Shown here one piece after another: positions 1 through 64,000 of a stretch of DNA of 64,000 nt. Under the pieces are notes generated by a model, which worked only from the letters and a program-made list of their open reading frames with translations, did no database searches and was not told the origin of the DNA. The stretch comes from Rhizophagus irregularis. Taxonomy: Eukaryota; Glomeromycota; Glomeromycetes; Glomerales; Glomeraceae. The DNA lies in NCBI RefSeq assembly GCF_026210795.1, contig NC_089455.1, forward strand, positions 1,674,001 to 1,738,000, read 5' to 3'. The translations under genes and the position numbers were made by a program. The first letter of the stretch is position 1, and each line of letters starts with the position of its first letter.

Positions 1-3000
1 TAATGAAAAAGAAAATATACTATCATCATCATCATCATCATCATCATATACAAATAAATTTCGTTATCATAATTTTTTTTCTTTTTTAATTTTCTCACGC
101 CAGATTTCTAAAATAGGGGGCTGTCATTTTGGTACTTCTTTTGATATTCAATTCCGAGAAGAATATTCTTGTATTTAAACATAGCCAATTATTTTGGCTT
201 AGAATCGGAATTGTATATTCTCTCCGAAATCCCGAAATTACTGGATCTGGAAAAAATTATTTTATTCTGGAATTATTCTAATAATTCCCAAAATTATTCT
301 AATTATTCCGATTATTCCAAATTTATTCCAACTTTTTTTGATACAAATAATATTTTTCTTGGCGTACGTTAAAAACGAATTACATGAATCAACCTAAATG
401 TGTAACTTTATATACCTTTCCATTGTCAATGATAAATAAATAATAAAATTATTATTGCGTACTTTTGGTCATTTGATCTATTAATTAATTAAAGTTATAA
501 TTTACACTTTTTAGTAGGATGTTGTGTTCAAAAAACTTTATTCTAATATAATTCTTATCAGATCTTCTTATTAATAATAAACAAAGAAATATTTAAAATA
601 CGGAATATTTATATATACATATACAGTACATATATATACATATTTATATAATTTATTATGATATGCAAAAGCAATAACATGCAATATTTGCATTAATTTT
701 CCCCATACATGACTCATAAGAGCCATAGCCACATCTTTGTGAAATTATGCACAACATCTTTTCATATGAAAATATAAAAAACGGATCTTAATATAATTTA
801 AAATTTATAATTGGTTTCTATTTTTATTCTTTTTATTGGTTGATTTCGCATGATTATTTATATATTTATTTATTTTAAAAAAGTTTTCTTCATTAATAAT
901 TTTACTTTTGTAATAGAATTTCTTTCTGTTTTGCATAAATGTATTACTGATCTCTTTAAATTTGCCTTTTTAGGTTCTCCCATTACACGTGTTAAATGCA
1001 CGTGATTCGGTTTATCTTCTTAGCCGTCCCCCTAATAAAGTTAATTTCTTCTATATCAAGTTTGAAATGGTTCTTTTGAATTTTAATCTCTCCTTTTATG
1101 TTATATTGATTTAAATCGTATCACTGTTATACAACGTCTCAGAATTATCAAACTAGTTACATTACTGATATGACGACATATATGTTGCGGCACAGTAAAC
1201 AATGTAAATCATCCAATAATTGTCCTTTAATTTTATATTTATTTTTTTTCTTTGTTACTTTTATTACACATACAGATAATTTATTATCTCTAAAACCGTC
1301 AATAAAGTTTTTTATGTATAATATTTAAATTTTTTGTGATATGTACAAATTAAAAACAAATTATATATTTGTTATAGATGAAAAAAAAGTTTTTAATTCT
1401 GAAACATCATTAATCTTTTATATAAGTTTATATGAGTATAATATAATCTTTTCTGACATAATCCACTTTTTTTAAAAAAATATTTGTCTTAAATTGATTT
1501 GATAAATAGTACAAAAAATTTGTCCTGTTATGATTTGATATAACAAAATTTTTAATCATTATTATATAATATATATTTTCTATGATGGATTTCAATTATG
1601 CATGCATTAAAAATCTGCATTACATATTGTTATCTTTTAGGTAATACATTTAATATTAATTGCAAATGATATTAATAATATTAAATAATTTTTTTTTTTT
1701 AAATGATTAAAATTCTGATATTTATTTTAAATAAATATATTAAATAAAAAAATTTACTTTGAATTTTTGAATAAGTAAAATTCATGTCTTAATTTTTATT
1801 TTAATTAAAAGCTATTTTTAGCTTTAATTATATATTCTGATTCTATTACTTTTATACATATTTACATTATTGATAATTAAAGGACTATTGATTCTATTAT
1901 AAAATGTCTTAATACTACCAAACAAGTTTAAAAATAATATTAGTATTGCAAAAATAAATTCTAAATAGTTTTTAATATATTTATATAAGTAAAAGAATAT
2001 AGTAAAAACATATAAATAATCAAATAAATAGTTTAATTTAAATAATTATTAATATCTTTACTCTTTAATTATAAAAATAGAATTTGAAATTTATATTTAT
2101 AATAATTGCCTTATTAAATAAAATATGTATTAACCAATTTCTTAATTTTAAAATATACAGAAAATAGTCAAAATTAAAAGTCAATATAGAAAGTCTTTAT
2201 TGATTTAATAATTCTAATTTTAATTAAAATACTACATAAATAATTTTTAACAAATATTTCAAATGTATTTTCTTAAAATTATTTTTTTTTATTAAATTAT
2301 TAATTATATCATATAATACTTTTTTAACTGCTATAATATCTATATAAACCCCTAGTCTGAAGTTTCAATCTGACAGTACATACATGGTTGCTTTGATATA
2401 AGTGGACAGGTAGTTCAGTTCTTAATAATATTAGAAATTAAAATTTTGTTGTTCGTCTCAATGTACTTAATTTAAAAAAATTTTCAATAAAATTCTGATT
2501 GTACTGCAGCCAAAAAAAAATAATAACTATATAAAAGTTTTTGAAAAGTACTTTAAAAATATATTGATTCAAAGTATTTTTAACTTATAAGTTAGTTTGT
2601 AAAAAGTCTTACTTATTACCATTATAAAAAATTAGATAAACTAATATTTATATTAGATCTTTTATAATTTGCAATAAATAATAAATATAATTTGAAAGTT
2701 TATTGTTATTTTCTATTAACCTATAATACAAGTCTAATAGTATTTAAATATAATCATCTAATATTCTTTTCTATAAAAATATATTAGATATATAAGTTTA
2801 TTACAGCTTGTAATTTCTATATCATTAATAAAATTATAAATAATTCTAATAGTATTATTACTTTTACATTTATAAGAAATATATTAAAAACTAGCTTATT
2901 TTTAAAATAAGTTATTTTATCAAATTAATATTATTATATAATATATATAATATAATTTTATTAATTAATTTCTTATATATAATTTTACATTATAATGCAA

Positions 3001-4745
3001 ATTTCTATTTGATATTTAATTTTTACTATTATATATTTAAAGTTTAAAAATACTATATAATAATAGAAAATTTTAAAGTTTACACGAAATGTTTGAGCAG
3101 CAGGGTATGTAAAATATAATGGACGATATAATGCACTTTTACTTTTTTATATAATATATGTATTTTTAACTGCTCTGTAAGTTTATTTAAGGCATCAAAA
3201 AGGGTTTTAAATGCCATTTTTGACTTATATATGAAAAACTGTCTTTGCTGCTTATTTTCTAAATTTTTTTAAGAGTGATCGGCAAAATCAATTATTCATA
3301 AGTAAAGTCAAACTGACATTCAAAAGCACCTTTAATGCCTTATATAAACTTGTAGAGCAGGCGAAAATCCATTTATACTATTAGTCAAAATGGCAATAAT
3401 CACATAACCTGGATTCAAACATTCCGTATTTAAATAGAAATTGCTATAATAATATTATAAAAATATTTTTTAACATTTTTGTATTTTTTATTTATTTAAT
3501 ATAAATAATATTTAATACATTTTTTATTTACTATTTATTATTTATAAAATGAATTATTTTTATTTTTTAATATTACTTCAAATACATTACCTTTTACTGG
3601 CATATTTTTTAATATTATTTGACAGTTAAAATTTATATCTTTATAAATAATTTGATATAACAAGAGATGAAAATATAACAAATATTTATTTAATAAAAGA
3701 AAATTAGTTGTATTTGATTTTTATATTAAAATAAGAAAAAAATATAAAACTCTTAATATAAAAATATATGGATTTGATCTTAAATCAATAAAAGTAAATA
3801 TTAATATTGCAATTAATAAATTCCAACAAGCTGAAACTTTTTCATATACTATTTTAATATTTAAATCAAGTGATTTATTATATATTGAGAAAGAAACTTA
3901 TCAATATATAAGTAAGTATATTGTTATTTATTAGCTATTTTGATGCATCTGATAAATCATTTTTCTTTTAAAATGGGTTTTATTAAAATTCTACTTACTT
4001 ATAATAAAGGTTATTATAAAAAATTAGCCAATTTTTACTTTATTTTTTTCTTAAATTCTATTGGTTAATTAGTTAAAAAGGAAATTAATTATAATAATAT
4101 AACATAAAATTTTCTTTTATAATAGAATCTGCAAAGAATTTTATATATGATTTTTACTTTAAGTCTAAAGGTGATCTATCTTATAAGTAAGTAGAATTCT
4201 ATTTTATTGTTTCAATTCTGAGTAGTTTTTATATTGCAATTTATGAAATTTATGTTTTATGTTTTAAGTAAAATTGATTAAATTAGAAGATACTTCAGTA
4301 AACAATATAGTATGTAATAATTCATTATTATTTTATTTTTATTTTAATTGCAAGGGTTTTATATAAAGTATAAATGTTGTTAGAATATTTGCAAAGAATT
4401 TAAAGAAATAATTTATTTTCAATATCTTTAATTTAACAATAAATTTGTTAAAAATATTAAAGAAAAAAAGTATTTATATTTTTAATGTTTCAAATATCAG
4501 ACTTTAAAACTGATTTTTCTAAATTTTCTTTTAAACTTCTTAAATGTTTCTAGTTAAATGAAATTTTAAAAATAAACCTTTGAAATTATTTCAAATAACT
4601 GCTTAAATGAAACTTACTGACATATTTAATATTTACTTGTTCATATAATAAAAATAAATTTTATTAAATAAATAAAATAAATAAAGTACATAAAAATAAA
4701 ATAATTCTCTATTTTCTATTTTCTTTAAATTGTTATTTTTTATTT
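1..4745. other. AT-rich intergenic DNA
   Basis: No gene could be supported over these 4.7 kb. The sequence is almost entirely A/T with many homopolymers and stops in all frames. A short (ATC)n microsatellite lies at about 22-47. Around 240-345 there is a stretch of degenerate repeats built on AATTATTC. An open frame at 169-372 lies in this repeat and has a composition explained by it. Confidence 0.6.
22..47. repeat. (ATC)n microsatellite
   Basis: About eight uninterrupted ATC triplets. Not in any gene. Confidence 0.9.
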
Positions 4746-7700
4746 TTAAATTTCAAATTGATTTTTCTTTAGTTCCTCTAATTTAAGCTGAAATTTTTCA
4801 AATTCATCCAACATTTTTTCAACTTGTCCAATTGATTTTTTATTTTCTAACACTTTTTTAGTTTTTTCAAATTTATCTTCCAATATCTTTTTAACTTTTT
4901 CAATTCCATTAATTGATATTTTATGAAATTCATCTTTTAACATTTCTCTAAATTTTTCAATTTCATCAATTTGTTTTTCATCTTTAAATTTCTTAATCAA
5001 AGTTTCAATTTTGTTACTAAAGTTATTTTTAAAATTTTCAGTGCTCATTCTAATAATATTACTATAGTTATTATATTTCCAAATTGAATATTGATCATAA
5101 TCACTTATCTTAAATTTTTCAAAATCAAATTCTTTTGTATTATCATAAATAACACTTTTACTATCATCTTTTCTTATATTATACCATTTTTCATAACTTT
5201 CAGGAAGACCATGATAAAATATATATTTTGGTTGAGATTCAGGATTTGAAAACAAATGAACATGATTTAATGCTTCATAATCTGCTATGCGATTTGCCTT
5301 ATATTTTAGTAAAATTTGTCTACTTTTCTCTTTTACAGCTTCATATTCATCACTAAAAAATTAACAATTAAATAAGAAAAAATATTATAAATTATATTTA
5401 CAAACTGGAAAAAAAAAACTTACCTCATAAAAGCAATTAACATGTTTTGCAAAACTATTACAAGAAATATACTTGCAATAAAAGTATATAAATCAACAAC
5501 CCAAAAATCAAATTCATCTCTTTGAATCCAATTACCATTAATCCAAAAATATGCAGCCAATATTGATTTAGAAAATGTTGTAAATGGATTATCACTAGAA
5601 TTGAGATCAAAATCTTGTTTAAGTTCAATATTAAATAAAATCTCATTTGTTAAAGAATTTGTAGCACTTCCACTATATGTAGAATTATTGGTTTTAATAT
5701 CTACTGGATTTCTGAGTAATACAAACCTATATAGTAAAATTAAATAAGAAAATTAATCATATTAAAATTTAAAAAGAAATAAAATAATCAGTTACCATAC
5801 ATTGTATGTGCAAATGCTAATATTACAATAAATGTCAACAAAAAAAATGGAATTAAAGATTTGAAAATAATTGCGAAATGATAAATAAAAACACCAATAT
5901 CTGTCAATAAAAAAATAAGTAAATTAATAATAGTAATTATCATTAAAAAAAGAAAAAATATTAATTTATATTTTTACATGGTAATAAGCGGAGATAGATA
6001 ATCTAAAATTATCAAAATTGAGTTAATAATTTTATATAATAATTTAAAAATAATTAAAATTACTTACAAATTCAATCCAAATCAAGAAAATTGAGAATGA
6101 TATCCCTATAGTTAATTCAATATTATTTTCTGTACTTTTAAAACCATCAGAAAATTGAAAATTTTTAACTACTATTATTGATATTATTATTACAGCAAAT
6201 ATAACTGAAATTACGTCAAAAATATTACATAAATTAAAAAAATATTTTTTAGATCCTTTATAAAAAAGTTGTAATATTTCAGTAAAAAATAGATAAAATG
6301 CCAAATAATAAAATAAAATAATTATTATAAATAAAAATTGGTGATTAATAATAGTACTATGATTCAAATATGCCCAACTAATTAATCCAAAACAAATAGC
6401 AAAAATAAGAAATGGAAGAAAAAGAGAAAAAAAGTAATATGATCTTGCTCTTCTCCAATGAAAATCAATAACTGCTTCAATTGCTAGATTATTATAAATA
6501 TCATGATTTTCAAATAGCAACATTCTAGAAAAAGGGCTTAATTCATTTTCTTTATTAGTAATTTTATACCATCGTGGTATTAATAAAAATAAAATACTTT
6601 TAACCTTTTTTTAAAAAATTCATTTCTTTTTTCTCCTTAATATTATTTATAATAAAATTGGGAAGAGGAACTATTCGTAATAATGGTGATTCTATAAGCT
6701 TTGATTTTTTATTTTTGAAAAATTCAGTTTTCAACTTATCTATTTCAAATGATCTAAATTCATTATTATGACTTGTTAAGAAATTACTTATTCGACTTTT
6801 AATAAATGTTAAAAAATTTACTGAAATTTCAACAGAATTATGAGTATGTCCTGCAAAACATTCTTTAAGAAATAACTTTTTTATATAATCGTCTATATTA
6901 CATATAAAAAATTATTAACTTTTACAAATTATTTTTGAATATGAATAAAATTAGAATTAAAAAAAAAACAAACCATAATTATATTCAAATAATAAAGGAA
7001 TTGCTTTAGAAACAGTGCACATCCAACCTGCATCATCCATTGCATGATTAGAATAATATTCTAAAAGACAAGCAACAATAGTTGTATCTTTTCCTGTAAT
7101 AAAATAAAGTTGTAATAAATAATGATATTCATATTATAAATAAATAATTTTAGACATTTACCTTTATAATGATAAATTGCCAATTCCATGTTATTTTGTA
7201 ATTCATTACTAATATCTTTTGACTCATTTTTTCTTTTATCAAAATTTAAATCATCATCTTTCAAAAACTTTTTTCCTGGCCATAATTTATTACTTGGTAT
7301 ATGTCCAATTTCCTTATTTTTATTTTTATAGATTTTATCATCTCCAAATAATATAAATTTTATTAAATTATCACAATCACCAAGTATTAAATTTTTCATA
7401 ATATTGTATCGAACATCTAATAATTTAAAGTTTTGTGGCTCATATTTAACAAATTTCCATACTATATGTTTAATATAAGTAATCATTTCCTCATACTTTT
7501 ATAATAAAAAATAAAATTAGTTAACTTTCTAAAAATAAATAAAATTTAAAATTTAAATAACTTACATTACGTACTCTGATATAATTATCTACAAAGTCTT
7601 TATTAATATAACGTTTATTAAAATGTTCTAATGCTTTACATGCATGCTTTACTATATAAAATTTTTCAATAATATCTTTTCGTTGAATTACTTTTTTATA

Positions 7701-9360
7701 TTTTTTATTTTCAATTTTATCTATTTCATTATCTTCTTCTTCTATTATATGATTTATATTTTGCTCTGTCTTTATTGTATTAGAACACTCCTTATTTCTT
7801 TTATACCAACAAACCTCTAAATAAAAATCTTTTATTTTAATATTTGATTTATTATTTGATTCACATTCATACATTTCAAATTTTTTAATTTGTAATTTTG
7901 TTGCTTTTTTTTCTTGATATACTGGAATATGATTTGTCCATATAAATTCAAGAAATGGTTCTCCTTTGTTAGGATTATCTTCATTTTTAATTTGATGCCA
8001 AATTTGAACAGTTGATCTGCCAACAATAAGTTGTAAAGTTTCTGCTTCTTTGTCATTTTGATAAAGATTATAACATTTATTACTACTTTCATCATTTTCA
8101 TCTAATACCCACGGTTCCATTTCACTAATACTAACTATTGGTTCAACTGAATAAATTTTCACTTTTTTCTTTTTATCTTCTTGCTTTTTTTGTTTTAGCA
8201 TTTCTTCAACTTTTTTAACAACTGATAAAACTTTTCCATCATCATCAATTTGTAAAACATTTCCTGAAGTACTAGCTAAATGCTTTACAATATCTGCATT
8301 AGTAATTATTGGCAAATAAATGAAATCATCTATTATAGGTCTTTCAGTTTTATACAAATCCCAAACTATAAACTTAAACTTGCACTTTTTTTCATTTTTT
8401 TCTGAGTTTTGATTTTTATCTATTATCTTTTCTTCATTTTTTAAGCTTCCTATTATAAGTAATTTTTTATCACAATCAATAAATTCTAGTAAATGTATTT
8501 TCTCTATTTCATAAAATTTCTTTGATACGACTTGTAAACCATTTTCCATACAATATAACCTACAAATATAAATAAATAATGTGAATGAAATTCTATACAT
8601 TATTTAAAGAAATAATAAATGACTTATTACATAAATACTTACTTAATAGTATTATTTCCTTGAGTAAAGCAAAAATGCAATTTACCAATTGTAAATCTGT
8701 TAAAGATATTATAGTCGTGTTTCTTTACAAAATTATATAATTCATCCTCTTTTCTAATTCTTTTTGCAGTAGTTACTAATTCCATTTTTTCGAAATTATA
8801 AACTAAAAATAAAATTTAATGTTAATATATTTTAATATAATTAAGATTTATATTTACAAAAAAAATTTACCTTCGAATGATTCAATATCTTTTTTGTATA
8901 ATGTGACCAAAAAATAATTATCATAGATACACGAAAGAAGTCGTCTCATGCAACCTTCATTTCTATCCGTATACTAATAATTCAATCTACATTTTAAACT
9001 TTCTGGATATTCAAATTTCTCATCCATTTTAAAAGAATCATAATTATCACTAAATTTAAAATTATATATCCCATGAGTATTCAAAACTATAAATCTTTTC
9101 AATTTATTATCTTTGTCACGTGATTTGTCTACATCAGCTTCTTCAGCTTTTGGAACATTATCTTCCTTTCCTTTTTCTTTTCCCTTACTTCCCTTCTCAT
9201 CTTCCTTTTCTTCACTTGAATCTTCTATGAATCTACATATTCCTGAAATGTTATAAGAATAATAACAAGTCACAGCTTTAAGAGAATAATTTTTCTCATT
9301 TCCCTTTTCTTCTTCCGCATTTCCTTTTTCTTCTTCCTCATTTTCCTTTTCTTCTTTTTC

Positions 9361-9450
9361 ATACTCTCCGTTTTCATACTTCCCGTTTTCATACTCTCCG
9401 TTTTCATACTCTCCGTTTTCATACTCTCCGTTTTCGTACTCTCCGTTTTC
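9361..9450 (-). repeat. 15-bp coding minisatellite (ENGEY)n
   Basis: Six units of a 15-bp repeat within exon 2 of the channel gene, encoding ENGEY six times (one unit reads ENGKY). The period is a multiple of three, so length change keeps the frame. It lies in the acidic, Asn/Lys-rich insert of the cytosolic half. Confidence 0.9.
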
Positions 9451-9707
9451 TTTATCTTCATTTAGTTCAATACGATAAATAGCAATTCCTTTTTTATTTT
9501 TTTCATTTTTTTCTTTTTCATTTTCATCATTTTTTTCTTTATTTTCATCATCTTTTCCTTTATTTTCATCATTTTGTGACTCATTATCAATGTCAAGATG
9601 AACATCATTTTGTAATTCATTGTCGTCATTTTGTTTGGATATATCATCACTTTTAGTTCTTGGTTGTATATTATATTCATGTTTCCTAAGTTTCTCTCTT
9701 TTATAAT

Positions 9708-9767
9708 CGGGTTTGCTACCCTCCTTCATATCATCATCGGGTTTGTTACCCTCCTTCATATCATCAT
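9708..9767 (-). repeat. 30-bp tandem duplication in channel gene
   Basis: Two near-identical 30-bp units in exon 2, differing by single bases, encoding the DDDMKEGNKP and DDDMKEGSKP copies. In-frame expansion of the same low-complexity insert. Confidence 0.85.
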
Positions 9768-10444
9768 CAAAGTTTATTCGTGACATTGTAACAAAAACAA
9801 ATAGTTGACCATTATTTTTGTACATATTTGATACATCATAAGACCATCTAAATAAATCATCCGGTTTATTTTTATTTCTGTCTAAAAAAGCTGGTGTTGA
9901 ACGAGGATCATATAACTTTTCAACAATAAAATTATCATTTATTTTAAAATAAGCAACGGGTTTATCAATTTCTACGGATCCGGTGTTGTGCAATACTTTG
10001 ATCAGAAGGTTTGCTATTTATTATTATTATTTAATATTAATATAAAAAAAAAAAAGGTAAAAAAATTTGTCAATACCATACCCTGTTTAAAATCGCATAA
10101 ATTGCTTACTATAACGAAATTCATTAGTTGTTTTTACCTATATCGAATGTAGCGACAAATTTTCCATCTTGACTAATTTTAATCCGATAATCTTCTTTCT
10201 TTTCAATAGTAATATTGTTTTCGTAATGTAAATCTCGTGGAACCGAGTCTTTTTGCTTAAAGTAGTTTCCAAATTTTTCAAATACTTCCATGCTGTTTAA
10301 AAAGTCTTTTCAAAAATATATACGTACAGTATTTATTTAAGAAAAAGCGAGATCCGTGAAAGTGCCCAATTTATTTTTAAAAAAAAAGCGCTAATATTAT
10401 TTATTGATTATATTTTTTTATTGAAAATTCTAAATTAAGAAATT

Positions 10445-12510
10445 AAGAAATCTTGTGAAGCAGAACCTGAGAAAGATTTCCTAAACAAATTAAGAGTTAT
10501 TCAACTGATCATAATGCAATAAATAAAACTGAATTTGAGGCTGAAACCCATTATCGACACCTAGACAATTTTGGTGAGCTCAATAAAAAAAATAATCCTG
10601 CACGAATATTCCACAAAATGTTTCAGTGTCGATTAGTATGAAATCAAAAGGTTACGTATAAAATTCTATAATTTGTCATTTTTTTAACAAACATTCACGT
10701 TTATGTGCATATGCACGTCTTCACTAATTTAGAGTTTTAAACGAAAAATTGATCGTCGAAATTGCGTACCGCATTTTTTTTTTTTGATTTGAAATCGTGA
10801 CACAACAGACACAACAGACAAAACAGCTATTAAAAAATTGATTTGATTTCAAAAAGATTACATTCAATACAAATTTCGTTGAAATTTACTGCGTGTTCAT
10901 ATACAATAAGAAAAGGTCAATTCTAACAGTATTTCGACGATGCTTATTCGAAGTGTTTTATAAGGTGTTATGATCGACATAAAATGTGCCCCTTCGATTA
11001 TTAAACCTGAGAAGAACCCATTAAATATGAAAACGTATCCTACCATAGAAAAATTAGTTTACTGTATTTATAATAAAGAAATTTTCAGTCATCGGAAATG
11101 TCACATGCAGATCATTACATCAACGGTTAAAAAACTGGCCATGGACTGATCTTTGTCTTGAAGCCAAAACTTGCGAAATTCGAAATTGTTACTTGCCATT
11201 TAAGCATAAACACAACGCTTGTAATAGGTGTGAAACAATTTATAATAATAATGCAATTTCGAGCATGAATAATGATAAAATTTTGAACACGAAAAATAGT
11301 AATGATCATAAAAATTCCAAAAAAAAAAATAAATCGAGATCGCAAAAATAGAATTATAAAAACTGACATAAAGTACGAATTATCTAACGTAAAATACCAA
11401 CAATAATAGAACATTTCTTAAGCTTGAAACTATGATGATTACTTTGGAAACTAAATAATTTAATAAAATACATGCTTTTGCTACAAAACTTAAATTCCCC
11501 ATTATCGATAAATGTATTTATATAAAATTGATTAAATAAAGCACTTAAAATGTGAATCTTTTCTCCTCGGCGATTTGTGCGTAATTTATAAAATATAAAT
11601 AGGGATGATTTCGTAATAAATTATTATAATACTATTAAACACTATGCAAACGAAATTACTGAAGCTTGCATTCAATACAGTCTTAAAATAATGGATTGCA
11701 GTACCAGTGTCGCTACTTTTCAGAATTTCAAAACAAGGAATATGATAAAGGGTGGATTCAGAAAGTGCTCGATAACAATAAAAAGCGTAACGATTATGAT
11801 AGATTTAGAAACAGTAGATTATCATTAAGTTTACAATTTTACCAAGTTAGATTTTGACGATGTTATCGATATATGTCAGACCAATTATAATACCCGATCT
11901 TTCTTATACTCCATGAATATCGTTCTTTTTACTTCATTGTTCAGCGCTTGATTTACCAACTGATTTACCTATTTGCTACTGTTTGGTCAATTGAAATAAT
12001 TGCTTCAAGACTTTTGGCACATCTATTCTACTCTCGAACAGTACTAAAAGTTTTTGATACGAGTTGAGTAAATTTACACGTTAACTGACGTGAGTTGCGG
12101 GGTGACTAAGGAATAAGGATGGGTTATTTACTGGGTTATTTAATTGGCCGTTAAATATGCTAATCATTACTTTAATGAACCATTAAAAACCAAAGAATCA
12201 TCATAATCTTGATCGTTTTGGAATTTTTGATCAGGTTTTGAATTGATAAATTATTGGCTGATGAAATTGTGTGACCTGATCAACAACCTGAACTTTCCGA
12301 ACAAAAATGTGGCACTTTTTTTTAACGTGTCTGATGTCTAATAAAGTCGCCAACGAAAAATATTTTATTATATGAAAAATAATTAACCATTCAATAAGCA
12401 AAGTACTTAATGAATTTTGGATCAAAAAACCTGAACAATCAGAATTGAACAGGCTTATTGACTCAATACCGATGGTCCAATACATCTTTTGGTATAATTT
12501 TGCTTAACCC
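10445..12510 (+). pseudogene. Scattered decayed coding fragments, family unknown
   Basis: Several stretches on the + strand have protein-like composition but no common open frame. About 10530-10640 includes THYRHLDNFGELNKKNNPA. About 11060-11351 includes HQRLKNWPWTDLCLEAKTC and then FKHKHNACNRCET, with paired Cys-x-x-Cys residues, closed by TAG at 11349-11351. About 11690-11910 includes NKEYDKGWIQKVLDNNKKR. About 12380-12506 includes KPEQSELNRLIDSIPMVQ. They are separated by stops and frameshifts, and no splice model was found that joins them. Local G+C is higher than in the flanking DNA. I read this as one or more dead genes, but cannot name a family. It could also be a chance effect of less AT-biased DNA. 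Confidence 0.3.
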
Positions 12511-13477
12511 CCCATCCCCTCTTATTTATTTATTTCTAAAGTGGTTTTTAATTTTATATTATTACATGAGAAAGAAAAAGCTTTTTATTAATTTATTTAA
12601 TCGAAAATATTATTATTGTAGAAAATGATGACAAGAGTCAATATAATATTGAATCAACAAATTCTGAAAATTTAGAATGAGAAATTTCCTTCGAATATAT
12701 GAAGAATAATATGGGAGACTCTGACATAATCATAATTTGTATCTTTCTTAAAATCTGTTTTTTTTTAATAAATACTTTATGAATTATCTTTATTTAAAGA
12801 TTGAACCTTAATACTACCTTAATACTACTTTTATAAGTGTGCGAAGTTTATCGTGTGAAAATCTTTACCACTATATTAAAGATAATTCTGAAATAAATTT
12901 AAAAAGGAATATTAACAGGAAGTTTTTTAAATTCAGATACATGATTATATTTAGAGTGAAATAATAATAATGAATAATAATAATAATTATCATAAACATT
13001 TTTGGTGAATTGTTCCAGAATTTCATTTTTTATGATAAGATTCCGCAGTTTTGATAGTTTTGATCAAAAAGCTTCTTTTTGATTTATTATGGCTTTTGAA
13101 ATTTGGAAAAATTTGTAGGTGCAGCTTTCTGAATTCAGAATACAATTTTCTAAATTTATATTTTTCATGTTCATTTGCTCCTTTCCAATAAAAGAGGCCA
13201 ATTTACTTTGTTCTTTTCCATCATTAATTTTAATCCTTTTATCCTTTACTACTAATAAGATTACTTGCAAAACTAAGGAGTTTTGGTGGAATGGTGTATG
13301 CGAAACTGCTGAAACTTAGTTTCAGCATCATATAGTTTCGACATGTTGGATTTTTTTTAATATAGGTTTATTTTTTAACTTTATAAATTATAATAATATA
13401 ATTATATAAATTCATTCTTTTATTATCAAAAATTAATAACAAATAACATTATCAAAAAGAGTTTTGCTAACTTGCCC

Positions 13478-13497
13478 CCTGGGTTAAATAACCCAGG
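13478..13497. repeat. Perfect 9-bp-arm palindrome
   Basis: CCTGGGTTA and TAACCCAGG separated by two A residues. It may be the end of a miniature element. No partner or target-site duplication was found. Confidence 0.6.
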
Positions 13498-13825
13498 TTA
13501 TAAAAATTTATATTTTACATAGTTTTTTTGCCAAACACTTTTATTCGCAAATTTTTTTTTGTATTATAATGGTTTAAAAACATTTAATTAAAGTTTATTA
13601 ATTAGAAAAAACTATCAAATTCATACTTTATTTATTTTTAACAGGACTAGTAATTATGGTACACAAAAAAATACATGATAATAACAAAGTAAACAAAAAA
13701 AACAAAACTATAAAGAAAAAGAATGAAACTCATGAAGAAAGTTAAAGAATGAAATAATAATAAAATCTATAAAGTCAAAAAGTAAAATTTGTGACATTGA
13801 AAAGTAAAACATGTTAAGTTAAAAA

Positions 13826-14083
13826 GCAGCATAGAGTAAAGAAAATATAGTTAGTAAAGAATAAAAATTAGAAATAAAACAAGAACCTATAGGCTAAAGT
13901 ATAAGGGTTTTTTTTTCTTTTTCTTTGTGATAGGTATTTTTTTTTTATTTTTAAATTAAAGAGTGAACCCATAAAAAAAGTTAATGACCAAATAAAAGTA
14001 AATTAAGAGCAAAATACATTATATAATGTTGAAGAGAAAGGAATTAAAGAATAGCATAAAGAAAAGAAAATATAGTTAGTAAA
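13826..14083. repeat. Degenerate direct repeat, purine-rich
   Basis: A segment around 13826-13860 recurs in diverged form at 14051-14083, sharing GAAAATATAGTTAGTAAA. Both lie in a purine-biased tract (13640-14240). This could be an old tandem duplication of non-coding DNA. Confidence 0.5.
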
Positions 14084-16529
14084 AAACAAAATTAAAAAAT
14101 AAAACTAATAAAAAAGGGAACATATCTTTTTAATGTGTTAAGATATAATACTGTATTAAAAATTGTAAAACTCAAAGGAATGGAAAAAAGAAGGAAAATA
14201 AAATGAAATAAAAAGAAAGGAAAAAATAAGGGAAAGAAAAAACAAAAAAAAATAATATAAATAAATTATAAATCAAATTTATCATATGATGGGATGAATA
14301 ATTCATATAATTATATAAAATTTACTAATAAATTAAATCATCTGAGTTAAATCACTCTGGATTAAAATTAGTCTTATACTATCAAAAATATCAAAAATAA
14401 TAAACATAATAAAATTGAATTAAAAAAAAATATAAATTTATATGTTCAGTTTACACTTTACAATTTCGTTTTCTTTTATCTCTTGATTTTCTTTTATCTT
14501 TTGATTTTGATTGATTTCAAAAATTACATTTTCTTTTTCTTTTTAAAAACTGAAATTTATAATGGTATTTATATTTCATGCTGATGGTGAATGGCAATCA
14601 TAAATAATATTTTATCTTCTATATTTTTATCTAAACAAATCTTAAATCTGTTAATAAATTGTAAATTTGATATTAATATAATAATTACTAGTTTGTAGCC
14701 AGAATTCATTATACATTTTTTAAAACATGTATGATCAAAATTATTCAGACTTTGATAAGAAATTCATCTTCATTTTCAAGTAAAATTTTTGTAAGATTTT
14801 TATAACTTCTTTCAATATATTCTATTTTATGTAGCATTATTAGACTGTTACTGTAAAACCAGTTGTAGTAAACAATCTATTTATTATTTCTTAAATGGTA
14901 ATGCAGGCAAATTTGCCTGTAATTTTTAAAAATAAATTGTATTCAAATATAAAGTTTATTAATATAAATCATAATTTTGCAGCCAAATTAACCTACATTC
15001 TAATAATAAATTTGTGTGATTAAATATGTGACTGATTATTAAAATTAGATAAAAAATTAACTTGTAAAGTATAGCATCTAGTTTTTTATATAATAAATTT
15101 AAAATATTCTCACAATATTTTTCCATTATTAAAAATATTTTAATATGATTTTTTATTTTTTTTTATGAAAATTTTATATTATAATAAACAAGATATTAAA
15201 AGATAAAAAAAAATATTTTTTAAGTTTATATAATACAAACATAAAATAAAATTTTTATTAATCTATATAAAGTCAAAATCCTAATTTTAAAGATTAAAAA
15301 TTATAATAATAAAAATTGTTCTTTATAACAAATTATATATATTTTATTAAATTTTGATATAGTTGCAACTAATTATTGATGAAATCGCAAAGTTAAAGTA
15401 CAAAATTTTCATTATCTATATTATCATTATCAGTTTTATATATTAATCATTTATCAATAAAATATTTGTAAAAATTCAATGATATAAATATCATTTTCAA
15501 GGTTTTCATTAAAAAATATAAAAGAAATATGTTTTTTTATATTTGTGATATGTCACATCTCTTTTTTTTGCATTTTGATTATATAATTTTATTAAGATTT
15601 TCCATTTTTTAAAAAAAATATTATGTACTTACTATATACTATAAGAAATTTTATACTATACATATTTTTACAAATTTTCTTAATATATTATTAAAAAGAA
15701 TTTAGAATGTCATTTTAATTTTTATATGTAATATATTATAGGGTCAGTGCAACATAATGCAGGTGTGATAAAAAATAAAACCTAATATAAAAATTATAAT
15801 TAAAAATAAATAATTAATTAATGAAATTTCAAAACACCAACTTGCATAATTTTTAATAATTGGCAAAATTAATACTACTATAATTTTTATGGTTAGAATA
15901 TAGATTAATATATCTGCAAAATTTTATAATAATCTTGCTAAAATTAAAGGATTTATTTAATGTTAATCAATTGCTGGCAAATTTGCTCACAAAACAGTTT
16001 AAAGGATAGAATAAGACAAAATATCTCAATATAATAAATGATTAGATAATCAGATTATATGATAATAATCACATGGTATATTTAAAGGATAAATAATTAG
16101 CCAAAAAATAAATTATTAAAATTATTACCAAATGATAAAATGAAAAAAAGAATCATAAAGTAGAAATTATAAGAAGAATTATAAAATCTTTAGGAGAAAT
16201 GCATAAAAAATATATATAAGTATGAATTAACATAATAATTATACTTCACTTTACAGTATTTAATGGTGTAGTATATACTAAAGTTTTTATTTTGCAATAT
16301 TTACAATATAAAAAAGAAAATAATACTAATTAAATCTTTTTTCTAACTATTTTTAAAGGTGCAATGCATACTATAATAATAGTAAAATTATTACTCCTTT
16401 TCACTATTAGTAAATCATATAATTTATAATATAATGTATGCATAAATAAAATATATGTAAGTCAAAGTAAATATACTAGGTTAGTATTATTATTTAGTTT
16501 TGTAAGTAAAGTGATTTTTAGCATTAAAA

Positions 16530-18516
16530 TTATTCAATAAATAATGCCTTTTCATCAATTGGAAATACCAATTTTTCCAAATTTTTCCTAATACTTCTAT
16601 TAAAGTGATTACTACCACACACAACTAATTTAACTTGTTTAGAATTATCTCTAGCAAATAAACTCATATAATTATGTCTTTCATTCATTAATAATATAGC
16701 TGGACTATTATTTAAAGGTGAAGAAGAATAAGGCGAAGAAGAATAAGATGGTGAAGTTTGATTATACTGTCGATCTATTGAATTATTATGGGGTGGAATC
16801 TGGATAGGTGCAGGTCTATTTTTAGGAGTTAAAGGTACGTTATTTTGTTGTTCATGCTTCGAATTTTCGTTGTTTTTACTAACTTCTTGTATAGGATTAT
16901 TATTCACATTATAATTATTTGGATTTAAATAATTATGAGCATTCATATTTTGCATGTTTTGAATACCATGTGTCAAATTGCTCGTAAAATTACTTCCACC
17001 ATAATTAGAAATTTTTGGCGGGATTGCTGGTGGTGGTGTCGAATAGTTTTCTCTGATCCAATCGTACAACAATACTTCATCAATTGATCCACTATCACCT
17101 CTCCAAGTAGGCGGTGGTTTGGATAAAATATATTTGACTTCAAGTTTTCCTTGTCCTTCTTTAAGTTTCTGACGTAAATAATCTAAATATTTTGGACAAA
17201 TTAAATCTTCTATTTTATCAAATGCTGCCAATAAATATAGCTCGAAGTTGGAATTTGCTTTTTCAATATGATATTGTATCTAAAAAAAATTTTTTTTAAA
17301 AAAAAAACCATAAACATTTTTTAATTCTTATAATAAAATTAAATTTATTGTAACTTACCAATTGTAACATTGGAGTAATTCCAGTTCCACCACAAACCAT
17401 AAACAAACAATCCCAACATAAATCTTCTCTTTCCTTATTCAACAATATTCCACTTCTTTTACCAAGAATATTATTCATTTGATTATTGTCAATACCGCTT
17501 GGTCTTTTTATATAATCCATGTGCAATCTACTGAGTGTGCGAGTGTGTGAATTTGCTGACGAAGGCCTAGTTATAGAGTCTAATATTGGTGAAGGTGCTG
17601 ACAAATATGTCCTTCTATCTGCTATATCAAATGGACCTCTCACTTTGACCTCGAAATTTCTTAATTGTTTGTCCTATAAGAAAGTGTTAAAATGATGAAA
17701 TCCAATTCAAAAACTAACATTAAAATGATTGTTTTCACTCACCAAATGTTGAGTCATAATACCATCTTTGTATATTTTTACAAGTATACAAAAACTATTT
17801 TCACTCGGCCCTTGAAGTGGGGTGTAAGGTCTAATGATGACATGATTATTGACATAACTCATAATTTCAATGTAATCACCCGGAAGGAATTTTGGTAATA
17901 TATCATCTGGATGAATAATTTGAAATGTTAATTTTTTTACTAGAGTTTCAGCATTAGATCTAGTTACAACTTCAATATTTGATAAAATATATCTTCTGAA
18001 AATATAAGGAGATGGTTGTTGTAATTCTTTCTCGTTAAACTGTTGTGGTTGAAAAGAATTATCTTCCAAATTTGATATTCTAGAAACCACCATACTAGCT
18101 AATTTCGAAGTAGCAAATTTAGAATGGCGATGTCTTGCAACTCTACGATTTTTAAATGCTATGGCATTAATTCTATCGACAGCATTTGCCACACTATAAG
18201 GTTTACTCTTAATAAAACTTTGCCTGTTCTCCTTATATGTATCATCCGTTAGTACCGATATACTAGATTTTTCAACATCATAATCATTATAATCTTTAAA
18301 ATTATTTTGGATCATTGTTTTTACTGTTGGATCATAAAAGAAATCGTTTGTTATGTCTGTTCCTATAACACGTTGTAGGATTTTTTGTCCTCCTGGATGT
18401 AGTGTGATCCATCTATGTATATCAAATACTAATCCTTCTGCTACAACTAAATTCGCTCCTGTCATAACTCTTTTATTGAATTCCTAATTTATAAATGAAC
18501 GGTTAAAGTAATGAAA

Positions 18517-18563
<47 letters not shown>

Positions 18564-21500
18564 TTACTCACATCCCATGTTACAACAGGTAAATTTTCAA
18601 TAACATCATCGGGAATACAATTACGAATACGGTTTGTTGGATCGTCAGAATTTCTTACTGGCCATAAGAATTGCATATTTTTAATTTTATAATAAAATTC
18701 GCTTATTGTTATCACAAATCCAAATATTACTATCGTAATACGGTAATTTAAAATAAATATTAGTAAAATAATTCTAAAAGTTTAAATAATTATATAATAC
18801 TTACATAACCATCCAGTATAGATCCAAATATATTTTCTATTCTCGCCACGGTCCCCGCTAAATTTCTTATCATATGTCATCATTCCTAAAATTATGTTTG
18901 TCCTGATACAAACGAATAAAAAAATGATTAATTAAAATAAATCAGTACGTGATGAATACTTCAAATAAATTTACCATGCAGCTAAAAGTAGCACAGCTCC
19001 TAAGTAAAAATGAAGATGTTTTAAATATCGAACAATCCCTGTCGATGCTGATTCAACATTCGCTAAACTCCAAATAGCCAATATGCCCAAGGAAATTTGT
19101 ATTACTATTATAGAAATTATTACTATCCCCATTCTAAATAAGAATATTAAAAAAAAATAGAATGAGGATTCTGGAATAAATTCTAGAAATAAACATGATT
19201 ATTTTTCTTTTTATTTACATCGCGTGAGGACTTGTTCCATGTGCGGTTGTTGCCGTTAGAGCCACTGCGGCAAATACTGCTACCATCATTCCGCCAAATA
19301 AATTAAGGTTTCGATGTTGTACCATATAGTTATCATTATGTCTTAAGTATCTAACCATCCATACTGAACCTATAATTAAATACAAATGGATAAAACGATA
19401 CAGTTTATACTGAATAAAAAAAATTCGATTTAATTAATTTTATTTACATGGAAATAACACTCCCCAAACACTGAACATAGCAATTCCATGCATTTTTAAT
19501 AATCTTCGTCTGTTATCTGTAAGATCTGTGGTTGTGCCTGTTCGGAAATTAATCATTCTTTTACCACGATTTCCACCGTGATAAGTTAAGCTATGTGAGT
19601 TAGGATTCCAAGCATAAACCACTAGACGTAGAAAACACATTAGGTTTAATCATTAATTATTAATAATATAATGCATGTTTTCTTCTACATACTTTCGATG
19701 TCACCATCTAGGGATTTTCTATTTTTATTATTTATTGGACGAGTAACTTCAAGTGAAGTTAAACCACCTTCAACTTTTTGATTAGAAATAGTTATAATTT
19801 GATCATTATTATCTAATTGCTTAGGTACAATACCAAGTCCAATTCCTTTAAAATTTTTTCCAGTAACAGAATTATTTTCATTCCAAAATATCATCATATC
19901 AGTGTCTGTCATACCATTACCATTAGGATTAAATCCTATTCCAAACCATGAATTTGTACTACTCATTGTAATTAAGAAAGTAATAGTTGTTGAATCCATT
20001 TTCCATTGAATATTATAATCATTGGAAAGTGATAAAGGCGAATTATAACCGTTATTAGTGTTTTCGGGTAATTTTGACGAAGCAGGCGGTTGTACGAACC
20101 AGACATTTCGAGGGTAATATGAATCCGGGGTATTTCTTTTTATGATATCTAATAATGTTGTTGTTTGAATTTTTGCTATATCCTCTTTACTAAATCCAGC
20201 ATCCGCATTTTCATACCAAAATCTATCTGCGGCTCGGCTTTTTATCCATTGGTCTGAAAAACTTTTATAAAATAACTCTCCAAAATTTCCACCATTAACG
20301 TGATCTTCTGCTAATCCACCCATTAATGCTTCAACTCGATCTACCGTTGTATATGTATCTTGTAATCTTTTCTGTACATCAGGATCACTTGATATTTCTG
20401 CAAATGAATTTTTTCTTGCTAATCCAAAAGCTTGTCTCGCGTCATTATATAATGGAATACCACGATCTCTACTTCGAACAGTATCGACACTTTAAAATGA
20501 GTAAAGGAAACATTACCACTTATTAGTAGGGGCATATCGTGAACATTTATAAAATTATCTTACCTAACAATGTCAAAATATTCTGAGATATGTAGGTAAT
20601 GTCGCCTAAATATCCAAATAATAAGGGATGTTATACATATGTGCATAAATTCAACGTATTATAATGAGTTCTAGCATGTATGTTCTTTGAAAAAACTGCT
20701 AAAAAATAAACTTACACAAAATCGGCAGTATAAATATCAACTTCTTCTTGTCTATAAGTGTTAAAATTTTTTATTTTAGATAATTAAATTAAATTGAGAA
20801 AACATGAAAACATATAAATTTATTATAATAACTACCTCTGAAGCGCCAATGAAAGTGCAATAGATGGAACTCCATATGTTTTTATTAGTTGAGAATTTTG
20901 TAAATCATTTAACATCAACGATGTAAGTAATTCTCCTTGTCCATTTACTATGTCATGAAAGTCACTATAACATAGTGTATATACTACTTAATACTAACAT
21001 TATACTACTATAAAAATTAGTAAAATATTATGATTCAATTATCCAAACTTATTACCTGAGTTCAGAATGACCATATCGATAGGTTACGGTAGCAAAGAAA
21101 GTGTCAATAGATGGTGTAATTTCTGGTTTATATCCATCATATTTAGGTAAAGGAGTTCCCAATGCTGTCCCAACTGTTAATAATTATAATAGCATATATT
21201 TTAAATAAGCAGCAATTGATAAGCCAGATAACATATTACTATAAATTAAACTTACGATATTCATAATAAGTAATTTTTTGGAGAAAAGCTATAACCCATC
21301 TTCTAGCTTCTTGAAAATATGTTTCATCATCCCAATTATCTTTATTGACATTATAAAGTTCATCGCATAATCGATTGTGCTCACGTAAGAAAAGTATATG
21401 AAAAAAATCTGTAAAAACATTTCTTCCAAATACTGCACTATATCCATATATAAAATCGCCATTCGCATAGACAGGTGGATATCCAAATGCTCCATCAGGT

Positions 21501-22451
21501 GTAGATTCTTTTATTAATATCATTTTTCCCCTATTATTATAATCTCTGACCAATCGTAAATCATCATTACTGTTGCCATAAACTGTTGACGCGTCAATAA
21601 ATGATGTGGCCTCATTAACTCCTGTATTACCACCATCTGGAACTGATCGATTAAACGGTAATGCAGCCTAAAAAAATATTATCATAATAAATTATATTAT
21701 ATGCGTTATGTTAAATAATAAGAACATTTTGTCATTAATAACGCATAAAAATTTCATTATAATGTAAAGTGTAATAAAAGCTTACTTCAGCAAAAGAAAG
21801 ATCTGCGGGTTTTGGACCGTTTCGATAACTAGATAAATAAATTTGATCGTCTTGAGGGATATAAACACCTTTTGGATAATTCATTCCTGATTCGAAACCA
21901 CTACTAATATCCATTTTCATAAAAAGGCCCCAATATGTTAACTTTTGAAATGAGAAATGAGAAAAGAAAAAGTATTAATATACCGCAGTAACGAAAATCA
22001 TTCTACGCCATTACAATAGACTGGTACCGCATCAAGCAAATATAAATACACTTACAATATGAGAAACTTTTCGTTTACTTTTGAACTTTTCCAAACGTGG
22101 TATATCAAATGTATCATTATCTTTTGATTGCTTAGACATTAATTTATTACTAACACATCTGGGTAAAGGAAATATGTCATCAGGTAAGGTGGCGTTGCAA
22201 GTAAAAAGTGTATCTGGAATAGATGTATAATCTCCGGGAGTATGAATTAAATTATTATTCGCATCTGCATAATGGGACGTTGAAGGAAGATTTCTTACGA
22301 AAGGAGTCTTTGGAATACCGGCCGTTGGCTGATACCTGTTATTACCCATGCCATCTATTGAACGATATTCACATGTTGTCGTGATAATTAATATAGACAC
22401 AGTGTAAAAGAGAAATAATAACAAATTGAACGGTTTATTTTTGATTATCAT
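16530..22451 (-). CDS. Peroxidase-DOMON-b561-b5-reductase fusion (copy 1)
   Basis: A 16-exon gene, 1543 residues. Exons: 22451-22056, 21941-21786, 21667-21256, 21173-21056, 20964-20836, 20751-20716, 20605-20564, 20489-19693, 19621-19448, 19369-19219, 19133-18975, 18902-18805, 18729-18572, 18483-17743, 17673-17359, 17279-16530; all phases agree. Residues 1-27 form a signal peptide. About 30-570 is an animal-type heme peroxidase (FLREHNR; RYGHSEL with the proximal His near 357) that reads most like the DUOX peroxidase homology domain: GIPLYNDARQAFGL and DRFWYENADAGFSKEDI match DUOX blocks. At the distal site the motif is YWGLFMKMD, so His appears to be Met142. About 590-720 is DOMON (GIGFNPNGNGMTDTDMM). 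About 735-905 is cytochrome b561 with His in HGIAMF, QHRN, HGTSPH and KHLHF. Cytochrome b5 has LHPGG (His971) and a second His near 1062. The reductase has RPYTP (about 1160) and CGGTGITP (about 1284). Likely a plasma-membrane protein moving electrons from cytosolic NAD(P)H outward; the product (reactive oxygen, reduced metal or other) is unknown. Confidence 0.93.
18517..18559. repeat. (ATT)n microsatellite in an intron
   Basis: About 14 ATT triplets just upstream (in gene orientation) of the exon that starts at 18483, inside the intron 18571-18484 of peroxidase-fusion copy 1. The matching intron of copy 2 lacks it. Confidence 0.9.
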
Positions 22452-23423
22452 TGTTGAATTTTTCTACTTGATATTTCAGCTAGAAATATCGTCTATTTCA
22501 CTTCGATATATAAATGACGTATACTATTTAATTAGAGACCGGTTAATGTCAATATTAGGAATTTAATTAATCTCCAAATAGAGAAAATAATTTAAATGAT
22601 TTAAAGAGTTTCCTCAATAAATAAGTTATTGTCAGAATGAAGTTTAACCTTCAACGTATTTATGTATAATTCTTTTATTAAAAAAGGTTATCAATTATTA
22701 GATAAACAATATCAAAACGTAAACATACTTAAATGATCGTCTATTATATTGTGATTCTACTTACTTTTTAGTATTTTCATTACAATGTTCGAGTGACAAG
22801 TGCAGTATTTTATTTACATTTCAAGAAACTCATTTGCGTACGGCGCAAAATTCTGAGTATTTGCCGTCATTTTGCTTACACGGATTTTTTTTACCGCTTA
22901 GCAAAAAAATATTTTGAGATTATTCCTGTTTTTATTTATTGTTTAATTTTAAACATTACCGAAACAGAAAATTTCATAAATTAGCCCTTTGACCGGAATT
23001 TTTTTACCGACAACTTCGCTTCATTAAGGCCGGACAAAAATCTTGGGCATGACATTCCAAAATAAACCCTTGTTTCCGGACTTATTACACCGACAAAAAA
23101 CAAATGTTGTTCAACCATGTCCCAAGTTTCCAAACTTCCAAACTTGACTATGAACCAACCAAATTAGGTAATGTTTAGCAGTTTAGGGGTATGGCAGGTT
23201 TCAGTCTTTCAGATCTGGGTTATAACATACAAATTTACCTAATTAAGAATGAATGAATATAAAAATACATTTTCAATGAACATTTTCGATAATCATGACG
23301 CCGGAACGATAATTAAAATTTTATTTGTAAAATTTATATTAAATAATAAATAAATGCTATATACTGTATATAAAATTAAAAAAAAAAACTAAAAAAAAAA
23401 ATATAAATATAAATTTTTTTTTT
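22452..23423. other. Spacer between the tandem paralogues
   Basis: About 970 bp separating the start of copy 1 from the stop of copy 2. It must hold the copy 1 promoter and the copy 2 3' end. The part at 22790-23230 is less AT-rich than usual. No repeat element or coding sequence was recognised, and an open frame at 22793-22984 has no protein-like features. Confidence 0.6.
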
Positions 23424-26400
23424 CTAAGCAATAAATAAAGCTTTTTCATTAATTGGAAATCCTATTTTGTCTAAAGATAATCTAATATTTTCATTAAATT
23501 GGTTTGTACCACAGACTATTAATCTAACTCGTTTAGAAGTATCTCTGGCAAATAATTTCATGTAATTATGCCTTTCATTCATCAACAAAATTTGATTTGC
23601 TGCAGCATCACTTAAATTTGCAAGTTGAGGTGGTGATGAATAAGGAGGATAAGCTTGATTGTAAATCAATTGCTGTTGATCTTCTGATTGGTACATTGAA
23701 TTATTATTGGATATTGGAACGAGACTTGGAGAAGATACAATATAATTGGGATCATAATCAACATCTTGTATATTATTAATAATAATATTAGGATTATAAT
23801 AGCTATTGTCAACAAGGTTACTTGTGCTACCGTTTCCAATGCCATAATTGGAAAACTTTGGTGGAACTGCAGGAGGAGGTACCGAATACCTTTCACTGAT
23901 CCAATCATATATTAATGCATCGTCAATCAATCCACTATAATCTCTCCAAACTGCTGGTGGCTTGAATAAAATATATTTGACTTCAAGTTTCCCATTAAGT
24001 GATTGACATAAATAATCAATATATTTTGGATAAATCAAATCTTCTATTTTATCAAATGCTGCTAATAAATATAAGCTGAAGTTGGAATTTGAAGAAGTCG
24101 CTTTTTCCATATGATATTGTATCTAAATAAATATAAATAACAATTAATTAGTTATTTTTTTTTATAAAGATATAGATTAAATTAAAAGTCTATAAATAAC
24201 TTACCATCTGTATCATCGGAGTAATTCCCGTTCCACCACAAACCATAAACAAACAATCCCAACATAAATCTTCTCTTTCTTTATTTAATAATACTCCAGT
24301 TCTATCACCAAGTATAACATTATTATTACTTTCATTAGAATTACTAATACTATATCCTTTATGATGATTTTCGTACTGGAAATAAGTTGAGAAGTTATTT
24401 GGTCTTATCATGTAATCTAATCCATTAAAACCAAACGAGCTTATCATAGGTGATGATGGTCTTGTTAATGTATTTGGTGGTTCTAATGTAGTTGAAGGTG
24501 CCTGATAATTTGTTGTCATTCTATCTGCTATATCAAATGGCCCTCTCACTTTGACCTCAAAGTTTTTTAATTGTTTATTCTATAAGAGAAAAATATTAAA
24601 ATGATAAATACGAATCGAATAATTAATAATATAAAAAAATTTGGTTGGTTTACTTACCAAATGTTGAGTCATAACACCATCTTTGTATATCTTAACCAAT
24701 ATACAAAAACTAGTTTCAGTTGGCCCTTGAAGTGGAGTATAAGGTCTGATAATAACGTGATTATTAGCATAACTCATAATTTCAATATAATCACCTGGAA
24801 GGAATTTAGGTAATTTATCATTTGGGTGAATAACTTGAAATGTTAATTTTTTCACAACGTTTAAAGCGTTAGGTCTTGTTACAATTTCAATATTTGTTAA
24901 AATATATCTTCTGAAAATATAAGGAGAATATGGTGGTGGTTGCGGAATTAATGCCTTTTCACTATTATTTTGATTTGAAGAATTATCATCACCTACTATT
25001 CTAGCGATTACCATACTAGCTAATTTCGATGTAGCAAATTTTGAATGACTATGCATTGCAACCCTACGATTCTTAAATGCTGTAGCATTAATCCTATCAA
25101 CAGCATTAGCTACACTATAAGGTTTACTCTTAGTATAACTTTCCCTATTTTCTTTGTATGTATCATCTGTTAATAACGGTATACTAGGTTCTTTAACATT
25201 ATACTCTTCTTTAAGGCTATTTTGGATCACTGTTCTTACTATTGGATCAAAAAAGAAATCATTGGTAATATCTGTTCCTATAACACGTTGTAGGATTTTT
25301 TGTCCTCCCGGATGTAGTGGAATCCATCTGTGTATATCAAATATCAATCCTTCTGCTACGACTAAATTCGCTCCTGTCATAATTCTTTTATTAAATTCCT
25401 AAATCATAAAAATAAAAAAAATATTAAATAATGTCAAAAATTAAAATTACTAAATCATATTGTTACTTACTTCCCAGGTGACGACAGGTAAAGTTTCGAA
25501 AACTTCATCGGGAATACATTTACGAATACGTTTTGTTAAATCATCCGATTCTTTTACTGGCCACAAGAATTGCATATTCTTAATTTTATAATAAAATTCA
25601 CTTGCTGTTATTGCAAATCCAAACAATACTATCATAATGTGTAATTTAAGAATAATATATTATTAAATGATTTTTAAAAAAAATATGATAATAAAAATAA
25701 TACCATAATACTTACTTAACCATACTGTGTATGCCCAAATATACCCTCTATTCTCGCCACGATTCCCACCAAATTTCTGATCATATGTTATCATTCCCAA
25801 GAATATATTGGCCCTAAAAATAAAATGAAATTTAATTTTAAAGAAAAGAAAATCATTGCGTAACAAGTGTATTTAAAAAAAAAAATTACCATGCAGTTAA
25901 AAGTAACGCAGTTCCTAAATAAAAATGAAAATGTTTTAAATAACGAACAATTCCTGTTGATGCTGACTCAACGTGTTCCAAACTCCAAATCGCCAATATA
26001 CCCAAAGAAACTTGTATTGCTGTTATGGTAATTATTGTTATTCCCACCCTATGATAAAAGAAATATTTAAGATTAATGAATTGAATTCATGAAAACAATT
26101 TTTTATTTATTTTTTACTTACACTGCATGAGAACTTGTTCCATGTGTAGATGTTGCCGTTAGAGCTACTGCGGCAAATACTGCTATTACCATTCCACCAA
26201 ATAAATTTAGGTTTCGATGTTGTACCATATAACTATCAATATGTCTTAAATATCTAACGATCCATATCGAACCTATAAATAAATTATATTTATTAATTTT
26301 AAAATGGTCAAATAAAAAAAATTGATTATTGATTATTTTATATTTACATGGAAATAGAACCCCCCAAATAATAAACATAGCAATTCCGTGCATTCTTAAT

Positions 26401-29250
26401 AGTCCTGGTCTGTTATCTGTAAGATCCGTAGATGCTCCTGTTCGGAAATTTATTGTTCTTTTTCCACGATTTCCACCGTGATAAGTTAAAATATTTGAAT
26501 TGGGATTCCAAGCATGAACCACTAGATAGATAGAAAAAATATTAATTAAATGTTCGTAAATAATCAATAATTAATAAAATTTTCATTTACTTACTTTCAA
26601 TATTACCGTCTAGAGATTTTCTATTTTTATTATTTATTGGACGAGTAACTTCAAGTGAAGTAGTACCACCTTCAACTTTTTGACTAATAATAGTTATAAT
26701 TTGGTCATCATTACCCAATTGCATAGGTACAATACCAAGTCCAATTCCTTTAAAATTTTTTCCAGTAACAGAATTATTTTCATTCCAAAATATCATCATA
26801 TCAGTGTCTGTCATACCATTACCATTAGGATTGAACCCTAATGCAAACCACGCATTTGTACTTCTCATTGTAATTTGAAAAGTGATGTTTGTTGAATCCA
26901 TTTTCCATTGAATATTATAATCATCAGAAAGTGATAAGGGTGAATTATAACCATTATTAGCGCCATCAGATGGGCCTGCTGAATTAAAAGATTGTACAAA
27001 CCAAAGATTTTGAGGATAATATGAATCTGGAGTATTTCTTTTTATGATATCTAATAATGTTGTTATTTGAATTTTTGCTATATCTTCTTTACTAAATCCT
27101 GCATCTGCATTTTCATACCAAAATCTATCTGCGGCTCTGATTTTTACCCATTGTTCTGAAAAACTTTTATAAAATAATTCTCCCAAATTTCCACCATTAA
27201 CATGATCTTCTGCTAATCCACCCATTAATGCTTCAACTCGATCTACCGTTGTATAAGTATCTTGCAATCTTTTCTGTACATCAGGATCACTTGATATTTC
27301 TGCAAATGATTTTTTTCTTGCTAATCCAAAAGCTTGTCTCGCATCATTATATAATGGAACGCCATGATCTCTACCTCGAATATTATCGAGACTGAAAAAC
27401 GAATGAATAAAGAGATTTAAAACTCGTGTACATATTTTTTTTAAATGAAACGAATGCATAATACGTAATTATTTTTACCTGGAAATATCCATCCATCTTG
27501 AGGCATGAAAATAAAATCGCCTAAATAATCAAAAAAAAAAGTATTGATTAATAATTATTAATAACAATACATGATTAAAATAAAAGTGATGAACTTACAC
27601 AAGATCGGCAGAATAAATATCAACTTCTTCTTGCCTATTAGGTGTTAAAATTTTATATTAGATAAAGATAATTAAATTAAGAAAGTACATAATTCATTAA
27701 ATACCTTTGAAGTGCCAATGAAAGTGCAATTGAAGAAGATCCATATACTTTTATTAATTGAGAATTTTGTAAATCATTTAATGACAAAGTTGTAAGTGGT
27801 TCTCCTTGTCCATCTACTATTTCGTGAAAATCACTACGTATAATGTATAATTTTAATATTAACATTAATAAGATGAACAAAATAGTATGATACAATTATC
27901 CAATATTTTAGTACCTGAGTTCAGAATGACCATAACGATAGGTTACGGTGGAAAAGAAAGTATCAACAGATGGTGTGATTTCTGGTTTATATCCATCATA
28001 TTTAGGTAAAGGAGTTCCCAATGCTGTCCCGACTATTAAATAATCAAAAAACAGCATAAATTATAAACATGCAGTAATATAAACTAGATAACATTTTATT
28101 GTAAATAACTTACGATATTCATAATAAGTAATTTTTTGGAGAAAAGCTATAACCCATCTTCTAGCTTCTTGGAAATATGTTTCATCATCCCAACTATTCC
28201 CATGAATAGCGAATAATTCGTCACATAACCTATTGTGTTCACGTACGAAAAGTATATGAAAAAAATCTGTAAAGACATTTCTTCCAAATTCTGCGCTATA
28301 TCCATATATAAAATCGCCATTCACATCGACAGGTGGATATCCAAATGCTCCATCAGGTGTAGATTCTTTTATTAATATCATTTTCCCATTATTATTATAA
28401 TCTCTAATCTTTCGTAAATCAGCATCACGATTACCATAAACTGTAGAACCGTCAACAAATATTGAGGGTTCATTGATTCCCGTATTACCACCATCTGCTA
28501 CTGATCTATTAAATTCTAATGTTCCACCCTATATAATATTAATTACATTAATGATAGGATAAAAAGATTTTGTAACAACAAGGCGTTAAATTTAGCTTAC
28601 CGGAAAAAAAGTAATGTCTTTAGGTTTTATACCATTTCTATTACTGGATAAATAAAGTTGATCGTCTTGAGGGATATATACACCTTTTGGGAAATTCTGT
28701 CCTACATCGAATCCAGAACTAACATCCATTTTCACAAATAATCCCCAGTATGTTAACTTTTTTATTTAAAAATTTATAACAAAATTGTCAGTGTGGCGCA
28801 GTAACCATATTATTTAACTGCGGCAAAGTCCAATAAAAAAAGAAAAATTCCTACCATATGAGAAATTCTTCGCTTACTTTTGTATTTTTCTAAAAGTGTT
28901 GTATTAAACATATCATCATCTTTTGATTGTTTAGACATTACTTTATTACTAACACATCTAGGTAAAGGAAATGTTCCTTCAGGTAAGTTTGCGTCACAAG
29001 TAAAAAGAGTTTTCGGAACATCTAAATAGTTTCCGGGAGTGACAATCAAATTATTATTCGCATCAGCGAAAAAGGATGTTGAAGGAACATCTCTTGCGAA
29101 GGGAGTATCTGAAATACCGGCCGATGGTTTGTTTCTATTATTACCCTCACCATTTATTGAACGATATTCTATACATATTGTAGTAGTTATTAAAAGGAAT
29201 GTGAAGAGGAGATAAGATAAAAATTTGAAAAGTTTATTTTTAATTATCAT
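23424..29250 (-). CDS. Peroxidase-DOMON-b561-b5-reductase fusion (copy 2)
   Basis: Tandem paralogue of the downstream gene, 16 exons, 1547 residues. Exons: 29250-28855, 28756-28601, 28528-28114, 28032-27915, 27833-27705, 27634-27599, 27520-27479, 27391-26595, 26521-26348, 26272-26122, 26048-25890, 25813-25716, 25628-25471, 25398-24658, 24579-24205, 24122-23424. Every splice phase equals that of copy 1. Only exons 3 (+3 bp), 15 (+60) and 16 (-51) differ in length. Domain order is the same: signal peptide, DUOX-like peroxidase (FVREHNR; RYGHSEL), DOMON, b561 with four His, b5 with LHPGG, and reductase with RPYTP and CGGTGITP. The distal peroxidase motif is YWGLFVKMD, again Met at the His position. 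The extra 20 residues in exon 15 sit in the linker between the FAD and NAD(P)H lobes. The insert in exon 16 is Asn/Pro/Tyr-rich and freely diverged, probably a disordered cytosolic loop. No disabling change was seen. It shares about 2.1 kb of upstream DNA with the divergent GCP6 gene. Confidence 0.93.
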
Positions 29251-31376
29251 TGTTAAGTATCATCGGTAAAATATATTAAAAACAATTAAGGTCAAAGGTT
29301 CGAAATAAATAGGATCATAAATTTCTCGAATTTTTTTATGCTTTTATAAACATATTTTTTAATTATATTAACAATTTATCTAATATAATTATATGCATAT
29401 AAAATTTTTGTGTACGCAAAACAAACACATTCATAAACAGTTGATCTATCTCACTTTTGACCCAATTTGTGAATTGAACTTCTCTAAGTTAGGAAAAAAT
29501 TAAAATTTCGTATTTTTTTTTTTTAAAAAATAACCTTTAAAATTGATACATAATAATGATGAACTAACATGAGATAAGACTTTTTAGCGATTAGATGATT
29601 TAAAGTTTATAAATAATAATGAATGAATTCAGGAAATATATTAAAAGTAAATAGCCTTCCATTATCGATCACTTGCTTATCTTTTGTTGGTCATATATAA
29701 CCCTGAAAGTTTGCAAAATATGGAAATTTTTAAAGGAATCGATCTAATACTATTAAGTAAAATTATTTTACCGTATAGTATAAAAATGTCGTAAAATTTG
29801 AAAAAAAAGCATTTACCTTAATTAGAAGTTTGTAATAATTTTAAATAATTTTTTCTTGAAACAAAAAATTAATTGTGTGACGATCCAGTTAATATAGTGA
29901 TAATATAATTGTATACAATAAGCGGAACCAATTTGTACAATTTGTACATTTACACAACTTACACAAAAATTATTCGCAATTCAATTCGCAATTTATTCAA
30001 CATTCGTGCATATATGCATATCTTTTTTACTTCTGATTTTGATCGATTCAATGATTTGTTCGACGAGCGTAATATAAAAATAGATTTTGTCCCCGAAGGA
30101 ATGGCGCTAAGGCATAAAATCCGACCAGAATTGGCATAGTCAAATGTTTCGAGATGATAAGGTATTTTTTTTTATTATATTGTTACATTTTGATACAAGT
30201 CATTTTGTATGACAAACAAATAGACCCTTTAGCCCTTAATAAAAGTTGTAAAACGATAAATTTATCATCATTTTTTTTTTTAATTAAATCGTTAATTGTT
30301 GATTGGTGAAATTGTTCTACACACAAATAATAACAAAATTGTATTTTCTTCTGTTTCATATTAAATCATTATAAAAATTGCAATTAATTATTTCAATTCG
30401 GTAAAAACAATTCTTTTTTTTTTTCCTGTATGTCATATAAATGCGTAATAAAGTATTATGACTTCCATACCTTTTTGATAACCAGCAAATTATAGGTAAA
30501 ATTCTTTTCCTTACATTTTGGAAGATCCTTCGGATTATTATTTTATTTTATTTTTGAATTTTTAAAACCGCTTTAAACTTAAATTTTTTCATTGAATTAA
30601 TTGGTAATAATTTATTATAGACATTTTTCTAAGATAATTCCTCATAGTCCAAATATATATCAATACATTAATGTTTGCATATGCAATTCGGAATCTCCGA
30701 CGATAAACATTTGTTTAATAATTACAATAATACATAAATCCAACAATTTTGACAGAACTTCGTACGTGAATAACGTGAATAGCGTATATTTGATTGAATC
30801 TAAAATTGTTTTACCATGTGCCACGACGAAATTCTTAAATCGAAATGTCGAAAATCAAACAAAAAAAATTTACCCAATTAATTGCCGATCTGCATATGAT
30901 CGATAGGTATCAGTATTTTACCGAGATTTAGAGACTAACCTTGATTAATAAAAAAGTACGTAATTTTTGTAATTTTTTGCTAAAAAAAAACTTTTTTTCG
31001 GAGATATTTATTGAGATATTTTAGTCTTTAGATAATTTCTAGTGTGATGAACCAATCATCATTCATTTCATTTGTAATCCACGCGTAATTTATTATTGAC
31101 TGCGTAATTAACTATTATTGATTGCGTTATCAATCCAGTGTAATGTGTTATTTCCAAAAATGTGACAATTATGGTATTTTTTTAGTGTAATTTATTTAGA
31201 ATGCTACGTTGTCAGCGTTAACGTAATGGAGCATTTTCAAAAATATTATAAATGTGGTGTTTTATGGCGTAACCAATCGAATCTCGTGAGTCGTGATACT
31301 GCGCCAAAATACGCTTTTTAAGATCTAGGATCTGCATTTTTGATAATCATACAATTTTTAGTTTCTACAAAAAACA
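29251..31376. other. Divergent intergenic region (2.1 kb)
   Basis: Lies between the 5' ends of peroxidase-fusion copy 2 (-) and the GCP6-like gene (+), so it should contain both promoters. Open frames at 29909-30139 and 30601-30906 were inspected. The first ends with a mildly protein-like segment (FVPEGMALRHKI), but neither has a recognisable domain or supported splice structure. Confidence 0.5.
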
Positions 31377-34300
31377 ATGATAAGCGAAGGTGACTTACTT
31401 TTAAATAAAGATAATAACTTACAAGATTTATTGTCTGAAATTAGCGTGTCTGATACACGCTCAATTTTATTTGGAACTTTAGGTATTTATTTATTGTAAT
31501 TTTTTAAATGATAATGATTACATATATATTAATTTTTTTCATTTATTTATAGACCAGGATATTAGTTTTAACCTGAACAAAGACTTTGACTGTTCATTTC
31601 GTATACCAGAATTGCCGACTCGTCCTATTGATGTTCTATTAGATTCTTTGCCAATTCCAAATTCACAATTCATACTTAATCAACCCAAAGATTCTCCAAA
31701 GTCATCAATTGATGATGACGAAACTCAGAGTTTTATATCCACACAAATATCTGAGGTTTCAGTACCTGAAGAAAAGTCAATATGGGACAAAGTGATGAAT
31801 TTTGATAAGAAACAGGTATTGTAAACATACTTCGAAAAATTAGGATTACATTTATTTATCTAATTTTTTTTCTTTTTTTTTGGTTTGCTATATTAAGGGA
31901 CAAATGCTATCTTGGGAGTCAACTGGAACATTAAAATTAAAACACAATCTGACTTCTCCATATTTATTAGAGTCAGATATTTCAGTATTTGAATCTGTTT
32001 ATCATAACTACTTTCACCATTCTTATGGATATAATTATTTTTCTGTTCCTCATGAGGTTTTAATCCAAGATATCCTAAGTTTAATAACTGGAACTCAATC
32101 AAAAATATTCTCTTATGATAAATCTAGTAGGAAATTTATTTCAAAATATTTAAACCTTCGTATAAGTGGGTGTAGTTCTAGAAGTATCAATAAGTATGTA
32201 AAAAAAAAAGAAATATGCCAATAGAAATAATACAAAAAAAAACACATTATTTATTTAAGGAAAATTATTATATTTTCTATATATTTATATATTTATTTTT
32301 TTAGAATGCTGGGGCGCTTTTTAAATCTTGGTTCACATATTAGGAGACTTGAAAATGTTGCAGAAAAATGCATGAAGAGTTCACGGTATAATTATTATTA
32401 TGAGAGATATTACTAGAAATTATTTTAATTATTTATTTGATATTAAAAATTTATTTATTAGATTATATGGATTAACTGGTGTTGCCTTTGGACGGTCACT
32501 TTCTTCTTTTATCTCATTTATACGAACTTCAATTGTTACAATGGTTGAAACAATAAGTGACCAGGACCAAATGAAAATTATTCGGCTTTATCATTTAATA
32601 GATGATATTTCATTAGTAATCGAAAGAATTGCTGCTTTTTGTCGATGTGTATGTATTAGATAAATTCTATTATTCGATAACAATGTGATTAATTAATTAA
32701 TTAACAATAAATTTTAGGATATAGAGAATTCAAGATTGTTAGAATTGACAGAAAATCAAAAAGAACAACTTGAGCTCGAAGGATTTTACGTACCGCTCGG
32801 CTCGAATATTCTATCAGAGTTATACATTACTGCCGAGTCAATAGATGCAGTACGGGCTCCGCTCCTAAAATCTGTGTTATTAGTATTTTTGGAACAGTCG
32901 AGTCATCCTTTTTTTCATATGTTAAGTTCTTGGCTAGGCGTTGGTCCATCATCATTTCATTTTTCATTACCGCTGGAATTACAAAAAGGTGATTTTCTCG
33001 ATCCATATGAAGAATTCTTTATTGATAATTTCGTAGTTGATTCTAATTATGTTAAGCAAAATGGAGACGAATTTTGGCAAGGTGGAATTCACGTAAGTTC
33101 TTTTCTGTGCTATTCTATTTTTATTATTAATTTAATTCGTTAATATTCTTTATATTCTTTTTATAGGTAAGTAATGACCATCCACTTCCTGCTTTTATTA
33201 ATGTCGAGCTAGCTCGAGACGTTCTTGAGGCAGGAAAATCTTTGAGATTGTTAAGAGATTGTCGTCCAAATCATCCGCTATGTCATTCACGTGTTATATT
33301 AGATCAAACAACTGGCAAACGAGCTTGGGATATAAAGATGAGATGGTTATTCATCCAAAGAGACATTGACAAGTAAGTGAAGAAACCACAAAAATCGTAA
33401 TCTTACAAGTACAATTATTTTTTTTTTCATGTGATATTTTATTTTTTATATATTCGTAATTATATAGTATGAAAGAACAGCTACAAAACTACTCAAAAGA
33501 CATGACAATAGCAATTGTTATACAAGATGAACATCGTAAAGCGGAAATTGCTGGGATTCGTGAACGTTATCAAAAAAAAATGTCAAAACGAAAACAAGAC
33601 GTTAAGTCAATTGAGTTATCTCGTAATTTTTTTTCTTTAATTAAGTCTGACTTTATTTATTGTAATATTTTCAGGCCGAATTACACCTTAATCAAAAAAA
33701 GGAATCTGCCAGAATAGAACTCGAAGAACGATCAAAAAAGAAAACTGAATGGAAGAAAAGTGTTGAGGTATGTTTTTTTATACAATTCTATCGATTTCAT
33801 TAACTTATTAATTGTATATTTGTAATTTAGAAATATTTAGCAGAAAAAAGATTAAGTATCTCTGAAACCACCCCTAACTTAAATAAACTTTCAATAAAAA
33901 TGCCACCGCCAGAAAAATCCAGAAATAATCCAATTTTTGTAGAATCACCGCAAGACACCCATAAGAGTCTTGAATCATCTATGAACCAGAGAGAAACTTA
34001 TGAAAAGAATGATTCAGATCGTACTCATGATACCTTGAATATTGAAAACCTGTACAGTGTACATCGAACGGATGTATTTGATTTTGCGCTGTCATATTCA
34101 ACAAATGATGATCCAACCATGGCGTTGATTGAACATCTGTTGCGAGCACAGTCTTCGAATTCTTCTTATGCGCACAAGGAATATATTCTTCCTTTAAGTG
34201 CTATCACAGAATTAGTTGTCCGGCAAACTTTACTTTGTCATTGTCGATTGATTAATGCTTCAATCTTATCTATCTTCTTCAATGATCTTGATCTTCGCGC

Positions 34301-35778
34301 ACATTTGAATGTCTTACGGGACTTTATGCTTATGGGTAATGGAACATTTGTTTCTGGATTGGTAGAAGCATTATTTAATGACAATGTTGATCTTGGAGAA
34401 GATTTTTTTCCAGCTAATGATAATCTTGGAATGGGTATAGGACTTGGCATTAGATTAAATAGTCGTCAAACTTGGCCTCCTGTTGGAATTGAGTGGAGGA
34501 TGGCTCTAAAAGCCGTTATTGTAGAGACTATTCTTTTAGAAAAGAAGAATTTGGAAAATGAAGATTCTCATCCGATAGATGCATGGGGTAAAGTTAATGA
34601 TTTGGATAACATGCTTATGTTTGGTATTCACACGTATAAAGAATCAGAAATTTGTAATGATCCGAATGGTAATTATCAAAATTTTATTTTTTATTTTGAA
34701 TTATGATTTATTGCCTTAATTATTAACTAATAGTATTGAATATTATATCCATTTATTTCGGAATTATTTCATTATTTAAGCTTTAGAAGCATTGGATTTT
34801 CTTTATCTTGATTTTAAACCTCCCTATCCGATTAACGTAATTATAACTCCTAGCTCAATTTCAAAATACAATCGATTATTTACATTTCTTTTGCGAGTGT
34901 TACGTATGGGAACAGTTATTCGACACATTTATAGACTAGCTCATGAACGTTATTTATATGATGATGAGGGAGAAGCTGCTGAGTATAGCGTACTTGTTCA
35001 AAAATTCCGATTTGATGCTCAACAATTCATTATCGCACTACACGAGTATGTATTTGATGTTGCAATATCAACTACTTGGACTCTATTTATGAAAAGGTTA
35101 AATATAATCGCAAAAGAGTCGGAATTTGAGTTACCTCGTGAGCATGTTTGGGGACGAGGAAGTACTAGCGATTCAGTTAGCCTTTTTGATGAACAATCAG
35201 ATGTTTTTTCAGTAGGAAATGTGGATGAATTTGAAAATGAGGAAGATGATGATGAAATTGGAGAGGGGGTGAAAGATCTTGAATCATTACGTTCATATCA
35301 TGATCATATTTTAGATCGTATGTTATTTCAATGTTTACTTAAAAAGAAACAAGAAGCAGTTATGAAGGTTCTCAACGGAATTTTTACAGTAGTATTAACA
35401 TTCGCCAATAAGTTACAACAAAAAAGGTCGCGTATAATTAGCTTGCAAAAAAGACAAGAGTATTGGAATTCAATTAAAGACTTGCATGGAAAATTTAGAT
35501 TATATACAGCAATGCTTGTAAAGATATTAATGGCTTTAGATGAAAAAGGTGGTGGAAGAATGGGAATGGGAATGAAACGTACAGCTAATATTAATCCTGA
35601 AGGAGAAAGTGCGGGAACTAATTTTTCTACAAGTCGTGATGATGGGAGATCTTATCATGATAAAGTTGATAATCAATCTGGCGGTGGATTTTTACAAGAA
35701 TTTTTGTTAAGGGTGGACTTTAATGGCTTTTATGCTTCAATTATAGCAAAAGAATTGTCGAAAAGAAATAAAGATTAA
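31377..35778 (+). CDS. Gamma-tubulin complex component, GCP6-like
   Basis: An 11-exon gene, 1191 residues. Exons: 31377-31482, 31553-31815, 31898-32193, 32305-32385, 32462-32648, 32718-33092, 33167-33372, 33468-33600, 33675-33767, 33831-34668, 34781-35778; the sum is divisible by three. Spc97/Spc98-family proteins form the ring that nucleates microtubules at spindle pole bodies. The N-terminal GRIP1-like part (about 120-500) has LLESDISVFES, a conserved DPYEEFFI block and AGKSLRLLRDC. A charged coiled-coil of about 100 residues follows (RYQKKMSKRKQD; EERSKKKTEWKKSVEKYLAE). The C-terminal GRIP2-like part has the family signature PYPINVIITPSSISKYNRLF and FLLRVLRM. The long linker with a coiled coil between the two halves, and the wording of the DPYEEF and AGKSLRLLRDC blocks, favour GCP6 (fission yeast Alp16) over GCP2-GCP4; GCP5 is the main alternative. 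The donor after position 33600 reads GTTAAG, weaker than the others, but only it keeps the frame. Confidence 0.8.
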
Positions 35779-38028
35779 CTTATCACAGATATGCTCTGTA
35801 GTGTTGTTCATTTACGATGCTCGAGCCTGTCCAAATTGTCATATATTATGTAAGTCTAATCGTGCATTTTGCATTTTGCGTGAGTAATTCTTTTTATCTT
35901 TTTCAACCTTTTTTTTTTTAACTTTTCCTTGGCCTTTTCCCTTAGAATTAAGTAAAAATGCCCAAGTAGACATCCAAAAGTATACCCAAAGAGGAAAAAA
36001 AACATAAGATGGGACGTGCGCGTAATATTCATAAACATAATAAATTTCGATTCAATATATGAAAAGGAGTGTAGGCGAAAACGTAGAAGAGTGAATTATT
36101 TTGATTGCGTAGATCTAATTAGACGGCATAATTTTTTCATTTATACCGAATTTTTCAAATTATTTAACTAGGGTGCGGAATTAGGCCCATAAGTTCTAGA
36201 TTGAATTCGAATTTTTCGGAATTCGGATTGGATTTTAAAAATCTAATAGTAATTTTATCCTATCGAAAATAATATTCTTGAATTTATTATTAATTCAAAA
36301 TTCCGGATTGGGTTTAGAAATCACAATTCCGGATTTAACTTTAATTATTATAATTAACTGATAATATCTTAATATAATAGTTATAATAAAAACGTAATAA
36401 ATTAAATAAATCCACATGATTTTTAATTACCGAAATTTCACCTAGCATAATAAATGATAAAAGATGGAATGTTACTATTTTCGTTAATAAATAAGGTGAT
36501 TTTAATCTTATAAGCCAAATTTATTATATAATATGCTCTAGTTGCACCTTTACCATCAGATCAAAATATACAAAGAAATAATTCTATGAACAGAGCATTT
36601 ATCCAAGTAAAATCTAAAATTTTCGCCAAACGTCTATAAAAAATGATAAATGTTGTAGCTCAATTATGTTCTAAGTTAAAATTGGGTCTCAAATTGACAT
36701 TTTCGATTTGGGACATGTCACTCGACTGACACAAGTTTTGTGGGCGTGGTTTTTTGTGTCATGGGGGTGACAAATAAGTTTTTGACACAAAAAAAAAACT
36801 AAGTCCCTCAGATGCAAATGTATCGTTCTTATACGATCAGGTGCTATGTTCTTATACATTTGCCCCTCAGTCCTCAGATACTTAATGTTTTTGAACTCGT
36901 GGCTGCACGTGATCAGTGACACTTAAATGTCACTTGTTCCTTATATGGTGAAGATCGACACAAACCGCGCCCACGAAACTTGAGTGCTGACAGGTATCGT
37001 ATGTCCCATGCTTAATATTAATTTTTTAATTTGAGATATCTTCGAATCAAATTCAGATTTTATAAGTCAAATATTACCTTTGATATTAATAACTTTCATA
37101 ATATGCAAACATTTATGTCCTAAATAAATAACTCATTCAATTTTACTAAAAAACGATTGATATGTGATTAGAACTAAAGAATAAGATTATATGTCGATAT
37201 AATTATTTTCAAATTGGATCGGAAAAGGTTCCGCTTCCAAAAGAAAGTTGAAAAGTTAAAAAAAAACAAAAAAAAAAAGAACTCACACTCCGATTTGACT
37301 GAAGAAAGATTTTCGTCGAAATCCAAACTCTTCTTTTTTTTTCTTTTATATTAAATCTCAATTTTCTTGAATTTTCTAACCCATTGAAATTATATGTCCC
37401 ATTCAAGAAAAGCATTTGTATGATATATCTACGTAATTGTAGATAAAATAAATTTTGATCTAATTTTCGAAATAATTTTTTCTTTAAAAAAAAAATCGTC
37501 AGTGAATTGCTATAAAAATAATAATTATCATATTTTTTTTTTTATTAATTTAAATTTATAAAATAAAATATATATATAACTAAATTATATGAAATACTGT
37601 ATATGTATATGTATATAATTTCAGTATTTCACTTACAAAAAAAATTTATATTTATGATACATACATACATATATATATATATATACTGTAAGAAATTATA
37701 TTATTTACCTATTAGATAACATGAGAAATTGAAAATTTCTTAATTTTCTTTCGCGTCTTTAAATTTTTTTTTTCTTTTTTTTCTTTTTTTTTTTGTTTCT
37801 TAACGAAATTTGCATTTATATATGCATGCATATTAAAGAATATATATAATTCTTTTTATGGTTTGAATCTTAAATTTAAGTTTCTTACGTATTCCGCGAA
37901 AGAAATAAAATCTTTTTAAGTGCTTGATTCATTATTATAATTTGGCGTTTTAAATTCTCTTATCATTGTTTTGTATAAGATTATACACTAAAAATAAACT
38001 GGAATTTTCTAACATCGCTAATCAGTGA
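35779..38028. other. Convergent intergenic region
   Basis: 2.2 kb between two convergent genes. It contains a 300-bp inverted-repeat element (36709-37008), an AT-rich hairpin near 37588-37630 with arms TGAAATACTG/CAGTATTTCA, and a short (TA)n run near 37670-37686. No gene seen. Confidence 0.6.
36709..37008. mobile_element. MITE-like element with long imperfect inverted ends
   Basis: Both ends begin TGGGACAT, and the inverted similarity extends inward about 50 bp through blocks such as CAAGTTTTGTGGGCG (left) and CAAGTTTCGTGGGCG (right, reverse complement). Total about 300 bp, no coding capacity, less AT-rich than its surroundings. No clear target-site duplication was found, so the superfamily is open. 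Confidence 0.6.
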
Positions 38029-39387
38029 TCAGGCTTTTTGGGCATAAAATCTGGAGGGAAAAGGAAATCAATTATAAGTGGTTAATTTGTAAAAAAAGTT
38101 GATTTTATTTATTTGTTTTTGGCTTACCTTCGAGTTTTATAATACAGCCGATTTTGATTAATTTCCATACGAATGTTTTCCAACATGGAATCAAATTTTT
38201 CGTGTGAAATGCCAATAAATTGTGATAAAGCGGGTTTACAGGCTTCAGCGCTTTCGATATAATCATTACACATCTAATATATATATATATATTTATTTAT
38301 TTATATAATCAAAATTTTTTAAATTTTTTTCTTATAAAATATACTTTACGTACCATTTCACCAAGTCTACCACCCCATTGTCCAATCGGTGTTGAACGTT
38401 CTTCACAATGAATATTTTTAAATAATTTAGTGCTTGTTAATATATTTTCAAGTTGTGAACTAATAAAGCCATTAATTCCAAGAGTAGCAAGAAAACCCAA
38501 TACTATATATTTAAAGAAATTAAATTGTTAGATTAGATTACAAAAAATACACACATATACATTTATGTAACTTACGTGCTCGACTAAATTTATGACAATT
38601 TGGTGCATCAGTTTCCTTTGAAAAAAGAAATTCGGGTTCCCTATAAAGAGAAAATTCGGTTAATAAAAACGGGGAGAAATTTTTTTTTTTTAATAGATAA
38701 TATGTTACATTAATTCGATCCATCCATCTGGTTTAGTTACACGATGTAATTCGTAAATTACATCATTTTTCCATTGGTCTTCTGAAATAGCCGAAGCAAG
38801 GGAACGTTGATAAACGAAATCGAATGTATCATCTTCGAATGGAAGTCCATCCAACATATTTTGAAGGAAAGTTGCATTATCAGGTTTTTTCTGTTCTGAT
38901 GGGAAGATAGGAGAAATATCAACTCCTATGAATATAGCGGATGGATATTCGAATGCCATATCTGTTACCCAAGTTCCGGGTCCACATCTAACCAGTAATG
39001 GTACAGGTATTTAGAAAAGACCATGCATGTGATTATATAAAGAAAGTTTATACATTATATATCTTACCCAACATCAAGAACGCAAGGATGATTTTCTTTT
39101 TGTGATAATTTTTCACGCACAGGAGCAGAAAAATTATTTCTCCAAATATGACGAAAAAGATAATGTTGTTTCTCTAAACGATCCATTTCAGTTAAATCAT
39201 TCGGTAGAAAATATTTTGAACTGGAGACATTATGATATCTTCTACCACCAACAAAACGAAAAGTATCGAGAATGAATTCATCGAAACCATCATCATCTTG
39301 ATTCTCACCGAAATTAATTAAAAGTGGATGTTGTACATTTTTTTTATGAACAGATTTATTACAAATACTATTATTATTATTATTCAT
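38029..39387 (-). CDS. Class I SAM-dependent methyltransferase
   Basis: A six-exon gene, 326 residues. Exons: 39387-39068, 38987-38709, 38640-38576, 38502-38354, 38273-38128, 38050-38029; the sum is 981 bp, and the last exon is only 22 bp and adds the C-terminal FYAQKA. The SAM-binding motif I is VLDVGCGPGTWVTDMA, split by the first intron (about residues 103-118). Motif II acidic residues follow in FIGVDIS, then LPFEDDTFDFVYQR and HRVTKPDGWIELMEPE, as in Methyltransf_11/25-type enzymes. The N-terminal 60 residues carry an Asn run and the RRYHN..SKYFLPND block often seen before the Rossmann core in fungal members. The substrate cannot be inferred; small-molecule and protein methylation are both possible. 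It is divergent from the tricalbin gene across a 2.5-kb spacer. Confidence 0.85.
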
Positions 39388-39490
39388 AATTCACAATTTA
39401 CGCTAATATTAAGAAGCGAAGATTGATGACATGAAATAAAATAAATAAACTAAAATAAAATTATGAGATTGTATTAGGTTAATGTTAATA

Positions 39491-39521
<31 letters not shown>

Positions 39522-41870
39522 AAGTGTTGATAATAATTGGGTATTGATGGTTTTAATCAAGTCCGAAGAATCATTTTTTTTTTTGATAAGACGTCTTATT
39601 TATAATAGATTTTGTTTTGAATATCACAATTTATCGGAGAAATAGACTGCATATCTATTTTAATCTAAACTAAAAGTCTTGAAGTGTCGGTCAAAAAATA
39701 CAATAAACAACGAGGATTTATATATATCAAAATTGTTACCGAAGTTATAACTCTTATGTTGATCCATGCAGACAATTTAAACAAATTTATCGATCTATGC
39801 GCGGATGAAAAACAATCAAAGGTCTAGACCTGATCAATTCAAATATTTGAATTATTAGTTAAGATTGTTTTAAAACAAACAAATACTAAAAATATTACAT
39901 ACTTTGACTTTTCTAATATCCCTGCATAAACCTTTTACATCAATTTGTCCATTTATTTCGAAAAAAAAACGGGTTAATTTGAACTTTAGGTTAATAAAAA
40001 TTTTCTTATTGCAGAAAAGAGTGCTTTTTTATATATATTATAAGATTTCACAGAATTATGCAATTCTCAGCCCAATATGTTTCGAAAATTAATAATGCAC
40101 GCCATAAATTGTAAAAAAAAAACTGAAAATGTGACCAGTTTTAATAAATTAAATATTTCAATAATAATGAAATACGAAGATAAAAAAAAAATAATGGTAT
40201 TTTCTTCTTTTTTTTCCTTTCTTTCTTTCTCGATTTGACTTAATTAAAAAATCATTTAACAAAATTTTGATTCGCACGGGAAACTTTTTTTTTTGCAAAT
40301 TCTAGTTGACAAAAAAATTTCAATACTGCACAATATTATTGGCGCCAAACCCAAAGAATTTTTGCAAAACAAAACACGCACACAAATATATATAAATATA
40401 TATATTATTATGCAAGCAAATAACGAATGGTCAACATAGCCAGAAATTTGGTCGCCAATCAAAAACAATTTTATATATATAATATTGGAGTGCATTTTCT
40501 TGTTCAACTCACGTGATTTTAAAATTTCTTAGTCATTACGTAAAAATCATTGGTTTTTGATAATTTTCACGTGATAATCTAATAACTAATCGGATCAGTA
40601 AAATTTTAATTATTAAAATCTGCGAGTGTTCATCTACGAAAATCTCTCATGCTGCGCAACTCGCATATCGAAATTAAGACATGACAAGATTTTTTAAGAT
40701 TACATGCAGATTTTAAAAAAAATCGATTTTTTGAATTTTTATGATCCCGGATTAGTCAGTATCTGCAACGCATAAAAAATATACGAAATTAGTAATGATC
40801 ATGGAATTATTCTCTTATTCATGTATTCCTCTTTTTCACATCTCTTGAGATGCTGTGATCAAGGGTCTCATACAATTAGGAAAAAGAATTAAAATCAGTT
40901 CTTTCAATAGAATAAATATTGTATGAGAAGATAATATTAAAAAAATTCTAAATTCTTTCAAAATTTATAAATAGAATAAATAGAATAAATATTTGTGAAA
41001 TGTTTAAATTCACTCTTTATGGAATTTTTTTTAAATTACACATGAAAAAGAAAAGACTACCTATAAGAGAATGACATTCTTTTAAATCATATGAAATAAA
41101 TAATAATTAAAATAATTGTACGATAATTAGGATTACCGTGATTTTCAAATTCCTTTACAACCATGAATATTTAATTAGAACAAAAAAAAAAACTATGTGA
41201 TTGTAAGATTCAATGTTGTGGAACCATGACACAAACAATGTAAAACATCATCACAACATGATAATCCTGATTAATCAATTTCAATAAAGAATTTCCCAAA
41301 TAATTGATAGCCTTTTCATCACTGGAGTATCATTAAAATATTAATGTAAATTTTCATAGCGTGTAATTACCTGATTGGCCCGATGAACAAAGTAATATAA
41401 AATAATTATGAGAGAATTTTTTTACATATGCAGGCATAAACTAAACCAAATCGAAATTCTTACCCGATTATTTATCATAAAAACGTTATCACATTTTTAA
41501 TTTTGGTTAAATTGAATGAAACGATATACAGTTTAGATTGTACTCAAAAAAAACAAAAAAAATTTTCTTTTTCTCGTAATACTCAAAATATCTATAACCT
41601 GGTTTTGGCTGATTAATTGCCCCATTTATCATTACGCCAAAAAAAATAAATAATTCTCACGATTTATTTACAAATTTTTTTTTTACATAAAGTTTGATTC
41701 TTTTCCAGTTTATATCTATTTTCTTTTTGCGGGAAGTTTTTGATTTTTTTCCAACTCTGTCAAAATAGAAATTATATGAATGATTTAATTAACAATATAG
41801 TAATTTCTTAAATTGGTACAATTTTTATTTGAATTTATAATTGTCCCTTTCAAATTTATCAAAAAAAAAA
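39388..41870. other. Divergent intergenic region (2.5 kb)
   Basis: Between the starts of the methyltransferase (-) and tricalbin (+) genes. It includes a (TA)n run at 39496-39520 and poly-A/T stretches. The open frames at 39904-40092 and 40256-40507 are AT-rich and look like chance. No repeat element was recognised. Confidence 0.55.
39496..39520. repeat. (TA)n microsatellite
   Basis: About 12 TA units roughly 110 bp upstream of the methyltransferase start. It may influence the promoter, but nothing in the sequence proves that. Confidence 0.85.
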
Positions 41871-44800
41871 ATGTCTCAAGAACAAAAAGTACAAACAGGG
41901 CCAAATGAAGCATCAGTTGGCCTATCGGGTTCAGCTCCAGCAAAAGATGAAGAAACTAAAAATAAATCCCATTTAGCTATCGATTCCGCGGCGGAAATTC
42001 CTGATTGGGAAAAAATTGGATGGAAAAGGGTTTCTGAATTTGGAGAACCTAGAACCGATAAAAAATTTCAATATGAAGAAATTTTAAAAGAATTATATTA
42101 TAACGATTTATGGACATATTCTGGAGTTGTTTTTATTTCTTTGTTTGCTACTTGGTTTATTGTATTATGTGGCGGAAGTATTGGTTGGGTCTTTGTCTTA
42201 TGTGCATTCATTAGTATGTATCTTTTTTTATATATATTTATTTATTTATTTAATAATATATATAAAATTTATTTATTAATTCGATTTTTTTTTTTCCCAC
42301 AGCTACATATTTGAAAAATTCTGTGAATAGATTTTATAGAAATGCTAAAAGTGATATTAGCAGGAAAATTGCAAGAGAGAAATTAGAAGTAGATGAAGAA
42401 AAAGTTGAATGGTTAAATGAATTTTTACGAAGATTTTGGTTAATTTATGAACCCGAATTATCAAAGTCAATTATTCAAATAGCTGATACTGTTTTATCCG
42501 CATCTACACCAGGTTTCTTAGATTCTCTAAAATTAACCAATTTTACTTTGGGTACAAAGCCCCCTGTAATTGAATCTATTAGATCTTATCCAAAAGAAAA
42601 TGATAATGAAGTGGTACGTAACCCATCATTAGTGTTGTCCTACATCTATTGACTAATATAATCCTTAAAATTTTAACCATTTTTTTGTTGCTTCTTTCGT
42701 GTGTAGGTTATGGATTGGAGAGTTAGTTTTGAACCAAATGATTTAGCAGAAATGACAAAAGCACAATTAGTAAAAAAGGTTAATCCTAAAGTAATTTTAA
42801 CTGTAAGAGTAGGAAGAGGATTTGTAGGGGCGGGAATACCAATTTTATTAGAAAACATGTCATTTACAGGATTATTAAGAGTCAAATTGAAATTAATTCC
42901 AAACTTTCCACATGTCGAAACTATTGAATTTGGTTTTCTCGAAAAACCAAATATTGATTATGTGTTGAAACCTATTGGTGGTGAAACTCTTGGATTTGAT
43001 ATCGGAATTGTAAGTGTAAATGTTGTGTCAAAATTTGAATTAAAATTAAAATTAAATTAATTTGTGCATTTCTTTTTTTCATCCGTTGTTTAAATTCTCA
43101 TTTAGGTCCCTGGATTATCATCATTTATTAAAGATCAGGTTCATGCAACACTTCAACCAATGATGTACCCTCCAAATACATATCAATTAAAAACGGAACA
43201 CTTATTATATGGATTCCCTGTAGAATCATCAATCGGAGTATTAAAATTAACAATTAAAAACGCTAAATCTTTAAGAAATGCCGAAACATTCGGTACATCA
43301 GATCCATATTGTAAAGTAGTATTAATATCATCCGATGTCACAGAAGCTGGAAAAGAATTAACACGTACAAAACATATAAGTAATTCTTTAAATCCAGTCT
43401 GGGACGAGACTCATTATTTATTATTTCATAACTTAAGAGATAGTTTTAAATTCCAAATTTATGATTCTAACGGTAGTCTTAATTCCGATACTTTACTTGG
43501 CGATACCACTGTTCCTCTGAAAAATTTTGAGGAAACCCCTAATCAATCCAATAAGTGAGTTTTTTTTTAATAAGACACTAATATTTTTTTTTATTTGCCT
43601 TTCATATTTATATTATTTTCTTTTTTAGAACAATTCCGGTTTATCATAATGGAAAACAAAAAGGAGAATTAAATTATGATGCAGTTTGGTACCCAATCGT
43701 TAAAACTGAAAAAGACAAACCTGTTCCTGAATCAAGTATGATTGTGTACTTTTTTGCATTATAAATGATACTATAGATATGAACTTAATTTTTTTTAATT
43801 ATTTTTAGATATCGGAATTTTGAAATTTAATCTTCATCAGGCTAAAGATCTTGATCCAAAATATTCAATGGTTGGAGTATACAATCCATATGTTGATTTA
43901 AAATATAACGGAAAAAATATGTTTACATCAAAAACATTTAGGAGAAGCAACAATCCGACTTGGGAGGTAAAGAATAATGTTAAAATATGCTTATTTTTTT
44001 TTTTCACTGTAACATCATTTTATTCATTCTCTCGTTCTTTATAGGAATTCTTTGAAATATTTATAACGGACAGAAAGAAAGCAAGTTTAGAATTGAATAT
44101 TAGAGATGAGAGAGGTTTTGCTGAAGATCCTATAGTTTGTAGTTGGAGTATGAATGTTGAAGATTTTGTAAGACTAAATGGGGAATCAGGAATTGATTGG
44201 TTTGATGTTTATGGTGCTCGTAGTGGTAAAGTTAGATTAAGTTGTCAATGGAAACCTGTTATACTTGATCATACTCCTGAAAATAGTGGTATGTGAATAA
44301 TATATATGATATAGCACGAAACATTTATTTTGTCTTTATTTTTTTTCCTTTAAGAAAAAATATAAATTATATAAAAAATTAATATATATATATTTCTTAA
44401 ATATATATATAATATATATTTATAATCAAATTTTGTATAAATGTTCGTTTGATTTTAAGTGTTTATGTACTTTGCGTGCTTTTTTTTTTATTTATTTCTG
44501 AAAAAATTTGTTTCTCTCGCAGCCGAACCACCCGCAGCTGAACCATTCGGTATTGTTAAACTTCACATCAAGAAAGCAACAGATATCAAGAATGTGGCGC
44601 AGTTAAGAGGTAATATATAATAATAAAAAAAATGATGATAATTAAATAACAATAAAAATTACAGGACATTAGTAATTGAATGTTTAAAAAAAACCCCTTT
44701 TCAAAATAATCGCTAAACAGGCAAATCGGATCCATATATAAGAATAATGTTAAACTCCATCTATAGAGGTCGTACAAATGTGCGAAATGATAATTTAAAC

Positions 44801-47221
44801 CCGACATGGGATGAACATTTTTATATTCCCGTACATGCTCTTGAAGAAAAATTATTATTATATTGTTATGATTATGAAAATTATGGTAAAGATAGATATC
44901 TAGGATTTACCGAGTTAGATGTAAAAGATTTAATTAAAAAATCTGATGATGGAACAATTTTATCTGCTGAAACAATTAATACGTAAGTTCTAGGTTGGAT
45001 TTTTTTTCTTTTTTTTTTTATCAAAAATATCGTTAATATCGTTCGAATTAAAGAAAAAATATTTTTTAAATAAATATATTTGGTATTTATCAGTGCTGCG
45101 CCATTAAAAGATACCAAAGGGTCATTATTTTATTCCGCAAGTTTTCATCCTGTATTAATTAATAAAGGAGAAATCAAGGAGGAAGAAATCAAAGAAAAAA
45201 ATATCAACGTGTTGGAACACCGTAAGTTTAATCTAGATATTATTTACTTAATTACTTTCGAACGAATATTAAAAATATATTTTTATATTTCAAAGAATCC
45301 GGAATATTGGTTATAAATATTAATCAAGCAAAATTCAAGAAAAAAAACACATGTGTTGAAGTTTTCGTAGACAATGATCCTTTCCCAGCCTACAATACAC
45401 AAGTTTCCGACTTATCCGAACCACATTGGGAAGAAGGTAAAAAAAATTTTTCCTTGTCATGTGACCGAATGTATCTTAATTTGGATTTACGAATATATAT
45501 TTATTATTATTTTTTTTTTATTACAGTCACAGACGTATTCATTAAAGAATTAAATTCTTCTAAAATAATACTTGATATAAAACAATCAAGTTCAAAATCT
45601 ATAGGAAAGGTTGAACTTAATGTAAAAAAATCATTAGAAAAATGCTTAGAAAATAATGGAAATATTTGGTTACCAGTTGAAGGCATGGACAATTGTACTA
45701 TTAACATTGGACTAAATTACATTCCTGTTAAATATAATCCTGAATCGCATGAATCGCATGAATCGTATGAATCACATGAATCACATGAATCACATGTATC
45801 GCATGAATCGCATGAATCACATGAATCACATGAATCACGCGAAAATATTAACGGTATTTATAACCATATTTCTTGTTTGTTAAGAGAAAATTTTAATTTA
45901 ACGCATGATTTGTGTTTTAGATACGGAACATCCGCACTCAGAAACTTTGAATAAAAAAGGACATGCAGCAAGTGCAATCACAGATGGTGTTGGTGCAATC
46001 ACAGATGGTGTTAGTGCAATCACAGATGGTGTTAGTAAAGTTGGATCTCGCCTTTTCTTATTAAAAAAGAAAGATAAAGATGAACATAAAAAAAGTGTGG
46101 AGGAAAAAATAGCTGAAAAAGTTATTCCCGATAAATCTAACGATAATGAATTTGTTCCTAAAAAATCAAAAGAGACAAAACCAATTAATGATAAACAAGA
46201 GGAGGGTAAAGAAGAGCCTATACCCCCAAACCAACAAGAAAAACCTTCAGCAAATCATGTTGAAATGAATCAAAAAGAAAATCAGAAGTTGGAAAAAACT
46301 AATGGAATTAAACCATATAACGTTGATAAACCTAAACAGGAAGAGGAAAACAATGAATCAGCGACAAGACATATTGAATTTAAAGAAGAACCAAAACGTG
46401 AGAGAAAGCCAGACGAAGGTTCTAGATCAAGTGAAGAAAATGGTAATAATAATCACTCAAGTAGAATTTCTACATATGACTCAAATCGATTGTCTACGTA
46501 TGGTTCAAATCGATTTTCTACTTATAGCATAAATCAATCTGGAGGTAATTATTGACTCAATAAAGCATGTATTCATATTTTGAATCAAATAATTCATTTT
46601 TTTTTTATTTCTCTGTACATAGAAATTGTTGGTGAACCTGGGACTTTAACAATAACAGTAGTTGAAGCAAAGAATCTAATTGCTGCTAGTGATGGAGGCA
46701 AAACAAGTAATTCATACGTAAAGATAAAAGCTAATGGTAAAAAAGAAGTTTTTAAAACCTCAGTTATAAAAAAATCCACCTCTCCAAAATGGTATGTATT
46801 TTAAAATAATTTTTTTTTTTAAAAAAAATATATAATTAATTCTCTCCCTTTTGGTTTATCTTAAAGGAACGAACGGGTAACATTAACAATAACGGGTTCT
46901 CCGATATCTTACTTATTTTGTGTTCGAGATCGTAATTTGTTATCAAAAGATGTAGAGTTAGGAGAGTATGAATTACGTTTATGGGATCATATTAAGGTTG
47001 ACGAATACATTAAAGATTTGTCAGTACCATTATCAAAAGGAACAAATTCTCAATTGCATATTAAATTAGATTTTGTTCCGTCTGCACCAAATAGTAGTGC
47101 TGAACAAGTGAATTTAACTAATGATAGTAATGGAATAACGCCTAAAAGAACTTCTGGTGATAATGTTAGAGAAATTAATGATAATGGTTTAACTAAATTT
47201 AGCATTAGAAGAAAGAAGTAA
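41871..47221 (+). CDS. Tricalbin-like SMP and multi-C2 lipid-transfer protein
   Basis: A 15-exon gene, 1335 residues. Exons: 41871-42213, 42303-42613, 42707-43009, 43106-43554, 43629-43735, 43809-43966, 44045-44288, 44523-44609, 44721-44982, 45094-45221, 45296-45436, 45527-45853, 45921-46544, 46623-46791, 46867-47221; all phases agree. ATG at 41871 follows a poly-A run; the longer frame upstream has only a TTG. A hydrophobic hairpin (about 80-118) should anchor the protein in the ER. An SMP lipid-transfer domain follows (about 120-340; WLNEFLRRFWLIYEPELS, FTLGTKPP). C2 domains start near 355 (GVLKLTIKNAKSL, TSDPYCK), 505 (GILKFNLHQAKDL), 650 (GIVKLHIKKATDI, KSDPYIR) and 1165 (GTLTITVVEAKNL), with a degenerate C2 near 800. 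Between the last two lies a charged, repeat-bearing linker. By analogy with yeast Tcb1-3 and extended synaptotagmins, it tethers cortical ER to the plasma membrane and moves lipids, with C2 domains binding membrane, some in a Ca-dependent way. Confidence 0.9.
45742..45840 (+). repeat. 9-bp coding repeat (ESH)n
   Basis: Eleven units of the 9-bp repeat GAATCRCAT in exon 12 of the tricalbin gene, encoding Glu-Ser-His with a few variants (ESY, VSH, ESR). In frame, in the linker before the last C2 domain. The His-rich stretch could bind metal or change charge with pH; that is speculation. Confidence 0.9.
45974..46036 (+). repeat. 21-bp coding repeat (AITDGVS)n
   Basis: Three in-frame units in exon 13 of the tricalbin gene encoding AITDGVG, AITDGVS and AITDGVS, just before a basic KVGSRLFLLKKKDKD segment. 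Likely an amphipathic linker helix. Confidence 0.85.
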
Positions 47222-48042
47222 TTTCGAATATTTCAATAGACAATTGTAAACATTTTCATATTATAATTTGTATAATTTGTATTTGTAATTCTATTTTATT
47301 ATTTATAAACTTTTCAAATTTTAAAAAGTAATTAATACTAAATTTGTAAATATAGTTTAACTAATACACTTTTAGTTGATTAATTTGTCAAATACTGTAT
47401 ATTATTATAAAAACAGTATATAAGACTAGTTTTGTTGTAGATTATTTTATACCATATTTCCAGGATTTTGAACTATACTAATCTAATTTAGATTTAAGTT
47501 TGTGTAGAATTTATATATTAATTCTAGCCAAAATTGCATATTACAGAGGGTTTTAAAATTTCTTGTCAATTCTATTTTTAAATAATGGATTTCAATATAA
47601 TTTATATCATTGGATTCATCTTAATAAAAAAAATCCAATTGCATTTCTAGTATTAATGTTAACTGAAATATTGCAAAAAATGTATTTTTTTACTTTTTTT
47701 TGTTTAAACTATTTGAATTATATTAGTATTATTTGAAGTCCTATATTTCTAATAGTTTTTTTATTAATATTTTTATAGATAATGTTTATTTAAAAAATAA
47801 ATTACAAAAGTTTATTAGTAATTTAAAATTATATATAATATAATATTAATATAATTATATAAACCAGTTATTTTATAAATTATAATTTTATTATTATTAT
47901 TTTTTTTTTATTTTCATTTATTATACTTAAAGAAAATATCATAATGGAATCATAATAATCAATAATATTTATAGTTTCAATTATTACATATTTATATATT
48001 ATTGGTTTAATAGAACTATTCATGCAATATTTATAATTAATG

Positions 48043-48121
48043 GATATTGTATGGTGTTGTATTTATATTGGTTAACATCATAAAATGACATTAACCAATA
48101 TAAATACCACTGTACAATATC
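48043..48121. repeat. Long imperfect hairpin / foldback element
   Basis: Arms of about 31-33 bp begin GATATTGTA and close with TATTTATATTGGTTAA, inverted around a 14-17-bp loop; the outer part differs by two inserted bases and two substitutions. The size suits a small foldback element or an RNA hairpin. Confidence 0.75.
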
Positions 48122-49709
48122 TATGTTATCGTACAGCTAATGCAGATCATGCTTAAATAAACTATTAATATTCAATATTGTACGCAAATAAACTATTGAT
48201 ATCAATATTGTACAATAATGAAAATATTGGATAAATAAAATCAGCATGATCCTATAAGATCATACAATAAACTCCATTACTATCCAATAATTTTATTATT
48301 ATACCAATACATAGTAATATAAAATAACTAACCTAAATAACAATTATGTAAAATCTGCATAAACTTATAAGAATAACTAATAATAAATTTTATTATACAC
48401 AGTAAATTGATATCGAACTTTTAATATAAGTAGACATAGCAGACATAGAAGTGAAAATTTTAATATATCAGAATTAGGAATTTAAAACAAATTATCATAT
48501 TTTTTTTTTGCATTTCAATTTTGTCCAATTCTCAGAATTGTTTCAAAAAAAAAAAAAAAAAATATATGATATATATATAATTAATTTACAAATTTTACTA
48601 ATAAAATTAATGGTTTCATTATATTAAATTTTACTATATATTTTTTCACTATTAATTATAATTATTTTTTTTTTATTTTAATAAATATTAATATAAACAA
48701 TTATTATAAAATAATTATTTCAATCTATTAAAATTAAATTATAACTGTTTATTTAAAAAATACTTTACTTTTACTATACAATAAAAATGATTAAAAAAAA
48801 AATATAAATATAAAATAAAAAAGTAAAAAAACTATTTCTAGTTAAAAAACTGAATCATATAAATTACAAAAAAAAAAGATTAATAGGACTATAAATAAGA
48901 CTAATAAAACTAAACTTTTCCTTATATTAATGTAATACTTATAAAAATAAATTATATTTATTTACTATCTTTAGCTAATTAATTTATATTTTGTAAAATT
49001 ACATATAACTTGCTTTATATTAGTTTATTTTTATAGTATTTCTTTGATAATTTATAATTTATAATAGTTCCTATAACTTGATTTAATTTATTAAATATAT
49101 TTAATGTATTAATTTTAAAATATTTAAAGTCTTTGTAATTTTAGTAATAATTTATTTTTAAGAAAAAACATATTTATTACTACTATTATATTTTTATATT
49201 TTTTTATATAATAAAATTTATATTTATTGCTACTTTATATTTTTCAAGTTTTGAATATTAATTATTTATATTTGCTTACTAATTGTTTAATTTCTTTAAA
49301 ATTTTGATTTTAACTTTTATTAACAATTTATAGAAATTTATATTAAAAAAAACTTGAAATTTACCATTTATTAGAATACTAAAGTTGAAAAATCTACAAA
49401 AAGAAAATGGGTAATTAAAGAATAATAGTAAACAAAAAAGTAAATAAATATTATAAAAAAAAAGCTTACCTTCAAATATTTAAGAAGAAAGAAAAGGTAT
49501 TAAAAAGCATTAAAGAACATTAAAGACATTATAAATATTAAAGATTGTTAAAAAATGTTGAAGAATAATAGGATATTAAAGAACATTAAAAAAAAGTTGT
49601 TTGTTATTTGATAAATAAATTAAAAAAATAATCAGATAATATTATCTACAGGATCCCGTTTACTTATAAGATAGGTCCTCAGCCGTATTGGCGAGTAGGC
49701 TCAAATGCC

Positions 49710-49990
49710 TCAAATGACTCAAATGCGTACATGTCATTTAGGGTGCATTTCAACATTAAATGACAAATGACCTAGTCATTTAAAAATTACATCATAATTC
49801 TGGCCAGAACTATTCATACAATTTCACTATTTTATGGATAAAATTTTCACATGATATTAGAAGTTCGTAATTCGGCCGGCATTATAACTTGAGCTGAATT
49901 ATAAAGCATTAATTTTAAATGACTCAAATGACAAATGACCTAAATGACTAGGTCATTCGAAGGTCATTCGAGGTCATTCAAAACGGGCAA
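49710..49990. repeat. AAATGAC-type repeat cluster, direct and inverted
   Basis: Many copies of AATGAC or its complement GTCATT. A 17-bp block AAATGACAAATGACCTA is repeated at 49758-49774 and 49926-49942, and inverted copies (AGGTCATTC) fill 49946-49980. Probably the ends of a miniature transposon with subterminal repeats; the outer borders are not clear. Confidence 0.6.
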
Positions 49991-50057
49991 ACGACCCCAC
50001 ATTTACATCATCGCCCCTGCCTGTGTAAAAATCATATATAAAATTCTTTGCGGATCC

Positions 50058-50300
50058 TAAGGTTGCTTGTCTAAACCTCTTCAAAATCCTACGATTAGTT
50101 TCATCAAAATTTTACTATAGATTTATTATAGTTTTGGCAAAGTTTCAGCAGTTTCAGCATTTATAATAAGTTTCGGCAGTTTCACCTTTCTCCAAAGTTT
50201 CGCCAGTTTTTTAATATAACTTTAATATAGTTTCGGCAGAATTTCACTTTTCAGTGAAACGCCATCTTGTCTAAACCCTAGATTTCGGCAAGCAACCTTA
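50058..50300. mobile_element. hAT-like MITE, copy 1
   Basis: A 243-bp non-coding element with 12-bp terminal inverted repeats TAAGGTTGCTTG and CAAGCAACCTTA. It is flanked by 8-bp direct repeats GCGGATCC (50050-50057) and GCAGATCC (50301-50308), seven of eight identical. An 8-bp target-site duplication is the hallmark of hAT-superfamily insertion. A related copy in the opposite internal orientation lies at 62136-62379. Confidence 0.8.
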
Positions 50301-51209
50301 GCAGATCCTACTATAAAAGGAAATTTTATGTTACATTATTATGATTTTTTTCCTTTTTAACTAATTAACTTAAAAAAAAAGTAAGGTAACAACTATTAGT
50401 AAAGGGCCAATTTTTTACGGTGACTTTTATTATAAGTAAGCAAGATCCTATTATCTACATTAAATAAATATATTATAAATAAAAAATTAGTAGGTGATAT
50501 TACTTAGGTAATTTTATCCTAAGTGAAAATTAATTATAATCCTTTAATTTTTTCTAATTGCAATTTTTTTCTTAATATACTATAAGTTATATAGTAATAA
50601 TAAATTATTTAATAAATAAATATCATGAAATTTTTATTTTAATTTTATTATTTTATTGTTTTTTTTCTTAAAAATATCAAAATACCACTAGTAATTTTTA
50701 CTAATTCAATTTTTTGAATTTTATAAATTACATATATTAAATAATTATTTTATATGTAAATTTACAAGAAAAAAAGATTTGTTTAAGATCAAAAAGGCTG
50801 TTTTTCAGATAATTTTTAAGAAAAATGCAAAATTTTTGATTTTTAATTTTTCACTTTACTAAAAGTTTTTTTAATAAAAACAATATTTATTAATATATTT
50901 ATTATTTAAATTAAAATTTTGTGATCAGTATTTTTTAACTTCAGCAAAATTATAAACTGGAATTTTATAACTCCACCTAAATTGTAATTTTTAGTCAAAA
51001 TTAAATAGTAACAATTACCGGTAATGATAATTACTACTGGTAATATTTAGCAATATCCTTTTTCCTTTATATAATTTGTTTAAAAACAGTAATTTTTTTT
51101 TTTATTTATTTAAATAAAAAAAGGTTTTTTTTAAACTTACTATATAATAATTATAAATTACTATTAGTAAAAGCTAAATAAAAGATATACTAGTAATATA
51201 ATAGTAATA

Positions 51210-51676
51210 TAGTTGCACCTTCATAATTGCATGCACCTGGAGCCCAGCCATGTATATGCAATTAGGGAGGGTGTGCACTTAAAGAACATCCAATAGAAAA
51301 ATCAATATTTTTAATTGGAGAGAATATTTATTTAAATTTACTTTTATTTTATATTTTCATTTTAATGAAAGAATTGCACATACAAAAATGATATGTAGTG
51401 TAAAATAATATAATAAAATTAAAAAGATTGAAAAATATTTTTTATTCAAAAAAATGTAAATTGTTAAATTTATCTATTTTAAGAACCAAACAGCTATCGA
51501 TGATTGGTCAATATTACATAATTTTCACGTAAATGCATTTATGGAGAGTGTTCTGATATACCCAGAATTCAGAATTACATGCACATGTAGAACATAGAGG
51601 GTGTGCATTTACTCTAAGTCTTTAGCTTTGGACCAAACCATAGCATGCATATAGGGAGGGAATGGAGGTGCGACTG
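51210..51676. mobile_element. Tc1/mariner-like MITE with TA borders
   Basis: About 467 bp. The left end is TAGTTGCACCTTCAT and the right end, as reverse complement, CAGTCGCACCTCCAT; both are flanked by TA. Internal GGGTGTGCA and ATGCATG blocks are shared with the smaller element at 55895-56092. No coding capacity. The TA flanks and CAGT-type ends point to the Tc1/mariner/pogo group. Confidence 0.6.
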
Positions 51677-52554
51677 TAATTATAAATTATAAATTAATAG
51701 TTAAGTAAAATAATATTTTTAATTTTTTTTCTTTAATAAAAAATAACTAAATAAATTGGATAGTAATACAAAAAGATTTAATTTAAAAAATGTAATGTAT
51801 TTACCATTTTATAATTCTTCAATTTTATTATACAAATTAGTATTAGTTAAAGATAAAAATAAAGAATTTAAAAATAATTTTAATAGGATTTGGATTTTAA
51901 TATTTTTATATTACAGTTTTTTTTTTAAAAAAAATTCTTTACTTATTAAACACATTTGCTAGTCAAGTAAAATAACTAAAATCTTTAAGATTTTACAGTA
52001 TTATCAATTGATATTTCTAATTCGCTTAAATCAGCATAGAATATTATTATATTAATTTTGAAGGAATCTACTATTGACATTTGCTTATTATTTCAACAAT
52101 TATTACACCTAGAAATTTGAAATCACGAACTGTGTTTTATCTTTTTATGATCGCTGAATGCTAATAAAATGCCAATATTGTTTTATATAGTGGTCAAGGA
52201 AAAGGTAATTAAATCACATAAACAAACTATAAAATTTAGAAATTTTGATATTAAAAACTTGTGCATTTATATAAAAAAAATTTTGACCATTATGAGCCCG
52301 AAATTCTAAATTTTTTTTTTTTTTCACGTGTTGATCATCTTTATCGCTTTTGCTAAAGTTAGTTATAATATACAGACTGGTCATTCCCTTATTATAACGT
52401 AAAAAGGATAAGGAGATCTTAATAATTAATAATCTATAATTGGTTTAATTAAAGGTTTTTTTTTGTTTTGTTTGAATAACCAAAACCAGATCAAAACTAT
52501 TTAGTTCAAAGTTATTTAAAAATAAATATTTTAAAAATTACTTTAATATTTAAT

Positions 52555-52765
52555 AGTTATTCGGCGAATAACTGTTATTATCTGTTATATTGGGTAAATC
52601 AAGTTTGTTTGGTTGATCCGGGCCCGAGATAAACTGATCAAATTTGATTCCCAGCTACCTTTAGGTAGCGTTAGTTATTCGGCTTGAAGTGCCGAATAAG
52701 TGATTTATCCGGTATCCCGTGATTTAAATATTTTTAATTATAAAAAATCACGTGATACCGGATAA
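52555..52765. repeat. Cluster of perfect and near-perfect palindromes
   Basis: Four hairpin-capable sequences within 210 bp: 52555-52573 (AGTTATTCG/CGAATAACT, 1-base centre), 52654-52669 (GCTACCT/AGGTAGC), 52675-52699 (TTATTCGGC/GCCGAATAA, 7-base loop) and 52705-52765 (21-bp arms, 20 of 21 paired, beginning TTATCCGGTATC). The first and third share TTATTCGGC-type arms. A sequence like the arm of the last recurs at about 54304-54324, next to the secreted-protein gene. Confidence 0.75.
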
Positions 52766-52922
52766 AAGTATATACTATGATAGGAAAAGACCGATATTTG
52801 TACCACATCCAATAATTATAGTAGTTTCATATTTGATACGGATTTAATAAGTATATCTCCGCGGAACTGCAGCGGATTAATAAATAGTATTAACTATTCC
52901 TTTTAAATTTAAGCGTAGTTTT

Positions 52923-53045
52923 AAACAAGGGAATTCGTGAAAATTCCGTGAAAATTCATTGTTTTTAATAGTTATTTATAAACAAGGGAATTCCGCGAAA
53001 ATTCCTTGTTTTTAATAGTTATTTAAAAACAAGGAAATTCCGTGT
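52923..53045. repeat. Foldback tandem repeat
   Basis: Two and a half units of about 47-57 bp, each starting AAACAAGG and holding an inverted repeat of AACAAGG..AATT around a CCGCGAA-like centre. The first unit has an extra internal copy of GTGAAAATTCC, which explains its longer period. Non-coding, about 530 bp upstream of the secreted-protein gene. Confidence 0.7.
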
Positions 53046-53459
53046 AAATATATGTTTTTTTTTTAGTATAATATGAATGAAAAATGACAACCACGCGAAT
53101 TAAAAAAAGAATGAATTTGAAGAAAACTAAGATCACTTCTAAAAATCAATTGGTTCTATTTACATCAATTTTTTTCTTCATTGAATTAATTAATGCGATG
53201 CATTTTGTTCATGCAACAGATTTTGATCTAAACTTTTTTTAGAAAATGAATAAAAGACAGATAATATTACACAAACACGAGAAGAAAGAAGTAGATTATC
53301 CATATTAATCGGCAAATATATTTCTCGGCAACAGTTTTCCTTTATTCTTAGATTATTAAGTAATAAGGGTGTTGGATTGTTCCATCGAGCAAGGAATTGT
53401 ACAAATATTCTGCGATGAACACATTATAAACATCTAAGTTTCAATATTATGCGATTTAT

Positions 53460-53468
53460 CTATAAATA
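53460..53468 (+). promoter_or_regulatory. TATA-like box of the secreted-protein gene
   Basis: CTATAAATA about 110 bp upstream of the ATG at 53576, followed by an A-rich leader. The spacing fits a fungal TATA promoter with a leader of roughly 70-80 bases. In DNA this AT-rich the match alone is weak. Confidence 0.4.
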
Positions 53469-53575
53469 CGCTGTTGAAATCCTAGCTTCACATTCCAAAA
53501 AAAAAAAAATCTTAATTCAATAAGACAATTTTAAAAAAAAGTCAATTCAATCTTACAATTTCAAAATAAATCATA

Positions 53576-53908
53576 ATGATTAAGAGACTTTTCTTGATAC
53601 TCGTTCTTGTAATTGTAGCCTATAACGCTTTAGTTTCTGCTACACCAACTCAATTTAAAAGAGATGCGGTTTTTAGAATGTCGAAATCTGGGAAATCATC
53701 TTTGACGGCAAGACAACTCCAATGCCCGGCAGGATATGATCAATGTCTTGATATGAACGGATGCTGCCCCACAGGCACGGTTTGCATACCTCCTAACAAA
53801 TGCGACATTCCATGCTCCGCTGTCGCTGTATTTTGCGGTGACGGTACTTGCTGTCCTACGGGCACCGTTTGCGCCTCAGACGGCTCTTGTAGTTATAGTT
53901 ACTACTAG
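53576..53908 (+). CDS. Small secreted cysteine-rich protein
   Basis: An intronless ORF of 110 residues. Residues 1-22 form a signal peptide (hydrophobic core LFLILVLVIVAYNALVSA). A Lys-Arg pair at about 28-29 is a possible Kex2-type processing site that would release a mature chain starting DAVFRM. The remaining 60 residues contain 12 cysteines in two half-repeats that share CCPTGTVC, each preceded by a short Cys segment, with overall spacing close to granulin-like or other disulfide-rich fungal folds. Codon use is clearly richer in G and C than the surrounding DNA. In a symbiotic fungus such proteins are effector candidates, but a cell-wall or defence role is equally possible. No homologue is recognised with certainty. 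Confidence 0.8.
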   Translation: MIKRLFLILVLVIVAYNALVSATPTQFKRDAVFRMSKSGKSSLTARQLQCPAGYDQCLDMNGCCPTGTVCIPPNKCDIPCSAVAVFCGDGTCCPTGTVCASDGSCSYSYY

Positions 53909-55894
53909 TCTTCGAATTTATTGATCCATAGTGTTTTTATTTTTGTTGTTTTTTCTTATATTTAATTTATTTATTTATTTTATTCTAACTATGAATGTAT
54001 TTTAGTTTAACCTTTATTTTATTAGATATTATTTACAATTAAATATTGTTTTACGCATCTTCATTAGAGCGCATATCGTCTAATAATAAATAATCTTTTT
54101 CTTACTCGACAAACATAATACAACGCGTGATGTAATAATGTCTTAAAAAAAATAAAAAGAATATTATTATCTCAGTTATTCAAAATTCCAAAAAGTTTGT
54201 CCAAACTACAGAATAACCTGATTCCAGGTTAAAAAATAAAATATAATATAAATTTTACTAATAAACAGTTAATTTTATAATTAATATGGCGTTGTTAACC
54301 GGAAAAATCACGGGATGCCGGATACTATCTCATCAGTGTCTGTAAAAAAAATTTACGACAATTTCGAAGCAGAAATATAAAAACAACTCGGGGAACGCAA
54401 TATTAGGGATGCAGAAAAGATTTGGTATATAAGGGCAAAGGTAATTTCTGGGATAGGATTAGAATAGATGAAAAAATCAGAATAACATATTAACATACAA
54501 TGATTTCGAAATTTTTACATTGTTGATTTGTTATCCAAACACATATATCATACGTATTATCAAAGCACCTACTAATAGTTTATTTATATAATTTATAAAA
54601 ATGTGAAGAAAATATAATAAACATCATATGTAAAAAATTTTTTGAATTCTGTTAATTTCTCATTCGTTTCTCCTTATGTCATAATGAACTTAATTTCAAT
54701 AAGCAAAATTTACTGTATATAACAAATCTGTTATTATATTCGATGTAAATAGATAAAACAGTTTAATATATAATAAAATGTATTTATTTTATTTAGCCGT
54801 ACATAATAAATAATAAATAAATCGGTTGAAAGTCAAATTGTGATTCGAATATTCAATTATAAATATAAAAAAACATAATTTAAATTCTTATATTCCATAT
54901 TTACTGAACAATTTTGCTTAGTTAACTGTATAATAAATAATTAAAAGTTCTTTAAACTGAAATATCTATATAAACTATTAAACTTAAGAAAAATAAAAAT
55001 ACTATAGAAACTGAAAAAATCAATATACCTGCAATTTATTTTTTTATAAAAAAAAATTTTTTTTTTTGTTTTTTATATGGAAATATTTACCACAGATAAT
55101 AAGATTATTAATTTAAAATATTTATTAATATCAGTTTTGATTTTTTTGCTATATTATACTTTAAACCAGTGTATTATAAAACATTTTGTTTAAAAATTGT
55201 AATGTATATAAAATTATAAAATTGACATTTTAAAATTTGATTTTATTTAAAAATTAATTTTACATTTACTAAAAGGTAATTTAAAATTAATTTACCAGAA
55301 GTATCTCCAGTAAAATTTACTAGTAATATAATTTTAGTTTTATATTAATTTTATACAATTTTATATATATAAATAAAAATTTTTTTACATTATAAATGAC
55401 CTGAACCTTTTTTTCTGAATATTTATAGAGAAATTATTTTTTATAATACTACTAATTCCAAAGTTTTTGTTTTTCTATTTAATAACTTCAAAATGTAATT
55501 TTACTACTTTACTACTTTGATTAAATAAAAGTTATTTAAAGAGTTTAAAACTAATTGTATATTAATTTTATAAATATTAACCTTACATTTTTTATAATAG
55601 TAATAACTTTTAATTTTTTTTTTAATTGCTAATTTAAAGTATAATTTCAATATTTTAATCAAAATAAAATCAACTTTTTTATTGATTATAAGTTATTTAG
55701 CAGAATTAAAACTTGTTATATATTAATTTTTATAAGTATAAGTATAATATATAAAAAAAACTTTAATAATACTAACTTTTAAATTCTTTTTTCTGTTTAC
55801 TAATTTTAAAATGTAATATTTCACCACTTTAGTCAAATAAAATCAACTTTCTTTATTAATTAAAAGTTGTTTAGCAGTATTAAAACTACTTATA

Positions 55895-56092
55895 CAGTCA
55901 GACCTTCATAATTGCACACCCCTTGGGACCATATACATAATTTTCAAAATAGTGCATTTAAAGAGGGTGTGCATTTATAGAGGTAAAATAATTAGAGATC
56001 ATATAAGCTTGAGACTGAACCAGAGGGTGCATTTAGAAAGGGTATACATAATGAGTGCAATTATAGAGAGTGCAATTATAGAAGTCTGACTG
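55895..56092. mobile_element. Tc1/mariner-like MITE, 198 bp
   Basis: Terminal inverted repeats of about 22 bp starting CAGTCAGAC, with further pairing in the adjacent ATAATTGCA, and flanked on both sides by TA. Internal GGGTGTGCATTTA and GTGCAATTATAGA blocks. Non-coding. The TA duplication and CAGT ends fit the pogo/Tc1-mariner group. Confidence 0.75.
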
Positions 56093-56460
56093 TATATTAA
56101 TTTTTATAAATATAACTATAATATTTGTGAAGTTAAACATATAAAATTAACTTTCTTTATTAATTGAAAGTATTAAAACTACTTGTATATTAATTTTTAT
56201 AAATATAACTATAACATTTGTAAAGTTAAACATATTTTTTATAATAATACTAATTTTTGAATTATTGTATATATTATTTATTATTAAATTATATAATTGA
56301 ATTGTATTTTTAGTAAAGATGTAGTTTTAATATAAATGTAATATAATACTAAATTAAGTTATATTATAGATGTATAACTTATATAACTTTAAAGTAAATT
56401 TGATTTAATAATATTTAATGTAACAATATAATTTAAAATATATAATAATGTAATTAAATA

Positions 56461-56645
56461 CAGTTTAACTTTAATATACCAATATTGGCAATATACCAAT
56501 ATAATATACTATTAAAAACTTGATATACTGATAAAATTTTATTTTTCCACTATATATAAATAAATATTGGTATAACTTTAATATAACAATATTTCCTAAA
56601 AATTTCATATATATCCTGATATATTATTATATAAAGGTTTGACTG
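56461..56645. mobile_element. Tc1/mariner-like MITE, 185 bp
   Basis: The left end is CAGTTTAACTTTAATATA and the right end, as reverse complement, CAGTCAAACCTTTATATA, flanked by TA on both sides. Interior almost pure A/T. Same end class as the 198-bp element but a different interior. Confidence 0.6.
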
Positions 56646-58608
56646 TACATATAATTTATATTAATATTTTTAAAATAAATTAAAGCAACACTAGTTAAAC
56701 TAATTCAAATTGGACAAAAATCAGATGTTTGAATATTAGTCAAATTTAGTAATAAAGATATCTGACTTGAAATTTCTGATTGTTTGCCATTCAATACCAC
56801 TCAGAACTGAACTATTTGAAAAAAAAAATCAGCAAAAATTCATCAGAAAATCAGTAAAATTCAACAAATAACCATTTGAAATTTAAACAAAATTGAATCT
56901 AATTTTGTTTAATTATTAATGATTTTTATATACTTAGCTAATTTTTAATTTTGTAATAATAATCAATTAATTATATTTTATTATTCCACTTTATTAAAAA
57001 TTATATATTAAAAATTATTATATTAAATATCTAATATCTACAGTATTTGTTTATTTATATCTACTATCTACTATTTATCATTTGTTATTAACCATTTATT
57101 GTGATTTATCATTATTTATCATCCATATCTATCATTTACTATCTACTGTTTACTATCAATTGTCTACTATTATCCAGTTTATTTTGCTAAAATTTTATAG
57201 ATCATGATATGTTAATACTTAATATAATATAAATATAATATAATTTATATTTATAATTATGATAAATAAATTCTAATGCTTTATATTTTTTAAAAATATA
57301 AAATAATCTATTTTATGAATTTTTTAAATTTACAATATATGCAAACAAAAATTAAAAATATTATAATTTTACCGAATTTATTACCATTTAAATTGTTTTA
57401 ATAAAATAAATTAAAAAAGCTAGAAATCTTCAATTACAAAATTAGAAAATATTATAGATAACATCTAGGCTTTTAAAGTAATTACAGGATCAGAAATAAA
57501 TATTATAGATAATATGACTTTTAGAGTATAATTATATAATAAATATTAATTTTACAAATATTAAATTATTACCATTCAAATTCTCTCAATAAAATCTAAT
57601 AAATCCAAAATTACAAAAATCCAATTATTAGATTCTAAAATAACCTTAATATATAATTTTAAATTTTGCAAACTTTACAAACTCAAAATTTTTATAAATT
57701 TACATAGTACTACATTTGCAATATTATAGTATAATACTTTTTCAACATTATACTTGCATACCTTATTAAATTTCTGATAAAATTAGTTAAAAATATAAAG
57801 TTAAAAATACATTGAAAGGCATTCCTTTGGAATATTATAAAAAATCTATTAGTAGTATATCTCATGAAATTAGAAGTTATTTTTGCAAATGGAATAGAAT
57901 TTATTATTAAAATTTTATCTAAATTAATAAATAAAAACATAATGAATTTATTTAACTTATTTTTATTATTGCCATATTATATATACTATATATAAGTTTT
58001 TTCAACCTAAAAAGTGGCCAGATAATTTTAGTCAACCTCTGTAGTATTGCACTGTCTTTTGGTTGTAATTAGTCAAATGTAATATATAAAGGTAAAGGTA
58101 AAGTTTAAGTAAGTTTAATTAATATATTTTAGATGAAATATTATTTATAGGTAATATTTTCATTTTCATAAGTACAGTAGAATCATGTGCTCGACAAACA
58201 GGAAAAACGTCACGGGTAACAATATTTCATGATTAACTCCCCCAAATTTGGTAATTGCCCAGACAATACATGAATTTTAACTTTTTATCTGACAATATCC
58301 AGATTTATGGTTAGACGTATTATGTAGTAAAACAGTACTTGTTTCAACATAAATTCCTTGTGATTCTAGTATGTATTGTACATAATGCATAACAATTATA
58401 ACAACTTCGATGAGACAAAATTTATCATTCACTGCACTTGAAACGTTAGATGAACAATTCAAATTATTTAATTTTTTTTTAAAAAACGAAAAATTTAACG
58501 AATTGAACTAATCATTTCTGGTTAATTTTCCATATTAGATTTTATTTATTCGTTCCCTCCCTTTTTTAGGGGAAAAGTTGTCGATCAAAATAATCAAAAT
58601 AGTAAATC

Positions 58609-58921
58609 TAGTAGTACCCGGTGCTAATTTTGGCCAAAGTTTTTATATACGGCCAAAATTATTCTCTGTATAGTACAAGTATAGTACAACTCCTCTAGCC
58701 GCAGTGTTGTACATTTTTGATATCCGCAGCTTTTTTTTGGTTGTCCTGGACATGTCCACACTTTGTCCGTACTCAAAAACTACAAAAATTATTATGTATT
58801 AGATAATAAAATAATAAAACAGGATATCGTAGTAAAATTTTGAGCGATTATCATTTCTTTTTTTGTGTCACCCGTCCCGGACATTGTCCCGTGACAACAC
58901 TGGGCCTCTAGGGTACTACTG
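58609..58921. mobile_element. Inverted-repeat element, TAGTAGTACCC ends
   Basis: About 313 bp bounded by TAGTAGTACCC on the left and, as reverse complement, CAGTAGTACCC on the right; TA follows the right border. Inside, CAGTGTTGT and TGTCC/GGACA blocks occur in inverted orientation. Less AT-rich than its surroundings. The left TA is not intact, so the border is approximate. Confidence 0.5.
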
Positions 58922-59628
58922 TATATGTATTAATTCCAGTTTTATCAATATTCAACGCTTACATAATTTAAGCAAAGAGCTGCGTGATAAAAAGCGTCCA
59001 ATACAAAACGCATGATAAACTGCAATTGAGAAGCTAAAATCTTTTTGGTACGTTTATCATATGTCTCTTTGAATCTTTTTGATCCCTTTTTTTATGGGGA
59101 AAGAGTTGAAAGAGTTAGCTATTGGGTTGATTGTACTAGAGTCGTTCTTTGAATCGCACGGCATAAGCTCTCCGATATTAAGTTTGTGACACGTTACTCT
59201 ATTTATAATTCGATATTTATTGTGTAAATTGTGTAAATTTGTGAAATAAACATTCAATATTATTATTTTGTCTTTTTGGGGGGACGCAAAATCGTTTCTG
59301 TTAAAACGAACGGAGTTATTGTTATTATTAAAAACTTATCATTAAAAATACATGCATGACTCACCCGTATTTATACATTAAATGAAGAAATTACGGAAAG
59401 TCATAATGAAAATGAATCTCACATGATAACTGTGTGATAAGCTATAAGAGGAAAATCGTCAATAATAAGTTAGTGTCAAAATTTCTCACGCCGAAATTAT
59501 CCAGATTAACTAACTGTGTTTGAAAGTGACTATTATTACGTAAATCAATTTAAAATTAAATATATACTCAGACCTCCCTGACTCATTCAAGCTATTCAAA
59601 TTTGGTTTTCATTTCCTAATTTTTCATA

Positions 59629-60474
59629 ATGATGAGTGTAAGTAAAATTTCATATTTGTTATTAATAAAATTTTTATATTTACTGAACGAATCTTTTTCA
59701 TTTATTATTCTATTAAAAAGCTTTTAGCATACAATTCATACAATTCAGTCGATACGCCAATGGGAGATGAGCTTGTGGGTCAACACGAAGGTATAGATCC
59801 AGAATTAATAGCGAAAGGAATTTTTGATGAAGAAAGCGAATTTCCATATATCAACGTTCCAATTACATTTACCAATATGAATGGGATCTGTAAACAATGT
59901 AATCGATCGAATACTTTTGCGAATTGGTGTCAACCATGTAATTCAAAAAGATTTCAAAAACAGTACGAAGCTGATAAAAAATTTTCAAGTGGGAACAAAA
60001 TGATTGATGAGTTTATTAGTTACGTACAAGAAAATGCCAGTAGACCATCTGAAGTGATTGAATGGATACCTTATGAGAGATTGATTAATATAAGATTTTT
60101 TGAGAAAAATTATTTTAAAAACAGGTTAATGGAAACATATATCGCTAATTGGATGGATGGTTATATCATAGGATGGGATCAAGAAACAAATAATTGGAAA
60201 AGAAATTATACCGGTGTTGAAGTTTTATTAAAGAAAATTGATGATTCTTGTGTTCATTTTAGATCTCCAGGTGATTTTTTGAACGAGGTATGAGAAAATT
60301 TTTTATATGAAAATTCAATTTAACTTTATTTTATTTTTATTTTTTATTTAAAAAAAAAATTTTTTTTTCTAGATTAAATCGCAATTCAAGTTGAATACGT
60401 GTGATATTATAATCAAGTGCTACGGAATTACAAGAGATCCGTATACCGGAACTTACTTCATGGTTATGCAATAA
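59629..60474 (+). CDS. Kinase-family protein truncated in the N-lobe
   Basis: A three-exon gene, 225 residues. Exons: 59629-59637, 59721-60287, 60373-60474. The start MMS is joined to LLAYNSYNSV using a consensus GTAAGT donor; an alternative is an unspliced start at 59760. The N-terminal half has the Cys-x-x-Cys pairs (CKQCNRSNTFANWCQPC), FSSGNKMIDEFI and EWIPYERL, which precede the kinase domain in a very large Rhizophagus kinase family. Kinase-like sequence then starts, but the glycine loop is degenerate (EKNYFKNRLMET), and the VALK-type lysine strand reads VEVLLKKID. The protein stops at YFMVMQ, just after the hinge-like CYGITRDPYTG segment, so the catalytic HRD and DFG motifs are missing. 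No continuation was seen in the DNA that follows. It is either a decayed kinase or a short pseudokinase-like regulator. Confidence 0.7.
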
Positions 60475-61626
60475 ATATTTGTTTGAATAAATATACGTAT
60501 ATATGTTACATATTTTGTATTATTAATTTGTAAAAATAAATTTAGATAAAGCAAGATCGATATTTTATGTAATTAGAAAAAAATAAATATACTTTATTCT
60601 ATTACATACTTTTATGAGAGTTTCATTTCCGAAACCTCATATAATGTAAACCAAAATTCCGCCAGTGACGATCAATACATAATAATCGTTAGCCTTTTCC
60701 CTACGCCGCATTTTTTTACTATCTTTGTCGAACAAATAACGCGTCATAATTTTATGATGTCATTTAATTAAAGAATGCATTGTTCAAAATCCAACAATTC
60801 ACAATTCACAAGCTAGGCCAATTGTTTAACCGAATATCTCTAATTCCCCTAGTTTTCATTAAATGCATTTTATAATGAAATATAACGTATTACTCTGTTT
60901 TACATTAAGTAATTTGAAGAAATTGGTTAGCCATATTTTTTAATTGGAACGGCTTAATTGAAGAAATATCTATATGCAGACGCCAGACGGATATTTCAAA
61001 TAATGTAATTTGTAATTCATTTGTCATCAGTCATCTGCCTTACAATACGTCTGGAATGTATAGATACCTTTAGTAAAAAAATTGCCTATTAAAAACGCGT
61101 AAATAATCTGAAAGGATGTTATAATAAACTTATCAAAGTATAAACTGAGATGAAAGGTTTAACCATTACCGTAAAAGTCACTTTATTTTCAGGTAAATTA
61201 TTTACAAATAGTTTGTATTTTACAGCTATAGAGTTTAAGAGTACTATATCGTATTCATTTTTAAATAAAAAAAATTTATTACTCATCTAAATTATTTTAT
61301 TATCTTGTTTATTTAAGGTTTAAATTACAAATCTCTCATAATCATCAATGTTTTTTTATAAAATAACAGATTTTATATAAAAAATACAATTTATAATGTG
61401 AATTTTTATAATATTCATGGTGCCAGAAGTCTAATCTTTCAACTTAAAAAAAATACAATTTAAAACAAAATAAACTGGTAACTTTATTCTTTAAGATAAG
61501 TTCTATCAAATTACCGGTCAGATTTTTAAGAAGATATATATAAAAAGTTATAAGTATTTGAAATTGCAAGATTTTCAAGATTTTCATATGATCAGCCCAA
61601 ATTTGAAATAAAATATGTTGGCCAAG

Positions 61627-61668
61627 ATTCGGGCTGACTTCATGCATTGTGATAATGCCAGCCCGAAT
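61627..61668. repeat. Hairpin with perfect 10-bp arms
   Basis: ATTCGGGCTG and CAGCCCGAAT around a 22-base loop. GC-rich arms in AT-rich surroundings suggest an element end or remnant. Confidence 0.65.
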
Positions 61669-62135
61669 TATTATAATCTGAATCAAATGTAATTTTTTTT
61701 TAAAAAAAAATTTTTATCAATATATGACTTTTATAAAATGGTAGCCATATTATTATTGCTAAAATCCACTTTTTCTTATATTTTACTTTGTTTGTTATCA
61801 AAAACTGCATTTTATTGGTACTTTATACAAGAAATTCCAATTTTTTATTGGATAAATTTCAGATTACATGATATAGAATTAGCTCAGAAAATCAAAACTG
61901 TTAAATATAGACTTCTAGTATCATGTTATTATTAGTTTATAAAAAAAAGTTAATTACTTTTTTATACAAACAAATATGTCTTATATAACTGAAATTACAT
62001 TACAGAATTAAAAAAAATTTAATTATATATAATCAACTCTTCCTATAGTTATCTCTGTTATAGTCACATTATCATATATAATCACTTCAGGTAGATGTAC
62101 CAAATTTTTATATATTAAATCTACTATCTGTAGTC

Positions 62136-62379
62136 TAAAGTTGCTTGCTGAAACCTAGGGGTTTAGGTAAGATGGCATTTTGCCGAAAAGCAAAATTCTG
62201 CCAAAACTATATTAAAGTTATATTAAAAAACTGGCAAAACTTTGGAGAATAGCAAAACTGCCAAAACTTATTATAAATGCCGAAACTGCTGAAACTCTGC
62301 CAAAACTATAATAAATCTATAGTAAAATTTTGACGAAACTAATCGTAAGATTTTGAAGAGGTTTAGACAAGCAACCTTA
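62136..62379. mobile_element. hAT-like MITE, copy 2
   Basis: A 244-bp element with ends TAAAGTTGCTTG and CAAGCAACCTTA, flanked by a perfect 8-bp direct repeat CTGTAGTC (62128-62135 and 62380-62387). Its interior is the diverged reverse complement of the copy at 50058-50300, sharing blocks such as AACTATAATAAATCTATAGT and GAAGAGGTTTAGACAAGC. Confidence 0.85.
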
Positions 62380-64000
62380 CTGTAGTCACATTTTACCTAT
62401 AATTACTATCACCTTTATTATAGAAAATTATATAATAAAAAAATATCATTTACAATTATATAGTCATGTAAAATTATTTTTAACCAATAAAATTTAATAA
62501 TATAATTGATTTATAAAAATTTTGGTATATTTTAAAATAAAGAAATGTGTACAATAATATATTTTTTTTCTAACAAAAAAAGTTTAATATATTTTGTGTA
62601 CTTCTATTAAACTAAAAAAATTATTTAAAATTCAGGTTATTACTTTTAAAAGTATGCCACTTTTAAGATTCATAAAAAAAATATACACTTCTTTAACCAA
62701 ATTACAATGTAAAGGAATTTGCATTTATGTTAATAATAATTCTAAAAAAACTTAAAATGATATAACTTCTTTTTTTAAAATATAATGGACTTTAAATATA
62801 AACTGAATAACAGTTTCTAAAATATTAAAAAAGAGAGTTATTTTTTTAGTAAGGTGATACAAAGTGGTAAAAATGGTTTTTATAGTCCGGCCGGGTTAGT
62901 TTTGTTAAGTCTTAAAAAAAAATTTTTTATATTATTACTATGCCAGGTGAAAATTTTTTAAAAATTGAAAAAAAATTTCACATATAAAATTTTTGAAAAA
63001 AAAAATTAAAAGCTGGATTGCCAGGTTATTGAAGTTTGTATGGCCTAATTGATAATATCTATACTTTTTTTAAATATTTACATCAAATTAAAAATTCACA
63101 AGTTAATAAGACATTAAAATTTTGGATTAATTAAATTTTCAATAGTTATATATTTATTTAAATATGATTTTGAAAAAAAAAGCTATTTTTTTTGCACATA
63201 TTAATTTAAGTATATCTAAGAATATTTTAACTTTTTTCAAATAGTTGAATTGTATAATTTAAAAAAAGAAATGACCTTTGATATCATAAATTATATAGTG
63301 AATTAGCAAATACTTTGTTAGAAATATTAATATTATCTTAAAAACAAAAAAAACTTTAGTAATTTTTACGATGATAATATAACTTAGATGATATAATATC
63401 TATACTGGATTTTTTTTATATAACTTCTAATAAAACTCTTGTATATAGACTTATTAATGAAACTAAAAAAGTAAAATTTTTAATGTTCTTATTTTATTTC
63501 TATTTTATATGTTATTATATTGATTATTATACTTGTGTCTGAAATTATTTTAGTATTATGAAAATACATAATTATATAATTTTGTAATTATTAAGTAATT
63601 CATTAAAAAAAACTCTGTATTTCATAATTAATTTTAGATTCTATAATTAATTTTGTATTACAAAAGTATTTGGCCAGAATTAGCTTTAATTTTGGTCGAT
63701 TTATATATATAAACTTTAATAAATAATAACTTAGCATTTAATGATCTATTTTGGATGATTTTACTACCATTTGATTCATCTTGATAAGGTAATTCTAATG
63801 GTAGTAAGATCATTTAAATCCAATCACTAGATCATGTTCTGATATCAATAACTTTAAATATTTATAGCATAATAACTCTATTAATTTTAATATTAGAAAG
63901 ATGATCTTAGAATTATTTCATTATGACGAATCAAATGATAGTAAATTCATTTAAATCACAGGTCAAAAAGTGAAAAATCAGGCATCAATTAGTCACCAAT

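Follow-up and report, generated by a model that had tools for sequence, protein, structure and literature searches.

A tandem pair of Rhizophagus irregularis genes joins a degenerate peroxidase-like domain to DOMON, cytochrome b561, cytochrome b5 and flavin reductase modules

What might a peroxidase-like domain do when it is carried, on a single chain, by a membrane protein made of DOMON, cytochrome b561, cytochrome b5 and flavin reductase modules? This question is raised by two genes in a window of 64,000 nucleotides of the Rhizophagus irregularis genome (contig NC_089455.1). Both genes, and all of the features given below, are on the reverse strand. Gene 1 (16530-22451) encodes 1543 aa in 16 exons: 22056-22451, 21786-21941, 21256-21667, 21056-21173, 20836-20964, 20716-20751, 20564-20605, 19693-20489, 19448-19621, 19219-19369, 18975-19133, 18805-18902, 18572-18729, 17743-18483, 17359-17673 and 16530-17279. 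Gene 2 (23424-29250) encodes 1547 aa, also in 16 exons: 28855-29250, 28601-28756, 28114-28528, 27915-28032, 27705-27833, 27599-27634, 27479-27520, 26595-27391, 26348-26521, 26122-26272, 25890-26048, 25716-25813, 25471-25628, 24658-25398, 24205-24579 and 23424-24122. All introns are GT..AG. Splicing by hand from the window sequence gave one open frame for each gene, as an earlier note on this DNA had claimed, and every motif quoted there is found in the translated proteins. The genes are a tandem pair with 15 introns each, in the same phases, and their proteins are 75% identical.

Among the homologue entries there are short ones and ones without some of the modules, as would be seen if distinct peroxidase and reductase genes had been read as one, although this is very improbable. 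The joins between peroxidase and DOMON (exon 8), DOMON and b561 (exon 9) and b5 and FAD domain (exon 14) are each inside one exon, and these three fusions are therefore independent of splicing; the b561/b5 junction rests on the splice between exons 13 and 14. The spliced gene 2 protein is 99.87% identical, over 1547 aa with no gap, to P0001, an R. irregularis protein named 'heme peroxidase', and the gene 1 protein is 94% identical to P0002 from R. diaphanus. Nine loci in the R. irregularis genome match end to end, the seven outside the window being unspliced tblastn matches, and the identical module set is present in 12 genera. Based on the within-exon junctions, the matching database model and the nine loci, a gene-model artefact was rejected.

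In both genes the order is a signal-like N-terminus, An_peroxidase, DOMON, b561, cytochrome b5, FAD and NAD domains. The Pfam scan of gene 1 returned 8 families at E up to 1, including An_peroxidase (aa 29-558, E 1.4e-98), DOMON (aa 585-700, E 4e-13), Cyt-b5 (aa 940-990, E 2.1e-8), FAD_binding_6 (aa 1121-1204, E 5.7e-11) and NAD_binding_1 (aa 1281-1370, E 5.9e-13). Cytochrom_B561 (aa 760-865) scored 20.6 bits, below its cut-off of 23. Its identity is supported by five hydrophobic segments in gene 1, by two homologue models, each with five predicted transmembrane helices, and by the conservation of four histidines in the membrane. The five-module chain described in the earlier note is supported. 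These models are of homologues P0086 and P0087, are heme-free and do not fold the full chain in one piece. The putative signal peptide of gene 1 is read from a hydrophobic segment at the N-terminus. Because of this segment and the odd number of transmembrane segments, the one-piece transmembrane topology proposed earlier is likely, with the N-terminus, peroxidase-like domain and DOMON outside and the b5, flavin parts and C-terminus inside. Purifying selection is seen across every folded module (dN/dS 0.36 for the peroxidase-like domain, 0.08 for the b5 core and 0.14 for the FAD domain), with dN/dS above 1 only in a 21-codon linker (2.97).

The peroxidase-like domain of gene 1 (20105-22367; exons 1-8) belongs to the peroxidase superfamily by fold, from Pfam and from Foldseek, in which a homologue model matched 6erc, MPO and LPO. 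Its nearest solved structure is Dictyostelium peroxinectin/peroxidase A (6erc; E 4.7e-62, and target TM 0.81 for the homologue model), a chain of 511 aa in which the other modules are absent and the distal WGQFLIHN has its His. In gene 1 the distal position is Met142 (codon 21912-21914); some other members have Phe there. Conservation was counted over 64 fungal rows with gaps left out. The distal His is present in none of the 54 rows having a residue there, one of which (P0056) is N-terminally truncated and has a misaligned letter, the other ten rows being gapped; 6 of 7 reference rows retain it. It is likewise missing from all nine R. irregularis loci. The ester-forming Asp (0/54) and Glu (0/61) are gone, and the distal Arg is aligned, with uncertainty, in just 4 of 61 rows. 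The proximal side is kept, with His in 56/56 rows (His357, codon 21067-21069, in gene 1), Asn in 62/62 and a further Arg in 62/62.

Since the distal catalytic side has been lost and only the proximal side kept, the domain is, by its residues, a pseudo-peroxidase and not a classical peroxidase. Given these losses, the peroxidase chemistry that had been suggested for it is not supported; the REHNR and RYGH motifs offered as evidence are present, yet do not prove a working peroxidase. The public label 'heme peroxidase' would be corrected accordingly. It is improbable, at about one chance in ten by our judgement, that the earlier reading can be extended to a chain that feeds a competent heme, the protein then being an extracellular peroxidase or oxygenase supplied by NADH. 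The fold, the proximal His, the Asn and the calcium-site residues are retained, and at the position of the distal Gln 25 of the 54 rows still have Gln and 3 have His. However, the distal set missing here is found in the same genome in a separate relative (L017, with FGQLINHD and GDSRASEN), and an active peroxidase was rejected on the missing distal residues. Heme may nevertheless be bound in the domain, as one side of its pocket suggests.

The electron-carrier modules have retained their ligands. The DOMON of gene 1 (19548-20026) has proposed heme ligands Met623 (19910-19912; 61/61 fungal rows) and His710 (19578-19580; 57/57). The b561 core (18683-19502) has two histidine pairs, His740 and His802 for the proposed outer heme and His772 and His845 for the proposed inner heme, and the four positions are conserved in 53/53, 52/53, 54/54 and 46/47 rows. 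A precomputed PF03188 match is recorded for 7 of P0001-P0058. A DOMON with Met/His ligands followed by a di-heme b561 with two His pairs is also the arrangement of CYBDOM proteins such as Arabidopsis HYP1/CRR, with like spacing: 32, 30 and 43 residues between the b561 histidines here and 34, 33 and 36 in HYP1, and 87 against 84 from the DOMON Met to its His. HYP1 has been reported to carry out trans-membrane ferric and cupric reduction with ascorbate as the donor (PMC10784544). The peroxidase domain, b5 and flavin reductase of the R. irregularis proteins are not reported for CYBDOM systems. A fungal DOMON-b561 protein, Imp1 of Magnaporthe, is reported to be organelle-localised and to combine a DOMON-type domain with one of b561/ferric reductase type (PMC6281275).

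A cytochrome b5 has two axial histidines in a domain of 74 positions. That of gene 1 (18076-18592) has the HPGG histidine, His971 (18397-18399), in 60/60 rows, and is interrupted by an insertion at about 18145-18333. Beyond this, the HxHSxFA motif probably supplies the second heme ligand, proposed as His1062 in HRHSKFA (18124-18126; 62/63 rows). In all of 4 pairs the Pfam b5 score went up once the insertion was cut out, the gain being 2.8 to 6.6 bits, which is mild support for the split. The segment scored 44.8 bits with its real tail, 41.8 with a scrambled tail, an imperfect control, and 39.8 without one. The second histidine is not confidently placed in either model: the block mean is 71 near P0086 His535, and next to P0087 His1049 the values stay under 50 as far as residue 1048. 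Neither the interruption nor the probable second ligand was recognised in the earlier note.

The flavin parts are those of an NADH-cytochrome b5 reductase, with FAD_binding_6 and NAD_binding_1 folds and RxYT and GGTG motifs. The FAD-binding domain (17614-18003) includes RPYTP, and the flavin Arg is present in 59/59 fungal rows. The NAD-binding domain (16533-17445) includes CGGTGITP and is interrupted by a Q/P/N-rich loop ahead of its C-terminal CGSN, for which many relatives have CGPP; in homologue P0086 this loop (856-928) has pLDDT below 50. Foldseek matched the P0086 reductase to cytochrome b5 reductase (target TM 0.79).

It is somewhat more probable than otherwise that each gene encodes a CYBDOM-type transmembrane exporter of cytosolic NADH electrons that has its own b5 reductase and a non-peroxidase heme domain on top. 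The modules follow one another in the protein as we propose that they do in space. Electrons would pass from NADH, favoured over NADPH, to FAD and the split b5 with its flexible insertion, then to the inner and outer hemes of the five-helix b561 core, the DOMON heme and the outermost peroxidase-fold domain, presumably across the plasma membrane. This would be a HYP1-like reductase in which a tethered NADH:b5 reductase takes the place of the soluble donor ascorbate. The outer domain, in which the residues that a peroxidase needs are lost, would most likely be an outermost reductase or docking heme for small acceptors, with chelated Fe(III) or Cu(II), or else quinones, favoured over O2.

The domain could also be an adhesion, assembly or sensing head that carries no electrons, on a DOMON-b561 metal reductase. 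This is rather unlikely. Peroxidase-DOMON heads are elsewhere joined to a cyclase (P0064) or a kinase (P0066) instead of b561, which suits sensing, and the peroxidase-homology domain of human DUOX1 is structural. A pure scaffold would have no need of the strictly kept proximal His, Asn and Arg.

DUOX has a similar logic, a degenerate N-terminal peroxidase domain on a membrane chain driven by NAD(P)H. PMC4420034 describes its EF hands and NADPH-oxidase part, and a domain without peroxidase activity in which the proximal His is absent. In the R. irregularis family it is the distal His that has been lost, and DOMON, b561, b5 and b5 reductase stand in place of the NOX core. The analogy with different carriers drawn in the earlier note is supported. 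The NOX/ferric reductase membrane core, EF hands and FAD_binding_8 were not among the families of the gene 1 Pfam scan, and DUOX membership was rejected on these missing domains. There is perhaps one chance in five that the outer heme or hemes reduce O2 to superoxide or H2O2 as in DUOX, with the peroxidase-like domain a degenerate partner. With the distal His gone, a coordination site in the pocket could be open, and NAD_binding_6, of ferric reductase type, overlaps the NAD domain above its cut-off, more weakly than NAD_binding_1. Against this, b561 and DOMON proteins are not known to act as oxidases. A more novel reading, less likely than not, is that the family evolved independently as a counterpart to DUOX: a wire of five hemes fed by a flavin, whose peroxidase fold, with its proximal ligand kept and its distal catalytic side gone, would have become the terminal reductase site at the outer end, towards the interface between plant and fungus. 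DUOX is further from the peroxidase-like domain than is the Dictyostelium protein.

The Ppo/linoleate diol synthases are likewise fungal with an An_peroxidase domain, fused to a P450 (PMC4420034). No P450 domain was found in the gene 1 Pfam scan and membership was rejected. The R. irregularis genome has a single separate locus (L018) whose motifs are LDS-like.

With this gene family, of nine loci in R. irregularis, arbuscular mycorrhizal fungi could deliver electrons from NADH to the soil or to the apoplast of the root, where iron and copper, like reactive oxygen, are contested. A possible role in apoplastic redox chemistry had been put forward in the earlier note. If the reading is right, there would be a second route besides DUOX to a peroxidase domain on a transmembrane electron chain, with the peroxidase residues lost. 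A b561 chain that brings along a reductase would be freed from ascorbate, which fungi are not known to make. Full-text searches gave no description of a five-module protein among the matches listed, in agreement with the earlier note, and this single-chain membrane protein of mycorrhizal fungi and some relatives is apparently undescribed. As to published expression, the accessible portion of PMC11035146 names no fungal heme peroxidase.

Dozens of such proteins are already in the databases, which the earlier note overlooked, and at least 12 of P0001-P0058 are named 'heme peroxidase'. Peroxidase, DOMON and reductase domains are present together in 52 of the best 58 protein hits, from Glomeromycotina and one member of the Mortierellales, a range found under length and word limits that does not imply absence from Dikarya or Mucorales. 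The family may have arisen by fusion of a peroxidase domain onto a reductase that had none. A profile search for DOMON-to-end relatives gave 32 hits among 7999 scored candidates, all from Glomeromycotina except one fragment (P0107). In a quick-method, midpoint-rooted tree of 37 chosen rows, the 24 fungal rows are united (SH-aLRT 100), their inner fork and sister being left open. The EukProt eukaryote protein P0062 has peroxidase, DOMON and b561 in the same order; it retains the distal His, and b5 and reductase are absent. Shorter entries without the peroxidase domain (P0086, P0090-P0093, P0102 and P0104-P0108) are in many cases marked partial; P0090-P0093 are unmarked, and P0090 starts inside b561. 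These entries may be either truncated gene models or genuine short paralogues. The partial chytrid entry P0094 (Entophlyctis) starts inside DOMON and, by eye, has DOMON, b561, split b5 and flavin parts.

The fungal family to which the two window genes belong is real and conserved, and apparently undescribed; it belongs with the CYBDOM/DUOX kind, as a variant. Spliced by hand, gene 1 (16530-22451, minus strand) and gene 2 (23424-29250, minus strand) have 16 exons apiece and encode 1543 and 1547 amino acids, respectively, with 75% identity. All 30 introns are GT..AG, their phases are identical between the genes, and a database R. irregularis protein is 99.87% identical to gene 2 without gaps, bearing out the open, fully spliced chain claimed for both genes in an earlier note. 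The five-module order proposed there stands by Pfam for the peroxidase, DOMON, cytochrome b5, FAD and NAD modules. The b561 match is under the Pfam cut-off by sequence, and its assignment is based on five transmembrane helices predicted in two homologue models, five hydrophobic segments in gene 1 and four conserved histidines. From its sequence, a further, N-terminal hydrophobic segment in gene 1 is read as a putative signal peptide.

Pocket residues of the peroxidase-like domain were compared by aligning 64 fungal rows with 7 references, the residue roles being those of MPO. The distal (catalytic-side) His, found in 6 of the 7 references, is in none of the 54 fungal rows having a residue in that column (28 F, 18 M, 2 L, 2 Y, 2 S, 1 I, 1 A). 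The ester Asp (0/54 fungal rows; 5/7 references) and ester Glu (0/61; 4/7) are likewise absent. The distal Arg, present in 7/7 references, is in 4/61 fungal rows, those four at an uncertain alignment position, and the distal Gln position has Gln in 25/54 and His in 3/54. Retained throughout are the proximal His (56/56) and Asn (62/62), a further Arg (62/62) and the calcium-site Asp (62/62). WGQFLIHN of the Dictyostelium peroxidase PoxA aligns with WGLFVKMD of the window protein. The dN/dS of gene 1 against gene 2 in this domain is 0.36, which argues that it is not decaying. In DUOX the proximal His is reported as lost, in a passage of PMC4420034, whereas the fungal family lacks the distal His and keeps the proximal; on that passage, the family is the mirror image of DUOX.

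In the fungal rows, the Met and His of DOMON and all four histidines of b561 are almost invariant. Ligand spacing in both modules is like that of HYP1, a plant CYBDOM reductase, where these residues are reported as modelled heme ligands, with a mutational check of the outer b561 pair (PMC10784544). From topology, His740/His802 would be the outer pair and His772/His845 the inner. The reductase part folds as a cytochrome b5 reductase. The electron-transfer mechanism of the family is an inference.

The Pfam b5 match ends after profile position 51. In gene 1 the proposed second ligand follows the HPGG His by 91 residues; of the 53 rows measurable by motif search, nearly all have a distance of 87-142, and canonical b5 has about 24 between its ligands. 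Within this interval in the family is a segment of low model confidence, the position of the proposed second-ligand His is not placed with confidence in the models, and the NAD domain holds a second disordered loop. The second His of the proposed ligand motif, HxHSxFA, is in 62/63 rows, and the chytrid fragment P0094 also keeps it. Removal of the insertion raised the Pfam b5 score in 4/4 pairs, the match reaching position 69-73, and a scrambled-tail control scored 3 bits below the natural tail.

A first protein search gave 85 matches. By eye, from the precomputed Pfam column, An_peroxidase and DOMON come together with one or more flavin/NAD domains in 52 of the 58 database proteins P0001-P0058, and 39 of the 58 have all five of An_peroxidase, DOMON, Cyt-b5, FAD and NAD. 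The 52 are from Rhizophagus, Funneliformis, Gigaspora, Dentiscutata, Diversispora, Acaulospora, Entrophospora, Paraglomus, Cetraspora, Scutellospora, Racocetra and Actinomortierella, and include P0016, without a genus. Podila (P0055) and Jimgerdemannia (P0058) have parts of the set, the P0058 chain ending C-terminally in a CGPxxM segment that resembles the NAD tail. Four short glomeromycotan entries of 635-731 aa (P0090-P0093), which have b5 and flavin domains but neither peroxidase nor DOMON, are either truncated models or real short paralogues.

In a tree built from 37 chosen rows, a single clade (SH-aLRT 100) unites the 24 fungal rows. Mortierellales and Jimgerdemannia fall outside two mainly glomeromycotan clades (SH-aLRT 98 and 97), with the fork open; from this placement, the fusion is probably older than the split of these lineages. 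Other proteins join a peroxidase-DOMON head to just b561 (P0062), to a cyclase (P0064) or to a kinase (P0066, where the distal His is absent too), which suggests that peroxidase-DOMON is an older, reusable outer cassette. A 2170 aa protein of the chytrid lineage, P0073 (Gonapodya), is named Dual oxidase 1 and by precomputed Pfam has An_peroxidase, EF hands and FAD_binding_8/NAD_binding_6.

Among the matches listed, full-text literature searches found no description of the architecture, in agreement with the earlier note. A genomic survey places animal-type heme peroxidases in Mucoromycota, names R. irregularis A0A2H5TT10 and describes An_peroxidase with P450 (PMC10629195), and DOMON is reported on ferric reductases in Naegleria and oomycetes (PMC3591440).

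The R. irregularis genome searched (146.7 Mb, 32 contigs) has nine loci with end-to-end tblastn matches to family proteins: the window pair, two at lower coordinates on the same contig and five elsewhere, the seven outside the window being unspliced matches. None has the distal His, with Met in three, Leu in one and Phe in five. The two at lower coordinates, L010 and L011 (G000:C27, about 1646-1651 kb and 1656-1663 kb), are 10-30 kb ahead of the window start on the same strand as the window pair, making a four-gene cluster. Two An_peroxidase loci are of another type. L017 (3731-5914), a separate gene, keeps both the distal His and the distal Arg; its N-terminus is signal-like, and tblastn gave no match there to the DOMON/b561/reductase part. 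L018 (3759-5645) is LDS/Ppo-like by its YRWHP and HDLFHT motifs. Elsewhere in the window, on the plus strand, are a gamma-tubulin complex component (33834-35778, PF04130) and a C2 domain (43109-43558, PF00168), the gene around the latter being perhaps tricalbin-like.
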